Positions 1 through 50,064 of a stretch of DNA of 50,064 bases are shown one piece after another (position 1 is the first letter of the stretch; the number at the start of each line of letters is the position of its first letter). The stretch covers positions 1 through 50,064 of the IMG/VR virus record IMGVR_UViG_3300039149_000012, one strand, 5' to 3'. The notes under the pieces are model-generated. The model worked only from the letters and a program-made list of their open reading frames with translations, was not told the origin of the DNA and did not search any database. Both the position numbers and the translations under genes were made by a program. This DNA comes from a virus.

Positions 1-1624
1 GCTGAATCGTGGGCGTGAAACCCTCTCCACCCGTTCCGATCTCCGGGCGATTCTTTGTGCCGACATCTGTCGCGCGGGTCGCCTGCTCCTCTACCGCTTG
101 CTGGGCAAGTGTTTGCAGCGAAGAACTGCCCAAGCCCAGCAATCCACCGGCCGTAAAGCCACCAACAGTCGCCTTCCCCACTCTCTGGACATCCTGTTTC
201 AACTCGATCTTGTCGCCGTGCATTGTGGCGGCGCCGATCTGCACCATCTCTTGAAGCGATTCTTCTAAGCCCTCATTGACGGCAACCCCGACCTGGCCCA
301 ACGTCATCTTGCCAACTTCCTTGCCAAGCTTCGTCATGGCCCGCTCGCGAGCGGCGGCCTGGATAGCCCGCAAGGACTTGAGGCTGACTCCCTTACCCAC
401 TTTCAGTATCTCATCGGCCTGCATGCGCTCGATGAAACCGTTGATCGTCCCAACGACCAAGCGTTCTGTCTGGGCCACGTCTTCGGGGGCATTATCCCTC
501 TTGGCCTCCTGGTAAGCCGCCTCTCCCTCGGCCATAGCACCAACAGAAAATGCTCCAACGCCCCCTACTGTTGCTCCCATAGCGGTTGCTGCGGCCATCA
601 TAGGCAGGGTTTCAAAGGTCGTATTGACGATGTACCCGCCAATTCCCTTCTTCTTTGGCTTAAGAGACTCCATCTCCGATTCATCGTAGATCAGCTTCGC
701 CACGCTCTGGAGGTCTGTGGCCTTACCGCTCAGTCGCGGCAAGTCCTTGGCCTGGGCGGACCTCGGGTAGATCATGCGCGTAACCGGACTGCGGGCCACC
801 GTTTCCGCCAGGGCCGCCAGTGTCCCCGGACCCGACGCCACCGTTCGCACGCCCCCGCGCGCCAAAGCCCTGTCAACCTCGCCAAACCAACCACCAGAGA
901 CGTCTTCTTGCGGGGCGGCATACGAACCCCCGAACGGCGGAACGAAACCCACAGGGGCCGGGCCAGGCTCAATCGTCTGTTGCCCTGCAACTGCCGACTC
1001 CAGCACACTCCCAGCTTCCGGGGTCAAGAACTGCTCGGTCATCTGGGCCATCTGGTACGGCTGTGGGCCTGCTGGGGGCTGGGCCCCGCTCTGTGGGTCG
1101 GCACCGGCCAAAGACGGCATGGCGCCGCTCTCAGGGTTCAGAATAGGCATGTCCATCGGAGCATTAACGGCGTCCAACACGAATCCCTTGGGCGGGACGG
1201 GCTTGGCGCCAAGCCCCTCTTGCGGGACGGGCTTGGAACCGAGCCCGTCTTGCTGCTTGTGAAGCGCATCGGCGTAACTGTTGGCAGCGTCAATCGAATC
1301 GAATTTTCCCAGATGACGGCCGGTCTTGCGGTACTGTTCAACGGCTTCGTCATCGGCCATGATACGGCCATCCTCGCTCACGGTAGGAATCAGCACTTCG
1401 AGGCCATCCATCCCCACCGAGATCGAGCGAACACTGCTATGCGTCCCGTCCGCATTGGCAACATCTGGACGGTTCATCAGGTCGATATTGCCCTGTTCGG
1501 TCATACCCTTTGGCTTCGCCTTACCGGCCAGCGTGACAGGGGGAGCATCCAGTACAAACCCAGCGGGCGGTGCAGGTGCATCCAATATAAAGCCTTTCGG
1601 CGGTTCTATTGTAGCGGTACCCAT
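1..1624 (-). CDS. Internal virion / DNA-ejection-like protein (3' end outside window)
   Basis: The frame is open from an ATG at 1624 to the window edge, giving 541 residues without a stop, so the C-terminus is missing. Residues about 45-125 carry the phage module that reads like GNIDLMNRP...GTHSSVRSIS...LIPTVSEDG...YRKTGRHLG, seen in many internal virion or polyvalent phage proteins. A later Gly/Ala-rich stretch (about residues 305-345) resembles the membrane-active part of ejection proteins. Its start overlaps the upstream gene by 19 nt. Two in-frame palindromic repeats encode a GLGxKPV-type insertion just after the first module. A role inside the capsid or in DNA delivery is inferred from family and position. 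Confidence 0.7.
   Translation of the reverse strand, partial: MGTATIEPPKGFILDAPAPPAGFVLDAPPVTLAGKAKPKGMTEQGNIDLMNRPDVANADGTHSSVRSISVGMDGLEVLIPTVSEDGRIMADDEAVEQYRKTGRHLGKFDSIDAANSYADALHKQQDGLGSKPVPQEGLGAKPVPPKGFVLDAVNAPMDMPILNPESGAMPSLAGADPQSGAQPPAGPQPYQMAQMTEQFLTPEAGSVLESAVAGQQTIEPGPAPVGFVPPFGGSYAAPQEDVSGGWFGEVDRALARGGVRTVASGPGTLAALAETVARSPVTRMIYPRSAQAKDLPRLSGKATDLQSVAKLIYDESEMESLKPKKKGIGGYIVNTTFETLPMMAAATAMGATVGGVGAFSVGAMAEGEAAYQEAKRDNAPEDVAQTERLVVGTINGFIERMQADEILKVGKGVSLKSLRAIQAAARERAMTKLGKEVGKMTLGQVGVAVNEGLEESLQEMVQIGAATMHGDKIELKQDVQRVGKATVGGFTAGGLLGLGSSSLQTLAQQAVEEQATRATDVGTKNRPEIGTGGEGFTPTIQ
1194..1251. repeat. Two tandem in-frame palindromic repeats (GLGxKPV family)
   Basis: Two adjacent copies of a roughly 28-bp imperfect palindrome (core GACGGGCTTGG, then AACC or CGCC, then GAGCCCGTC or a variant) lie at about 1194-1221 and 1224-1251. 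On the coding strand they add GLGSKPVPQ and GLGAKPVPP to the virion protein without breaking its frame. A third copy is at 13371-13404 inside another gene. Confidence 0.75.
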
Positions 1625-2460
1625 TGTTTACCGTTCCATCCCATCTTCTCACCCGTCTGCGGATTCGTGGCTGTCTGTGTGATGCCTGGGAAACCAGCCC
1701 GGACCTTACCTTTGCCCTGACCGTCATCAATGGCCGCGCCGGTCCTCATGTCGCTCGGCGGCAATCCCCGTGGGTTCCCGGAAGGAGGCAGGGCAGGCTG
1801 CACGGTAGCCGTTTGATTGATCTGTCCAGTCTCGGGCGGAGGCAATTGTGCCGGTTGTCCATTGAAACTTGGGTTCATCTTGCCGCCCAGATACCCGGCC
1901 TGGACCGATGTACCGCCCTGTGTACCGCCCTGGGGCTGCAAGGTCGCGTTGCGCAGTTGTTCCATTTGTGTGGTGTACCACTCGTACTGAGGGTCAGCCA
2001 CCAGACCCTCTGGGTCGTCTGCGTAGTCATTCCTTAGTGATGACAGGCCGTATTGCAGGTTCCGCATCTTGAGTTCCGGGTCGCTGCGGTACGTCTCCCG
2101 CCCCTCGCCCCTCTGGAAGGCGGCGTTGGCCTGTTGTACTTCGATGCCGGACTGGGCCTGAGCCAGGGGGACCCCTACCTGAGCGAGCGCCTCTACGCCG
2201 GGGGCGCTGGGCGTTGACTGGGTCGCGGCGAGCTGCTGCAAGATGCCGCTTAGGCCCGTGTCGTACTGGTTCTGATAGTTGGCGGCGACGGAGATGGCCT
2301 TTTTTAATGCGTTCGGGTCTTTAGAGTCCATGGCGCGCACGATATCCGTCATGGCATTTCTCTTCTGCCGTAATCGCTCGTTCTCGCCAACCAACTTGAG
2401 AATGTTGGCCACCGAATGCATCGAATCCTTCATGCCAGGATCTTGTATGACTTGAGCCAT
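1606..2460 (-). CDS. Putative virion protein, unrecognised
   Basis: A 284-residue protein with a strong AAGGAG site in front of its ATG. The N-terminal half is helical and charged. The middle is rich in Gln, Pro and Gly. The C-terminus ends in a TNPQTGEKMGWNGKQWVPL-type tail, a pattern common at the ends of phage virion proteins. It lies between two other tail/internal genes and overlaps the next one, so it is probably a minor virion or ejection component. I do not recognise a named family. Confidence 0.7.
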   Translation of the reverse strand: MAQVIQDPGMKDSMHSVANILKLVGENERLRQKRNAMTDIVRAMDSKDPNALKKAISVAANYQNQYDTGLSGILQQLAATQSTPSAPGVEALAQVGVPLAQAQSGIEVQQANAAFQRGEGRETYRSDPELKMRNLQYGLSSLRNDYADDPEGLVADPQYEWYTTQMEQLRNATLQPQGGTQGGTSVQAGYLGGKMNPSFNGQPAQLPPPETGQINQTATVQPALPPSGNPRGLPPSDMRTGAAIDDGQGKGKVRAGFPGITQTATNPQTGEKMGWNGKQWVPLQ

Positions 2461-2567
2461 CTCTGTGCTCCTTGACTAATCCTAATGATCTACCCTACCA
2501 TGGCGACTTAGCTCAGGCGACAGGCGGCTTACCGGCCGCCGCGCTGCCTCACTTACCCCCAGCGTTA

Positions 2568-3299
2568 CTAGCCGGGAATGAACGCCGAGGCCAGCTGAGC
2601 AACCGGTTCGGCAATCTGCGAGAACATGCTCGGAGTCTGAACGACGGCTTGTGGCGTGTTGCTGATTGCCCCGGCGACGTTCAGGCCGTGGGTGTACGGG
2701 AACAGCAGTTGCTGCATGGTCTGCTGGTACTGGGCACTATTCTGAAGCTGTTCGATCTGCCGCGACATCGCCCCGGTACTGCTCAATGCGTTGAGACGGT
2801 TCAGTGTCGAGCCCTCCCCGAGTTGATTGAGGATTTGGGCCGCGTTGACACGCCGGTTCTTGGCCGATTCGGCGTAGGGGGCCAGTGTGGCCAGGATGTT
2901 GTTTTGGACGTCCTGAAGGCCCCGGCCGAGGGCATCCTGACCGGACCCTCCGGTGACGCCCCGTAAGGTCAGACCTCGACTGAGGCGGTTGGCTTCGAGG
3001 GAACCCCGCTCATCGAGGACGCTCAACAGGCCCTTGATGGTCGGGTCCTGGGTGATGTCCTGCGATTCGCCCAAAATACCGCGCAATACATCCAGCCCTT
3101 CGGCGTCGCTGGACCCATACTCCTTGCCCTGTGAGACCGCAAGCTGTTCGTTCTCTGACAATCCGGCAATCTGTTCGACCGGCAATTGAGGGGCATCTGC
3201 TTTGAGCAGATCGAGCAATAACTGGTCGGCCCCGGCCTTCTGCGGATTGCGGACGTCCATCGTCTCGGTCTTTGATTTGAAGAAGTCTGTCAGACCCAT
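2568..3299 (-). CDS. Putative minor virion protein
   Basis: A 243-residue, mostly helical protein with a good AAGGAT ribosome site. The central part (SGQDALGRGL...ILATLAPYAESAKNRR, about residues 118-150) resembles a phage structural protein type found next to internal virion genes, but I cannot name the family. The C-terminus is apolar (VAGAISNTPQ...ASAFIPG), which could contact membrane or other ejection proteins. Function inferred from position only. Confidence 0.7.
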   Translation of the reverse strand: MGLTDFFKSKTETMDVRNPQKAGADQLLLDLLKADAPQLPVEQIAGLSENEQLAVSQGKEYGSSDAEGLDVLRGILGESQDITQDPTIKGLLSVLDERGSLEANRLSRGLTLRGVTGGSGQDALGRGLQDVQNNILATLAPYAESAKNRRVNAAQILNQLGEGSTLNRLNALSSTGAMSRQIEQLQNSAQYQQTMQQLLFPYTHGLNVAGAISNTPQAVVQTPSMFSQIAEPVAQLASAFIPG

Positions 3300-3309
3300 G
3301 TTTCCATCC

Positions 3310-3579
3310 TTAACTGGCTGTCCAGCTTAGTGTCGCGCCACCTGACGCCCCTGTACTGACGACCGTCACCATTCCGTATTCAATCGTGACCGTCATGCGC
3401 GTTGTCCCGTTATCGATGATCGCGGTGCCACTGGTGCCATTGTTGACCAGCGCATCGCGCAGGCGACGGTTCCAGTCTTGCAGGGCCTCGTTGAGTTTTT
3501 TGAGGTGCGCCTGGACGTCCGGAGCGGCCATGCGGGAAGGGTCGGGCAGGTCCAGTATCTTCTTGAGCTTGATACTCAT
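3310..3579 (-). CDS. Small virion-region protein, unrecognised
   Basis: An 89-residue protein: a helical N-terminus (about 1-50) followed by a beta-rich, Thr/Gly-rich C-terminus. Its ATG overlaps the stop of the nozzle-like gene (ATGA), so it is probably translated by coupling. A GGGAG site is also present. It is likely a small tail or tail-assembly part, but no family is recognised. Confidence 0.7.
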   Translation of the reverse strand: MSIKLKKILDLPDPSRMAAPDVQAHLKKLNEALQDWNRRLRDALVNNGTSGTAIIDNGTTRMTVTIEYGMVTVVSTGASGGATLSWTAS

Positions 3580-5153
3580 AGCCGAGCTCCCGTGTAATCG
3601 AGGTCAAATATGATCCCCAGGAAGGCGAAGCCATTGGTGGCCGCCAGCTTGAAATGGCCGTCCCGCACCCTTTTATCGAAGCGCAAGAACTGGCGGTGGC
3701 TCTTGCCGTCGCCATCGAGACTGACGGTACCCAGATTCTCCCAACTCGCCTCATCGCCCTTGCGGAACGAAAGCGTCACCTCGTCACTCGTTCCCGGCCG
3801 GCTCTCGAAGAACAGCCATGCCCCATGGAGGCGCTTGTATTGGTTCCACCCCCCGCCCTGCGTGAAGTCGGTCGAGAGCACGAGCGACCCCGTATAGTCC
3901 ACCCCGGCGTCCTGAGTGCCGTTGGCCGCGATATACGTGTATCCGCTGTAATCGGCGACGAAGAACAGGGCATCGCCCGTTACTGGCGCAAACGAATCGA
4001 TGGTCTCCAGCACGGTGTCGATGATGTCGCTTATATCGTCGATGTAGAGCGTTTCCTGGGCCGTGTACGTGCCGAACGCCGAGATCCCGATAGGTAGATC
4101 AGGCTGCCATAGCTTGGTGTCGAGACTGAGGACGAACGTCGTATCATTGGCGGATGCCGCCCCGGTTTCCGGAACCGACCACCAGATTTGCCGCAGCGCG
4201 CCGACGTATCCACCCCTGATGTACTGGTCGAGTGACGGGTGCATGTTGGCCAGCTTCGTGCGAATGTCGTAGCTCAGAGGCTCGGCAACACCGATCTGGC
4301 GGACGTCACGCTGGCGCGTCCTGTCCAGGCTGATGTAGTACACGTTGCCGTCCGGTGTACTGACGATCGAGTCCGGCCCTACGGTCCCGTGGTTCAGGAT
4401 GTCCTGGCTCTCGTAGACCTCATCGGCCGTAATCAGCCAGGCGGCATTGACGCTATGCTGAGTGAACAGCAGCAGTTGATTGGCGCCGTTGACGTCGTAG
4501 ATGGCCGCCCCGCGAATGCGGTCTCCGGCCGCCAGTTGCCGGTAGTTCGTATCACCGGCTCCGGAGGTATCCCAGTCAGTGATATCACCCGCCGAACACC
4601 AGCGGTCGTTCTCTGGGTACTCCGTGCCGTCCTCGTAGGTCGATAGCAGGTGCAGATAGTTCCAATGGCGAATGACGTACTTGGCTTTGGTCAGATAATG
4701 CGCGCCGTCGTAATCAATGCCGTTGGCCCCGCCTAGATTGGCAAAGGCCGTTGCGGGCGTGGTGTCGTTCCAGTATTGCACCTTATCGAGATTGTTGGTC
4801 GCAACGACGTAGTTGTCGAAATCCGCTACGCTCCAGTGGGTGCAGGAACTCGCACAGGTGAACATCAAGTCCCATTCCGTGTTGCTGTTGTCCCAGAGGT
4901 AGGCATGGTCGGCCGTAAAGGCGAAGAAGTAGAGCAGACCGTCTACGGATTCGTGCAGGTGGTAGCGGATAATGGCCTCTGCGTCCGGGGTCACTGTCCC
5001 AGCCAAGGCCAACGTCCTTCCCGCCATCCGATGGACGGCGTCACGCCAGAAGTAGACCCATTCGCTTTCGTCCCCCATGATTCCCTGAGGGAGCTTCAGG
5101 TGCGGGCAATCGGCCCGTTGGGCCAGCAGGTTGTTGATGATGCCAAATAGCAT
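3576..5153 (-). CDS. Tail nozzle / stabilisation-like protein
   Basis: A 525-residue beta-rich protein. The ATG at 5153 forms a TAATG overlap with the previous stop; a TTG seven codons upstream is less likely. Blocks such as GDRIRGAAIYDVNG...LLLFTQHSV and the repeated short Trp/Tyr-rich strands resemble the beta-propeller tail-hub or packaged-DNA stabilisation proteins of podoviruses (P22 gp10 / T7 gp12 type). Placement between the fibre and internal virion genes agrees with a tail-tip or nozzle part. The assignment rests on pattern and order, not on a computed match. Confidence 0.65.
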   Translation of the reverse strand: MLFGIINNLLAQRADCPHLKLPQGIMGDESEWVYFWRDAVHRMAGRTLALAGTVTPDAEAIIRYHLHESVDGLLYFFAFTADHAYLWDNSNTEWDLMFTCASSCTHWSVADFDNYVVATNNLDKVQYWNDTTPATAFANLGGANGIDYDGAHYLTKAKYVIRHWNYLHLLSTYEDGTEYPENDRWCSAGDITDWDTSGAGDTNYRQLAAGDRIRGAAIYDVNGANQLLLFTQHSVNAAWLITADEVYESQDILNHGTVGPDSIVSTPDGNVYYISLDRTRQRDVRQIGVAEPLSYDIRTKLANMHPSLDQYIRGGYVGALRQIWWSVPETGAASANDTTFVLSLDTKLWQPDLPIGISAFGTYTAQETLYIDDISDIIDTVLETIDSFAPVTGDALFFVADYSGYTYIAANGTQDAGVDYTGSLVLSTDFTQGGGWNQYKRLHGAWLFFESRPGTSDEVTLSFRKGDEASWENLGTVSLDGDGKSHRQFLRFDKRVRDGHFKLAATNGFAFLGIIFDLDYTGARL

Positions 5154-5959
5154 TATTGCCCCAGTGGAATCCAATAGACGGTGTCGGCCCCTGTCACCTT
5201 CCAGTAATCGCCCTTCTTGACCGGCATCGTAATACCGACCTTGGGGGCACCGCCGTTGCCGTAGTTGTAGACCCGGGCCGTCGTGGGAGGATTCGCGTCA
5301 TCGGTGTAGCCAATGATTTGAAACGTGCCGTTGCTCGTATAGGCAGTCACGAACCCGGCCGTTTCCGCCTCATAGACGACAGCGTTCAGTTTCTCTACCC
5401 ATGCACCCAGGGGATCCAGGTTTTGCTGGGCGTCCACATGGTCGTCCACATACTTCTTGTTCACGACCTGCGTGTCTTCCGTGGGCGCGGCATCGGTCGC
5501 CAGTCTGGTTTCGTCCGGCAGGACCGCTACGTCGGCATCGTCCGCCTCGTTGCGTCCGCCCTTGATGAGCTCGATCGTGCCGGTGCCCGCCGCGTCAGGG
5601 ACGGTCAGGTAGATGTCATTCGCAGCCAGTAAGAACGTCCCTTCGGAGGTCAGTTGCAACTCCGTCCCATCCTCAGCCTCAAAGAACAACTCCGGTTCGC
5701 CATTGACCTCCTTCGTGTAAAGTGCCGCCTCTCCGGTCTCCAGGGTAGGCTTGGCGGACAGACCTTCGAAGAAGGTCAGCTTGCGGTGCTTGCCGGCGTC
5801 CGTGTCGCTGACCTGAGTACCGGTCACGCTCATCATGTGGTCGACATTCAGCCGCTCTTGCAGGGCCTGCTTGACCAGGCGAATGTGATCGTCGACGACG
5901 GACACGGGCGATACAGATCCATCTGGCGTGTCAAGTGAATAGTCATAAGCCCATGCCAT
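5153..5959 (-). CDS. Tail fibre-like protein
   Basis: A 268-residue protein. The N-terminal segment VDDHIRLVKQALQERLNVDH (about 22-41) is typical of phage tail fibres and tail-attached proteins. A Lys/Asp-rich YVDDHVDAQ segment near residue 170 looks like the base of a trimeric shaft. The C-terminal half is beta-rich. The start has an AAAGGA site, and the stop overlaps the next gene by TAATG. It is probably attached to the adaptor or nozzle encoded on either side. Confidence 0.7.
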   Translation of the reverse strand: MAWAYDYSLDTPDGSVSPVSVVDDHIRLVKQALQERLNVDHMMSVTGTQVSDTDAGKHRKLTFFEGLSAKPTLETGEAALYTKEVNGEPELFFEAEDGTELQLTSEGTFLLAANDIYLTVPDAAGTGTIELIKGGRNEADDADVAVLPDETRLATDAAPTEDTQVVNKKYVDDHVDAQQNLDPLGAWVEKLNAVVYEAETAGFVTAYTSNGTFQIIGYTDDANPPTTARVYNYGNGGAPKVGITMPVKKGDYWKVTGADTVYWIPLGQ

Positions 5960-5971
5960 ATTAGAATTCCT

Positions 5972-6604
5972 TTAGAGATACGTTGCGCCTGCGATGCCCA
6001 TGTCTCGCGGGATATGGCCCCGCATTCGTTCTTTCTCGGCCAGATACCTCGACTCCCACAGCGCGACATACTCGGAGTTCGCTTTCATCAAGGCCCAGAA
6101 GTAGACCAGCCCGTACTTCATCAGCTTCTTCCAGGAGTCGCCGAACGAAATGGTTGGGTTCGTCCCGGTGATCGCACCGTGGCGCTTGTAGTAGTTGATG
6201 CTGCTGGTAAACGCTCCGTTTGGGACCGGATAGACGTAGATGGTCCGGTCGTGGCACACGAAGTACGTGGGCGTTCCGCCCGTAGCACTGTTGTAGCCTT
6301 CCATGCACTTATGGTAGGCGTTCCAGCCGCCCGGCAACCATTTCAGGGGGGCCTGCCGCACGCTGGAGGCGTTGGTCAGCACGATCTCCTTGATGGCGCG
6401 GTCGGTATCCAGCGCATCGCTCGGATACGACAGGGACAGCGAGCCGCTACTGAGACTCTGACTCGTATCCTCGTCGAGAAGGACGTGCATGTTCGCCAGG
6501 TCATCCACCAGGAGACTCAGGGCCTCGTCCAGATCCGTCCCGGAATAGGAGGCATCGTAGGCAGAGTTTGCGAAGCTCAGGAGTTCGGCCTTCGTGATGG
6601 ACAT
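5972..6604 (-). CDS. Head-to-tail adaptor-like protein
   Basis: A 210-residue protein. The N-terminus is helical. The C-terminal half has the pattern YYKRHGAI...SFGDSWKKLMKYGLVYF followed by a helix ending in YLAEKERMRG, as in phage adaptor proteins that join the portal to the tail in short-tailed phages. Gene order (adaptor, fibre, nozzle) matches that role. The start has a GAAGGG site. Confidence 0.65.
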   Translation of the reverse strand: MSITKAELLSFANSAYDASYSGTDLDEALSLLVDDLANMHVLLDEDTSQSLSSGSLSLSYPSDALDTDRAIKEIVLTNASSVRQAPLKWLPGGWNAYHKCMEGYNSATGGTPTYFVCHDRTIYVYPVPNGAFTSSINYYKRHGAITGTNPTISFGDSWKKLMKYGLVYFWALMKANSEYVALWESRYLAEKERMRGHIPRDMGIAGATYL

Positions 6605-6607
6605 ACG

Positions 6608-7855
6608 TCACCGGCCCTTCTTCAACACGGTCACATTCGTGATCGTGGCCGACTTGTTATCGATCAGGACGACAACCTGTTTGGCGCCCAGCGGATCGAC
6701 ATTGAGTCGGCCAATGCCATTGGTGACACCCGAGATGTTGATGGGCGTCGGCCAGGCATCGGAATCCGACAGATTGTCCGTGAACGGACCCTCCGCCCAC
6801 TTGTACGACTCTCCGTCAGGAAGCGATCCGCCGTTGAGCGCCGTTCCCGTTACCGGGTCGTGGGTCAACTCCATCTCGCCTACGGCACAGGTCACGCTCG
6901 CGAAATGCTCCCAGCCTCCGTTTTCTTCCACTAGATAGATGTTGCAATCGAACGTGCCGGCGTTCGGGTCCCCGGCGCTGTAATAGGCATAGAACGCCAG
7001 CGAGATCGTGTTCTCATATTCCTCTATATCCGATCCGTAGGTCTGGGCCGCTGTCCAGGTCATGCCGTTGGGGTCGGGTGTTGTATCGTTGCTGGAAACC
7101 GTCCGGACGGTTGTCCAGTTGTTAATCGCCGTCCGAGGCTTGGCCGAGTTCGTCAGGCCCGTGCTGAGCGTACTGACGCCGCTGCTGATCGTTGTATTGA
7201 GTGTATCGAGCCCCTCGTAGGTCGTTGCGGCCGTTGCGGTCAGGGCGGCCGTGTTGTCGATACCGCCCGTGTAGATGATGGAAACGCTTGATACGGAACT
7301 CATCGATGACACTTCGACCGCGAATCCCAGGATAGCATTGGTCGAGAAGCTGACGATCCCCTGGTCGTCCGTGGTCCCGGAGACGTGGACCACGCTGGGC
7401 CAGTAGTCGGTGCAGGTCGGAGGGCCTTCGATCCACCCATAGTTTGTCGCTTCACTGATGGCCGTATGGGGGGCCACTGGAAGTTGCGACATCCGCAGGC
7501 TGCCAGCCGTCATGGTTCCGGTCGCTACCGTCTTGGCCGTCGCACCGTCCCGAGCCCCCAGGATCGTATACGTGAACGACCCGCCGTCCGGATCTCCCGC
7601 ACCGTCGCCATCGCCGTAGGCATAGGCGCTGATCGCCACCCACGTCCAATCACGAGGGATCGTTACAAAGCGCGTACTGTCCTTGATCGTCGACCAGACC
7701 TTCGTCGATGCGGTCAAGGGTGTATCATCAGTCGTTACCGTCCGCAGCAGACGCCACGGTGTTTGGTTCGGGGCGGGAGTCGCCTGATCCAGCGTCGCGC
7801 CGGACGCCAACGAGACCGCCAACAAAAGGCTCAGGATAATCGCACGTCGTCTCAT
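6608..7855 (-). CDS. Exported virion-region protein with signal peptide
   Basis: A 415-residue protein. I chose the ATG at 7855 because a GGAG site precedes it and it begins with a clean Sec leader (MRRRAIILSLLLAVSLASG, cleavage near residue 19-20). The mature part is beta-rich with two related halves: each holds a DDTPLTAST.W- or NDTTPDPNGMTW-like strand, a segment with Ala/Tyr and DPxxGTF or DPDGGSF, and an IxGVT/VSGTT turn. This suggests an internal duplication of about 180 residues. Tail-decoration or adhesin roles are possible. A leader peptide on a virion-operon protein is odd. Confidence 0.7.
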   Translation of the reverse strand: MRRRAIILSLLLAVSLASGATLDQATPAPNQTPWRLLRTVTTDDTPLTASTKVWSTIKDSTRFVTIPRDWTWVAISAYAYGDGDGAGDPDGGSFTYTILGARDGATAKTVATGTMTAGSLRMSQLPVAPHTAISEATNYGWIEGPPTCTDYWPSVVHVSGTTDDQGIVSFSTNAILGFAVEVSSMSSVSSVSIIYTGGIDNTAALTATAATTYEGLDTLNTTISSGVSTLSTGLTNSAKPRTAINNWTTVRTVSSNDTTPDPNGMTWTAAQTYGSDIEEYENTISLAFYAYYSAGDPNAGTFDCNIYLVEENGGWEHFASVTCAVGEMELTHDPVTGTALNGGSLPDGESYKWAEGPFTDNLSDSDAWPTPINISGVTNGIGRLNVDPLGAKQVVVLIDNKSATITNVTVLKKGR

Positions 7856-7938
7856 GTCATTCGACTCCATTCACAAAGAAGGCCAGGGGACAGAAGAAAG
7901 GAAGACCGTCTGTCCCCACGGCCAGAAAAACATAGTGA

Positions 7939-9585
7939 CTATTCCGCACTCCAGGTGCCCGACTTGCGCACGACCGCCCAGTTGGTGGCGTCGATGGCAA
8001 GCAGCTCCACGTAGGCGTAGTTATCCGCGTCGGTGTCATGGATGTAGGAGCCCGCCGCACTGCCGGTGTCGATCGTGTCGCCGGTTCCGGCGGTGATCGT
8101 CACATCGGCGGCTGCGGTTTCGTTGGCATCGATGACCAGGACGGACAACCCGGCTGCAGCGGCCGGGAGGGTCACGATGACATCGTTGGGACCGTCTCCA
8201 CCCGAGGAACCGTTTTGGACGATGATGGTCTTTCCGGTGTCAGAGGCGGCCAGGGCCGTATTGCCGGTGATGCTGGCAATCCAATACTTCTGATTGGTCA
8301 GCGCCGAGCCACCTGCCGAGACCGTGCCCGTCACCGCGAGCGTCAGATCGCCCCCGGCCGTCATGGTCATATCGTCGGCGGCATCGATCGCGATATCGCC
8401 CTGGGTTACCCCGTCAGCGTTCAACTGGATACCGCCGGCAGTCGTCTCGAACACAATGGCATATCCCGCCACCGTACCCGTCGCATCCACCTTGAACTGA
8501 TTGGCTTCCGCGTCGGTCAGAGTGTAGAGGGCGTTGCCGCAGACGGGCAGGATCGAATCGGCCGAAGCATCCCACAGCCAATACTCGCCCGTGGTCGCGC
8601 CGAACAGCTTGAGGTCCACCCCGCTTTGATCGAGACCGACATTGACGATGTAGTCGTCGGAAGCCGCTGCCGGTAGGATGTCCAGCGTTTTGGCCGTATC
8701 CGAATCAAGCACAAAATCGTTCCCGGTCCCAAAACTAAGATCGGCGTCGTCGTCCAGACTGATGCTGTAATCGCGGAATTTGGCGATAGCATTATCTTCA
8801 TCGAAGAAGATGTAGTCGCCAGCCGTCTCTGAGTACACATTGACGTCCGAACCGGCGCCATCGGCCCCAATGTTGATAATCAGATCGTCGGCCAGGATGT
8901 CCATATCCGTGCCGTCGAACCGAACCTCCACGTCACTGCCGGTCCCGAGCCACAAGCTCGATGCGTCGTCCAGAACCCATTCGCTGGATACCGCCTTGAG
9001 GCTATGGGCACTCTCGTCCCACCACGTATAGTCGGTCGACGCCCCCCAAAGGTAGATGTCGGCCTGATTCGAGGTCGAACCCAGATAGAGCGTCGCGCCG
9101 TCCGAGGCGGGCGTCAGCGTCAACCGATTGGCTACCGCCCCTGCCGCCACCACCCAGTCGGAGTCCGTACCGAAGCTCTCGGACTGGGCGTCGGTGTGCG
9201 TCCCGGAAGACGCCTCCTGCCAGTAGCTGGGAAAGACGACACGATCCACCGAGGCATTGTAGCCCGAGAAGGTGGCGGTGCCGTACGCTGTGCTCACGAC
9301 AGTCACGTTGTAGGCATCGGTTCCGTACCAGTAACACCCGCCGCTGCTCAGCGTCGTGTTCGTACTGGTCGTGGTCATGGGATTGGTAATCTCGGTGTTG
9401 AGCTGGCGGTCTCGGTAGATCGTCTGGGCGCTCGCTCCGGTGTTGATCTGGATCGAGGTCACATCCGTGACGTTGCGCCCCAGCTCATCGACCACCTGGA
9501 GGTTGTGGCGAACGTAGCCCTGTGCCTGGACCATCGTCGCCAAGGCCAAGATTGCCACCCCGGCAATCATAAGTTTTGCTCTCAT
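7939..9585 (-). CDS. Exported repeat-rich appendage protein
   Basis: A 548-residue protein. The ATG at 9585 has an AAAGGA site and a Sec leader (MRAKLMIAGVAILALATMVQA). The body holds Asp/Gly-rich repeats of the type DVNVYSETAGDYIFFDED and DLKLFGATTGEYWLWDAS (at least two clear copies, about residues 190-330), a repeat style common in phage appendage proteins. The C-terminus ends in a domain with VTLPAAAAG, ITAGTGDTI and AYVELLAID blocks. A trimeric fibre or capsid appendage is likely. The leader suggests that it, or a host ancestor, is exported. Confidence 0.7.
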   Translation of the reverse strand: MRAKLMIAGVAILALATMVQAQGYVRHNLQVVDELGRNVTDVTSIQINTGASAQTIYRDRQLNTEITNPMTTTSTNTTLSSGGCYWYGTDAYNVTVVSTAYGTATFSGYNASVDRVVFPSYWQEASSGTHTDAQSESFGTDSDWVVAAGAVANRLTLTPASDGATLYLGSTSNQADIYLWGASTDYTWWDESAHSLKAVSSEWVLDDASSLWLGTGSDVEVRFDGTDMDILADDLIINIGADGAGSDVNVYSETAGDYIFFDEDNAIAKFRDYSISLDDDADLSFGTGNDFVLDSDTAKTLDILPAAASDDYIVNVGLDQSGVDLKLFGATTGEYWLWDASADSILPVCGNALYTLTDAEANQFKVDATGTVAGYAIVFETTAGGIQLNADGVTQGDIAIDAADDMTMTAGGDLTLAVTGTVSAGGSALTNQKYWIASITGNTALAASDTGKTIIVQNGSSGGDGPNDVIVTLPAAAAGLSVLVIDANETAAADVTITAGTGDTIDTGSAAGSYIHDTDADNYAYVELLAIDATNWAVVRKSGTWSAE

Positions 9586-9601
9586 AATGTGATCCTTTCG
9601 C

Positions 9602-9637
9602 GAAGAAAGTGTGGAAGAAAGTGTGGAAGGATGTGTG
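9602..9637. repeat. 12-bp tandem repeat before appendage gene
   Basis: The unit GAAGAAAGTGTG occurs twice in direct succession, followed by a degenerate third copy, between the divergent starts of the appendage gene and the HNH gene. Confidence 0.5.
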
Positions 9638-9719
9638 AAGTGGTGGTATAGTGCGGGCCAGAAGCGGTGTCGAATACCGCGTCCGGCCCTGAACACGAAC
9701 GATTACAGGAGAATCGACC

Positions 9720-10238
9720 ATGTCTACCACACAACTTACCAAATGCTGCTCGAACTGCAAACAGGAACTTCCGGACTCTGGGTTCTACCGCGACAAACGA
9801 GCCAAAGACGGACTTCAGTCTGCATGCAAGCACTGTCAAGCTGAGCGCCAAAGACAATACCGCCGCACTGAACAGGGTCGCGAGACAAACAAACGTTTGT
9901 GCAAACGACACAACCAACGACGGAATATCAAGGCATCCAAGCTGAAGTACCGAATAACCAACAAGGACAAGCTGTACGCCCAAAGTAACCGCTGGGCACG
10001 CAGCGAAGCAGGTCACGAGTACAAGGAAAAGCACGCCTTGGAGATCACTGCCAGATACGAGGTGAACAAATCCGTGAAATCTGGCAGAATCGCAAAGCCA
10101 ACCTGCATGCCATGTGCGCGATGCGTTGAACGTGCTGCCGAATGGCATCACTGGGCCGGATATGAACCCGAACACTGGTTCGACATCATGCCGCTCTGCA
10201 TTCCTTGTCATACGGCTGAACATCATGGAAATCCGTAA
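9720..10238 (+). CDS. HNH endonuclease-like protein with zinc fingers
   Basis: A 172-residue protein encoded against the surrounding virion genes. An AGGAG site precedes the ATG. The N-terminus is a zinc finger (CSNCKQELPDSGF...CKHC, about 10-40) followed by a very basic linker. The C-terminus has a CARCVERAAEWHHW...LCIPCHTAEHH pattern (about 130-170), an HNH-type metal site. Free-standing HNH genes of this kind are selfish elements that cut and invade phage DNA between essential genes; here it lies directly after the capsid gene. Confidence 0.75.
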   Translation: MSTTQLTKCCSNCKQELPDSGFYRDKRAKDGLQSACKHCQAERQRQYRRTEQGRETNKRLCKRHNQRRNIKASKLKYRITNKDKLYAQSNRWARSEAGHEYKEKHALEITARYEVNKSVKSGRIAKPTCMPCARCVERAAEWHHWAGYEPEHWFDIMPLCIPCHTAEHHGNP

Positions 10239-10249
10239 GTTCATCTGAT

Positions 10250-11494
10250 TTACGTCTGCACGCACGTGTCGCAACAGTAACGACTTACAGCGGCCTTGTT
10301 GGTCGTACCGCCTGCCTCATTCCACTGCGAAACCTTCACGCCGTAGATTCCGTCTGACTTCACGATGGGCTTATTGGCATCGTACATATCCTCCCACCAG
10401 CCGAACGGCATGGCCCAGGCGAACAGACCGGCGTTGGCACCCAGGAACAGGGCGCGGGCGACGGTGACGCCTGAAGCAACGGCATCCGTGGTGGCCGTAC
10501 GGCCGGCATTGAGCAGGAAGCCCTCGGCCAGCGTCGTACTACCGGCCCCGGTTCGGGTCGGAATGCGCGGGTACTCGTGGATAATCACGCCGTCGAACAG
10601 CGAGGCACCACCGGTGAAGACCGGGTTGTCGTTGCCTCGGGCCGCCAGCGCCTGCTGAGTCAATGCCCAGCCATTGGCACCCAGCTCCGCCTTCATGGAC
10701 TCCAGTTGATACGGGGAGGCGAAGCAGTGGAAGAACTCGCCGATCAGTGGCCCCTGGTGACCCTGGGCCACGTCGAATGCCGTGGACCGCTCGGATCGGT
10801 TGCTGACCTGATAGTACTTGGCCGTTTCGAAACGCGGGTCGGCCATCACCATCTTCATCTTGATCTTCTTGATGACCAGCGTCCCGAACAGGTTGTTCGC
10901 GACAGTGGCGGCGGAAAGCAGCGCATCGGTCGTATAGTCGGCCCCGCTGTTATCCAATGCCGGCGTACTGTCAATGCTCTGCCCGAGGTACATGATGCGA
11001 GTCGACTCCGGATACACCTCGTTGACGGTCTCGATGCTCGCAGACGACACATTCTCGTTGTACTCACCCGTCAGAGACGCCCGGATGTCGTTCTCCATCC
11101 ACTGGGCCAGCAGCCGGGAGAGTTGCTGCTTGGAGAGTTGACGGAACTTCTCGGTATTGACCGAGGTCAGTTGCATACTCATTGCCCCGGCCGACTGGGT
11201 TCGGGTGGCCCGCTCGTGGACCACGACGGATTGATTCTTCATCGTGATCGCCTGGGCGCTGTTGGTGGTATCCCCGTCGTCTCCCACGCCGGCCCCGGTC
11301 AGTTCGTCCACGCATTCGAGGACGACCGTACCCCCGGCCTTGCGGGTGAGGTCTTGATCGACAAGGATAATATCATCCTTGGTGCGTCCCATTAGGGTCT
11401 TGAACCGGATCTGCTCGAGCGCGTCGTTGAACATCCGCGCAGACCATACCTTCTGGGCCCTGGGATCGGTGAAGGCAAAACTTGTATCTGCCAT
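10250..11494 (-). CDS. Major capsid protein (N4-gp56 / DUF4043 type)
   Basis: A 414-residue protein, the usual size for this family. The N-terminus DPRAQKVWSARMFNDALEQIRFKTLMG, then KAGGTVVLECVDELTGAGV and the SVVVHERATRTQSAG block, match the order seen in the N4-gp56/DUF4043 major capsid proteins. The scaffold gene lies immediately upstream. An AAAGGT site sits before the ATG. The end (SRYCCDTCVQT) is cysteine-rich, which is unusual for a capsid protein and could reflect a metal site or disulfide. Confidence 0.85.
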   Translation of the reverse strand: MADTSFAFTDPRAQKVWSARMFNDALEQIRFKTLMGRTKDDIILVDQDLTRKAGGTVVLECVDELTGAGVGDDGDTTNSAQAITMKNQSVVVHERATRTQSAGAMSMQLTSVNTEKFRQLSKQQLSRLLAQWMENDIRASLTGEYNENVSSASIETVNEVYPESTRIMYLGQSIDSTPALDNSGADYTTDALLSAATVANNLFGTLVIKKIKMKMVMADPRFETAKYYQVSNRSERSTAFDVAQGHQGPLIGEFFHCFASPYQLESMKAELGANGWALTQQALAARGNDNPVFTGGASLFDGVIIHEYPRIPTRTGAGSTTLAEGFLLNAGRTATTDAVASGVTVARALFLGANAGLFAWAMPFGWWEDMYDANKPIVKSDGIYGVKVSQWNEAGGTTNKAAVSRYCCDTCVQT

Positions 11495-11522
11495 GGTGTG
11501 CTACCTTTCAGCATTTACAGGC

Positions 11523-12329
11523 TCACCCGTCCGGGAAACGGATGCCGAGTCGTTCGGCCGCCGTCGGGGCGCTCTTTTGCGTTCGCTGAAGCGCCTCTCT
11601 CCGGGTCGGGGGTTCCGCCTGTTTGGTTGTTTTGGTTGTCGCCTCGGCCTTCGGCTTCGGCGTGTTCGTTGGTTGTAGGGCCGCTCTGACGCGGTCCCCT
11701 GCTTCCGTGTCTGCGTCTTGGGCATACTCACGACAAATCTGGTAGAGGAGTTTTCCGGCGCGAGGGCCGGCCGCTCGCACGGCCGCCTTATCGTGTTCGG
11801 TGAGGAATCCACCGCCCGCTGAAATCATCGCATCGAAGTCGAGCCCTTCGCCCATGGCGTCCTCGTCCATCGACACCTTGGCGGTGGCGATGCTCTGGGC
11901 CATGGCCTGACGCGATTGATTCGCGGCCTGGGCCTGCTGAGTCAACTCTTGCCGACTCTTCTCGAACTTCTGCTGGGCCAGTTGGACCGACAAGGGAATC
12001 GGAGCGTCCGGGTCGTCGGCGTTCTGCTCGGCGAAGATGTCGATCGGGCTCTTGGCATCCGGCACCGTGACCCGCTGTTCCTCGGGCAGTACGTTCACCG
12101 CCTCCAGTTCAGCCACTCTGGACTGTGCCCGGCGAAATTTGCGCCGGTACTCATTGCGCTCTTTCGCCACCGCCGCCAGGTTTGCCGACTCATCGTGTTC
12201 CATCTCCTGAGTATCGGTCGAGGCCTCTTGCTCGGCGCCGAGATCCTGCTCGTCCAGACTCTCGTCAGCCACTTGCTCGGACTCCAAATCGTCCATGATC
12301 TCCTCTACTGCCATGTCTTGCGTTGCCAT
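11523..12329 (-). CDS. Capsid scaffolding protein
   Basis: A 268-residue, strongly charged protein directly before the capsid gene. The ATG at 12329 (site AAGGGA) is preferred over a TTG ten codons upstream. The acidic N-terminus (about 5-50) is followed by a coiled coil (KERNEYRRKFRRAQSRVAELE) and a Gln/Ala-rich helix, then a basic, Thr/Lys-rich tail. This acidic-coiled-basic plan and its place are typical of scaffolding proteins, which guide capsid assembly and leave the head. Confidence 0.75.
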   Translation of the reverse strand: MATQDMAVEEIMDDLESEQVADESLDEQDLGAEQEASTDTQEMEHDESANLAAVAKERNEYRRKFRRAQSRVAELEAVNVLPEEQRVTVPDAKSPIDIFAEQNADDPDAPIPLSVQLAQQKFEKSRQELTQQAQAANQSRQAMAQSIATAKVSMDEDAMGEGLDFDAMISAGGGFLTEHDKAAVRAAGPRAGKLLYQICREYAQDADTEAGDRVRAALQPTNTPKPKAEATTKTTKQAEPPTRREALQRTQKSAPTAAERLGIRFPDG

Positions 12330-12436
12330 ATCAAATCCCTTTCTTGTTATCCGGGCCAAGGGTCATTACCAAGCCCGGCACCATGGAACGGCCATGGACC
12401 GGGAGGGCGTTATCACCGCCGCCCTCCAAAGCGGCA

Positions 12437-12460
12437 CTTGCACTATGCTGGCCGTGCAAG
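12437..12460. promoter_or_regulatory. Inverted repeat upstream of scaffold-capsid genes
   Basis: CTTGCAC (12437-12443) and GTGCAAG (12454-12460) form perfect 7-bp arms with a 10-nt gap. It lies between the terminator at 12562-12611 and the scaffold gene, so it could be an operator or a leader hairpin for the scaffold-capsid unit. The rest of 12330-12561 shows no gene that I can support. Confidence 0.4.
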
Positions 12461-12561
12461 AAAAGCCGACCGTCTACATCCCGCCTCGGTCACTGCGGCA
12501 CCGCACGTTGGCGACCGTCGCCCCCGCTGTGCGGAAACTGGCCGGCCCATAACCGGCGCAC

Positions 12562-12611
12562 AAAAAAAGCCCGCGACCAGACCGAGCCTATCTCGGCCTA
12601 AAATCGCAGGC
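12562..12611 (-). terminator. Rho-independent terminator on the leftward strand
   Basis: Read leftward, GCCTGCGA (12611-12604) pairs with TCGCGGGC (12576-12569, one G-U pair) and is followed at once by seven T. Inside the loop a second helix, CCGAG/CTCGG, can form. It would end or weaken transcription from the portal-side genes before the scaffold-capsid genes and so help set capsid protein dosage. Confidence 0.7.
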
Positions 12612-12673
12612 GGTGTGTTCCGTTGCTGCTGGGTTGCTGCTGGGTGTTTATTCAGTTGTAAAGAGCACTGTCC

Positions 12674-12835
12674 TTATCCCATGAAGTACGAAAGCAACTG
12701 TTCGTCCAGTTCATCCCGCAGCTTCTTGCCACAAGCTATCAGACTATCCTTTCTCCCGATAGCCACCCAGTAGAGTCGCCAGTTAGGACGCCAGAAGCAG
12801 TGGCCATGCAATTTCATAAACTCACGTCGGTTCAT
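12674..12835 (-). CDS. Small protein with MNRREF start, unrecognised
   Basis: A 53-residue open frame starting MNRREFMKLH with an AAAGGTG site. The 32 bp around its start are a near-copy of the start of the Tat-leader gene at 13065, about 230 bp away, but the downstream sequence differs: it is aromatic and basic, then acidic (LRDELDEQLLSYFMG). It may be a real small gene or a hybrid made by duplication of the neighbouring start. Confidence 0.45.
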   Translation of the reverse strand: MNRREFMKLHGHCFWRPNWRLYWVAIGRKDSLIACGKKLRDELDEQLLSYFMG

Positions 12836-12861
12836 TGCTTCACCTTTGCCACATCAAGAAG

Positions 12862-13065
12862 CTACGGTGCTATGTCTATATCTCTGCCTGTTGCCATCGC
12901 AATACCATCATCATCCTTGATGATAATTCCATCATACACCCCACAGTTTCCATAGAAGAGCGGGTTCTGGATTGGCAACGCGGTTCGTTGGACGCGTGGT
13001 GCCAAACCACTGAGCCCGGCTACCGTCGCTGCTATCGTTGCTTTGCAGAACTCGCGTCGATTCAT
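12862..13065 (-). CDS. Small protein with Tat-type leader
   Basis: A 67-residue protein beginning MNRREFCKATIAATVAGLSG, a good match to a twin-arginine leader (RRxF, then a mildly apolar helix). The mature part is only about 40 residues. The ATG overlaps the stop of the gene before it (ATGA) and has an AAAGGTG site. Tat leaders are rare in phages. Function unknown; it may be a truncated exported protein. Confidence 0.6.
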   Translation of the reverse strand: MNRREFCKATIAATVAGLSGLAPRVQRTALPIQNPLFYGNCGVYDGIIIKDDDGIAMATGRDIDIAP

Positions 13066-13223
13066 GGCTTCACCTTTGCCACGTCGCAGGCATGGACGTC
13101 AACCTTCACCTCATTGTGCTTGTCGCCCAGGTGGAACGTCACAGACCCACGCATCCCCCGGCACGTCTCCTTGACCTGCTGGGCCTGCTCGCGGAGCTTG
13201 GTTATCACGTTCGGGTCAATCAT
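13062..13223 (-). CDS. Small soluble protein, unrecognised
   Basis: A 53-residue protein starting MIDPNVITKLREQAQQV. A helical first half is followed by beta-like strands (GSVTFHLGDKHNEVKVDVHACDV). It overlaps the TM gene before it and the Tat-leader gene after it, so these short genes form one coupled run. No family recognised. Confidence 0.55.
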   Translation of the reverse strand: MIDPNVITKLREQAQQVKETCRGMRGSVTFHLGDKHNEVKVDVHACDVAKVKP

Positions 13224-13317
13224 ATTTTCTAAGGTCCCTGCACACCAGCCATATCGCCGCGACCATCCCAAGGGACATAGCGATACCAGCTATTGCGATT
13301 CCCGTTCCAACGCTCAT
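13216..13317 (-). CDS. Single-pass membrane mini-protein
   Basis: A 33-residue open frame, MSVGTGIAIAGIAMSLGMVA and so on, with one transmembrane helix over residues 5-27 and a positive tail (CRDLRKYD). TAATG overlap with the previous stop and overlap with the next start support translation. It could belong to a lysis or membrane-associated set with its neighbours. Confidence 0.55.
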   Translation of the reverse strand: MSVGTGIAIAGIAMSLGMVAAIWLVCRDLRKYD

Positions 13318-13751
13318 TACGGCTGACCCTCCTGCACAGGCCTATGTTCCGGACGGTCGACAGGTCCATCCCGCAAGACGGGCTCGGTTCCAAGCCCGTC
13401 CCGCTGCTCGTCGATCGAACTCGGTCCCCGCGGTCCCTCAAAGTCTGCCAGTTGGTTCTGCAAACTCACAACCTGGGCCCGCAACTGACTAATAGCCTGC
13501 TGCTGCTCGGCCATTTTGGCCTGAATCAGCTTCAGGTTAAAACAGGTGATCGTGTCCTCGATCTCCACATGCTTGAACTTCATCAGCCATTGCGCGTTTG
13601 GCGTTACCAGTAATTCGTAGGGACTACTCACGGGCGTCTGGGAAGGAGCACGCTCGGGCGGAGCCGCCGCACTCTGGCACAGGGCCCCCACTACAGCGGT
13701 CAGTACAACCACAACGGCCAGGACGGTGACGGTCTTCCAATTCCGTTTCAT
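13317..13751 (-). CDS. Membrane-anchored coiled-coil protein
   Basis: A 144-residue protein. The ATG at 13751 has a GGAG site. Residues 5-28 form a signal anchor (TVTVLAVVVVLTAVVGAL), and a coiled coil runs from about 75 to 105 (MAEQQQAISQLRAQVVSLQNQ). This plan resembles small envelope-linked phage proteins such as spanin components, but no diagnostic motif is present. The C-terminal tail contains a GLGTEPV palindromic-repeat insertion (13371-13404). Confidence 0.65.
   Translation of the reverse strand: MKRNWKTVTVLAVVVVLTAVVGALCQSAAAPPERAPSQTPVSSPYELLVTPNAQWLMKFKHVEIEDTITCFNLKLIQAKMAEQQQAISQLRAQVVSLQNQLADFEGPRGPSSIDEQRDGLGTEPVLRDGPVDRPEHRPVQEGQP
13371..13404. repeat. Third copy of the GLGxKPV palindromic repeat
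   Basis: The core GACGGGCTCGGTTCC with AAGCCCGTC is the reverse complement of the copy at 1224-1251, including flanking CGCAA and CCGC bases. It lies in frame within the coiled-coil membrane protein gene. Confidence 0.75.
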
Positions 13752-13773
13752 AATCAGTCTCCATTTCATGTGC

Positions 13774-14166
13774 CTACTTCTTCTTGTCCAGCTTCGCGCG
13801 GATACGAAGGTCGGCTAGTTCCTTCATCATTTCCGGGCTCGGATTGCTGTTGCCCTGGGCGGACGCCTTGGCTTCGTACTTCTCCAGCTTCTTGCGATCC
13901 TCATCCGACAGGGGGGTTTGCAGTAGCTTCTCACGTGCGGCAGCGGCCTCTTCCTTGCGTTTGGCGATCTCGGCGGCGATCTCGGCCTGGCGCTGCTCGA
14001 CGGCTTTCTTACCCTCTTCGGCCTCATGCTCGCGCCGCTTCTTCTCCTCGGCGGCCCTGACCTGGGCCCGCTTCCTGTCCGCCTCGGTCTCTTTCAGGTC
14101 TGCATCAGCCTTGAGGTACTCATGCCGCTTGTCCGGGTCGCTCGGAATCCGGTCTCGTGTTCCCAT
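13774..14166 (-). CDS. Highly charged coiled-coil protein
   Basis: A 130-residue protein, Lys/Glu/Arg/Ala-rich through residues 25-85 (continuous helix or coiled coil), ending KLDKKK. The ATG at 14166 has an AGGAG site; the frame continues upstream but without a better start. It overlaps the 3' end of the zinc-ribbon gene by 47 nt. A virion-assembly or scaffold-accessory role is possible, but this is speculative. Confidence 0.6.
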   Translation of the reverse strand: MGTRDRIPSDPDKRHEYLKADADLKETEADRKRAQVRAAEEKKRREHEAEEGKKAVEQRQAEIAAEIAKRKEEAAAAREKLLQTPLSDEDRKKLEKYEAKASAQGNSNPSPEMMKELADLRIRAKLDKKK

Positions 14167-14494
14167 GGTCCGTCTCCTGTGCTTTGTGGCAGGCTTTGTG
14201 ACAGCTCTCACAGAGCCCGCCGTTCGGTGCCAGTAGTTCATTTTCTCTTACGCATTGACATATTGTACAGCGCCCCTGCCAGTCCCACAACGCTTTGCCA
14301 GGCCGGTTGTTGAAACGCTCTAACACCTTCGGATCGCTCGTCAGCCTCTTATGGACGGACACCGTCCGGCGGGCCACCACCGACCCCCTGGTCCGCTTCG
14401 GCCGGAACTTCTCCGTAAAGCCCTTTGTGGCCTGATCCCAGATGTAGTCGCTGGAATAGGGGCACGTCGGCCGGGTGATGATTTCCAGGCTCAT
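14120..14494 (-). CDS. Zinc-ribbon protein, unrecognised
   Basis: A 124-residue basic protein with CTICQC (about 76-81) and CESCHKAC (about 94-101), which together could bind one zinc. The ATG overlaps the stop of the preceding small gene, and a GGAG site is present. Nothing else identifies a function. Confidence 0.6.
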   Translation of the reverse strand: MSLEIITRPTCPYSSDYIWDQATKGFTEKFRPKRTRGSVVARRTVSVHKRLTSDPKVLERFNNRPGKALWDWQGRCTICQCVRENELLAPNGGLCESCHKACHKAQETDHGNTRPDSERPGQAA

Positions 14495-14667
14495 GATGGA
14501 CTCCGTTTCCGCTTCATCTTATTGATCTGGGCGTTCCCGGCCCGCACCGCACGCCCCTCGTCTCCCGTCTCTCTCAGCACGGAATTGGCGGCCTTAGCCG
14601 CTGCGCTCAACTGCTTCGAGGTCGCGTCCTTATTGAACTTCCTGAATGCTCTAGCTGTCCAAGGCAT
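14491..14667 (-). CDS. Small phage protein (MPWTxxxF...GDEGRAVRxxNA type)
   Basis: A 58-residue protein. MPWTARAFRKFNK, then AAAKAANSVLRETGDEGRAVRAGNAQI matches a small protein found in very many phages and prophages, usually near portal or terminase genes; its exact job is not established. It overlaps both neighbours, by 17 nt upstream and by ATGA downstream. Confidence 0.7.
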   Translation of the reverse strand: MPWTARAFRKFNKDATSKQLSAAAKAANSVLRETGDEGRAVRAGNAQINKMKRKRSPS

Positions 14668-14869
14668 CAGTCACCCCCATTACAGCCGCCATCGGCTCAT
14701 CGTCTTCGCCTTCCTGCTTGGCACTGATATGGGCACTGATATGGGCGACAAACGGAGGTCGAACTTCGGCGCACATGCGCCGAGGTTGCCGATAGTGGCG
14801 CATATGGGCCACTTTTGACTTCGCGGCAAAGCAGATCAGTGCCGAGATCAGTGCCCACCAGAGCGTCAT
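14651..14869 (-). CDS. Small membrane protein carrying a palindromic repeat
   Basis: A 72-residue protein. The N-terminus (MTLWWALISALICFAAKSKV) is a transmembrane helix. The middle (RQPRRMCAEVRPPF) is encoded by the second palindromic repeat family at 14762-14787. A short HISAHISAK duplication follows (TATGGGCACTGA repeated in the DNA). The ATG overlaps the portal stop (ATGA). Confidence 0.55.
   Translation of the reverse strand: MTLWWALISALICFAAKSKVAHMRHYRQPRRMCAEVRPPFVAHISAHISAKQEGEDDEPMAAVMGVTDALDS
14762..14787. repeat. Palindromic repeat, CTTCGGCGCA family, copy 1
   Basis: AACTTCGGCGCACATGCGCC followed by GAGGTT: two arms related by symmetry around the central CATG, in frame in the small membrane gene. 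Related copies are at 22595-22619, 24541-24566 and 41978-42004. Confidence 0.7.
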
Positions 14870-16866
14870 ACCAGCCCCCTTTCCCGGATAATGCTCTCCT
14901 TGTTCGGCAAGTCCGACGCTTGGAGAATGGTCTTCTCGGGCAGCGGCTGATACCCCGCCTCGCGGAGTACCGCAGACGTCTCCAGCAGATTGACCATCTG
15001 GCTCAACCGCGCCGTGACGCTATACTGGCTCAGACTGACCGTCGTGTGGTAGCGCCCGGCAATCGGATTACGGGCCGCATCGATCAGCGCCGAGATCGCC
15101 AACGGCCGCGCCTGCTCGTCAATCTGCTGCATGAGAGCCTCGAAGATCTTCTTTTGTTCGACGTAGACCATGCCCATGTCGGCAACGATGTCCGGAGAGG
15201 CACTCTGGAGGTACGATGGATTCGGGGGCACCGGCTCCTCCGGCAATTGTATTCCGAGCGCCTGCGCTACCAGATACCGGGCCTCCCATAGCATATCGTC
15301 GTCGATCAGCTTCGATTCCTCGACCAGGGCGAATATCTCGTCATCCGAGTAGACCTCGTCACAAGTGATGATAGCCAGACCCACGTTTCCGAATATCTTC
15401 ATGGACCAGTCGAAGTTCGCCATCATGGGCGAAACGCCCGTCTGGGCCGCCGCCTGCTTCGCCAGAATCGCCCGGCCGCTCAGGTCCGCTGTATCCTGCT
15501 CGGGAGCCTCGGTGCGGACGTTCGAGACCTCGCGAATCTCCAATTTGGCCTTTTCGCTGATGAGATCGAGCCCGGCCGGGAACGGGTTGGGCTGGATCTT
15601 CTCCAAGTACCCGCCGCACTTCTGCTTCTCTACCACCACCGCCGCCTGGCCGCTCTGCCGCTTCAACTCGTCCGCATAGCCGTCGATATCCGCGCCAATG
15701 ATCCACCCGCTGTTCGGCAAGAGCTTTAGTAGGTTGATGACCGCCGTCCGGAGCCAGTTGAACGTCTTTTGGGGTCCAATCATGTCATCGACCAGCCCGA
15801 CCGCCCGGCCCCAACGATGCTCGGGGTAGAAACCCACCACCGGGAACAGCGTCATGTTATATTGGGCCATATTGAACTCATCGACGATGTCCTCCAGGAA
15901 GACGTCGCCGATGCTCTTGGTGTGGTGCAGGACCTTGACCAGCGATTTCTTCATCGCGTAGACGTCTGGGTGCTGATCGGTCAACTGGCGGGCCTCGGCG
16001 ATCTGCTTGCGCTTCAGCAAAATCACCGGCTCCAGGAGCGACTGCCGGATATCGTACCAGTACCACGCCGGCTTGTACTCGGTCCACCACGTATGCTGCA
16101 TTCGATAGCGCGTCTTGGCGTAGTCGGCCAACTGATCGTCTTCCGTATTCGCTCTGCCGTTGGAGCGGAACCGATCCACTACCCCATACAGCCACGTCGT
16201 CATCGCGTCGAAGCGGCTACCCAGCGCCAGCGGCTGTGCGGGCAGCATCTCGGCCACCTCCGGCCACTGCTTGTCTACCCAATCCTGGTCCGCCCAGTCG
16301 AACCAAATGAAGTACTTCGCCGCGTCGCCGGCCCCGCACGTCCCGTTGAGGTCGTAGGTACGGCAGGTGGGGTCCCACAGGCAGTCGTCCTCCTTGAGGT
16401 GCTTGATGGTCAGGTCCCCGTTGATCGGGTCGCGGTAGTAGTCCTTGAACCACCCCAGAAATCCCCGGCTCGTGATGGCACCGCTCCGGAACCACTGGCT
16501 GAATTTGTTCAGGGCATCGTTACTCTCGAGCGCGTGCTTGAGCAGAGTGCTCTTGAGATCGGCCACCTGCCGCATCCCCCCGTGGGCGGCCACCGCCTGA
16601 ATGTCCTTGGGGTTGCTGATGACTTGGCCGACAAGCTGATTGACCTGGGGCCGAACCATATTGATAGTCGCAACGTACTTGCTCTCCTCCTCCATTTGGG
16701 CCTTGAGAATCGGGTCCCACTGATCGCCATCGTGGAAGGCCTCGTTGCGGCTCATATCATCCAATGCCGACGAACAGCCCGACTGGGCCATGCTCGTCCA
16801 GTCCGCGATGTCGTGCATCAACTCGGCCTGCTCGCTATTGCCCGCTTTGTATTTGGTGATGTCCAT
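14866..16866 (-). CDS. Portal protein (P22-like)
   Basis: A 666-residue protein, the usual size for this family. The N-terminal region with FHDGDQWD (about 44-51) and INMVRPQVNQLVGQVISNP (about 68-86) is the hallmark of P22-like portals. The clip and wing regions follow, with DCLWDPTCRTYDL near residue 162 and a long helical C-terminus. It forms the twelve-part ring through which DNA enters and leaves the head, and works with the terminase encoded upstream. An AGGAG site precedes the ATG. Confidence 0.85.
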   Translation of the reverse strand: MDITKYKAGNSEQAELMHDIADWTSMAQSGCSSALDDMSRNEAFHDGDQWDPILKAQMEEESKYVATINMVRPQVNQLVGQVISNPKDIQAVAAHGGMRQVADLKSTLLKHALESNDALNKFSQWFRSGAITSRGFLGWFKDYYRDPINGDLTIKHLKEDDCLWDPTCRTYDLNGTCGAGDAAKYFIWFDWADQDWVDKQWPEVAEMLPAQPLALGSRFDAMTTWLYGVVDRFRSNGRANTEDDQLADYAKTRYRMQHTWWTEYKPAWYWYDIRQSLLEPVILLKRKQIAEARQLTDQHPDVYAMKKSLVKVLHHTKSIGDVFLEDIVDEFNMAQYNMTLFPVVGFYPEHRWGRAVGLVDDMIGPQKTFNWLRTAVINLLKLLPNSGWIIGADIDGYADELKRQSGQAAVVVEKQKCGGYLEKIQPNPFPAGLDLISEKAKLEIREVSNVRTEAPEQDTADLSGRAILAKQAAAQTGVSPMMANFDWSMKIFGNVGLAIITCDEVYSDDEIFALVEESKLIDDDMLWEARYLVAQALGIQLPEEPVPPNPSYLQSASPDIVADMGMVYVEQKKIFEALMQQIDEQARPLAISALIDAARNPIAGRYHTTVSLSQYSVTARLSQMVNLLETSAVLREAGYQPLPEKTILQASDLPNKESIIRERGLV

Positions 16867-16930
16867 ACTCTGACGCTCCTGTCATCGCGACGGTGCGTTT
16901 GGGTCAATCCGGATTACGTCATGACATTCA

Positions 16931-17374
16931 TTACGATTCAGCCAACATTGTGAACCCGTCGTCAAGTTGCTTCGTCACCTCGTCTTCAACATACACCCAG
17001 CCAAGGTAGGATATATGCTCTATCTGCATCGTGGAGGAGACCGGAAGATCGGCCTGCACAAGCTTAGATATAGCCGCTAAATCATTCTCCTTGCGAATGG
17101 CTATCGTCCGCTCATGTTCGGTCCGAGAAGACGGCTCCTTGCACATCACTGTGCCTTTTACCTCGTACAGAAACATTAACATCGTTCCCTTCACCTCGTC
17201 ACGGACACCACGAAATAGTTCTGCCTGCTCTGCGTCTGTCAGTGGCTCAAACTCGATGTCTGGACTATCAACACGGACTGCGGCTATTTCCTGCATCTGC
17301 CGGTGCAGAAGACTGTTCCGGCGAGCCATCTTGGTTGGCACACAAGACGACGCTTCCACTCGTTCAGCTTCCAT
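16931..17374 (-). CDS. Hypothetical protein upstream of portal
   Basis: A 147-residue protein. The ATG at 17374 makes a TGATG overlap with the stop of the gene before it and is preferred to a farther upstream start. It is acidic and mixed alpha/beta, with a PLTDAEQAELFRGVRDEVKG segment and an IEHISYLGWVYVEDEVT segment near the end. No family recognised. Coupling to its neighbour suggests that the two act together in packaging or head assembly. Confidence 0.6.
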   Translation of the reverse strand: MEAERVEASSCVPTKMARRNSLLHRQMQEIAAVRVDSPDIEFEPLTDAEQAELFRGVRDEVKGTMLMFLYEVKGTVMCKEPSSRTEHERTIAIRKENDLAAISKLVQADLPVSSTMQIEHISYLGWVYVEDEVTKQLDDGFTMLAES

Positions 17375-17757
17375 CACTGCCCTTTCTTCCACTGCTTCCA
17401 CGCCCGGCCCAGGTCCGGAAGGCACTCCGACAGGAAATGCCCCACCCGAGCACACGCCTCGGAATGCTGGGTGTGCGTCTCAAAGAATGCGTATCCGGCC
17501 TGATCCCTCGCATAGTCTACGTCGGGCACCATTCGCGTGCCCATGCGCATCTGAATGAACTCCTTGGCCTCGTGGAGCAAGTTTCCGACCATCTCGCCCC
17601 AGGTTGTATCCGACCCACAGCGGATCACAGCCATGCCCCGGGCTTCCTGAGAGCCGCTGCGAGTCGAGAAGCCTGCCCCACCCCCGGGTCTCAGCCACAG
17701 TTCGACGCTCTCGGCGCCCAGGTCGTATACACCGACTTTTACTTCTCTCTTCGCCAT
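17374..17757 (-). CDS. Phage protein with HE-type motif, unrecognised
   Basis: A 127-residue protein with LLHEAKEF (about 61-68) and HTQHSEACARVGHFLSECLPD (about 95-115). The His/Glu spacing might hold a metal, but no clear peptidase motif is present. Similar short proteins occur near portal genes of environmental phages, as far as I recall. An AGGA site precedes the ATG. Confidence 0.6.
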   Translation of the reverse strand: MAKREVKVGVYDLGAESVELWLRPGGGAGFSTRSGSQEARGMAVIRCGSDTTWGEMVGNLLHEAKEFIQMRMGTRMVPDVDYARDQAGYAFFETHTQHSEACARVGHFLSECLPDLGRAWKQWKKGQ

Positions 17758-17770
17758 CCCATTCCTATCG

Positions 17771-18928
17771 TTAGTTGCGCCGACCGCTCCACGAGCCGCG
17801 TTTGATGGCGTCGAGGATCTCGTTGGCGTCGATGCTGACCCCGGTAGTGATGGTGGTGTACGTATTCGTTACCGTGGTGCTCACGACCGAGTCGCCCGCC
17901 TTCTCGCCGCCCGGCACCACGGCATAGATCGACGTGGAATCGGGCTCAGTCCCCCATGCCACATTGACGTCCGCGACCTTCGTCGGGCCGTCGTAGTCGT
18001 CTATTAGACGCGCCGCTTGTCCGGATCCAGTGCCGGAGAGCAGATAGACGAACGCGCCTTTGTAGACGTCGTTGGCATCGTCCGCCGTAGCGGCAAGCGT
18101 GATCGAACTAGCGCCGCCAGCCTGGGCCGTCCCTGAATCCGAGTAGACGGACCCAACGGCACCCGTGATCTCGTAAGTGCTCGTCCCATCGGGCGGGGTC
18201 GAGAAGTTCGGGTAGACCGTCGCAAGATTCGTGGTGCCGTTATACGAGGCGATTACACGCGAATCACCAACCGCCGTACCCCCCGTGATCGTGATCGGCA
18301 TGGTGGCGAACTTATTGTCCGTCCCTCCATCTACCGTAGCCGCTGCCAGCGTGATCGTGTTGGTCGTACCCGCCTGGGCCGTGCCGGACGCTATCGGTAT
18401 GTCTTCGTCACCCCCGCCGCTTGTCCCGCCGGTCGCCGCTTTGCGTAGGTAGTCCGCCCCCGAACCCTTGATACGGTGCGCCCCGCCGGTGAGCAATTCA
18501 TCCCAGATTAGGTCGATCTTGCTATCAATCAAGGGGATGTAAATGAGTGAGTCCCCAAACAAGGGTGGGTCGGTGTCGTCATTGACGTCCACGATAATGA
18601 CCTTGCTGCCGGTCATCTCACCGGCTGTCAGGACGAGTGAGCCGAAGCGCCCCAGATCGGTAATCGAGTTCGTCGCCCGAGCACCACTGGTAAAGTCCTG
18701 ATAGACGTACACATCGCAGGCGTCCGGCATCGTCTCGTAGGCGCGCCACGGACTGTTGGAGTCGAAGACCGTAATGGGCAGCGTGTACGCCACTCCCGAC
18801 GGCTGCGGGTCCATGACGATCTGGGCTTCGGCCGTGCTCGGTGTCCACATCCCTCTCATCACCAGCCCCAGGAGGATCGCCAGAAGGACGGCCCCAGTGA
18901 CCCATAAGGCTTGCTTTGACTTCGTCAT
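17771..18928 (-). CDS. Signal-anchored virion-region protein with two repeats
   Basis: A 385-residue protein. Residues 7-27 form a leader or anchor (WVTGAVLLAILLGLVMRG). Two tandem domains of about 75 residues each (about 180-255 and 265-335) share the plan GTAQAGxxxxITLAA, then GxxxGxxRxIxxYxGxT, then YPNF or AWGTxPDxTSxYxI. This repeat is known from phage neck, tail and fibre proteins. The tail ends in SWSGRRN. It is encoded between the LamG protein and the portal-side genes, with an AGGAG site. Confidence 0.7.
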   Translation of the reverse strand: MTKSKQALWVTGAVLLAILLGLVMRGMWTPSTAEAQIVMDPQPSGVAYTLPITVFDSNSPWRAYETMPDACDVYVYQDFTSGARATNSITDLGRFGSLVLTAGEMTGSKVIIVDVNDDTDPPLFGDSLIYIPLIDSKIDLIWDELLTGGAHRIKGSGADYLRKAATGGTSGGGDEDIPIASGTAQAGTTNTITLAAATVDGGTDNKFATMPITITGGTAVGDSRVIASYNGTTNLATVYPNFSTPPDGTSTYEITGAVGSVYSDSGTAQAGGASSITLAATADDANDVYKGAFVYLLSGTGSGQAARLIDDYDGPTKVADVNVAWGTEPDSTSIYAVVPGGEKAGDSVVSTTVTNTYTTITTGVSIDANEILDAIKRGSWSGRRN

Positions 18929-18943
18929 AATGAATCTCCTGTG

Positions 18944-19840
18944 TTAGTTGTGGCGTCTGCGCCACCACCAGTTGTTTGCCATTGCGGCTGCCCCGTAGGT
19001 CCCTAGCCGGATCTGGTCGATCTCGGCAGAGGTGAGAATGTCGTCGAAGAATACGACCTCGTCCATCCAGCCGTCAAATTCATAATATTGGGCGGGTGTT
19101 ATTGTCCTGTTGCCAATGAACACGGACTCGGCAGACCCGCTGGGGTCCATCGAGTTCTCGTGGGTATCGGTTATGTTATCGACTATAGCTCCGGCAGTAT
19201 CATCCCAGAGACGTATCTTAACACTATGGTCGGTATCGTCGTAGGTCAGCCCGACGTGATACCAACGACCGGAAACGAGCGTGGCGGTGCCGTCCGAAGC
19301 TTCCACACTTGCGCCAGAGTTGTACCCTTTAGAGTACTTGAGTCGAACAATTGAGCCGTCCCAATACAGCCCAAAGTCCACAACCCGCTCGGGGACAGTG
19401 ATCTTGTATTGACCGAAGAGGGACTTAATGGCGTTATTCGATGAGCCATCCGGAGGCCCATCTATCCGAAACCATGCACAATAACTGAACTTCACCGTAC
19501 CGGAAAAGGTCGATTTGAACGGCCACTTTGCCGAGAGGTCAGCGTCTGTTAGGCGTAGATAGCTACCGACTTGGGTATACGTCTTGGCATCGAAGTAACC
19601 ACTACTTGCGCCTTGCTTGAAGTAGTCGTTTACATCGTTCACATCGGGAGACCCTGACTCTGTGAAATGCTGACCGTTGCCGGAGGAATCGTACCACAGG
19701 CCAGTAGTGGGGTTATCCCGGTCTGCCGTCTCGAAGTTCTGTACCATAATAACGTTGGGATCGCCGGTAAAGTCGTTCTGCGCCCAGCAGGGAGCACACA
19801 TCAACAGGACCAGTATCAATCGTAGTAGCAATCGTTTCAT
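18944..19840 (-). CDS. Secreted LamG (concanavalin-like) domain protein
   Basis: A 298-residue protein with a clear Sec leader (MKRLLLRLILVLLMCAPCWA). After it comes DPNVIMVQNFET, then a LamG/jelly-roll domain with FSYCAWFRID, GRWYHVGLTYDD and DGWMDEVVFFDDILTSAEIDQIR, the standard landmarks. LamG domains bind sugars or surface proteins. The C-terminus NNWWWRRRHN is unusual. A related domain is in the fibre at 49051-50064. Its place directly after the terminase is odd for a fibre. Confidence 0.8.
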   Translation of the reverse strand: MKRLLLRLILVLLMCAPCWAQNDFTGDPNVIMVQNFETADRDNPTTGLWYDSSGNGQHFTESGSPDVNDVNDYFKQGASSGYFDAKTYTQVGSYLRLTDADLSAKWPFKSTFSGTVKFSYCAWFRIDGPPDGSSNNAIKSLFGQYKITVPERVVDFGLYWDGSIVRLKYSKGYNSGASVEASDGTATLVSGRWYHVGLTYDDTDHSVKIRLWDDTAGAIVDNITDTHENSMDPSGSAESVFIGNRTITPAQYYEFDGWMDEVVFFDDILTSAEIDQIRLGTYGAAAMANNWWWRRRHN

Positions 19841-19852
19841 GTCAACCTCACC

Positions 19853-21235
19853 TCACATTCCCATCGGATGCCTCGCCGCCGGACGCGATAACCGACGCTC
19901 ACGCCTGCGCTGCTCGGCGCCAATCGGGCGAATCATCGGCAGATGAGCCACACCGTTGATGTACGCGTCCGCGTAGTCCGGGCTCACCCCACTATGCTCG
20001 GCCTTGATGTCCTTCTTCGCGGCAATCAATATCTTCTGGCCCCGGAAATCATACCACGGCCACGTGATTTGTCGGCACACCTGCTGCCATACCGTGCGCA
20101 GGCTATCGTCCTCTGGCTCCGGCAACACAAACAACGCCCCCACCCGCTCGTCGAACACCCCGTCGTGCATCCACCGGGCGACCGTAGACCACACCTCAGA
20201 CCGCTTGTTGTAGTATTTATCTGGATTGTCTGCTGCGTGGCTCGGGCAATACTCGATAACCGACCGGCCGTCCTGAATCAAATAATCGCTGACCCCACAC
20301 GCCCCTACTACCTCCACAATGATCGGCACTCTATGCCCTTCGCTATCCCCCATCCGTTCGGCCATCGCCGCCGCGGTCGTGACGATCTGCGGCTCAGGGC
20401 AGTACGGCAGAACCTTCGCATCCACAATCGCCGTGTTTTCACCGGCCAAGATGACGCACTTGTCGTCCCCGAAGCGGGCCGGATCGACCGAGACCCATTT
20501 TTTGATGTACGGGGCGTGGTCGTAGCGGATCTTGGCTGCCGCGATCCACTCCTCCAGTATGACTTGGTTGACGCCGGACAGCCCTTGCCAGTCGCCCCGC
20601 AGGTACGCCGCAATCAGTTCCGGACGATACCCAAACGCATCAATCAGGGTATCCTCGTAGCCATCAGGCAGATACGGATTGTCGCTCGGCAACGCCGGAA
20701 CAAAAACGCTCCCGGGCGTCTGCTGGTCTACGAAGTCCTCTTTTAGCCACCCGGGGCGTGGGTTGGCTGTGTACAACTCCTTGTAGGGCAGGGGTGTGCC
20801 GTTGATCGTCTTGCGCAATGAGCCCCGCAACACAGAGATGTCGTCCCGGCTGGTCTCCTCGGCCTGGTCGATGGCAAAACAGCCATACTCGGCACTGTTG
20901 AACTTATTGATGCTCTCCTGGCGGTCCAGGCCTCCATAATCCACTGCCACCCTACCCATGATGAGGATGTGCTTGCTATCCCGCTCCGTGCCACCCTTGA
21001 GCTCGTAGTACTCCTCGGGGATCATTTGACGCCAAGTCTGGAGCGTGGTTGCTGTGAAGTCGGTCGCCTGCTTGCGTCCCATCCAGCCAATATGAGGCGG
21101 ATTGCTGCTCACAGGGAGCTTGTGCTCGGCCATCACGCTCCATGCGTAGGTAAACACCCAGGCACACAGAAAGGCCGATTTCCCCCCGCCCTTGGCCCCG
21201 CCATATAGCACGCGCCGCACATCCGGACGAGCCAA
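19853..21235 (-). CDS. terL: Terminase large subunit
   Basis: 460 residues from the TTG at 21235. Walker A is GGAKGGGKS (residues 12-20) and the Walker B-like CFAIDQAEE follows near 120. The nuclease half shows VSVDPARFGDDKCV near 247 and DYADAYING near the end. It cuts concatemers and pumps DNA into the head using ATP. The conserved adenine-contact region (FDRTDRQREAWETL) lies upstream of the TTG in the same frame, which is open back to a TGA; the only plausible start there is ATT at 21313 behind GAGGTG. The real gene therefore probably begins at 21313. Confidence 0.88.
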   Translation of the reverse strand: MARPDVRRVLYGGAKGGGKSAFLCAWVFTYAWSVMAEHKLPVSSNPPHIGWMGRKQATDFTATTLQTWRQMIPEEYYELKGGTERDSKHILIMGRVAVDYGGLDRQESINKFNSAEYGCFAIDQAEETSRDDISVLRGSLRKTINGTPLPYKELYTANPRPGWLKEDFVDQQTPGSVFVPALPSDNPYLPDGYEDTLIDAFGYRPELIAAYLRGDWQGLSGVNQVILEEWIAAAKIRYDHAPYIKKWVSVDPARFGDDKCVILAGENTAIVDAKVLPYCPEPQIVTTAAAMAERMGDSEGHRVPIIVEVVGACGVSDYLIQDGRSVIEYCPSHAADNPDKYYNKRSEVWSTVARWMHDGVFDERVGALFVLPEPEDDSLRTVWQQVCRQITWPWYDFRGQKILIAAKKDIKAEHSGVSPDYADAYINGVAHLPMIRPIGAEQRRRERRLSRPAARHPMGM

Positions 21236-21291
21236 GGTTTCCCAAGCCTCGCGTTGTCGATCTGTGCGGTCGAAAGCGAACTGAACCTTCT

Positions 21292-21762
21292 TTACCTTAT
21301 CTGCGGCGGTAATAGCTGCACCTCACCAGAATGCTCATGCTCGTGCTTGTCTCGCCATCCAGCCCGATTCTTGAGCCAAATGAACGCTGCTGCTGTATCC
21401 GGTGGATAATGCCGGATGGTTGGGACGACTACAGGCTCTCCCTCATGCAGGAATATCTTATCTTCCGGGTGCGAATACCCCATTGCTCGTTGCCTCAGAG
21501 CGTTTGCAACTTCGGCGTCCGCTGCTACTTTTCCGCTTCGTACGGCATCCGCGAACTCAGGATGCTTCTTTTTCCACTCATAAATGCTTGACACTGCTAC
21601 AGTTAGGAACTCCGCTAAATCCTCATCCGTGGTGTCCTTGTGCAATAGGCAGAGCCGATAGGCTTGGTCTCCGTACTCAGGCTTGTACCTGGTGGGCCGC
21701 CCCCCCAACTTTGAGCCCTTGGCTCTGCGCTTGGCGGTCTGTGGGTTGGTGGGATCAGCCAT
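21292..21762 (-). CDS. terS: Terminase small subunit
   Basis: 156 residues from the ATG at 21762 (AGGGGG site). A basic N-terminal tail is followed by YRLCLLHKDTTDEDLAEFLTVAVSSIYEWKKKHPEFADAVRSGK, the helix-turn-helix and helix pair typical of small terminase subunits, then RAMGYSHPEDKIF. It recognises the phage DNA and hands it to TerL, whose reading frame overlaps or directly follows this stop. Confidence 0.85.
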   Translation of the reverse strand: MADPTNPQTAKRRAKGSKLGGRPTRYKPEYGDQAYRLCLLHKDTTDEDLAEFLTVAVSSIYEWKKKHPEFADAVRSGKVAADAEVANALRQRAMGYSHPEDKIFLHEGEPVVVPTIRHYPPDTAAAFIWLKNRAGWRDKHEHEHSGEVQLLPPQIR

Positions 21763-21804
21763 GTGGGGTCCCCCTGCGTGTGTTCTTATAACAGCATCCG
21801 TACT

Positions 21805-21817
21805 GCTTATCATAAGC
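21805..21817. promoter_or_regulatory. Operator-like palindrome at the late promoter
   Basis: GCTTAT-C-ATAAGC is a perfect 6-bp inverted repeat with one central base. It lies just downstream of the leftward -10 at 21827-21832, where a bound repressor would block the start of late transcription. A further GCTTATG half-site is at 21843-21849. Confidence 0.45.
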
Positions 21818-21826
21818 CATTTTGGC

Positions 21827-21856
21827 AGTATAGATCAACTGTGCTTATGTTTGCAA
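21827..21856 (-). promoter_or_regulatory. Candidate late promoter for the packaging-virion operon
   Basis: Read leftward: TTGCAA (21856-21851), an 18-bp spacer, then TATACT (21832-21827). It lies 65 bp upstream of the terS start. The -10 is good; the -35 is partial, as expected for a promoter that needs an activator. Confidence 0.45.
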
Positions 21857-22000
21857 GGGGGAAATCTGGGAAATTGGGTTGAGTTCGACGCAGCCCTTCT
21901 CATCGCAGCTCGCGAGTGCATAGCACCAGACAGCAAAGACGTGACACCCAGCGCCCACCATACTGCCCGTATACAGCTCTGGGAAGATCTTGCCGTACAT
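21845..22000 (-). pseudogene. Truncated YGKIF-type replication/HTH protein
   Basis: A 51-residue frame with an AGGAG site: MYGKIFPELYTGSMVG, then HVFAVWCYALASCDEKGCVELNP. This is the N-terminus of a common phage winged-helix protein (the MYGKIF...VELNP type found in replication or regulatory proteins). Full-length members continue with more helices, but here a stop comes soon after VELNPI. The late promoter -35 overlaps its end. It is likely a decayed remnant, although the short product might still be made. Confidence 0.55.
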
Positions 22001-22012
22001 CAATGCTCCTTG

Positions 22013-22204
22013 CTAGTTGCGAATTTGGATACCGTACAGACCCTGGCGGATCACCTTGATCTGGCTCTCGTCGAACAAGCGGATGATGCCGACACGATGA
22101 ACAGGTTTCATTCTGTACTTGCTGATGATGTAGGAGACGCGCGAGGGGGGCTCTGCCAGTCGATCTGCGATTTGGCCGATTGTCGAAAGGTCCTGGACGA
22201 CCAT
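22013..22204 (-). CDS. Small HTH DNA-binding protein
   Basis: A 63-residue protein: TIGQIADRLAEPPSRVSYIISKYRMKPVHRVGIIRLFDESQ is a winged-helix/excisionase-like fold in which the first helices read DNA. An AGGAG site precedes the ATG. A paralogue (about half identical) is encoded at 38882-39094. Its start faces twin palindromes at 22252-22290, so it may regulate itself, the rightward early genes or the late operon. Confidence 0.7.
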   Translation of the reverse strand: MVVQDLSTIGQIADRLAEPPSRVSYIISKYRMKPVHRVGIIRLFDESQIKVIRQGLYGIQIRN

Positions 22205-22251
22205 GTCTATGCTCCTATAAAGAAATCCTTCGGTGCCTATATAAACAATTG

Positions 22252-22290
22252 CTGGACGGGTGGCGTCCAGATTGGACGTTGGGCGTCCAA
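22252..22290. promoter_or_regulatory. Twin operator palindromes
   Basis: Site 1 is CTGGACG-GGTGG-CGTCCAG (22252-22270). Site 2 is TTGGACG-TTGGG-CGTCCAA (22272-22290). Each has 7-bp perfect arms and a 5-bp centre, and the centres are 20 bp apart, about two helical turns, so two protein dimers could bind on one face. They lie just upstream of the HTH gene. Confidence 0.65.
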
Positions 22291-22324
22291 AATAAAAAAA
22301 AGCGAAGAATTCTCAGGCAGGGCC

Positions 22325-22348
22325 GGGTCCTTGGCTATTCAAGGACCC
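22325..22348. other. Strong hairpin
   Basis: GGGTCCTTG (22325-22333), loop GCTATT, CAAGGACCC (22340-22348): a perfect 9-bp stem. There is no T-run next to it on either strand, although a run of eight T lies about 24 nt away on the leftward strand. Confidence 0.5.
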
Positions 22349-22594
22349 AATCGAGGCGCGGGGTGGAGGCGTATTTGTGGCCGTCTCTTGCGGAATGGGT
22401 GATCGCTTCTTGGAGGTGGTCGGCCAGCAGAGGCAGCTTGGCCTGGCAGCAGCAAGCCCTAATCCGCGACTCGCGTTCATGGCTACAATATAGCCACTAA
22501 AAAGATTTCTGTCAAACAGAGGTTACAATCATGGGCAACGCCCAATTTTGCCATCTCTTGGGTGTCCTTCCTGTTCCTCCGGACGGCTTTGGCA

Positions 22595-22619
22595 ACTTCG
22601 GCGCACCGTGCGCCGAAGT
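22595..22619. repeat. Palindromic repeat, CTTCGGCGCA family, copy 2
   Basis: ACTTCGGCGCAC, one central C, GTGCGCCGAAGT: perfect 12-bp arms, the most regular copy of this family. Confidence 0.75.
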
Positions 22620-22955
22620 GGGTTCTTGCGTAAACAGACTTTGGTGTTGGTCCTTCTACGAATGCGCCTTGCTTATTCGCACTGGCTTTGCCTTTTCGAT
22701 TGCTCAGTACCCACGGCAGCGCTACTGATGTTTCGACCAACGGGGCTGACCAGGGCTCCGGACACATGCGCATGAAAGCCCTTGTCACGGCAAGGACTTT
22801 CGTAGAACGGGGCTGACCGAGGGACGCGGTAGCCGACTACTTACCCCAGGGACGTAGTGTAATCGTTGTGTTATCGGGCAGTGGCAGCGTCCCTGCTCAC
22901 CAGTACCGACCGTTGCCGGCCGACTGCGCCAGGCCAAGGGTAACACCTGGCGTCT

Positions 22956-22985
22956 GTGGACCCGATGTAGGGACCACACCCTTTT
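22956..22985 (+). terminator. Possible rightward terminator
   Basis: GTGG-A-CCC, loop GATGTA, GGG-A-CCAC forms a 7-bp stem with one A-A mismatch. ACCC and four T follow, so the T-run is short and slightly displaced. It could be a weak terminator or a leader hairpin. Confidence 0.35.
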
Positions 22986-23094
22986 GACTCACTGACCCGC
23001 GTTACACGTGCGGGCCGTCTCGCAACGTGCCACGTGCCTACCTTACGGCCACAACACGGGCTCCACGTTGCCCTAATTGTCTGCGCATAAAGAA

Positions 23095-23133
23095 GGCCCG
23101 ACGGATGCTGTGGCCAACGTCCGGGGTCGGGCC
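23095..23133. other. Hairpin GGCCCGAC/GTCGGGCC
   Basis: GGCCCGAC (23095-23102) pairs with GTCGGGCC (23126-23133), with an inner CGGA/TCCG pairing. No T-run follows. It could be an attenuator or a structured RNA piece in the early leader. Confidence 0.4.
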
Positions 23134-23241
23134 ATTCAAGGATAATACCAAATTGTGAAAACTAACGTTGACCATGTGTGCATTACACTGGATCTTTGGC
23201 TATTCGTCAAGCCCTGTTTCCAGATTCACTGAAAATATGCA

Positions 23242-23279
23242 TTATGCACTTATGCACTTTCCTCGCCAAAAGTGCATAA
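23242..23279. repeat. TTATGCAC octamers in AT-rich DNA
   Basis: TTATGCAC occurs at 23242-23249 and directly again at 23250-23257. Its inverse GTGCATAA is at 23272-23279. An A/T-rich stretch follows. The layout suits a protein-binding array at an origin or an early promoter. Confidence 0.5.
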
Positions 23280-23613
23280 TTGTTTTATGGCCTCTGATAA
23301 CTCAACTCGGGATGCGTCCATAAGTATTTTTAATACTGCGATAAGGCTTTTCCCACACTTTTTTTTCATGCGTTTTTGGCTCAATATCAAGGTTTAGCGC
23401 ATACGATTTACGAAAAACTCCCAAAACGCGCATAACAGAGCGTGTGACACTCATGTATATACGGAGACACAATTATGCTGGCAAGCACAATCACATCACG
23501 ACTGACTCAACCAATTAAGCCGCGATCCCTGCGCACCCCCCTCTCGCTTGCCAGCAGAGCCAGTGCGCGGGGCGCGGCACCATTGCCCTCCGGGGCCGGG
23601 AAGGAGAATGACC

Positions 23614-24021
23614 ATGACAGTAAAAGCAGAAATCAAGGGCAACCAACTCATCATCACGGCAGACCTGGAAACGCCTACGCCGAGCCGATCCGGCAAGACG
23701 CTGGTTGTGGCGTCCAGTCGTGGCAATGTGACTACGACGGCTGAGGTCGGGAGAATGGAAATGACACTGACGACACTAACAAATACTGAACTGCGCAAAT
23801 TGCTGCGTCTCGTGAAATCAGGAGATACGCTGAGCGTGCAGAGGGCGTTCCCTGGACTACCGCTCCTAGAATCCGATGCCATCTATGCCGAATTCGCACG
23901 GCGCGATGCCATCCACCGCGCAAAACCAACGAAACGAGGCCGCGAGTGGCATATTGCACCGGACGGCCGCGAGTGTTGCTGCACCGCAGAGGACCGACGG
24001 TACGGTTGTGGATGCCGATGA
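23614..24021 (+). CDS. Small early protein with zinc-type tail
   Basis: 135 residues from the ATG at 23614 (AAGGAG site; an in-frame ATG two codons earlier is also possible). The first 45 residues (KAEIKGNQLIITADLETPTPSRSGKTLVVASSRGN as a pattern) match a small beta-rich protein common in phages, in which a GKPVxVGLNAYI-like end normally follows. Here it changes abruptly at GRMEMTL into a different domain that ends in a Cys-rich tail (CCCTAEDRRYGCGC). It may be a fusion of two short genes. Confidence 0.65.
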   Translation: MTVKAEIKGNQLIITADLETPTPSRSGKTLVVASSRGNVTTTAEVGRMEMTLTTLTNTELRKLLRLVKSGDTLSVQRAFPGLPLLESDAIYAEFARRDAIHRAKPTKRGREWHIAPDGRECCCTAEDRRYGCGCR

Positions 24022-24035
24022 CTGACCTTTTCCCA

Positions 24036-24116
24036 GGGCGATGACGACTACAGCGGTATGAGTCTGCCCGAGGTGGGTAGTGTCAGAGAAAGCGAAGAGA
24101 GGAACTTTGGAAAAAG
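24036..24116 (+). pseudogene. 3' remnant of a duplicated early gene
   Basis: The frame reads GDDDYSGMSLPEVGSVRESE and onward, nearly the same as the C-terminus of the protein at 25084-25449. No start or body of that gene is present here, so this is an orphan 3' fragment left by duplication or deletion. It also supplies the AAGGAGAATGAC leader of the next gene. Confidence 0.6.
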
Positions 24117-24125
24117 GAGAATGAC

Positions 24126-24416
24126 ATGGAAACGAAACACACGCCCTTTCGTGAGGCGCTTATGCGGGCCTGGGTTGCCGGTTGGGACGCGGGGATACAA
24201 GGTGCCCAGAACGATGACGGCAAACGTGATACGGCCCAAGAGATTGCCCAGTATTTCCCGGCAGAGGAGGCCGCGCCGGATCTGCTGACAGCTTGCAATC
24301 GAGTCGTTGACCGACGGCCCATTGGCGGCTTAGCTGAGGACGTGCTGCTCGAACCAAGCGACTTGGATATGCTCAACGCCGCAACCGCCAAGGCGACTAG
24401 GATTGAACCGATCTAG
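24126..24416 (+). CDS. Small early protein, unrecognised
   Basis: 96 residues, AAGGAG site. FREALMRAWVAGWDAGIQGAQ is an amphipathic helix, followed by AAPDLLTACNRVV, and the C-terminus is acidic. Short proteins with an AAPDLLxAC segment are common in phage early regions, but their function is unknown. Confidence 0.65.
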   Translation: METKHTPFREALMRAWVAGWDAGIQGAQNDDGKRDTAQEIAQYFPAEEAAPDLLTACNRVVDRRPIGGLAEDVLLEPSDLDMLNAATAKATRIEPI

Positions 24417-24437
24417 CTGTACCCTTCCCCCGGGTGT

Positions 24438-24458
24438 CCGGCGCTACTGTAGCGCCGG
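24438..24458. repeat. Perfect 21-bp palindrome
   Basis: CCGGCGCTAC, central T, GTAGCGCCGG: 10-bp perfect arms. In RNA it would be a strong hairpin with a minimal loop; in DNA it could be an operator. It lies between two early genes. Confidence 0.6.
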
Positions 24459-24512
24459 TATCCCAGGGCAAGCCAACATAGAGATCGGCCTGAACTGCTA
24501 CACGCGACGTTG

Positions 24513-24566
24513 AGCATGTACAGCATGTACAGCAGATCGGCAACTTCGGCGCACGTGCGCTGAAGT
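24513..24566. repeat. AGCATGTAC tandem plus palindromic repeat copy 3
   Basis: AGCATGTAC occurs twice in tandem (24513-24530), plus a partial third. Close by is CAACTTCGGCGCACGTGCGC followed by TGAAGT (24541-24566), the third member of the CTTCGGCGCA family. Both lie in the leader of the next gene. Confidence 0.6.
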
Positions 24567-24597
24567 CTGATCGGGGCCGGGAAAAGGAGGATAGAAC

Positions 24598-24768
24598 ATG
24601 ATGACCAAAAATGAAGCAATCGCATGGGTCCGCTGTCACGACGATGACGACACACTAGACGATGACGAGTTAGAGGAAGCCTATGAGGCACTCTATGGCT
24701 GCCCCTCGGACGACCAAGACCGAATAGAGGGGCTGTGGTCGCATTGTTGCGCGGCCGTCGAGGATTGA
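24598..24768 (+). CDS. Small acidic phage protein
   Basis: 56 residues with an AAAGGAGG site (start at 24598 or 24601). EAIAWVRCHDDDDTLDDDELEEAYEALYG, then PSDDQDRIEGLWSHCCA, a pattern that I believe recurs in environmental phage genomes. It is very acidic, so DNA mimicry is conceivable but unproven. Confidence 0.65.
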   Translation: MMTKNEAIAWVRCHDDDDTLDDDELEEAYEALYGCPSDDQDRIEGLWSHCCAAVED

Positions 24769-24799
24769 TCACTCGCAACCTTTGGGAAAGGGACAAGTC

Positions 24800-25015
24800 A
24801 TGGAAACACACGACGAAATCATGCGAGAATCCAGACACGCAGCGCAGCGGGCGCGAATACTCGACGCCACGATATGGGCGACAGGCACCCAGTGGAGCGC
24901 GGATGAATTGGCTACGCTCTACGAGGATTATGTGGTCAAAGCTCTGGAGGCTGGTCACAATGACTCCCTCGATTTTGAGCGCTATTGCGAGACTGAGCTT
25001 GGTATCAAGAACTAG
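24800..25015 (+). CDS. Small early protein, unrecognised
   Basis: 71 residues from the ATG at 24800 (GGGAAAGGGA upstream). It is helical and acidic, with ATGTQWSADELATLYEDYVVKALEAGH in the middle. A GC-rich hairpin (CCCCGGC/GCCGGGG, about 25028-25054) follows the gene. Function unknown. Confidence 0.6.
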   Translation: METHDEIMRESRHAAQRARILDATIWATGTQWSADELATLYEDYVVKALEAGHNDSLDFERYCETELGIKN

Positions 25016-25083
25016 ACGGCATTCTCCGCCCCGGCTGCTGGCACAGGGCCGGGGCTTCCGGATATTGAGTAGAGGAGTAGACC

Positions 25084-25449
25084 ATGAGCACATCGATCGA
25101 TATCCATCACTGCGTGGCCATGTACTGGGATCGCGCCGAGGGCGATAACCACATCATCCATCTCCATATCGTGGACGAGGACGGCTCCATCGTGACGGTC
25201 ACCTGCTATCATCGCGACGATTACGATATGATCGTCTACGACCAGCCAGCAGACGGCACATACAACCCCGCCCGTCGCGAGGCCGATCTGATGGCCGACA
25301 ACATCAGGAAGGGCGTCGTCAGCGTGGACGCCCTCGCATCTGCCCAGAAGCGCCGCCGAACCCGGGGCGACGATGACTATAGCGGGGTGAGTCTGCCGGA
25401 GGTTGGCAGTGTGCGAGAGTCGGAAGAACGTAACTGCAGAGGAGAATGA
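25084..25449 (+). CDS. Early protein with duplicated C-terminus
   Basis: 121 residues, GAGGAG site. The N-terminal half is beta-rich with several His/Asp (DHIIHLHIVDEDGSIVTVTCYHRDDYD, in pattern). The C-terminal GDDDYSGVSLPEVGSVRESE is almost repeated as an orphan piece at 24036-24116. Function unknown. Confidence 0.65.
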   Translation: MSTSIDIHHCVAMYWDRAEGDNHIIHLHIVDEDGSIVTVTCYHRDDYDMIVYDQPADGTYNPARREADLMADNIRKGVVSVDALASAQKRRRTRGDDDYSGVSLPEVGSVRESEERNCRGE

Positions 25450-25451
25450 CC

Positions 25452-25838
25452 ATGTATGAACACGTAGACGTGAGCAGATGCACGCCGGGGCCAACACATA
25501 TCGTTAGGGCGGATGCAAACTGCATGGAAGTCCGCACTAAGAAGCACATAACAGTGTGTAAGGTTTTCGAGCCTGGCTCCTTAGAGACCAGGGACTACGA
25601 GAACGCTGCTCTAATATCAGAGGCGTTCAACGTGGCCAGCGAGACGGGCATGGGGCCGCAGCAGTTGACGGAGGAACGGGATGAGCTGTTGAAGGCTTTC
25701 GAGTTGGCCCATGCGTTTCTCGATAGTCTTCCACAAGGTTGGCTCGGAAACACAACCGGCGACGTGGGGGCGTTGAACGATTTCTACGTAGCCAGTAGCA
25801 AAATCCAGGCCCGCGTCACCGGGCAGAAGGGAGAATGA
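25452..25838 (+). CDS. Early protein, unrecognised
   Basis: 128 residues. The ATG at 25452 is best placed behind AGGAG; an ATG two codons earlier is possible. The central block (YENAALISEAFNVASETGMGPQQLTEERDELLKAFELA) matches a loose phage family with an AxLIxxAxN and LxxERDELL pattern, which has no assigned function. Confidence 0.6.
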   Translation: MYEHVDVSRCTPGPTHIVRADANCMEVRTKKHITVCKVFEPGSLETRDYENAALISEAFNVASETGMGPQQLTEERDELLKAFELAHAFLDSLPQGWLGNTTGDVGALNDFYVASSKIQARVTGQKGE

Positions 25839-25840
25839 CC

Positions 25841-25993
25841 ATGATAGTTGACATTATCCTGATTGCCGTGATCCTGTTGGTGGCAGGAGCCGGATGGGTG
25901 AATATCTCAAGACAGATACGAGCGGAGGACCGCCTGAGGCGACGCGATCGCGCGATGGCTAAAGCGATGGGATGGCGCGGGGACATTGACTAA
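25841..25993 (+). CDS. Single-pass membrane protein
   Basis: 50 residues with a GGGAG site. MIVDIILIAVILLVAGAGWV is a transmembrane helix, followed by a strongly basic and acidic mixed tail (RRRDRAMAKAMGW). Its stop overlaps the next start (TAATG). Confidence 0.6.
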   Translation: MIVDIILIAVILLVAGAGWVNISRQIRAEDRLRRRDRAMAKAMGWRGDID

Positions 25994-26091
25994 TGCTGAC
26001 CTACCGAGGTAAGGTGATTCCGTGGTGGTTTCAGGTGATGACGCTGGCCCTGATAGGCATACTATTTTCAGTATTATTGATAATCGATTGA
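25993..26091 (+). CDS. Membrane mini-protein
   Basis: 32 residues: a short basic start (MLTYRGKVIPWW), then one transmembrane helix to the end (VMTLALIGILFSVLLIID). The TAATG overlap with the previous membrane gene suggests that both are made together. Confidence 0.55.
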   Translation: MLTYRGKVIPWWFQVMTLALIGILFSVLLIID

Positions 26092-26098
26092 TTTGTGC

Positions 26099-26127
26099 TT
26101 GACATACCGTAACACCTGTGATATGAG
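26099..26127 (+). promoter_or_regulatory. Sigma70-like promoter
   Basis: TTGACA (26099-26104), a 17-bp spacer, then TATGAG (26122-26127). It opens the gene-poor stretch 26092-26412 in front of the HNH gene. A hairpin CAAAAG/CTTTTG (26372-26387) and no convincing gene lie in that stretch. Confidence 0.5.
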
Positions 26128-26305
26128 GGACACCATGCTACGCTCAAACAAACATCATGCTATCTTCTTCGACGGCCCCGATCTCCTCTTGAGCGTAGCA
26201 ACTTCTGACGGATCGGGGTCCACGGTGCCGCTCTCGGCAATCCGAGCAGGGATGCTCCCAGTAGAGCAGGATGTTCCGGTGGAGCCGGGGCGGCACCTCT
26301 TATTC

Positions 26306-26314
26306 TGCTATAAT
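26306..26314 (+). promoter_or_regulatory. Extended -10 promoter before the HNH gene
   Basis: TGCTATAAT is a perfect extended -10 element about 100 bp upstream of the HNH start. No good -35 is present, which extended -10 promoters do not need. Confidence 0.45.
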
Positions 26315-26412
26315 CCTCATCGGATTCAAGGGGTTGTGCCCCGAGGATGCCCTGTGTTGGGGACGAAATGGCAAAAGCCGTCTTTTGGCGGGAATAAAGG
26401 AGGCCATGACTT

Positions 26413-26901
26413 TTGGGACAGCCACGGATAGGACTTAGGCATGTATTTTGGTCGCGTGTTCGTGTCGCATCTCCAGGGCGATGCTGGGAATGGATGGCAG
26501 GTCGAATTCCAGATGGGTACGGAAGTATGTGTATTGACAAGCGGCACTATATCGCTTCGCGGCTTAGTTGGATGTTGACGTTCGGTCCTATACCAGACGG
26601 CCTCCTCGTATGCCATACTTGCGATAATCCTGGTTGCGTGAATCCAGGGCACTTGTTTTTAGGCACCCATACCGACAACCGTAGAGACGCAATGAAGAAA
26701 GGACGCCTTCCGTTCCTTGACCAACAGAAGGGCGAAGGAAACTACAATGCGAAGTTGCTTGCTGGAAATATCCTTACTATTCGCAAACTAGCAAGCGAAG
26801 GAGTGCCACAAAAGGTGTTGGCTGACGAATACGATGTCCACGTGAGAACAATCCGGAAACTTGTTGCTAAGACAACGTGGAAACACCTGGATGGCCTGTA
26901 G
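26413..26901 (+). CDS. HNH homing endonuclease
   Basis: 162 residues from a TTG start. AGGAGG ends 9 nt before this TTG, whereas the out-of-frame ATG at 26406 is only 2 nt from it and runs into a stop after ten codons. CWEW (24-27), GYG, GPIPDGLLVCHTCDNPGCVNPGHLFLGT (58-85, in pattern) and DNRRDAMKKGR are the full HNH_3 signature. The C-terminal VPQKVLADEYDVHVRTIRKLV is a helix-turn-helix for target choice. A terminator follows. It is likely a selfish invader with its own promoter. Confidence 0.85.
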   Translation: MGQPRIGLRHVFWSRVRVASPGRCWEWMAGRIPDGYGSMCIDKRHYIASRLSWMLTFGPIPDGLLVCHTCDNPGCVNPGHLFLGTHTDNRRDAMKKGRLPFLDQQKGEGNYNAKLLAGNILTIRKLASEGVPQKVLADEYDVHVRTIRKLVAKTTWKHLDGL

Positions 26902-26914
26902 CTCTTTGCATTCC

Positions 26915-26964
26915 AGCGCCCGGTCGAGTTCGCTTCCGCTCCCTCCGCAGGCCGGGCGCTTTTT
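26915..26964 (+). terminator. Terminator after the HNH gene
   Basis: AGCGCCCGG (26915-26923) pairs with CCGGGCGCT (26952-26960), followed by TTTT. The loop is about 28 nt. The ribosome site of the next gene begins immediately after, so it may also act as an attenuator. Confidence 0.65.
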
Positions 26965-26979
26965 CCTGGAGGCACAACT

Positions 26980-27129
26980 ATGAGTGAGTACAACCAACTA
27001 CCAAGCATCACGAAGGTCCGAGCCAAGGTCCGCAAGCGCCGGAAATCCCCCAGAGAACGTCGGCAGGAACCGGACCAACTGGGGGTCGGGGCGATGACGG
27101 AAGTGCCCAGGCAGCAGGTTCCGCGGTGA
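26980..27129 (+). CDS. Small basic protein, unrecognised
   Basis: 49 residues, TGGAGG site. A KVRAKVRKRRKSPRERRQEP stretch makes it strongly basic, so nucleic-acid binding is plausible. No family recognised. Confidence 0.55.
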   Translation: MSEYNQLPSITKVRAKVRKRRKSPRERRQEPDQLGVGAMTEVPRQQVPR

Positions 27130-27156
27130 CGAATTAACTGATGAAGGATTTAAGTA

Positions 27157-27438
27157 GTGGGTCAGTTTGCAATGACAGAATGGTATGGCCAGATCGAAGA
27201 ACCAGTCCGGGCACTTGTCAAAGTCCTGCGGAATAACGGCTTCAACACCGTGTCGTCGTGTGGGCACAGCAATCCATACCCGAGTATCCAAATGGAATGG
27301 TATGGATCAGATGACGAGGCGCGACGGCTCTATAACCTACTACATGACACTGGATATAGCAGGTTTGAGATTCGCTGCATTTGGCCAAGTTCTGGAGTAG
27401 GTCGCTTTATGGAAGTCTCGTTGTTCGGTGACCGTTAA
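27157..27438 (+). CDS. Small conserved phage protein (SSCGHxxPYPSIQMEW type)
   Basis: 93 residues. The GTG at 27157 has an AAGGA site at the right distance; the ATG five codons later does not. EEPVRALVKVLRNNGFNTVSSCGH, then IQMEWYGSDDEARRLYNLL match a small protein seen in many phage genomes. The Cys-Gly-His turn could bind metal. Function unknown. Confidence 0.7.
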   Translation: MGQFAMTEWYGQIEEPVRALVKVLRNNGFNTVSSCGHSNPYPSIQMEWYGSDDEARRLYNLLHDTGYSRFEIRCIWPSSGVGRFMEVSLFGDR

Positions 27439-27468
27439 CGGCCCGTAGCTTGATTGACAACTGAATAG

Positions 27469-27600
27469 TATGCTGTGCGTTTAACCTTCTATTCTGCACT
27501 TCTCAAATCCTTCGACAGATTTGAGTTGTCCTTGGGCGAGATGGGCCTGCAGAGAAGTACAAAACCCATCTCGCTTTATGCTTTCAAAAGACCGGCACTT
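27469..27600 (+). ncRNA. Structured element 1 of the array
   Basis: Between spacers 1 and 2. It holds CTCAAATC/GATTTGAG (27502-27509 and 27518-27525) and a 10-bp stem GCGAGATGGG/CCCATCTCGC (27536-27545 and 27565-27574) followed by a T-rich run. A further short stem, CAAAAG/CTTTTG, reaches into the next spacer. Unlike elements 2-4 its two ends do not pair with each other. Confidence 0.4.
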
Positions 27601-27615
27601 TTGACAACTGAATAG

Positions 27616-27837
27616 ATGCTGCGAGACGGCGGACCATCGCGGGCCTCCAAGCCGATCCGATGGGCGCGGCCGGGTAAACACGTAAGTCGAGGAGTAGTGG
27701 TTGGGCATGAACGGTGCTGCTTTAGGACGCTGGTTGACCGAAAGCGAGTCCCGGCGACTCGAACCCATCTGAATAGAGTGAGCGGCGAAATCGACGTATA
27801 TGTCCTGAATGCGCTTAATCCGTCTCTCACAGCAGTA
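27616..27837 (+). ncRNA. Structured element 2 of the array
   Basis: The two ends pair: TGCTG (27617-27621) with CAGCA (27830-27834), then GAGACGG (27623-27629) with CCGTCTC (27820-27826), a 12-bp terminal helix with a small internal loop. The 190 nt inside is GC-rich and has no convincing gene. Spacers lie directly on both sides. Confidence 0.45.
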
Positions 27838-27850
27838 TGACAACTGAATA

Positions 27851-27972
27851 TGCCCCCATGGCGTAGTCTTGTCCGAGAGGTTCTTCGGTGTATGACGTCA
27901 CACCGCATAACTACGCCGAGGACGATAGTCTGTGGAAAGCACGTGGACTGCGGTTCGATTCCGTAGGGGGCA
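27851..27972 (+). ncRNA. Structured element 3: tRNA-like RNA
   Basis: The ends TGCCCCC (27851-27857) and GGGGGCA (27966-27972) form a 7-bp acceptor-like stem. Just before the 3' strand is an exact T-arm: TGCGG, loop TTCGATT, CCGTA (27949-27965). The 5+7+5+7 geometry is that of a tRNA. The 91 nt between is too long and does not give a standard D-arm and anticodon arm; it can form GGCGTAGT/ACTACGCC and CGGTGT/ACACCG helices. No CCA is encoded. It may be a tRNA-like RNA or a tRNA with an insertion. Confidence 0.5.
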
Positions 27973-27988
27973 TTTGACAACTGAATAG

Positions 27989-28122
27989 ATGCTGTGCGGC
28001 GGCGAACCCTCTCGGGAGTGGGCCGCAACTTCACAAGAGTCTTCCCGAAGGTAATGAGCCCGTGAGGCAGCGCGCGTGCTGATGGGCCAACGGTCGATAG
28101 CGGATCACCCGCCGCACAGCAT
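27989..28122 (+). ncRNA. Structured element 4 of the array
   Basis: ATGCTGTGCGGCGG (27989-28002) and CCGCCGCACAGCAT (28109-28122) form a perfect 14-bp closing helix around a 106-nt core with smaller stems such as CTTC/GAAG near 28041. This is the clearest of the units. Its 3' end (CCCGCCGCACAGCATT) is nearly repeated at 28433-28448. Confidence 0.5.
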
Positions 28123-28148
28123 TGTGACCTTCTATCGGAGGCGTTAGT

Positions 28149-28355
28149 ATGAAATGCGAAGAAGCGTTGGCCTGGGATGAATGGGCCAAGAAGAACACGC
28201 AAACATTGGATGTGACAACCCTGAAAGCTCCGCCCGATCAACAGGAGTATCTTGACAGTCGAATGCAGAGGTGTTTCCGGGATGGCGTAGAGTTGGGCAA
28301 GCAGATTGCTCTGAAGCGCCTGACTCGGGCACTTAAGGACTGCATCGAGTATTGA
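28149..28355 (+). CDS. Small early protein, unrecognised
   Basis: 68 residues with a CGGAGG site. It is helical and charged throughout (MKCEEALAWDEWAKKN, then SRMQRCFRDGVELGKQIALKRL). It lies between array element 4 and a pair of hairpins. No family recognised. Confidence 0.6.
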   Translation: MKCEEALAWDEWAKKNTQTLDVTTLKAPPDQQEYLDSRMQRCFRDGVELGKQIALKRLTRALKDCIEY

Positions 28356-28380
28356 GGTCTTGAAACCGGGTTGGAGCAAC

Positions 28381-28448
28381 TCACGATATCTAGCCAATAT
28401 CGTGATGTGAGAGCCTAGGTGGGGAACCTGGGCCCGCCGAACAGCATT
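28381..28448 (+). other. Hairpin pair and orphan array-like tail
   Basis: TCACGATAT, loop CTAGCCA, ATATCGTGA (28381-28405) is a perfect 9-bp hairpin. CCTAGGT, loop GGGGA, ACCTGGG (28414-28432) is a 7-bp hairpin with one G-U pair. Then CCCGCCGAACAGCATT (28433-28448) nearly copies the 3' end of array element 4, as if this were a degraded fifth unit. Confidence 0.45.
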
Positions 28449-28557
28449 TTATCCAACCGTAATGCTGGCCGGACAATATCCCACTTTAACCGACCAGCAT
28501 AGCATGGAGGCTCAATGGGGCCATGGATGGCCCGCTTTTGTAGAAATGAGGAACATG

Positions 28558-28875
28558 ATGGAATACTGGGTTGAGTGCATTGGCGAAGCATTTGATGATG
28601 CGCAGATAACGGCGTCGGAGGAACAAATCCGAACGGTTGCGTCTTGGGTCGAGGGAGCGCATGACAATTACGGATTGGCAACAGGCAGCGAGTGCATCGC
28701 GAATCCCCTGACAATGGAAAACACGGAACTCAAGAAACAACTTAAGAGAGAACTCGACAAGACGATCTGCCCGGAGTGTCATGGACAAAGGCGACTGGTG
28801 ACGCACGGTCCTTGTCACTCGGCGGAGTCAGACTGCTACGTGTGCCATGGAACAGGTTATATCTACCATACATAG
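28558..28875 (+). CDS. Phage protein with C-terminal CxxC zinc repeats
   Basis: 105 residues from the ATG at 28558, well placed behind GAGGA; the frame extends upstream with weaker starts. MEYWVECIGEAFDDAQITAS, TVASWVEGAHDNYG and a DnaJ-like CPECHGQ...CYVCHGTG pair match a phage protein that I have seen in many environmental genomes. A metal-binding, probably nucleic-acid-related adaptor; function unknown. Confidence 0.65.
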   Translation: MEYWVECIGEAFDDAQITASEEQIRTVASWVEGAHDNYGLATGSECIANPLTMENTELKKQLKRELDKTICPECHGQRRLVTHGPCHSAESDCYVCHGTGYIYHT

Positions 28876-28895
28876 CATATTTAGGAGGTGTCACA

Positions 28896-29093
28896 ATGCC
28901 ACGAAAGAGCAAGGGACTCATCGTACTCGACACATTACTGGAGACTCAGAGGGCGAAGTTGCGAGGGCTCGACTCGCAGATAGAGACGCTCCAGGCAGAG
29001 AGAAAGGCGACCGCTGGAATAATCAGTGGCTACATGGATGCTCGGGACGCCCTGAAGGCTCCCACAAAGGATCAAGCAAGTAGGGCCCTCTGA
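28896..29093 (+). CDS. Small coiled-coil protein
   Basis: 65 residues with a near-perfect AGGAGGTG site. A basic start (MPRKSKG) is followed by a continuous coiled coil (ETQRAKLRGLDSQIETLQAERKA) and a GYMDARDAL tail. It precedes the ERF gene, so it may be linked to recombination. Confidence 0.6.
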   Translation: MPRKSKGLIVLDTLLETQRAKLRGLDSQIETLQAERKATAGIISGYMDARDALKAPTKDQASRAL

Positions 29094-29127
29094 ACTCCAG
29101 AAGAAGACCGCGAAAGGATCAAGCAAA

Positions 29128-29883
29128 ATGAGCGACAAAGTGGAACACGTACAGACAACAGTCAGGCCGCCGGATCACGAGACGGCACTAGCGCCACAGG
29201 GAGCGCCACAGGGAGTGTCGAACGACTTTCTTGTGAAGCTGGCGAAAGACCCGAATATCACGCCAGAAAAGCTGGCCCAGTTTATCGCGATTCGCAACCA
29301 CGAGGAAGATCGACAGGCAAAGCGGACCTACAACGAGGCCATGGCACATTTTGCCGCCGATGCCCCTACCATCACCAAAGACAAGCACAATAAACAGTAT
29401 GACAGCTACTATGCGAGCATCGAGGCCCTTGTTACGCCTACGGCCCCAGTTCTCAGTAAGCATGGCTTCTCGCATCGCTGGGAGTACCCAGAAGGCAAAG
29501 AGGGGCAGATAGGCGTCAGTTGCATCCTTACTCACCAAGACGGTCACAGCGAGCGAGTCACGCGCTTTGCACCACCCGACACGAGCGGTGCCAAGAACCC
29601 TATTCAGCAAATCAAGTCCACGACCACCTATCTGCAAATCATCACCTTCCAAGCGGTGACGGGTCTAGTTGCATACGGCCATCTCAACGACGACGGCAAC
29701 GCCGCAGGAGGGGATCGGATCACCGAAGAGCAGCAGGTACACTTGGCCTTGAGACTCGACGGAGTCAACGCCAACATGCCGGTGTTCCTCGACTCGTTCG
29801 GCATCACCGAGCTCGGCCAGTTGACAGTCAAGGACTACGACAGAGCCATCCATATGGTCGAAGCGAAGGAGGCCCGGCAGTGA
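29128..29883 (+). CDS. erf: ERF-family single-strand annealing protein
   Basis: 251 residues. The ERF core (about 48-190) shows the usual blocks: FIAIRNHEEDRQAKRTYNEAMAHF, YYASIEALVTPTAPVLSKHGF, and KNPIQQIKSTTTYLQIITFQAVTGL. ERF proteins coat and anneal single-stranded DNA in phage recombination and genome circularisation. The C-terminus (MPVFLDSFGITELGQLTVKDYDRAI) is a separate small helical domain. An exonuclease gene overlaps it and an SSB gene follows, giving a complete recombination set. Confidence 0.85.
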   Translation: MSDKVEHVQTTVRPPDHETALAPQGAPQGVSNDFLVKLAKDPNITPEKLAQFIAIRNHEEDRQAKRTYNEAMAHFAADAPTITKDKHNKQYDSYYASIEALVTPTAPVLSKHGFSHRWEYPEGKEGQIGVSCILTHQDGHSERVTRFAPPDTSGAKNPIQQIKSTTTYLQIITFQAVTGLVAYGHLNDDGNAAGGDRITEEQQVHLALRLDGVNANMPVFLDSFGITELGQLTVKDYDRAIHMVEAKEARQ

Positions 29884-30590
29884 TTGTGCTGGACGTGGAA
29901 CAGGGGACGGAGGCTTGGCACACGCTCAGACTTGGCCGCGCCACGGCCTCTCAGTTTGGTAAGATACTGACTCCGAAGACGATGGCTCTCAGCAAGCAAT
30001 CGGATGATTACCTTAACGAACTACTCTGTGGGCTCCAACTGGGCGAACCCATCGAGCACTATCGCAACCAGGCCATGCAGGACGGTAACGACTACGAGGA
30101 CCGAGCGAGGTCGTATTACCAGTTTATGTACGGCCCCGTCGAGCAAGTTGGCTTTGTACTCAGAGACGACCGCTTTGTAGGGTGTAGCCCGGATGGGCTG
30201 TGTGGCACCGATGGAGGACTGGAGATCAAGGTGCCCACCCCCACGGTCCAGATGAAACGTATCCGGGCAAACCTGCGAGGCGACTTGACCCTGCCTCCGG
30301 AATACATCCCACAAGTGCAAGGCAACATGATGGTATGCGAACGCCAGTGTTGGGATTGGCTCTCGTTCCGGCCGGATATGGACCCGGTTCTCCTGCACGT
30401 CGAACGTGACGACGAGTACATCACGAAGCTGAAAGCCGCCCTGGACATGTTCGTAGAACGCCTACAGAAAGAAATGAAGGTCTTGGGACTGAAACATATT
30501 GACGTGCCCGCTGACCCAGACACAGAAAGGACACATCGTGCCAAACCACAATCATCTAGAAATGCTCGGCCATTTGACGCGCGACATTGA
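29880..30590 (+). CDS. YqaJ-like exonuclease
   Basis: 236 residues from the GTG at 29880, which overlaps the ERF stop and has AAGGAGG eight bases before it. QGTEAWHTLRLGRATASQFG is the YqaJ/lambda-exonuclease opening. GNDYEDRARSYY carries the first metal Glu, and GCSPDGLCGTDGGLEIKVP (about 100-118) the Asp and Glu-x-Lys of the active site. It chews 5' ends to make single strands for the ERF protein. It overlaps the SSB gene by 53 nt. Confidence 0.85.
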   Translation: MIVLDVEQGTEAWHTLRLGRATASQFGKILTPKTMALSKQSDDYLNELLCGLQLGEPIEHYRNQAMQDGNDYEDRARSYYQFMYGPVEQVGFVLRDDRFVGCSPDGLCGTDGGLEIKVPTPTVQMKRIRANLRGDLTLPPEYIPQVQGNMMVCERQCWDWLSFRPDMDPVLLHVERDDEYITKLKAALDMFVERLQKEMKVLGLKHIDVPADPDTERTHRAKPQSSRNARPFDARH

Positions 30591-30930
30591 ACTGGCCTTT
30601 ACCCCAAGCCAGACAGCCTACGCCAAGGGCGGTATCGCAGTGACGGAGAAGTACAAGGACATAGAGGACACCTGCTTTATCGATTGGGTGGCCTGGGGCA
30701 AGACGGCTGAGACTCTCCACAAATATCTCCACAAAGGAGACCCGGTGTTCTTGATCGGTAAGTTACGTCTGGAACAGTGGACGGCACAGGACGGGACTAA
30801 GCGCAGTCGCCACATCATGAACGTTCGGAGTTTTGTCTTCATGCCCAAGAAGAACCAAGCCGCCACGCAGTCCCCCCAGCAATCCCCAGCAGAACGCGAT
30901 CCGGGGCAGGATGACGACTTGCCATGGTAG
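30538..30930 (+). CDS. ssb: Single-stranded DNA-binding protein
   Basis: 130 residues from a GTG start (AAAGGA site). MLGHLTRDIELAFTPSQTAYAKGGIAV, FIDWVAWGKTAETLHKYLHKGDPVFLIGKLRLEQW and the acidic end DPGQDDDLPW are the SSB OB-fold and tail. The acidic tip recruits partner proteins. It protects strands made by the exonuclease and during replication. Confidence 0.85.
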   Translation: MPNHNHLEMLGHLTRDIELAFTPSQTAYAKGGIAVTEKYKDIEDTCFIDWVAWGKTAETLHKYLHKGDPVFLIGKLRLEQWTAQDGTKRSRHIMNVRSFVFMPKKNQAATQSPQQSPAERDPGQDDDLPW

Positions 30931-31100
30931 TGCGATTGACTGATGCCGAACGAGAATTCGCTTGGCGATTGATTAACCAGTGGCATGATAGGTTGAAGAA
31001 ATGCGATATTACGGAACACCCATCGACGGAGAACCAGCAACCCTTTGGCCCGCTATTCACGCCGCCGCGGCCAAGTACGACCGATTCATCATCACAGTAG
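30924..31100 (+). CDS. Small protein after SSB, candidate
   Basis: A 58-residue frame overlapping the SSB stop: MVVRLTDAEREFAWRLINQW, then a polar Pro/Ser/Thr-rich tail. The ribosome site is weak. It overlaps another short frame (31001-31138) in a different phase. Only one of the two may be real; the helical N-terminus here looks protein-like. Confidence 0.45.
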   Translation: MVVRLTDAEREFAWRLINQWHDRLKKCDITEHPSTENQQPFGPLFTPPRPSTTDSSSQ

Positions 31101-31138
31101 AGCGATACACGGAAGAGACTGACGGAGCCAATCCATGA
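31001..31138 (+). CDS. Small protein, candidate
   Basis: A 45-residue frame, MRYYGTPIDGEPATLWPAIH, then AAAAKYDRFIITVERYTEETDGANP, whose stop overlaps the next start (ATGA). That coupling supports translation, but it shares DNA with the frame at 30924-31100. Confidence 0.4.
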   Translation: MRYYGTPIDGEPATLWPAIHAAAAKYDRFIITVERYTEETDGANP

Positions 31139-31590
31139 GCAATGTAGACATATTTCGGGGTGAGACGGTCGAGGAAGGCCCTGAGGAAGGCCCTGCCGCA
31201 AACTGGCCTGCTATCCAGACGGCGTGCGCCAAGCATAAACGTTTTGTCGTAGAGGTGCGACCCTACAACGAGGAGCGAGAAGTAACCTTACGCCAATATG
31301 CCTACTTTCACGCAGTTGTCGTGCCTATGATTGCGGAGGCAATGAGCAGTTCGCTTTGGGAGTCGGAGTACTGGTGCAAGAAGCAATGTGGTGAGCAATG
31401 GGAACTTATCAAGAAGGTGGGCAAGGGCATGTGGGTAGAGTGCAGCAAAACAAAGCTGAACGTCACACAGTTTAACCAGTGGCTAGAGAATATATGGAGC
31501 AAGGCCGAGACGATGTTCGGCATTTTGATTCCCCCGCCCGACAAAGATTGGAGAGAGACGGAACAGAAGCTACGTGAAGCACGCACCTAG
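31135..31590 (+). CDS. NinB/recombination-linked protein, tentative
   Basis: 151 residues, CGGAG site. REVTLRQYAYFHAVVVPMIAE and TKLNVTQFNQWLENIWSKAETMFGILIPPP give a pattern like NinB-type or similar single-strand-linked phage proteins (change of QY/YFHA and QFNxWLE blocks). Between SSB and NinG, a recombination role is sensible. The family call is weak. Confidence 0.5.
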   Translation: MSNVDIFRGETVEEGPEEGPAANWPAIQTACAKHKRFVVEVRPYNEEREVTLRQYAYFHAVVVPMIAEAMSSSLWESEYWCKKQCGEQWELIKKVGKGMWVECSKTKLNVTQFNQWLENIWSKAETMFGILIPPPDKDWRETEQKLREART

Positions 31591-31655
31591 GCAGGCCGAT
31601 GCCACGGACGGTATCATTAACCCCGGGACGGGGGCCTGCCTATGAAAGGGCCGAC

Positions 31656-32141
31656 ATGAAACGCACGCCCCTGAAACGCAAGACGCCACTAAAGGCCAAA
31701 AACCCCATGAAGGAAAAAAGGGCTAAGCCGAGACGCAAGGTCAAGCGCGAAACCGTCTCGTCGCTGCGGAAGAAGATCAACGTGGTATTCTCAGAGTATA
31801 TCCGGCGGTCGCACGCCGATGCCAACGGCTACGTCCGATGCTGCTCCTGCGGCCTCCACATGCACTGGAAGAACAGCGAGGCGGGGCACTACCGCAAGCG
31901 AGGTTTCGGGCCCACCTGCTATGACGAGCGAAACGTCCATCCCCAGTGCCATCGATGCAACCATTTCCTCGACGGCAACGAGTCGGCCTACGCTGTTTAT
32001 CTGGTCAAACGCTACGGGGCCTACATGATCGAATACCTATATCTGAAATCGACAGAGCCATGGAAGTGGAGGGTGACAGAGATGCGTGAAGTGCTGAAAC
32101 ACTATAAGCAGAAACTCTCGGAACTGGATGCGGCGACGTAG
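31656..32141 (+). CDS. NinG-like recombination protein
   Basis: 161 residues from the ATG at 31656. A very basic tail (KRTPLKRKTPLKAKNPMKEK) is followed by the NinG core: CCSCGLHMHWKNSEAGHYRKRGFGPTCYDERNVHPQCHRCN with its zinc cysteines and histidines, then DGNESAYAVYLVKRYG. NinG (lambda Rap) cuts recombination junctions. It completes the recombination module. Confidence 0.8.
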   Translation: MKRTPLKRKTPLKAKNPMKEKRAKPRRKVKRETVSSLRKKINVVFSEYIRRSHADANGYVRCCSCGLHMHWKNSEAGHYRKRGFGPTCYDERNVHPQCHRCNHFLDGNESAYAVYLVKRYGAYMIEYLYLKSTEPWKWRVTEMREVLKHYKQKLSELDAAT

Positions 32142-32174
32142 CCGCTGGAGAACACAGAGATAAGGAGATTTAGC

Positions 32175-32702
32175 ATGAATGTGAGACTAGCAGCATTATT
32201 GATGGTCCTGGCCCTGGTGCCGGGGGCCGCACTCGCCGGGGAAGCAGCACGCGGAATCGAACTGGGGGGCCAGGAGATGTCGGTCCTGGTGCAGGCGATG
32301 GGCAACAGTGACATCGTCCTGGTGCGCACCGGACTGAGCGAACCGAACAACGTGGCGTCCTGGGGCCTCACGGTCGCGCACAAACCAGAGACCAGCACCG
32401 ATGAGCAGAGCACATCGTTCGGCCTCTGGGGCATGTTGAGTACAGAGGTCGAGTTGCTGCCCCCTGGCACGCTCGGTCTGTGGTCGGGTCTGACCGCAAA
32501 ACCGTTCGTTGATGTCGATGTCATGTATGATATCGACCAGAGTCGCGCGCAGGTTTGGCCGGGCGTGGGGGTGCGTCTGGCCCCGACGAATACGCTGGCG
32601 CTGACGGCCCGGCTGATCTATCCGCTGGGAGATGACGCGCTGCCCAGTGCCATGGACCTGAACGAGTTCACGGGTCTATTCGGTCTGGAGATTACGTTCT
32701 GA
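32175..32702 (+). CDS. Exported outer-membrane beta-barrel-like protein
   Basis: 175 residues, AAGGAG site. The Sec leader is MNVRLAALLMVLALVPGAALA. The rest alternates beta-strands (WGLTVAHKP, FGLWGMLSTEVELL, AKPFVDVDVMYDI, VWPGVGVRLAP, LALTARLIYPLG) and ends GLFGLEITF, a C-terminal aromatic typical of outer-membrane barrels. It might alter the host surface, for example to block other phages. Role inferred. Confidence 0.6.
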   Translation: MNVRLAALLMVLALVPGAALAGEAARGIELGGQEMSVLVQAMGNSDIVLVRTGLSEPNNVASWGLTVAHKPETSTDEQSTSFGLWGMLSTEVELLPPGTLGLWSGLTAKPFVDVDVMYDIDQSRAQVWPGVGVRLAPTNTLALTARLIYPLGDDALPSAMDLNEFTGLFGLEITF

Positions 32703-32718
32703 CACTCGCTCCGTTACG

Positions 32719-32748
32719 GCCCGGCTGGCCAGGGAGGGCTGGCCGGGC
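32719..32748 (+). other. GC-rich hairpin between genes
   Basis: GCCCGGC (32719-32725) pairs with GCCGGGC (32742-32748), with GGCTGGCC repeated inside. It has no T-run, so it is a weak terminator at best. Confidence 0.35.
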
Positions 32749-32772
32749 TCATGGAGAGGAAGGAGAAATAGC

Positions 32773-33348
32773 TTGGACTCGCGAAAACTGATCTATCCGG
32801 AACACGGGAATTGGCGGGCAAATCCGAAGGTGGCCAAGGTATTGCACCGCGTCGTATGCAAAGACACTTCACGATACGACATGCAGTATATCCAGGTAAA
32901 CTCAGACTGTCTTGTTGCAACTGATGGACTTCGGCTGATTGTTTTTCGCAGTGAGATCAAGATAGACACAGGGCTGTATTTTTTGACCCAAGGTCGTTGG
33001 TTACTTCCGGCCCGCATTACAGGGCAGTACCCCAAATGGAAGAGCATTATCTTGTCCCCACAGAAGAAACGGGTTGCGTACAAGATGGACAACCTTAGTG
33101 ACCCAGGCCAACTCCTATGGGCCATAAACAGAGAGACGGACAGTGCCATGTCGCTCGAATTGTTTCTGCCCGTGACGAAGGCCCTACTGGCTCTGAACTC
33201 TTACGACATTCGGCTTGTTGTCGGCCGCAAAACAAAGACGGGAGAGCCTATCCAAATCGAAGGGAAATCATCTTATCTTGACCACGAGCTGTCATTTACA
33301 TACGTCCAGATGCCGATTAGCACAGCGAATATAATCACAGAAGAATGA
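32773..33348 (+). CDS. Sliding-clamp-like protein, tentative
   Basis: 191 residues from a TTG start with GAAGGAG upstream. YIQVNSDCLVATDGLRLIVF and ARITGQYPKWKSIILSP resemble the third domain of beta clamps (ATDGxRL and YPxWxxIxP motifs), which some phages carry as short clamp-like proteins. If so, it would tether replication or repair enzymes to DNA. Without a structure comparison the call stays tentative. Confidence 0.5.
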   Translation: MDSRKLIYPEHGNWRANPKVAKVLHRVVCKDTSRYDMQYIQVNSDCLVATDGLRLIVFRSEIKIDTGLYFLTQGRWLLPARITGQYPKWKSIILSPQKKRVAYKMDNLSDPGQLLWAINRETDSAMSLELFLPVTKALLALNSYDIRLVVGRKTKTGEPIQIEGKSSYLDHELSFTYVQMPISTANIITEE

Positions 33349-33384
33349 AAGGGTTGACACCATGGAAACGATAGAACGTGGTTG

Positions 33385-33522
33385 ATGAAACGGTACTTCA
33401 AGAAACTACTCAAGAAGGTGAAGAAGGCGGCGGTGGACGTCAGTCAGACCGGCGACCCGATTACCCGCATGTCGTACGACGTCCACGACGATCTGGGCGG
33501 CCGGACGCATTATCATACGTAG
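33385..33522 (+). CDS. Small basic protein, unrecognised
   Basis: 45 residues: a Lys-rich amphipathic helix (MKRYFKKLLKKVKKAAVDVS) and a short polar tail. It directly precedes the membrane protein gene and could contact membrane. The ribosome site is weak. Confidence 0.45.
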   Translation: MKRYFKKLLKKVKKAAVDVSQTGDPITRMSYDVHDDLGGRTHYHT

Positions 33523-33555
33523 GGGCGAAACATGTTTCGCCCAGAAAGGCAAACG

Positions 33556-33774
33556 ATGAAACTGACAACGGCATTGAAATCGCGCACGGTATGGTGCGGA
33601 GTGATAGCCACGGTGGTCGCGCTGGCCAAATTCCTGTGGCCGCAGAACGCGGCCCTCGATCAGGTACTGACGCAAAAAGAAGTGCTGGCCAGCAATTTGG
33701 TGTTGTTGGCCCAAGGGACGCTGGGCGTCGGGGCGATCGTCTTCCGCATCCTGGCGAAGGCGAGGGACGAATGA
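33556..33774 (+). CDS. Holin-like small membrane protein
   Basis: 72 residues from the ATG at 33556 (AAAGG site). Two apolar helices, VWCGVIATVVALAKFLW (about 11-27) and LVLLAQGTLGVGAIVFRILA (about 46-66), and charged ends resemble small class II holins. There is no endolysin gene next to it, so a lysis role is only possible. Confidence 0.5.
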   Translation: MKLTTALKSRTVWCGVIATVVALAKFLWPQNAALDQVLTQKEVLASNLVLLAQGTLGVGAIVFRILAKARDE

Positions 33775-33829
33775 GAACGCCTTTCGCGGCGGTGCTGACG
33801 GCGGTGCTGAACTGTAGGAGAGCAACGTG

Positions 33830-34534
33830 ATGCCTGAGAAACCGGTCCTCTTCGATACCGAGAGCGTTCGTGGGTTGTTGACCTGTGCCAGGTGTGGCAC
33901 GATGAGCGTGCCGTTTCCCTGCGAGAAGTGCGGGAGCACGGAGTTCACCAAGACCCAGACCCGGCGAGTTGCGCGGCGGTGGAAGATGCACGAGGACTTC
34001 GGCAAGCCGGTGTGGGACGAGGCGTGGATCGACCCCGGCTATACCCGGTACGGGTCCTGCTGTCTGAAGGCGCCGTATCGGGGCGGCGTGGACGAAACGG
34101 TTCAACGCCACTGGCCGAACTACGTCAAGGACGACATTGGCTGGGTGCGGGAACCACTGCGGAATCTCTATCGCCTCGTGGCCTATGCCAGCGACGGAAG
34201 CGTTGTCCTTTACCCTGATACCGGCGAGCCGATGGGGTGGACCTGGAAGCGAGGATACTTGCCAAGCATGTTCATGCCGAAGGTGGCCAGACGTGCGTGG
34301 GTCCAGTTCGAAACCCCCATCGCCCAGCGCCTGCAGGAGATCAGCAACGGCGATTGTTATGCCGAGGGGTATCGAGAGAATCCAGATGATTTGCTGCCCC
34401 AGTTGCCCGGCCCTCGGTATTGGTTTCTAAGCCGGTGGAACGGCATCCACGGCGACGATGCCTGGGCGCGCAACGACTGGGTATGGCGATACGAGTTCCG
34501 GCGGATCGCGCCGCCAGCCGAGGAGAAGCCATGA
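33830..34534 (+). CDS. ASCH/PUA-like protein with inserted zinc ribbon
   Basis: 234 residues, TAGGAG site. The layout matches the widespread phage protein with KTQTRR, WVREPL, ARRAWVQF, RLQEISNGDCYAEG and a final W-rich strand (NDWVWRYEFRRI), related to ASCH RNA-binding domains. Unusually, a four-cysteine zinc ribbon (C19, C22, C31, C34) interrupts the N-terminus between VRGLL and KTQTRR. Small-molecule or RNA binding is likely; the exact role is unknown. Confidence 0.65.
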   Translation: MPEKPVLFDTESVRGLLTCARCGTMSVPFPCEKCGSTEFTKTQTRRVARRWKMHEDFGKPVWDEAWIDPGYTRYGSCCLKAPYRGGVDETVQRHWPNYVKDDIGWVREPLRNLYRLVAYASDGSVVLYPDTGEPMGWTWKRGYLPSMFMPKVARRAWVQFETPIAQRLQEISNGDCYAEGYRENPDDLLPQLPGPRYWFLSRWNGIHGDDAWARNDWVWRYEFRRIAPPAEEKP

Positions 34535-34698
34535 GCCACCAAGATAAACATCTAGTGCTATGCGGTGTCGGTATAGCAATGATTTCCGCCGGTTTGACGG
34601 ATGATCTTTTCAGTGGCCTACTCATCGGCATAGGCGCTACGGTGTTGCTATTTGCCCTGGGAGGACTTGACCTTGACGAAGATGGAGAACAAGGATGA
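34531..34698 (+). CDS. Two-helix membrane protein
   Basis: 55 residues with ATGA overlaps at both ends. LVLCGVGIAMISAGLTDDLF and LLIGIGATVLLFALGGL are two transmembrane helices; the tail is acidic. Function unknown. Confidence 0.55.
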   Translation: MSHQDKHLVLCGVGIAMISAGLTDDLFSGLLIGIGATVLLFALGGLDLDEDGEQG

Positions 34699-35180
34699 CT
34701 TTGCCCGGATCAGCGCAATTCTCTAGTGACGGACGGTATCGATACACCTTGACGCGGCACCTCAAGGACGGCGATCCGTTGTCGTACGTGAACTTCGTGT
34801 TGTTGAATCCGTCCACGGCTACGGCCACCGAGGACGACCCTACAATCAGACGCTGCATCGGCTTCGCGGAACGCTGGGGCTACCCGAGTTTGGTGGTGAC
34901 CAATCTCTTTGCTTTGCGAAGTACCGATCCGCGCGCCTTGCGGACTTCGCGGGCGCCGGTCGGGCCGGACAACGACCACTGGCTAATGAAGAGTGCGATG
35001 GGAGCCGACAGGATCGTGGCGGCCTGGGGGAATCACGGCCGATACCTGAAACGCGGCGCCAAGGTCTTGTGGCTGGGACTCCCGAGACCGGTGTATTGCT
35101 TTGGGTTGACGAAAGTCGGGGAACCGAAACATCCTTTATATCTGCGCAAAGATGCGGACTTGGAAATTATGGAAGGGTGA
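34695..35180 (+). CDS. DUF1643-family protein
   Basis: 161 residues covering a complete DUF1643 domain: FVLLNPSTATATEDDPTIRRCIGFAERWGYPSLVVTNLFALRSTDPRAL (in pattern) and GPDNDHWL, then KVLWLGL and the KHPLYL close. The family is frequent in phages and mobile elements and has no proven reaction. Confidence 0.8.
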   Translation: MTLPGSAQFSSDGRYRYTLTRHLKDGDPLSYVNFVLLNPSTATATEDDPTIRRCIGFAERWGYPSLVVTNLFALRSTDPRALRTSRAPVGPDNDHWLMKSAMGADRIVAAWGNHGRYLKRGAKVLWLGLPRPVYCFGLTKVGEPKHPLYLRKDADLEIMEG

Positions 35181-35251
35181 TGCGTGTGACCGTCACCCGA
35201 AAGGAAAGGCAATGAATCACGTGAGACACCACAGCAAGAAAGGATGAACCA

Positions 35252-35782
35252 GTGGACATAGAAAGCTTAATTAAGGCCATCCAGACGGAGATGGTCTGTG
35301 CCAACGACTGCCCTATGTATCACCAGGCCCACTACGTCATCGATAAGTGTCGCTGCTATAAAGGGGCGGCGATCACACTGATAAACACACTGGACAAGGC
35401 GGTGACCGTGTCGACCAGTGCCTTGCGGTCTTATCAATACGGCAATGCCGACCCTGGACTAGCGAAGATGGTGGCGGACTACAACGATAGCCTGTCGGCC
35501 AGACGCATGACCGTACCTGAGTATCTACGCGCGATAGCTGACCAAGTGGAAGCGGCGAATGATCCAGTGGTGGCTGCTCGCCTCCGTGACATAGCCGACC
35601 GCTTCGAACAGATGGAGAAGGCGATACCAGAACCAGACAAACTTGAAACACTGGCGAACTGGTACGACTTAGAGCAAACACAGAGACCAGAATGGAAACA
35701 TCATGGCGTGCAGGAGGAGCTGCGCAGATGGGCGCAACAGGGCAGGGTCGCCCTCGCCGCAGCCAGGAAGGAGATCGAGTGA
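35252..35782 (+). CDS. Accessory protein, unrecognised
   Basis: 176 residues from a GTG start (AAAGGA site). A Cys-rich N-terminal part (VCANDCPMYHQAHYVIDKCRCYKG) may bind metal; the rest is helical (PEYLRAIADQVEAANDPVVAARLRDIADRFEQM). Its end repeats the AAARKEIE coding sequence found again just before 36019. Confidence 0.55.
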   Translation: MDIESLIKAIQTEMVCANDCPMYHQAHYVIDKCRCYKGAAITLINTLDKAVTVSTSALRSYQYGNADPGLAKMVADYNDSLSARRMTVPEYLRAIADQVEAANDPVVAARLRDIADRFEQMEKAIPEPDKLETLANWYDLEQTQRPEWKHHGVQEELRRWAQQGRVALAAARKEIE

Positions 35783-35991
35783 TGCAAGATGAAACAGGGA
35801 GGATGCACCCGATAAACAGAGAGTACTTTAATGAGATACTACAGGGCACCGGTAACGCATTGCAGATAGGAGACACGTTCCATATCCGCAAGTGCTATTT
35901 CCGCGTTGCGAGCATAGGAGACTACGGCATCAGTGCCAAGGGGATCTCGCGCAAAGAGTTCTTTGACTCCAAGAGGAAGAAACCCAGATGA
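35782..35991 (+). CDS. Small conserved phage protein
   Basis: 69 residues, TGATG overlap with the previous gene. INREYFNEILQGTGNALQIGDTFHIRKCYFRVASIGDYGISAKGISRKEF, in pattern, looks like a small beta-barrel of a type seen in phage early regions. The copied leader CAGCCAGGAAGGAGAT precedes both this start and the next gene. Confidence 0.6.
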   Translation: MQDETGRMHPINREYFNEILQGTGNALQIGDTFHIRKCYFRVASIGDYGISAKGISRKEFFDSKRKKPR

Positions 35992-36018
35992 GCGCAGCCA
36001 GGAAGGAGATAGAGTGAG

Positions 36019-36609
36019 ATGAGCGAGACACGGACAGTAGCAGACGCCGGAGGATTCCGGCGGGGAATGCGGATCATGCGTCGTAGAGTAGATACAGCAT
36101 GGCGAACTGTGGTCACTGTGTCGGAGGATGGAGTCTTTACCTCAGAGGGCAGGCAGTGTGTACCAGAGTTGGATTATTACATCTTGGACCCGACCAGCGT
36201 ATGGGAGGGGCAGAGACGACAAGCAGCCGAGAAGGACCAGCACTGGAACATCCTATACGTTGTAGCACTGGATAGTCACGATCATGCTGTCTGTCGCCTA
36301 GTAAACAGGCGTTACGACAGCACATTAGAGCGATTCGCCATCTCATGGATTCAGCAGGCATATCCAGATGTCGTCTGGCCCGAGCCGGAGAAAGACACAT
36401 TACAGATTGCTTGTGCACGGGTGGCAAGCAAGCTAATCACTGACAGTAGCGGAAATCGAGCCACAGCCCTACTGCTTATGAAAGAGGATGCCTCGATGGG
36501 TGAAATGTGGGGGGCGGCCCGCTTGGGAGACTGGCTCTACCGCTGGTTGAAAGACCCGGAGGCCAAGCCAAGCGGCCCGAGAGAGGAGCAAGACCATGAC
36601 CATGACTGA
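36019..36609 (+). CDS. Accessory protein with KOW/SH3-like start; paralogue of 46225 gene
   Basis: 196 residues. TRTVADAGGFRRGMRI, LDPTSVWEGQ, YPDVVWPEPEKDTLQIACARVASKLITDS and LGDWLYRWL are shared with the protein at 46225-46749, and the DNA of the YPDV to LITDS part is also closely alike. The first 75 residues look like a small beta-barrel. Function unknown. Confidence 0.6.
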   Translation: MSETRTVADAGGFRRGMRIMRRRVDTAWRTVVTVSEDGVFTSEGRQCVPELDYYILDPTSVWEGQRRQAAEKDQHWNILYVVALDSHDHAVCRLVNRRYDSTLERFAISWIQQAYPDVVWPEPEKDTLQIACARVASKLITDSSGNRATALLLMKEDASMGEMWGAARLGDWLYRWLKDPEAKPSGPREEQDHDHD

Positions 36610-36790
36610 CGCAGAACCGAGCCAGATTCGCCGGTTGCAGTTTCCCCGCAATCCAGGCAAATGCGATCGGTGTTCGCGTACCGTTATCTATCGCAAACGC
36701 ACTGACTGCGTGTCCGTGAACGATCCCGACGGTCCCGTGAGTCGATTTTACCTATGTCGGCGCTGTACCCTGGAGATCGGAGAGCTGTGA
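36596..36790 (+). CDS. Small zinc-finger protein
   Basis: 64 residues, GAGGAG site, start at 36596 or two codons later. CDRCSRTVIYR and YLCRRCTLEIGEL give a C4 zinc ribbon. Probably an adaptor; nothing more specific can be said. Confidence 0.55.
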   Translation: MTMTDAEPSQIRRLQFPRNPGKCDRCSRTVIYRKRTDCVSVNDPDGPVSRFYLCRRCTLEIGEL

Positions 36791-36791
36791 A

Positions 36792-37064
36792 ATGAGTACG
36801 ATATGCACACGATGCGAAGGCACTGGCTTTCTGAATCTGGAGCAGGTAGACGACGCCACTTGCGAGATCTACGACGACACTGGCGACGTGGAAGTGATTC
36901 GGAACTGGATGGCTACACACGAAGACTCCGACGTGTCTGTGTGTGACTGTTGCGGAGGCGACGAGGGCTGGCATGGAACTCCCGGAGAGCATTACAACCC
37001 GGAAGATCCTCCAGGTCCACAGGGCCCCTATGCCTACAACGGTGGGCTGTGTGAGTGCCATTGA
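36792..37064 (+). CDS. Zinc-binding phage protein
   Basis: 90 residues. CTRCEGTGFLNL opens the protein (DnaJ-like CxxCxGxG), CDCCGGDEGWHGTPGEHYNPEDPPGP follows in the second half, and GLCECH closes it. This order matches a small phage family that I know only as hypothetical. Confidence 0.65.
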   Translation: MSTICTRCEGTGFLNLEQVDDATCEIYDDTGDVEVIRNWMATHEDSDVSVCDCCGGDEGWHGTPGEHYNPEDPPGPQGPYAYNGGLCECH

Positions 37065-37082
37065 GAGAGAAGGAGCAAGAGA

Positions 37083-37544
37083 ATGAAGAAGATACCGCTT
37101 ACTCAGAATCAATACGCCTTGGTTGACGACGCTGACTATGAGGAACTGTCGAAACACAAATGGTACGCCCAGTGGGATCACCACACGCACAGCTTCTACG
37201 CCAGGCGGCGCATCTATCTGCCAAATGGTACAAGGGCACAAGAGTCTATGCACAGGCATATTCTGGGCCTAGAACGAGGCGACTCACGGCAGGGCGATCA
37301 CCTCAACCGCAAGACTCTCGACAATCGTCGATCAAATATTCGCATTGTCACGCAGATACAGAATCAGCACAATACTCTGTGCGGCGGATATGGTTGGCAC
37401 AAGCAACACAAGAAGTACAGGGCTAGAATTGGGGTCAATGGCGTAGATAAACATCTCGGCCTTTTTGACACTCCAGATGAGGCCCGCGCCGCGTACTTGG
37501 CGGCGAAACGCATTTATCATCCATCTGCACCGTTACCGAAATGA
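37083..37544 (+). CDS. HNH homing endonuclease with AP2 domain
   Basis: 153 residues, AAGGAG site. MHRHIL (56-61) and GDHLNRKTLDNRRSNIRIVT (71-90) form the HNH site. The C-terminal GYGWHKQHKKYRARIGVNGVDKHLGLFDTPDEAR is an AP2 DNA-binding domain. It is a typical free-standing homing endonuclease, the third HNH gene in the window. Confidence 0.85.
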   Translation: MKKIPLTQNQYALVDDADYEELSKHKWYAQWDHHTHSFYARRRIYLPNGTRAQESMHRHILGLERGDSRQGDHLNRKTLDNRRSNIRIVTQIQNQHNTLCGGYGWHKQHKKYRARIGVNGVDKHLGLFDTPDEARAAYLAAKRIYHPSAPLPK

Positions 37545-37607
37545 ACTAGAGAGTCTACGGATGCGAGGCAGACATCACAGAGTTGGCAGAGAAAGAAGGA
37601 GCCCCCG

Positions 37608-37640
37608 ATGCCTGAGAAGCCCAACGCCCTGGACTTGTGA
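37608..37640 (+). pseudogene. Ten-codon remnant of an MPEKP-type start
   Basis: An AAGGAG site and MPEKPNALDL then a stop. The first codons match the start of the ASCH-like gene at 33830 (ATGCCTGAGAAACCG). It is probably a fragment left at a recombination point. Confidence 0.35.
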
Positions 37641-37655
37641 CTGGAGAGCAGACCG

Positions 37656-37964
37656 ATGGATAACCCGTTCCCGACCAGAGTCGAAGTACGTGCTGGATAT
37701 CGTGGCTTCACGATTGCTTGGAGGCAAGAGGCGTGCGAAGCATTCCTTGAGACCATGATGTCGAAGGCCCAAGCCGAGTACGCGGCCCATGCCATCAACA
37801 ACTACAGCAAGGCGATGGCCCGGTGTGATACTTTGGTTTCCGAGATCAAGTATGCCATCGAGACCGAAGGGCATTGCCCTAGATGCAGACGGATCAAGCC
37901 TAGTGTCAATGGACATGAAGGATGCTGCCCCCTGGCCGCCCTTCTGCGAGAGGAGAAGCCATGA
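37656..37964 (+). CDS. Accessory protein with C-terminal zinc site
   Basis: 102 residues, GGAGAG site. An N-terminal GYRGFTIAWRQEACEAFLETMMSK region is followed by a helix with AEYAAHAINNYSKAM. The C-terminus CPRCRRIKPSVNGHEGCCPLAALL is a zinc-type hook common in phage small proteins. It overlaps the next gene by ATGA. Confidence 0.6.
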   Translation: MDNPFPTRVEVRAGYRGFTIAWRQEACEAFLETMMSKAQAEYAAHAINNYSKAMARCDTLVSEIKYAIETEGHCPRCRRIKPSVNGHEGCCPLAALLREEKP

Positions 37965-38069
37965 CCCTGACTGAAGCCCTACAGCTACTGAAAGAGGACC
38001 GGACTGACGAGTTCATGGCGGCGGTGCGGCCGTTGGCGGCGGCGGTGCTGACGGAGAAGCCGTGGAAGC
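37940..38069. repeat. Direct repeat R1, left copy
   Basis: About 130 bp nearly identical to 39740-39869, exactly 1,800 bp apart. It covers the end of one gene (CCCTTCTGCGAGAGGAGAAG) and the start of the MTLTEALQLL gene. Confidence 0.85.
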
Positions 38070-38437
38070 ATGAGTGGCAACGAGATGAAGGTACGAGCGT
38101 TTGGACGTGCCATAAGTGTATTGATTATCCTGGCGTCGTGCTAATGCTCACCGGAGGGGCTCCTCCTGTTGATGGCTGCCCCGTCCCTCCCCTGCTGGAA
38201 GGCTCGGCGGCTGACATAGCGTTCCGGTTGCGGGATTTCGTTGTCTGCCGCACGAATGAAGATGTTTGGGGAGGTGTTAAAGCTAAGGTCTGGGACGCTG
38301 TCGGGTTGACGGACGTCACGCGAGTGGGGACGTGTACAGAGTGGTACTCAGATTTTGCCACCCCCTACGAGCAGATCGCCGTCTGCTGCGAGGCACTTAA
38401 CCTATTCGACGACAAGGAGAGAAGACACAATGGTTAG
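37961..38437 (+). CDS. MTLTEALQLL accessory protein, copy 1
   Basis: 158 residues. The first 37 residues are almost identical to those of the gene at 39761-40234. The middle holds CHKC and DGCPVPPLLEGSAADIA, and the end YEQIAVCCEALNLF. The two copies share both ends and differ in the middle, as expected after conversion or duplication. Function unknown. Confidence 0.65.
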   Translation: MTLTEALQLLKEDRTDEFMAAVRPLAAAVLTEKPWKHEWQRDEGTSVWTCHKCIDYPGVVLMLTGGAPPVDGCPVPPLLEGSAADIAFRLRDFVVCRTNEDVWGGVKAKVWDAVGLTDVTRVGTCTEWYSDFATPYEQIAVCCEALNLFDDKERRHNG

Positions 38438-38618
38438 ACATAACTGCAGGACAGCTAAGCATCATAAGTGTGGTCACAAACCGGGAAGTCACGTTCATAT
38501 CCAGCCACCAAACCCGGACTTGCCGGCATCACCGCCGTACATCCCCGAGAAACGAAAGGATCGGAAGTATCACGATGAACATTGTTGCTGGCCCAATGAC
38601 GCCTGTACGTGCGAATAA
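38430..38618 (+). CDS. Small Cys/His-rich protein
   Basis: 62 residues from the ATG at 38430. HNCRTAKHHKCGHKPGSHVH at the start and HDEHCCWPNDACTCE at the end could bind zinc. No family recognised. Confidence 0.5.
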   Translation: MVRHNCRTAKHHKCGHKPGSHVHIQPPNPDLPASPPYIPEKRKDRKYHDEHCCWPNDACTCE

Positions 38619-38672
38619 GGTGACACGCTTCAATGGGGCCGCGTCACTGTTTGTCATGCAGATGTCATTACA

Positions 38673-38758
38673 TTGACACTACATAGTATATACGAAATCT
38701 ATCGGCTAAGGTCAAGGAAAACTTCAAGGAATTGCGTTCATGAACGTTTCATGAACGC
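38673..38758. promoter_or_regulatory. Possible promoter and 25-bp inverted repeat
   Basis: A TTGACA -35-like box (38673-38678) without a clear -10. Then GCGTTCATGAA-CGT-TTCATGAACGC (38734-38758), an 11-bp perfect inverted repeat. It contains two TTCATGAA palindromes 11 bp apart, one helical turn, which suits a dimeric regulator, possibly the HTH protein encoded just downstream. Confidence 0.5.
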
Positions 38759-38845
38759 CCTCTGGCGAAAATACCTCGTTTTTTGTAGCGCCAGGGCCAT
38801 TCTTCTGTTGTTCACGGCTTGTTCACCTGAACGGCTTCCTCTCTA

Positions 38846-38857
38846 GGGGGGGGGGGG
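38846..38857. repeat. Run of 12 G
   Basis: Twelve G followed by ACAG and seven T, directly before the ribosome site of the HTH gene. Such runs slip in copying and can change promoter or leader spacing. Confidence 0.7.
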
Positions 38858-38881
38858 ACAGTTTTTTTGCAGGAGAGAATT

Positions 38882-39094
38882 ATGGAAACAACAGCCGTTT
38901 TGACCCTGGCGCAAATCGCTGACGAGCTTGGGCAGCCGCCCAGCCGGGTGAAGTACGTGGTCTCGAAGTATCGGCTGAAGCCCGTCGCGCGGGTGGGAAT
39001 CATCCGCCTATTCAGCGAGCAGCAAGTTGAGACAATCCGGCGAGAAGTGTCCGGCACTCGAATCGTGAACAGCAGTGAAAGGAAAAGACCATGA
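38882..39094 (+). CDS. HTH DNA-binding protein, paralogue of 22013 gene
   Basis: 70 residues from the ATG at 38882 (AGGAG site). LAQIADELGQPPSRVKYVVSKYRLKPVARVGIIRLFSEQQVETIRRE is the same winged-helix pattern as the control-region protein. The ATGA overlap with the methyltransferase gene means that both are made together. It probably controls the methyltransferase cassette through the palindromes upstream. Confidence 0.7.
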   Translation: METTAVLTLAQIADELGQPPSRVKYVVSKYRLKPVARVGIIRLFSEQQVETIRREVSGTRIVNSSERKRP

Positions 39095-39774
39095 AATCGC
39101 GACCCAGATTACTCGACTTGTTTTGCGGGGCCGGCGGTGCGGCGATGGGCTATCACCGTGCCGGGTTCGAGGTCGTGGGCGTGGACATCGCGCCGCAGCC
39201 GCGGTATCCGTTCGAATTTTTCCAGAAGGACTGGCACGAAGCCTTGTTGACCCTCGGCCCACTCTTCGATGTCGTTCACGCCTCCCCGCCGTGCCAGCGG
39301 TACAGCGTAGGCCGCAAGATTCACAATTCAGGGGACAAGCACCCCGACCTCGTCGCCCCGGTCCGAGAAGCGTTGAAGCGGTGGTCCGGCGCGCACAGGA
39401 AACCGTGGGTGATTGAGAATGTGCCTGGCTCACCACTATGGAGTCCGATTGTTCTTTGCGGAACGATGTTCGGTCTGAAGGTCTTTCGGCACAGGCTGTT
39501 CGAGTCGGAGCCACCACTGGAGCAACCCAGGCACGGCATCCATGACGGAAGCACTGGGGCCAAGGATGGATATTCGACAAGAGCCAGGGGCCGCAACGGG
39601 TACATCTGTGTGGCCGGTCACAACTTCATTTTTGCCGAAGGCGCGGAAGCCATGGGCATCGGCTGGATGAAAACTCGGCACGAGCTTGCCCAGGCTATCC
39701 CCCCAGCCTACACAGAGTACATTGGAAAGCACTTACTGCCCTTCTGCGAGAGGAGAAGCCATGACCCTGACTGA
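39091..39774 (+). CDS. C5 cytosine DNA methyltransferase
   Basis: 227 residues. DLFCGAGGAAMGYHRAGF (9-26) binds AdoMet, SPPCQRYS (65-72) has the catalytic Cys68, and ENVPGSPL (109-116) is motif VI. A short target domain and GIGWMKTRHELAQAIPPAYTEYIG, the closing motif, follow. The length suits phage-type C5 enzymes. The last residues (PFCERRSHDPD) come from the direct repeat R1 and match an out-of-frame reading of the other copy, so the end was joined by recombination. It likely protects phage DNA from host nucleases. Confidence 0.85.
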   Translation: MKSRPRLLDLFCGAGGAAMGYHRAGFEVVGVDIAPQPRYPFEFFQKDWHEALLTLGPLFDVVHASPPCQRYSVGRKIHNSGDKHPDLVAPVREALKRWSGAHRKPWVIENVPGSPLWSPIVLCGTMFGLKVFRHRLFESEPPLEQPRHGIHDGSTGAKDGYSTRARGRNGYICVAGHNFIFAEGAEAMGIGWMKTRHELAQAIPPAYTEYIGKHLLPFCERRSHDPD

Positions 39775-39869
39775 AGCCCTACAGCTACTGAAAGAGGACC
39801 GGACTGACGAGTTCATGGCGGCGGTGCGGCCGCTGGCGTCGGCAGTGCTGACGGAGAAGCCTTGGAGAC
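39740..39869. repeat. Direct repeat R1, right copy
   Basis: Near-identical to 37940-38069. A second shared block (GCTGCCCCGTCCCTCCCCTG and onward, 45 bp) is at about 38177-38222 and 39996-40041. Confidence 0.85.
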
Positions 39870-40234
39870 ACGTGACGGGATTGACACGAGACAGAGACAA
39901 TAACAACGTCCCCGCCTTCGTCTGTCAGCGATGCGACGGAGACTTTCCAGAAAGGGGATACAAGCAGGTAGACACAATCCACTTTGAAGCCCCTGGCTGC
40001 CCCGTCCCTCCCCTGCTGGAAGGCTCGGCGGCTGACATCGCCGAGCAGCTAATAAGGCACTACCTCGTACACGTCTCGACTGACGTACCGACGGCACTAT
40101 ATGACATCTACCCGTTGCTGTACCCCAAAGCTCGTCAGGAAGTGCTGAAAGTCCTCTACTGGTGGGGTTTTCCTGCCACCCCCGAAGAGCAGATCGCCGT
40201 CTGCTTGGAAGCCCTGGCTAAGTGGGAGGTATGA
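39761..40234 (+). CDS. MTLTEALQLL accessory protein, copy 2
   Basis: 157 residues. The N-terminus is nearly identical to copy 1. CQRCDGDFPERGYKQV provides a zinc pair, then CPVPPLLEGSAADIAEQL and a PEEQIAVCLEALAKW close. The start overlaps the methyltransferase end by 14 nt. The middle part is unlike copy 1. Confidence 0.65.
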   Translation: MTLTEALQLLKEDRTDEFMAAVRPLASAVLTEKPWRHVTGLTRDRDNNNVPAFVCQRCDGDFPERGYKQVDTIHFEAPGCPVPPLLEGSAADIAEQLIRHYLVHVSTDVPTALYDIYPLLYPKARQEVLKVLYWWGFPATPEEQIAVCLEALAKWEV

Positions 40235-40237
40235 GCG

Positions 40238-40513
40238 ATGAAGCGCAGGTGTCGCGGCAAAGGATGGCGCAAGAAAACACTTCTACAGTTGCAGCACGGA
40301 CTCTGCCCGTGGTGCGGACAACTGCTCACCTTCAAGGAGGCTACCCTTGACCATATCTTTCCCAAAAGTAAGGGCGGTCTGAAAGCGTGGCACAATATCC
40401 AACTCCTTCACCGCAAGTGCAATTCAGAGAAGGGCGACAGACTCCTAAAACATAGAAATCGTTTCACACTCAGAGGCCAATTATTACGACCATATCCAAT
40501 CAACTTGCTGTAA
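40238..40513 (+). CDS. HNH endonuclease
   Basis: 91 residues, GGGAGG site. LCPWCGQLL (22-30), ATLDHIFPKSKGG (35-47), HNIQLLHRKCNSEKGD (52-67): a full HNH domain with its zinc cysteines, in a compact protein. In phages such enzymes serve in packaging or as selfish elements; here the accessory neighbours favour the latter. Confidence 0.8.
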   Translation: MKRRCRGKGWRKKTLLQLQHGLCPWCGQLLTFKEATLDHIFPKSKGGLKAWHNIQLLHRKCNSEKGDRLLKHRNRFTLRGQLLRPYPINLL

Positions 40514-40538
40514 CCCTGGATAACTGGGAGACCAGGCC

Positions 40539-40763
40539 ATGAAAAAGGCCAAGGATATTGAGGCTAAGGTCTACGAGATTCATCGGTATATTGGGCGCCG
40601 CGTCAGTCAGTTGGATGTGTTGCGCGGCGCCGAACGCACAGAACTTATGACGGAGTTGGCCGCGCTGGGCCATATAGCCGCCGGGCTTGAATGGACGCTT
40701 GGCCAGCTTGGATGGAATGACATTATAGTGGCATACGAAGAGTCTGATACCAATGGTATATGA
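40539..40763 (+). CDS. Small helical protein
   Basis: 74 residues, GGGAG site. It is mostly alpha-helix (AKVYEIHRYIGRRVSQLDVLRG, then LMTELAALGHIAAGLEWTLGQLGW). Its stop overlaps the next start. Confidence 0.55.
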   Translation: MKKAKDIEAKVYEIHRYIGRRVSQLDVLRGAERTELMTELAALGHIAAGLEWTLGQLGWNDIIVAYEESDTNGI

Positions 40764-40867
40764 CTAAAAGGTATATACCGGAATATGCCAGCCGGGACGG
40801 GATGGAGATTCTATTTGACGTGGCGCGCCATGACGGTATAGTCGCGTCTGTAGAGCAGGCACCTTGA
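40760..40867 (+). CDS. Very small protein, candidate
   Basis: 35 residues, MTKRYIPEYASRDGMEILFD and a short rest, coupled to the gene before it by an ATGA overlap. No other support. Confidence 0.4.
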   Translation: MTKRYIPEYASRDGMEILFDVARHDGIVASVEQAP

Positions 40868-40887
40868 TATTCAAACACGCAATCATC

Positions 40888-40943
40888 AGGACCGGCGCGG
40901 TTCACTTCCTCTGAGGTGTCTGCTCGCCGCCCGGTCCTATTTT
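40888..40943 (+). terminator. Terminator with long loop
   Basis: AGGACCGG (40888-40895) pairs with CCGGTCCT (40931-40938), followed by ATTTTG. The loop is about 35 nt. As at 26915-26964, the next gene's ribosome site follows at once. Confidence 0.55.
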
Positions 40944-40964
40944 GTTGCACGGGAGGTTCGCTGC

Positions 40965-41528
40965 ATGGCACATCCAGATCATATAGACGGTTGGTGGTTT
41001 TCTGCCGGACGAGTCCTGCCAAATGGCGACGGCAGGCCCATTAAGCTCGGGTGTACTCATCACGTCAATGGAAGGATCATGCCCTGCATAAACGGACTGA
41101 ATCTGAGCGTGAACGCTTTGGACGCACTCAGTTATTCCACTGGTGATATTGTCTGGCGGGTGCGAGGCCATGGGACCGTCGTTGTTGAACGTAACAAAGC
41201 CGCCTGCTCGGACCGGACATATCTCCGAGGTGGAATTGATGTGTCCGACGTGGTAAGACACTTCGCCCGGCTGTGTGCATTAGATGTTATCTCACTTTGG
41301 GATGCACCAGATGAAGTGCGGACATACCTTCGCACCGGAGATCCAACGATTAGCGCCGAAGCCATGGCCGCCGCCTGCTTCGCCGCCGGGGCCGCCGTCT
41401 GGGTCGCCACCAGGGACGCCGCCGCCAGGGACGCCGCCGGGGACGCCATCTGGGCCAGACAAAACAGGCGACTACACCGAATGTTAATGGATGCAATCCG
41501 TAAAGACGAACGAAAGCGAATGAAATGA
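40965..41528 (+). CDS. Phage protein with alanine-rich repeat tail
   Basis: 187 residues, GGGAGG site. WWFSAGRVLPNGDGRPI, NGLNLSVNALDALSYSTGDIVWRV and FARLCALDVISLWDAPDEVRTYLRTGD match a phage family in which a beta-domain is followed by variable AAARDAA repeats. Here the repeats run through AAACFAAGAAVWVATRDAAARDAAGDA (about 130-165), made by short DNA repeats that can grow or shrink. Function unknown. Confidence 0.7.
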   Translation: MAHPDHIDGWWFSAGRVLPNGDGRPIKLGCTHHVNGRIMPCINGLNLSVNALDALSYSTGDIVWRVRGHGTVVVERNKAACSDRTYLRGGIDVSDVVRHFARLCALDVISLWDAPDEVRTYLRTGDPTISAEAMAAACFAAGAAVWVATRDAAARDAAGDAIWARQNRRLHRMLMDAIRKDERKRMK

Positions 41529-41572
41529 AAGCGAAACGGACCGGGCAGATAGCGCTCTTTCAGGAAGGATGA

Positions 41573-41788
41573 ATGAATATGACCACCGAACGCAACTGTA
41601 GCACCTGCGACCATTGGATACCAGACAACGGCCAGTGCAAGTTCATGGGCTGGATCGTCCACGAGTGGGACGATCACCAAGTCCGACGATATCACGAGAC
41701 CGATGGGAATGAATCGTGCAAGAATCACACGCCCGCAGTGAAACATCCAAAACAGAAACGTACCCGCAAAAAGGTGTCGCATGACTAA
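41573..41788 (+). CDS. Small zinc-type protein
   Basis: 71 residues (start at 41573 or 41579, AAGGAT site). CSTCDHWIPDNGQCKFMGW and ESCKNHTP are a Cys-rich pattern; the end is basic (KQKRTRKKV). It overlaps the next gene by 8 nt. Confidence 0.55.
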   Translation: MNMTTERNCSTCDHWIPDNGQCKFMGWIVHEWDDHQVRRYHETDGNESCKNHTPAVKHPKQKRTRKKVSHD

Positions 41789-42482
41789 CAAGCAGGAAGC
41801 CGACACAGCGTTAGCGAGGATCTCACCGGACGAGATTGAGATTCCCCGCAATTGGGACTACAACGTATCAGTCAACGCCGTGAAACCCATGGTGCAGCAG
41901 TTCGATGCCATGTGGCCGACGCTGGTGCATGAGCTTGCTACTGCGAGAGCGGCATTGAAGGCCCAGGGCCGGAGGTCGGACCTCGGCGCATGTGCGCCGA
42001 CGTTGCCGACGTGGGAGCAATACTGCCAGGATATTGGCATCTCGAAGTCGCAAGCCAACCGCCAGATTTCCGGCTACATCCACTCGTCAAAGAAGGACAA
42101 ACCCCCTGCGCCGGAGGGAAAGACCAAGTGCCCCCGCTGCAACGGAACGGGCTACATCAAGGGGGATGAATCCGACATCATAGACGCTGAGATCGTCACC
42201 CGCCCAAAGGCGTTCAGGCACCTCACCGCCAAGATTATCCGCGACTACGCCAAGACGATCCAATTCGACCTAGACGGTGACGCCTTCCTGGACCATTATG
42301 ATTCATGCGGATGGGTCACTGGCAAGGGCTCGTCGAAGAAACTGAAGGACTGGAAGGCAGCGGTTCGGAACTGGAAAAGGATGCGCGACAATGGAGCACC
42401 CAAAAACTCTACGACTAGTCGAAGCCAGAGGCGTTTTGGAGGCACTGACATCGCCGAGGGAATCACTATCGGCGACGATTGA
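41781..42482 (+). CDS. Replication-initiator-like protein
   Basis: 233 residues, AAAAGGTG site. TWEQYCQDIGISKSQANRQISGYI is a helix-turn-helix. CPRCNGTGYI is a short zinc-like turn. FLDHYDSCGWVTGKGSSKKLKDWKAAVRNWKRM resembles the tail of phage replication-initiator proteins (FxxxYxxxGWxxGK...DWKAAVRxW). The helicase-loader gene overlaps its end. A palindromic repeat adds RRSDLGACAPTLPT just before the HTH. Confidence 0.65.
   Translation: MTNKQEADTALARISPDEIEIPRNWDYNVSVNAVKPMVQQFDAMWPTLVHELATARAALKAQGRRSDLGACAPTLPTWEQYCQDIGISKSQANRQISGYIHSSKKDKPPAPEGKTKCPRCNGTGYIKGDESDIIDAEIVTRPKAFRHLTAKIIRDYAKTIQFDLDGDAFLDHYDSCGWVTGKGSSKKLKDWKAAVRNWKRMRDNGAPKNSTTSRSQRRFGGTDIAEGITIGDD
41978..42004. repeat. 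Palindromic repeat, CTTCGGCGCA family, copy 4
   Basis: CCTCGGCGCATGTGCGCC plus flanks GGA and GACGTT, around the same centre as the other copies. In frame in the replication gene. Confidence 0.65.
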
Positions 42483-43122
42483 GTGTGGGATGTGCGGCAA
42501 GACCCATCGTCGATCTGCTGTGCCTACACTCTGTATGCGGTGTTTCCGTAAACTCCAGCATGAGAAACTGCCAGAGGGGGAGCGCATGCGATCTGTGGTG
42601 CAGATCGTCCGTCCCAGGTACGCAAACGCCACGTTAAAGACACTTCCTAGTGCCCTGTGCACCGCCCTGCTCGGCGCAAAGGAGGGCGAGAGTATTTACC
42701 TGTGGGGACCTCCAGGCACAGGAAAAACGTGGGCTATGGCCGCGATGGCCCGGCATCGCATCGAAAACGGATACCGCGTCCACCGAGAGGGCTGGGAACG
42801 CCTCTGTCTACGCATCCGAGGCACATTCTCCCCGAGAGCAGTTGAGACTGAGTGGACTGTAATCGAGCCCCTCATAGCGGCTGACACGCTCATTATCGAG
42901 GACATCGGCACCACGGTCAGTGCTGGGCGGCAGGAGAGTGATTTTAGCTTACGTGTCCTGCTGGTGATTCTCGATTCCCGCTCCGAGGATATGCTTGAGA
43001 CTCTGATCACCAGCAACAAGCCCTTGGAGGAGATAGAAAGCTCGTTTGACCCGAGAATCGCCAGCAGGCTGCGTCAGGGCCTGATAATCCAGAAGACTGG
43101 AAAAGACAAACGAGGACGGTAA
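42391..43122 (+). CDS. DnaC-like AAA+ helicase loader
   Basis: 243 residues, AAAGGATG site, 92-nt overlap with the preceding gene. An N-terminal zinc ribbon (C32, C35, C48, C51) precedes the AAA+ core: GPPGTGKT (106-113), TLIIEDIG (166-173), TSNKPLEEIESSFDPRIASRL (208-227, sensor and arginine finger). It loads the ring helicase onto the origin. No DnaB-type helicase is encoded in the window, so a host helicase is the probable partner. Confidence 0.8.
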   Translation: MEHPKTLRLVEARGVLEALTSPRESLSATIECGMCGKTHRRSAVPTLCMRCFRKLQHEKLPEGERMRSVVQIVRPRYANATLKTLPSALCTALLGAKEGESIYLWGPPGTGKTWAMAAMARHRIENGYRVHREGWERLCLRIRGTFSPRAVETEWTVIEPLIAADTLIIEDIGTTVSAGRQESDFSLRVLLVILDSRSEDMLETLITSNKPLEEIESSFDPRIASRLRQGLIIQKTGKDKRGR

Positions 43123-43158
43123 CACAGAAGGAGTTGACATGAACAAGGACCAAGCGGC

Positions 43159-43236
43159 ATGAATACGCAACGCGAGCCATGTTGGACGCGGTGGAACGGG
43201 AGCCGGGACAAGATGGTTAATAGGAACGTAGAATGA
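43159..43236 (+). CDS. Very small protein, candidate
   Basis: 25 residues, MNTQREPCWTRWNGSRDKMV and a short rest, stop overlapping the next start (ATGA). Possibly a translation-coupling leader only. Confidence 0.3.
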   Translation: MNTQREPCWTRWNGSRDKMVNRNVE

Positions 43237-43523
43237 ACATTGGGATGAGAATAGAGATTCGCGACGGGAACGAACCTACCGTCCCGACTGCGAAACGTGG
43301 GGCGTTCTTCCAGGGGCTTGTCAGGACGACGGATGAGCAATCAGAGAAAGGATTGACGTGGTGGCCCTGCGCGTTCTGCGGCGGCAACGTCCTGGTCGAT
43401 GTTTACCGCAACACACGGGAGCGGTGCGCGTGTGGAGCGAGAAGGTGCCATCACACAGATACGCGGCGTGGCATTTACGAAGAGGGCTGGCGTCTGAACG
43501 GCCATACATTGTGGTATTGTTGA
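43233..43523 (+). CDS. Zinc-binding accessory protein
   Basis: 96 residues. WWPCAFCGGNVLVDVY and RERCACGARRCHH form a likely zinc module. FFQGLVRTTDEQ in front may be a separate strand pair. Function unknown. Confidence 0.55.
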   Translation: MNIGMRIEIRDGNEPTVPTAKRGAFFQGLVRTTDEQSEKGLTWWPCAFCGGNVLVDVYRNTRERCACGARRCHHTDTRRGIYEEGWRLNGHTLWYC

Positions 43524-43536
43524 GCGTGGCGGTAGA

Positions 43537-43608
43537 ATGACAAACGCGGAGTTCCAATCGAAGTACGTCAACAAGATCATCAGGGAGTTACGATGCCATC
43601 TACAATAG
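43537..43608 (+). CDS. Leader-type mini-ORF, candidate
   Basis: 23 residues (MTNAEFQSKYVNKIIRELRC and a short rest), overlapping the start of the helicase gene by 16 nt. It could couple translation; it is not clearly a gene. Confidence 0.3.
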   Translation: MTNAEFQSKYVNKIIRELRCHLQ

Positions 43609-45095
43609 AAATACCGCTCAGCATGGAGTCGTTATCGGATTATGAAATGTTCCTGCGTATCAAACGACTGCCGGTCTACAAATTTATTGGAAGGACGGCG
43701 GTTGTTCCATCGCGATACGCAAAAATGCTGAGGATAAAACCTGTTGAAAAGCGACGCCTAACGTACAAGGCCAGCCCATTTCTATTCGACTACCAACGAG
43801 ACATTGCGAGGCTCGCTCTGGACGCTCAGCGATTCAGCATCTTTGCTGACTGTGGCTTGGGCAAGACGTTGATATACTTCGAGTGGATACGGCATGTTCT
43901 CAAGAACACAGACGGGGCAGTCTTGCTCGTGTGCCCTTTGATGGTGGTGGACCAAACGCTTAGCGAGAGCAGCCGATTCTATGGTGACGAGTTGCAGTGG
44001 GAAAAACTGCACGCCCATGACATCGAGGGTTGGTGCAACGCAGGAGGCCGGTTAGGCATAACCAATTTTGAGGCGATGAACCATGACGTCCACAATCAGC
44101 GTCTGAGCGGGTTAGTCATTGACGAGTCGAGCATGCTCAAGTCCCATTATGGCAAGTGGGGTACCCAATTGGTATCATTGGCTAAAGGGCTCGATTGGGT
44201 TTTGTGTGGCACCGGGACACCGGCCCCGAACGATCGTATAGAATACGCGAACCATGCCGTGGCCATGGGAGCATTCCCGACTATCAACGCATTTCTCGCC
44301 AGGTTCTTTGTCAACAGGGGACAGGTGCAGAATCGTTGGGAGATAAAACCGCACGCCATCAACGCATTCTATACGGCCCTGGCAGACTGGTCCATTTTTC
44401 TGGCGACTCCAGCACGGTACGGATGGCAGGACCACTCGCACGACATACCGCCCATCAACATTCATATCCACGACGTTCCCCTGACAGCGGAACAACGCAT
44501 AAGCATCCAGGAAGTGACCAACGATCTATTTGTCTCTCATGTCGGCGGCATTAGCACTCGCAGCAAGTTGAGCCAGATCAGCAAAGGGAGACACAACGGC
44601 ACAAAGATCCCAGAGAATAAGACTCGGTACATACAGAAGCTTGTCGATAGCTGGCCGGAGGAAGCCACAATCATATGGTGCCTGTACAATGCTGAGCAAG
44701 AGCAGATAGCAAAGGCGTTTCCAGATGCCGCCAATATCACAGGGTCAACCAAGCACTCGGACCGCGTGAGCCTGCTGGCGGATTTCCAGGAAGGGAGGCG
44801 CAAGGTACTGATTACGAAACCCAAAATCCTCGGGTTCGGCCTGAATCTACAGGTTGCAACGCGACAGATATTCAGTGGCCTGCAGGATTCTTACGAGAGC
44901 TTCTATCAGGCTGTCAAGCGGTCCAATCGTGTCGGATCAACCCGTCCGCTTAATGTCCATATCCCTATCACGGAAGCCGAAGCTCCCATGGTAGAGAACG
45001 TACTGCGCAAAGCTAAGCAGGTCCAATCCGACACTGAGCAACAAGAAGCCATATTCGCAACCTATTGGGAGAATAGACATGCTGTACTTCGGTAA
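43593..45095 (+). CDS. SNF2-type DNA helicase/translocase
   Basis: 500 residues, GGGAG site. FDYQRDIARL (65-74), DCGLGKT motif I (86-92), LLVCPLMVVDQ motif Ia, DESS motif II (176-179), GTGTPAPND motif III (205-213) and a second RecA domain with GFGLNLQVATRQIF and FYQAVKRSNRVGSTRPLNVHIPI (about 438-464, motif VI). It uses ATP to move on double-stranded DNA. The next gene, a methyltransferase, overlaps it by 17 nt; the pair probably acts as one modification or anti-restriction unit. Confidence 0.85.
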   Translation: MPSTIEIPLSMESLSDYEMFLRIKRLPVYKFIGRTAVVPSRYAKMLRIKPVEKRRLTYKASPFLFDYQRDIARLALDAQRFSIFADCGLGKTLIYFEWIRHVLKNTDGAVLLVCPLMVVDQTLSESSRFYGDELQWEKLHAHDIEGWCNAGGRLGITNFEAMNHDVHNQRLSGLVIDESSMLKSHYGKWGTQLVSLAKGLDWVLCGTGTPAPNDRIEYANHAVAMGAFPTINAFLARFFVNRGQVQNRWEIKPHAINAFYTALADWSIFLATPARYGWQDHSHDIPPINIHIHDVPLTAEQRISIQEVTNDLFVSHVGGISTRSKLSQISKGRHNGTKIPENKTRYIQKLVDSWPEEATIIWCLYNAEQEQIAKAFPDAANITGSTKHSDRVSLLADFQEGRRKVLITKPKILGFGLNLQVATRQIFSGLQDSYESFYQAVKRSNRVGSTRPLNVHIPITEAEAPMVENVLRKAKQVQSDTEQQEAIFATYWENRHAVLR

Positions 45096-45957
45096 AGAGC
45101 CTTATGTTGTCGCCAAAGAGGATTGCATTATCCACATGGCGAAAATGAATGAGCAGTGTGTGGATTTCGCGGTGTTCTCCCCACCGTTTCCGGCATTGTA
45201 CGCCTATACGTCATTGCCCGAGGACATGGGCAACTGCGACGACTCCGGCAGTGAACTCAAAATTCACTTGAGCTATTTCTATCGCGGCCTTTTGCGGGTC
45301 CTGAAACCTGGTCGGGTGGCAATCGTTCACGTCATGCAGATACCACGAATGAAAAGGTCGGGAGGCGTTGGTCTGTTTGATTTTCGCGGCCTCAATATCC
45401 GTATCGGCCAAAGGGCTGGTCTCGTCTATGAGTATGATTGGCTTGTCCCGAAGAACCCCCAGGCGCAAGCCATACGCAACAAAAGCAGGGAATTACAATT
45501 TGCCGGCTTGGAGTCGGACCGAGCGAAATCCAGGGGGTGTCTGGGCGACTATCTCATCAAATTCAGGGCACCCGGCGAAAATAGCATTCCTGTTGATTCA
45601 GAGGGGGAGGTTTCGAGGAACGACTGGATTCAGTGGGCCGACAGTGCTTGGTACGGCATACGAGAAACGAACACCCTGAATGTGGTAGAAGGTCGCGGCG
45701 AAAACGACACCAAGCACATATGCCCCCTGCAGCTGGAAGTGATATCACGTTGCGTGCATTTGTATACCAATCCTGACGAAGTCGTATTTAGTCCCTTTGC
45801 CGGGATTGGGTCCGAAGCATTTGAATCGTTGCGATTAGGCCGCCGATTCTACGGATGCGAGATCAAAGACGAATACTACGACGCCTGCCTCCGTAATTGC
45901 GAGCGAGGCATTGAAGCTAGGCAGGAACAGGCGTGCTTGTTTGAACTGAATGCCTAG
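45079..45957 (+). CDS. Site-specific DNA methyltransferase (N6A/N4C type)
   Basis: 292 residues, GGGAG site. VFSPPFPALYAYTSLPEDMGN has the catalytic SPPF motif IV (34-37). GRVAIVHVMQIPRMK, then near the C-terminus CPLQLEVISRCVHLYTNPDEVVFSPFAGIGSEAFESLRLGRRFYGCEI, in pattern, are the AdoMet-binding blocks in the order of beta-class enzymes. It methylates A or C bases in a set site, probably with the helicase encoded just upstream. No nuclease gene is next to it. Confidence 0.85.
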   Translation: MLYFGKEPYVVAKEDCIIHMAKMNEQCVDFAVFSPPFPALYAYTSLPEDMGNCDDSGSELKIHLSYFYRGLLRVLKPGRVAIVHVMQIPRMKRSGGVGLFDFRGLNIRIGQRAGLVYEYDWLVPKNPQAQAIRNKSRELQFAGLESDRAKSRGCLGDYLIKFRAPGENSIPVDSEGEVSRNDWIQWADSAWYGIRETNTLNVVEGRGENDTKHICPLQLEVISRCVHLYTNPDEVVFSPFAGIGSEAFESLRLGRRFYGCEIKDEYYDACLRNCERGIEARQEQACLFELNA

Positions 45958-45965
45958 TCCGAATC

Positions 45966-46208
45966 ATGAACGACACCGCCACCATCCAGGTTACATTGTG
46001 TGCCGTGTGCGGCTCTCACGCCACCGAGAGCGACTACGATTCAACGCCCCAGCCCCGCACCACGGGCCAGATCGGGCAGGTCGGGATGTTCGTGCCCTTT
46101 ATGGCCAAGTGCCCTCTTTGTGGGCTCCTGGCGTGCTTCTCATGCCTGTCGAACGGCTGGTGCTGCGAGCGGGCGAACGAGGGTGGGCAGATGGCCTTAT
46201 TTGAATGA
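45966..46208 (+). CDS. Small zinc-ribbon protein
   Basis: 80 residues. CAVCGSH, then CPLCGLLACFSCLSNGWCC form two CxxC pairs and extra Cys. It follows the methyltransferase by 8 nt. The ribosome site is weak. Function unknown. Confidence 0.55.
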   Translation: MNDTATIQVTLCAVCGSHATESDYDSTPQPRTTGQIGQVGMFVPFMAKCPLCGLLACFSCLSNGWCCERANEGGQMALFE

Positions 46209-46224
46209 CTGAAAGGATATCCAG

Positions 46225-46749
46225 GTGAACGAGAAACGGACAGTAGCAGACGCCGGGGGCGGCTTCAAACGTGGAATGCGTGTCAAGGGCGACGTGAACG
46301 ATAGTTGGCAAACTATTGTTTACGTTGCTGATGATGGTTGGGGTACGACTGAGACCCGGAGCGGATTTGGTCCAACACATGGCAAGTCAATGCTGCTGGA
46401 CCCGACCAGCGTCTGGGAGGGGCAGGTGAGACGAGGTATAATCAACGGATCGCTCGCGCATGTGCAATACCTGACTGCTGATTTCGGTAGAGTGGGGTTC
46501 TGTGAGGGCGAGCCCGATGTATACAGAAACATCGTATACACGACACCCCTACGCTTCTTCGCGAAGGAGTACCCAGATGTCGTCTGGCCCGAGCTGGAGA
46601 CAGACACCTTACAGATTGCGTGTGCACAGGTGGCAAGCAAGCTAATCACTGACAGTGCCGGTGAACTGTGGTCGGCGGCGCGCTTGGGAGACTGGCTCTA
46701 CGAACAGCTTACTGCCGCTGGCGTGAAAGACCCGGAGGCCAAGCCATGA
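46225..46749 (+). CDS. Paralogue of the 36019 accessory protein
   Basis: 174 residues from a GTG start (AAAGGA site). TVADAGGGFKRGMRVKGDV, LDPTSVWEGQ, YPDVVWPELETDTLQIACAQVASKLITDSAGE and LGDWLYEQL are shared with the copy at 36019-36609, about 10 kb away. The middle differs. The ends of both are followed by DPEAKP. Confidence 0.65.
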   Translation: MNEKRTVADAGGGFKRGMRVKGDVNDSWQTIVYVADDGWGTTETRSGFGPTHGKSMLLDPTSVWEGQVRRGIINGSLAHVQYLTADFGRVGFCEGEPDVYRNIVYTTPLRFFAKEYPDVVWPELETDTLQIACAQVASKLITDSAGELWSAARLGDWLYEQLTAAGVKDPEAKP

Positions 46750-46817
46750 TCGAGCTAGACGAGATCAAAGGGGCCGTAGGGCCCATGGTCGTGATCCGAC
46801 TGAACGAGCAAAGGTAG
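46746..46817 (+). pseudogene. Truncated duplicate of the 47922 gene
   Basis: ATG, IELDEIKGAVGPMVVIRLNEQ, then a stop after 23 codons. It copies the first codons of the HTH gene at 47922 at DNA level (GACGAGATCAAAGG and GATCCGACTGAACGAGCA). The membrane protein gene lies between the broken and the intact copy. Confidence 0.7.
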
Positions 46818-46822
46818 CTGAA

Positions 46823-47917
46823 ATGACCAAGTCCATAACAATCGTGTTGCTCATCATCTTGATGGTTCTGGTGGCGTGGTGCTCGATCGGCAGCAGGCAA
46901 GGCAACGGCGACATCTTCGCCTATATCGGCTCCATCATGCGAATTGATCGCGCTTGTACCACCGACGAGGAGTTCTCCGACTTCCATCGGGACGTGAGGC
47001 TGGCGGCGAAGCCGTATTGCACGCCGGAGCAGTGGCATGATCTCACCGCGGCGAATCCGGGCCGGGTGGCCAGTTCGTCGCCTGAGACCGGGCCGCAACT
47101 ACTCAAGCAATATTGGGGCAGACGCAAGCGAGGGCCCCGGGTCATCTACCGCTACGTCTGTTACGCCCTGTGGCGGTGTGGAATCCCTCTCGGGTTGGTC
47201 TGCTACGTCGTGAGCGGGATCTGCGCCGGGGCGTGCCTGTGGCCCATCTACGTCATTGTGGGGGGGCACTGGAGGGGAGTGGCGACGACTGCCATCTGCG
47301 CCGTGGGCTGGAGACTCGATATGCTGGGCAATACCGCCTCGCCGGATTCCATGGCGGCGCTGGTGGCGCTGTTGGTTTTGGCTTACTACCGGCGCCCATG
47401 GTGTGCTGTCTTGATTCCGCTCTCGGTTCTTGTTCGACCGGATATGGTCATCTTCGCCGGGCTGGCGGTGTGGCTTATCCCAATTCCATGGCGGTGGAAG
47501 ATGGTCACTCTGGCCGTGACGGCATCCCTCTATATGGGGCTCGGGCACTACTACAACTGCCCGCCGTGGAGCGAGTGGTTCTACCGCGATATTGTCGCCC
47601 CGATGTTCCAACTGCCCAAAATCCCTGTCGATCAGGAGACGCCCGGAGTACCCTTCGAAGTCTATGCCTTGGTAATGAAGCACCGTTACGTCCTCTTATA
47701 CCGCAGTATGTGGTCCCATATGTTCGGACTCGTGGCCGCTCTGGCCTCCCTAAGAGTCACCCGGCAATCCTGGCCGTTGCTGGTGTTGCCCTTAGCCTAC
47801 TATTTGCTTCACTTCGCCGCGTTCCCGTTTACATTCCATAGATTTTTTTGCTGGTGCTACGTCTCGGTGACGCTGTGCCTGATAATGCCACAAGAGGAGG
47901 CGACGCTTGGAGATTGA
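46823..47917 (+). CDS. Multi-pass membrane protein, GT-C glycosyltransferase-like
   Basis: 364 residues, AAAGG site. TM1 is at 4-22. GNGDIFAYIGSIMRID (28-43) fits the acidic loop motif of GT-C enzymes. Eight or so further helices follow, with VLVRPDMVIFAGLAVW near 200-216 and a positively charged loop (YWGRRKRGPRVIYR). GT-C enzymes add lipid-linked sugars outside the membrane. In phages such genes alter the host surface glycan and block other phages. The role is inferred from topology and motifs. Confidence 0.6.
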   Translation: MTKSITIVLLIILMVLVAWCSIGSRQGNGDIFAYIGSIMRIDRACTTDEEFSDFHRDVRLAAKPYCTPEQWHDLTAANPGRVASSSPETGPQLLKQYWGRRKRGPRVIYRYVCYALWRCGIPLGLVCYVVSGICAGACLWPIYVIVGGHWRGVATTAICAVGWRLDMLGNTASPDSMAALVALLVLAYYRRPWCAVLIPLSVLVRPDMVIFAGLAVWLIPIPWRWKMVTLAVTASLYMGLGHYYNCPPWSEWFYRDIVAPMFQLPKIPVDQETPGVPFEVYALVMKHRYVLLYRSMWSHMFGLVAALASLRVTRQSWPLLVLPLAYYLLHFAAFPFTFHRFFCWCYVSVTLCLIMPQEEATLGD

Positions 47918-47921
47918 CCGT

Positions 47922-48434
47922 ATGACCGAACTCGACGAGATCAAAGGGACGGTTGGGCCCATGAGCCTGATCCGACTGAACGAGCAGCAGATTGTGTTTC
48001 AGATCCACCCGGAGCGGCCGGACGGATGTTCTGCCGTACTGGACAAAGAGGAATGCGAAGAGTTGATCGGCGTGCTTTCCAATGTGGCCGACTGCCCGGT
48101 AACGTTCAAGGGTAAGGCCAAGGCGCCCATCGTTACAGACCTGTTTCACGACCAACTGATAGAGCGGATACAGAAGGTCGCATGTCTGGAGTACGCAGCG
48201 GACAAACGCTCCGGGATTCAGAAGTGGCTCTCGGAGAATCTGTTCATCAGTAAGGTGTCGGCCGGCCGCTACATCACAGGCGATCACTTTCCCATGCCCA
48301 GGATCGCCCGCGCCATGGCCGAACTGTTGGGCTGGGACTATGACGATCTAGTGACTTCGATTATCGAAACATCAGATATGCGGCATCACGCTATTCAGCT
48401 TCGCCGCTATCACGTCCTGAAAGGCAGGATATGA
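47922..48434 (+). CDS. HTH-containing regulatory-like protein
   Basis: 170 residues from the ATG at 47922 (GGAG site). The N-terminal beta-rich part (IRLNEQQIVFQIHP, DKEECEELIGVLSNV) precedes a helix-turn-helix: KRSGIQKWLSENLFISKVSAGRYITGDHFPMPRIARAMAELLGWDYDDL, in pattern like XRE repressors. It is the last clear rightward gene. It could control lysogeny or late genes. Confidence 0.6.
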   Translation: MTELDEIKGTVGPMSLIRLNEQQIVFQIHPERPDGCSAVLDKEECEELIGVLSNVADCPVTFKGKAKAPIVTDLFHDQLIERIQKVACLEYAADKRSGIQKWLSENLFISKVSAGRYITGDHFPMPRIARAMAELLGWDYDDLVTSIIETSDMRHHAIQLRRYHVLKGRI

Positions 48435-48586
48435 CGACGCGGTGGCGCCAGGCGGTGCAGGATAGCAGCCTGCTGTCCGAGCACGATAGACAGATGGCAC
48501 ACCGGCACGATGGCTATATCAGTGCCCTAGCGCTCACTTTCCAGAAAACTCTTCGATACTGTCGTCGAGGTAGTCGTTCAGCGTGA
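48431..48586 (+). CDS. Small protein at the convergent end, candidate
   Basis: 51 residues, MTTRWRQAVQDSSLLSEHDR and a rest, coupled by ATGA to the HTH gene. It runs 53 bp into the end of the opposite gene. Only the first half has independent support. Confidence 0.35.
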   Translation: MTTRWRQAVQDSSLLSEHDRQMAHRHDGYISALALTFQKTLRYCRRGSRSA

Positions 48587-48761
48587 AATACAACTCCAGA
48601 TCGGCATGTGGCAGGGCGGCAATCTGAGCGGGACCGAGTTCGCACGCCGATACAATGCGCTCCTTCAATTCCCGCAGACGGTGGGCAGAATCGTGGCCCT
48701 GGAGTTTCCATCTATCCAGTGCACCCCGCAATGCCACCAAGATGTCCAGGGTTTCGGACAT
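48534..48761 (-). CDS. Small helical protein, late region
   Basis: 75 residues. It is all-helical and charged (ETLDILVALRGALDRWKLQGHD, then RLRELKERIVSACELGP), with an acidic end (DYLDDSIEEFSGK). AGGGGA upstream. It closes the leftward run coming from the right edge, next to a membrane protein gene. No family recognised. Confidence 0.55.
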   Translation of the reverse strand: MSETLDILVALRGALDRWKLQGHDSAHRLRELKERIVSACELGPAQIAALPHADLELYFTLNDYLDDSIEEFSGK

Positions 48762-48787
48762 GACTCCAATTCCCCTAATGGATATAT

Positions 48788-49042
48788 CTATCCGCCCAAT
48801 TTACTACGTACCCACGCGACGAATTGGACGACTACGGTCGTCAGTAAAAACGCCACGGTCCCGATCGTACCCTTTCGAAACAGCTTTAGGTTGCGCACGT
48901 CGTCTACCATGCCCGGGTTGCCGTTCTCCCCCTGTAATAAATTCAGGATAGACCGCGTGTCCTTGCGGTGGTCCCGCATCTCCTGTTCCATGCGCGCAAA
49001 AGCTGGTTTGCACACCTCCGTATAGCGTTCGTCCTCTTCCAT
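48788..49042 (-). CDS. XhlA-like small membrane protein
   Basis: 84 residues. A charged, partly coiled N-terminus (CKPAFARMEQEMRDHRKDTRSILNLLQGENG) with VDDVRNLKLFRKG, then one transmembrane helix (TIGTVAFLLTTVVVQFVAWV) and a basic end. The plan matches XhlA-type hemolysin/holin helpers of phage lysis cassettes. No endolysin is visible in the window. Confidence 0.55.
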   Translation of the reverse strand: MEEDERYTEVCKPAFARMEQEMRDHRKDTRSILNLLQGENGNPGMVDDVRNLKLFRKGTIGTVAFLLTTVVVQFVAWVRSKLGG

Positions 49043-49050
49043 TTAGGGCC

Positions 49051-50064
49051 TCAGTTGAAATTCACAATGATGGGTCTGTGAGGTCGGGTGCCTACGGCCT
49101 GCTCTACCAGATACGTGCCGTTGCGGATGGCGTCGATCTGAGCGGCCGTCAAGATGTCGTTGAATACCACCACCTCGTCGAGTCTTCCATCCAAAGAATC
49201 CGCCCGGTCGGCATCGGACCCCAGACTCACCGGCTCGGCACAGGTCCCGACGCTCACCGTGCTCGTGCCAGTATCCTCTGTGACCGAATCGGCCGTCGCA
49301 TCGTAGATACGCAGGCGGTAGGAATCGTTCGAGCTGTCGTAGGTGGCGCCGATGTGATACCAGCGTCCGACCTGCACGGCGGTACTGATGTGCTGGTGCT
49401 CCTCGGTCGTGGCCCCGTTGCCCAGGCCCCACCGGATGCCGGAAGAATCGTAGACAAACAGGCCGACGCTTTTGTTGGTATCGCTCCATTTGGTCCAGAT
49501 AAACTGGAGCGTTCCGTCCGGATCGGACTCGAAATAGACCCACATACAGACGGAGATGGTGCTCTCGTCCCCACCGCTCTTGAGCGGGAAATCAGCCGAC
49601 AGGGCACTATCGGCAATCACGAGATAGTCGTCTCCGTTGGCCGTATCCCACAGGCCGGATGTATCGCCCTCCTGGTGGGCGGCGGACGAGGCGACTACAC
49701 CCAGATTGGACAGCGTGTTCGAGCCAATACTGTCGGTGGTCAGGTATCCGGTTTCCAGCCGCCACAGGGCCACGCAGTTGGGGTCGTCGGCAAAGTTATT
49801 GGTCGTGGGCGTTGCGGGTTCATCCGCCACCGTGAAGCTCCATTCCGTGCCCGTAGTGGTCCCATAGGCATTGTTGGCGTCGATCCGCCAGAAGTACTCG
49901 ATGCTGTAGTTCACCGAGCCCGGGGCGTAGCTGTTGGTCTGCTGGTTGCCGATCGAGGTCAGTGAGCCACTGACGGTCCCGAAATAGACATCTACGTTGT
50001 CGGTGTACCCGTCGACGCTCCAGGTCAGCGTAGGGGTCGCCGAGACGCCCGTAGCGTCGTCGGC
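49051..50064 (-). CDS. FN3-LamG fibre or adhesin (5' end outside window)
   Basis: An open frame of 337 residues reaching the window edge without a start, so the N-terminus is missing. ATGVSATPTLTWSVDGYTDNVDVYFGT (about 5-31) and YFWRIDANNAYGTTTGTEWSFTV are a fibronectin-III-like domain as in planctomycete surface proteins. Then ADDPNCVALWRLE, ISVCMWVYFES, GRWYHIGATYDSS and LDEVVVFNDILTAAQIDAIRNGTY mark a LamG domain. Probably a tail fibre or host-binding protein. Related to the protein at 18944-19840. Confidence 0.75.
   Translation of the reverse strand, partial: ADDATGVSATPTLTWSVDGYTDNVDVYFGTVSGSLTSIGNQQTNSYAPGSVNYSIEYFWRIDANNAYGTTTGTEWSFTVADEPATPTTNNFADDPNCVALWRLETGYLTTDSIGSNTLSNLGVVASSAAHQEGDTSGLWDTANGDDYLVIADSALSADFPLKSGGDESTISVCMWVYFESDPDGTLQFIWTKWSDTNKSVGLFVYDSSGIRWGLGNGATTEEHQHISTAVQVGRWYHIGATYDSSNDSYRLRIYDATADSVTEDTGTSTVSVGTCAEPVSLGSDADRADSLDGRLDEVVVFNDILTAAQIDAIRNGTYLVEQAVGTRPHRPIIVNFN

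Follow-up and report, generated by a model that had tools for sequence, protein, structure and literature searches.

Phage T4 carries, beside the tRNAs of its tRNA cluster, two stable RNAs, RNAC (species 1, 139 nt) and RNAD (species 2, 119 nt), which have no known function (PMC3014915, PMC9697503). For decades they have remained a loose end. In bacteria, pre-rRNA combines a boxA signal with a leader-trailer helix (PMC10250234), and the boxA consensus in gamma-proteobacteria is GYTCTTTAANA (PMC5725501). Here we describe a viral array of structured RNAs that has features of both systems.

The array is found in a 50,064-bp virus record of the podovirus type, called the window below. The portal protein of the window was assigned to phrog_156, and its closest relatives among sequenced phages share just 21-29% identity; the other genes include those for terminase, head, Erf, exonuclease, SSB and helicase. 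The array, probably part of the early (rightward) transcription unit of this phage, is located upstream of the Erf gene. It is flanked by a small reading frame that ends at 27438 and by another that starts at 28149, both of them on the + strand like the units themselves. Upstream of the array, 3' of an HNH endonuclease gene, a strong GC-rich terminator-like hairpin, GCGCCCGG...CCGGGCGC TTTTT, was found at 26915-26965 (+).

Structured units between repeated spacers

The 14-nt sequence TTGACAACTGAATA occurs in four copies across 27454-27987, three of them exact and one with a single mismatch, and these copies split the region into units as proposed in a preliminary description of this DNA. When up to 3 mismatches were allowed, 7 matches were found in the window versus 2.0 expected, and none of the shuffles reached 7. 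No spacer follows E4. A fifth copy, on the opposite strand, is located just ahead of a terminator-like hairpin, GCCTGCGA...TCGCGGGC TTTTTTT (12560-12680, - strand), upstream of the gene that precedes the major head protein gene. The boxA-like GTGCTCTTTACAACTGAATA of this copy, together with the hairpin, could possibly serve in antitermination control of the head genes.

The absence of a supported coding frame, noted earlier, agreed with the codon usage of the window's genes. The 74-aa open reading frame filling E2 scored -0.12 and the one running across the array on the minus strand scored -0.21, similar to wrong frames (mean, -0.18), on a scale where most real genes of the window score 0.1 to 0.38. 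No Rfam family matched the array above its gathering score.

Complementary ends had been reported for three of the units, and a terminal-helix test gave the same picture. Only 2 of 2,000 shuffles for E2, 3 of 2,000 for E3 and none of 2,000 for E4 paired equally well, whereas the end pairing of E1 was not significant (414/2,000). In E2, E3 and E4, the pairing begins 0-1 nt from the unit borders. The perfect 14-bp helix claimed for E4 was recovered, and the closing helix of E2 consists of 5 and 7 bp separated by a 1x3 internal loop (Table 1). Folding of the whole units gave z values of -1.8, -0.9, -2.4 and -2.6 for E1 to E4, respectively; the interior of E2 is therefore not unusually stable. E2 and E4 are 79% identical over their first 29 nt and 86% identical over 44 nt when the spacer is included, and judged by sequence they are diverged copies of one another. 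The closing helices of E4 and E2 have 12 pairs in common, 2 of which change on both strands from E4 to E2 with pairing kept (C9-G to A9-T and G11-C to A11-T). The searches turned up no near relative of this virus, so covariation was limited to this comparison of E2 with E4. Further downstream, the stretch at 28358-28507 is non-coding and very stable (0 of 200 shuffles as good), and it is possibly a fifth unit.

Table 1. Positions of the array features in the window and of related units in other records
Feature	Position	Strand	Description
Spacer copy 1	27454..27467	+	exact TTGACAACTGAATA
Unit E1	27468..27600	+	10-bp hairpin (GCGAGATGGG/CCCATCTCGC) and 6-bp hairpin
Spacer copy 2	27601..27614	+	exact
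Unit E2	27615..27836	+	closed by 27617-27621/27830-27834 and 27623-27629/27820-27826
Spacer copy 3	27837..27850	+	ATGACAACTGAATA, 1 mismatch, starts ATGACA
Unit E3	27851..27972	+	tRNA-like RNA
E3 acceptor stem	27851-27857/27966-27972	+	7 bp; 8 bp with outer A-U
E3 hairpin in place of D and anticodon arms	27860-27867/27910-27917	+	8 bp, encloses an inner hairpin
E3 arm 5' of T arm	27927-27949	+	
E3 T arm	27949-27965	+	TGCGG TTCGATT CCGTA
Spacer copy 4	27974..27987	+	exact
Unit E4	27988..28124	+	closed by perfect 14-bp helix 27989-28002/28109-28122
Candidate further structured element	28358..28507	+	z -3.2; closed by GGTTGGA/TCCAACC; without spacer
Fifth spacer copy	12649..12662	-	TTTACAACTGAATA, full boxA core GTGCTCTTTACAACTGAATA
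T4 RNAC	L148 609-747		compared with L149, L150, L151
pemK-containing units	L156 6913-7141; L218 3837-4100; L168, L196 (- strand)		boxA-led, helix-closed

The tRNA-like unit E3 and T4 RNAC

The 3' end of E3 reads TGCGG-TTCGATT-CCGTA-GGGGGCA, and its last seven bases pair with the first seven of the unit. This gives an acceptor stem with the T arm stacked next to it, like the upper half of a tRNA. Among the units, an acceptor stem and a T arm in tRNA geometry were found in E3 only, and neither E2 nor E4 has a T arm. A scan of 20 Mb of random sequence matched in composition gave no instance of the E3 geometry at a length of 100-140 nt. E3 is without a D arm and an anticodon arm and gave no cloverleaf with ARAGORN at standard settings, under which no canonical tRNA was found anywhere in the window. 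With relaxed thresholds, ARAGORN fitted both E3 and E4 as tRNAs that contain an intron, their borders close to those of the units. Since these thresholds yield many chance tRNAs, the strict geometry scan alone was used. Based on the geometry of RNase P substrates, it is plausible that the 5' end of E3 would be cut at the spacer.

Other identities were considered. A tmRNA reading was rejected with a score of 7.1 bits for RF00023 against a gathering score of 47, and so was a Y-RNA reading, for which a TROVE/Ro protein was looked for and found absent. A second E3-like candidate of 145 nt, in L029, seems to be two adjoining short tRNA-like pieces. Short tRNA-like RNAs that ARAGORN does not find were also seen in L057 (- strand, 4475-4552) and L304 (near 3050-3130). 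They consist of an acceptor, a single hairpin and a T arm without a cloverleaf, and the one in L057 resembles a tmRNA minus its messenger part.

T4 RNAC was present in 720 phage records. When four diverged copies were compared, 15 of 44 pairs changed on both sides, versus 5 in shuffles, including pairs of the acceptor and T stems. Covariation supported an acceptor stem with two U-U mismatches, a T arm and a variable-arm hairpin; RNAC, a sequence with no match in Rfam 15, turned out to be a tRNA-like RNA. E3 has the same layout of acceptor, large hairpin, variable hairpin and T arm, with no such mismatches in its acceptor stem. A covariance model of RNAC found the T arm of E3 alone (4.5 bits, E 0.4), so homology is not supported and E3 is RNAC-like in layout rather than an established member.

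The boxA-like tag and helix-closed units elsewhere

By its sequence, the spacer corresponds to the 3' half of an extended boxA, (GCTCTTT)GACAACTGAATA; it is not private to this locus but belongs to a known type of signal in rRNA operons. The extended 3' part, GACAACTGAATA, is present in the array copies as it is in rRNA leaders and spacers. The GYTCTTT core is degenerate in the array spacers, and only the copy at 12649 has it; binding of Nus factors at the array is therefore doubtful. In bacterial genomes, GCTCTTTGACAACTGAATA, which is boxA plus a 3' extension that is conserved, had at least 119 matches, versus about 2 expected by our own estimate. Among the matches listed, 12 were flagged by a simple motif search as lying beside 16S/23S ends and 3 were near tRNA genes, and the remaining ones were elsewhere, many in repeated leader-like contexts. 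A search of the genomes for TGACAACTGAATAGATGCTG found none.

In viral contigs, 10 of the 122 TTGACAACTGAATA sites are followed within 60 nt by a tRNA or tmRNA gene (0.6 expected), which amounts to about five independent cases once related contigs are allowed for. A T arm followed after 8-38 nt by GACAACTGAATA (T arm-N8-38-GACAACTGAATA) was found in 48 viral loci, versus about 0.3 expected by our own estimate, and GACAACTGAATA with a T arm at 85-115 nt was found in 20. The spacer motif is common in viral arrays of tRNA genes, and G at -7 and C at -4 remain frequent 5' of GACA, similarly to boxA. The DNA of the array had no convincing match in phage records or in 19 viruses that share the Erf protein. 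Exact scans of viral contigs for tandem spacers found no second four-copy array and just one two-copy locus, in a cyanophage, where both copies are within one non-coding locus and none occurs elsewhere in 34 kb. Cyanophage-like contigs (L272, L273 and L275; L274 and L276) have a structured non-coding locus with two GACAACTGAATA copies and a hairpin before each; it is conserved in these two diverged groups and has no Rfam match.

Of 177 viral sites, 8 have a helix-closed stretch that begins 0-3 nt beyond the tag, versus 1.3 expected; among 81 bacterial sites there are 6, versus 1.1 expected. This enrichment is also seen at offset -4 and tapers to about +12. Some of the eight viral matches are probably not RNAs of the array kind: possible small genes lie inside the stretches of L068 and L103, that of L277 surrounds a tRNA, and L086 looks like coding sequence. 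The layout recurs in the distant podovirus L336 (IMGVR_UViG_3300037247_000717), with a tRNA-like unit U1, the spacer TTGACAACTGAATA, a helix-closed unit U2 and a tRNA-like cloverleaf. U1 (ATGCGGCGG...T arm...CCGCCGCAT; 120 nt) is closed by a 9-bp helix, and U2 (ATGCCCCGTG...CACGGGGCAT; 137 nt), whose first A is shared with the spacer, by a 10-bp helix. L336 is like the window in having a portal in phrog_156 and one further structural PHROG family in common, and unlike it in having one spacer instead of four. Its units have no nucleotide similarity to E2 or E4, and its proteins have almost none to those of the window (tblastn).

In Firmicutes, helix-closed units of 229-270 nt come immediately after GCTCTTTGACAACTGAATA; they contain the Rfam cis-regulatory motif pemK (RF02913) and have reading frames downstream. 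The closing helices of the related units in L156, L218, L168 and L196 differ in sequence with pairing kept, and the Rfam motif seems to be just part of a larger closed RNA. The window units have no sequence similarity to these units and no match to pemK. A Ruminococcus MAG (L193, - strand, 1233-1513) and a viral contig (L093, 212-485) also carry boxA-led, helix-closed RNAs that are homologous to each other (72% over 185 nt) and have no Rfam match. In L067 (- strand, 11491-11674), a helix-closed unit is followed by TATTGAGTTGTCAA; because this comes close to the spacer's reverse complement, the closing helix there could be lengthened by the spacer itself. A complementarity of the spacer to SAGTTGTC, noted in E1 and L067, was dropped (3 of 177 sites versus 1.8 in controls).

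Interpretation and comparison with described systems

We consider it reasonably probable that the array is a polycistronic operon of stable RNAs whose units copy the plan of pre-rRNA, with boxA followed by an end-closed RNA. The earlier suggestion of a set of small structured RNAs with a shared separator is supported by the terminal helices, by the compensation that links E2 to E4, by the tRNA-like shape of E3 and by the layout of L336. Since other viruses show related layouts, the array appears to represent a genuine type of viral RNA operon that has mostly gone undescribed. The boxA-like tag might help the polymerase through the untranslated stretch and hold the 5' strand free to pair once the 3' strand emerges. 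The end-closed domains would then withstand exonucleases, and the single-stranded spacers would be cut, by RNase P at the 5' end of E3 and by a single-strand- or helix-specific RNase elsewhere. Antitermination, cutting, stability and any role in trans are what we infer for these RNAs.

The units could instead form a cis-acting leader, of the nut/put or EAR kind, that antiterminates transcription of the downstream recombination genes and gives no separate small RNAs. The relation of the tag to boxA, the fifth copy ahead of a terminator-like hairpin before the head genes, and the cis-regulatory pemK upstream of reading frames in the boxA-led Firmicute units all favor such a leader. We nevertheless find it rather unlikely, because the full acceptor and T-arm geometry of E3 is unexpected in a nut/put site, four different units would be redundant, and the viral tag prefers tRNA/tmRNA genes. 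The spacer also contains TTGACA, the -35 consensus, and some TTGACAACTGAATA sites elsewhere (L106, L028) resemble ordinary promoters, having a TATAAT-like box about 17 nt further along. If it were a promoter for sigma-70 or a phage RNA polymerase, each RNA would start at the first base of its unit. This is very unlikely: none of the array copies is followed by a -10 box, the two cyanophage copies share a single locus, and PF00940 had no match in the window, although the control for PF00940 likewise gave none.

DNA-level elements, either iterons or small mobile elements with inverted repeats, would account for the perfect 14-bp terminal inverted repeats of E4 adjoining a repeated 14-mer, but the spacing is uneven (147, 236 and 137), a target duplication is absent 3' of E4, the window has just one further near-copy of the spacer, and E3 has tRNA geometry; we regard this origin as highly improbable. 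Equally improbable is descent from a viral tRNA array whose genes have decayed, some of them carrying introns or insertions. The relaxed ARAGORN fits with an intron and the frequency of the spacer motif in such arrays are in line with decay, whereas the missing T arms of E2 and E4 and the compensatory changes that keep the terminal helices are not. In addition, U1 of L336 shares the T-arm geometry, so E3 looks kept rather than debris.

BoxA-led, end-closed RNAs may form a general, unrecognised class, a cassette used by phages and bacterial mobile elements. We put this forward tentatively. Under the same tentative reading, the pre-rRNA cassette would serve to produce and stabilise numerous unrelated non-coding RNAs, which in this array would occur in tandem and include tRNA mimics. 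The tag plus the closing helix offers a sequence handle for large-scale searches for such RNAs, and for testing whether phages rely on the antitermination and folding machinery of host rRNA for non-coding RNAs of their own. The tRNA-like layout recurs in unrelated viruses and is linked to the boxA-type tag of rRNA and viral tRNA genes.

The initial statement that no family has this layout was too strong, as the T4 cluster with RNAC and RNAD is a close analogue. As is proposed for the array, it produces polycistronic stable RNAs, here of 120-140 nt. It differs in containing tRNAs, whereas the window has no canonical one, and its RNAs showed no boxA-like spacer between them. Bacterial rRNA operons resemble the array in that a boxA-type tag precedes an RNA domain whose ends pair; in the array, the domains are units of 120-220 nt instead of rRNA, the tag lacks its 5' half, and the helix begins directly at the tag.
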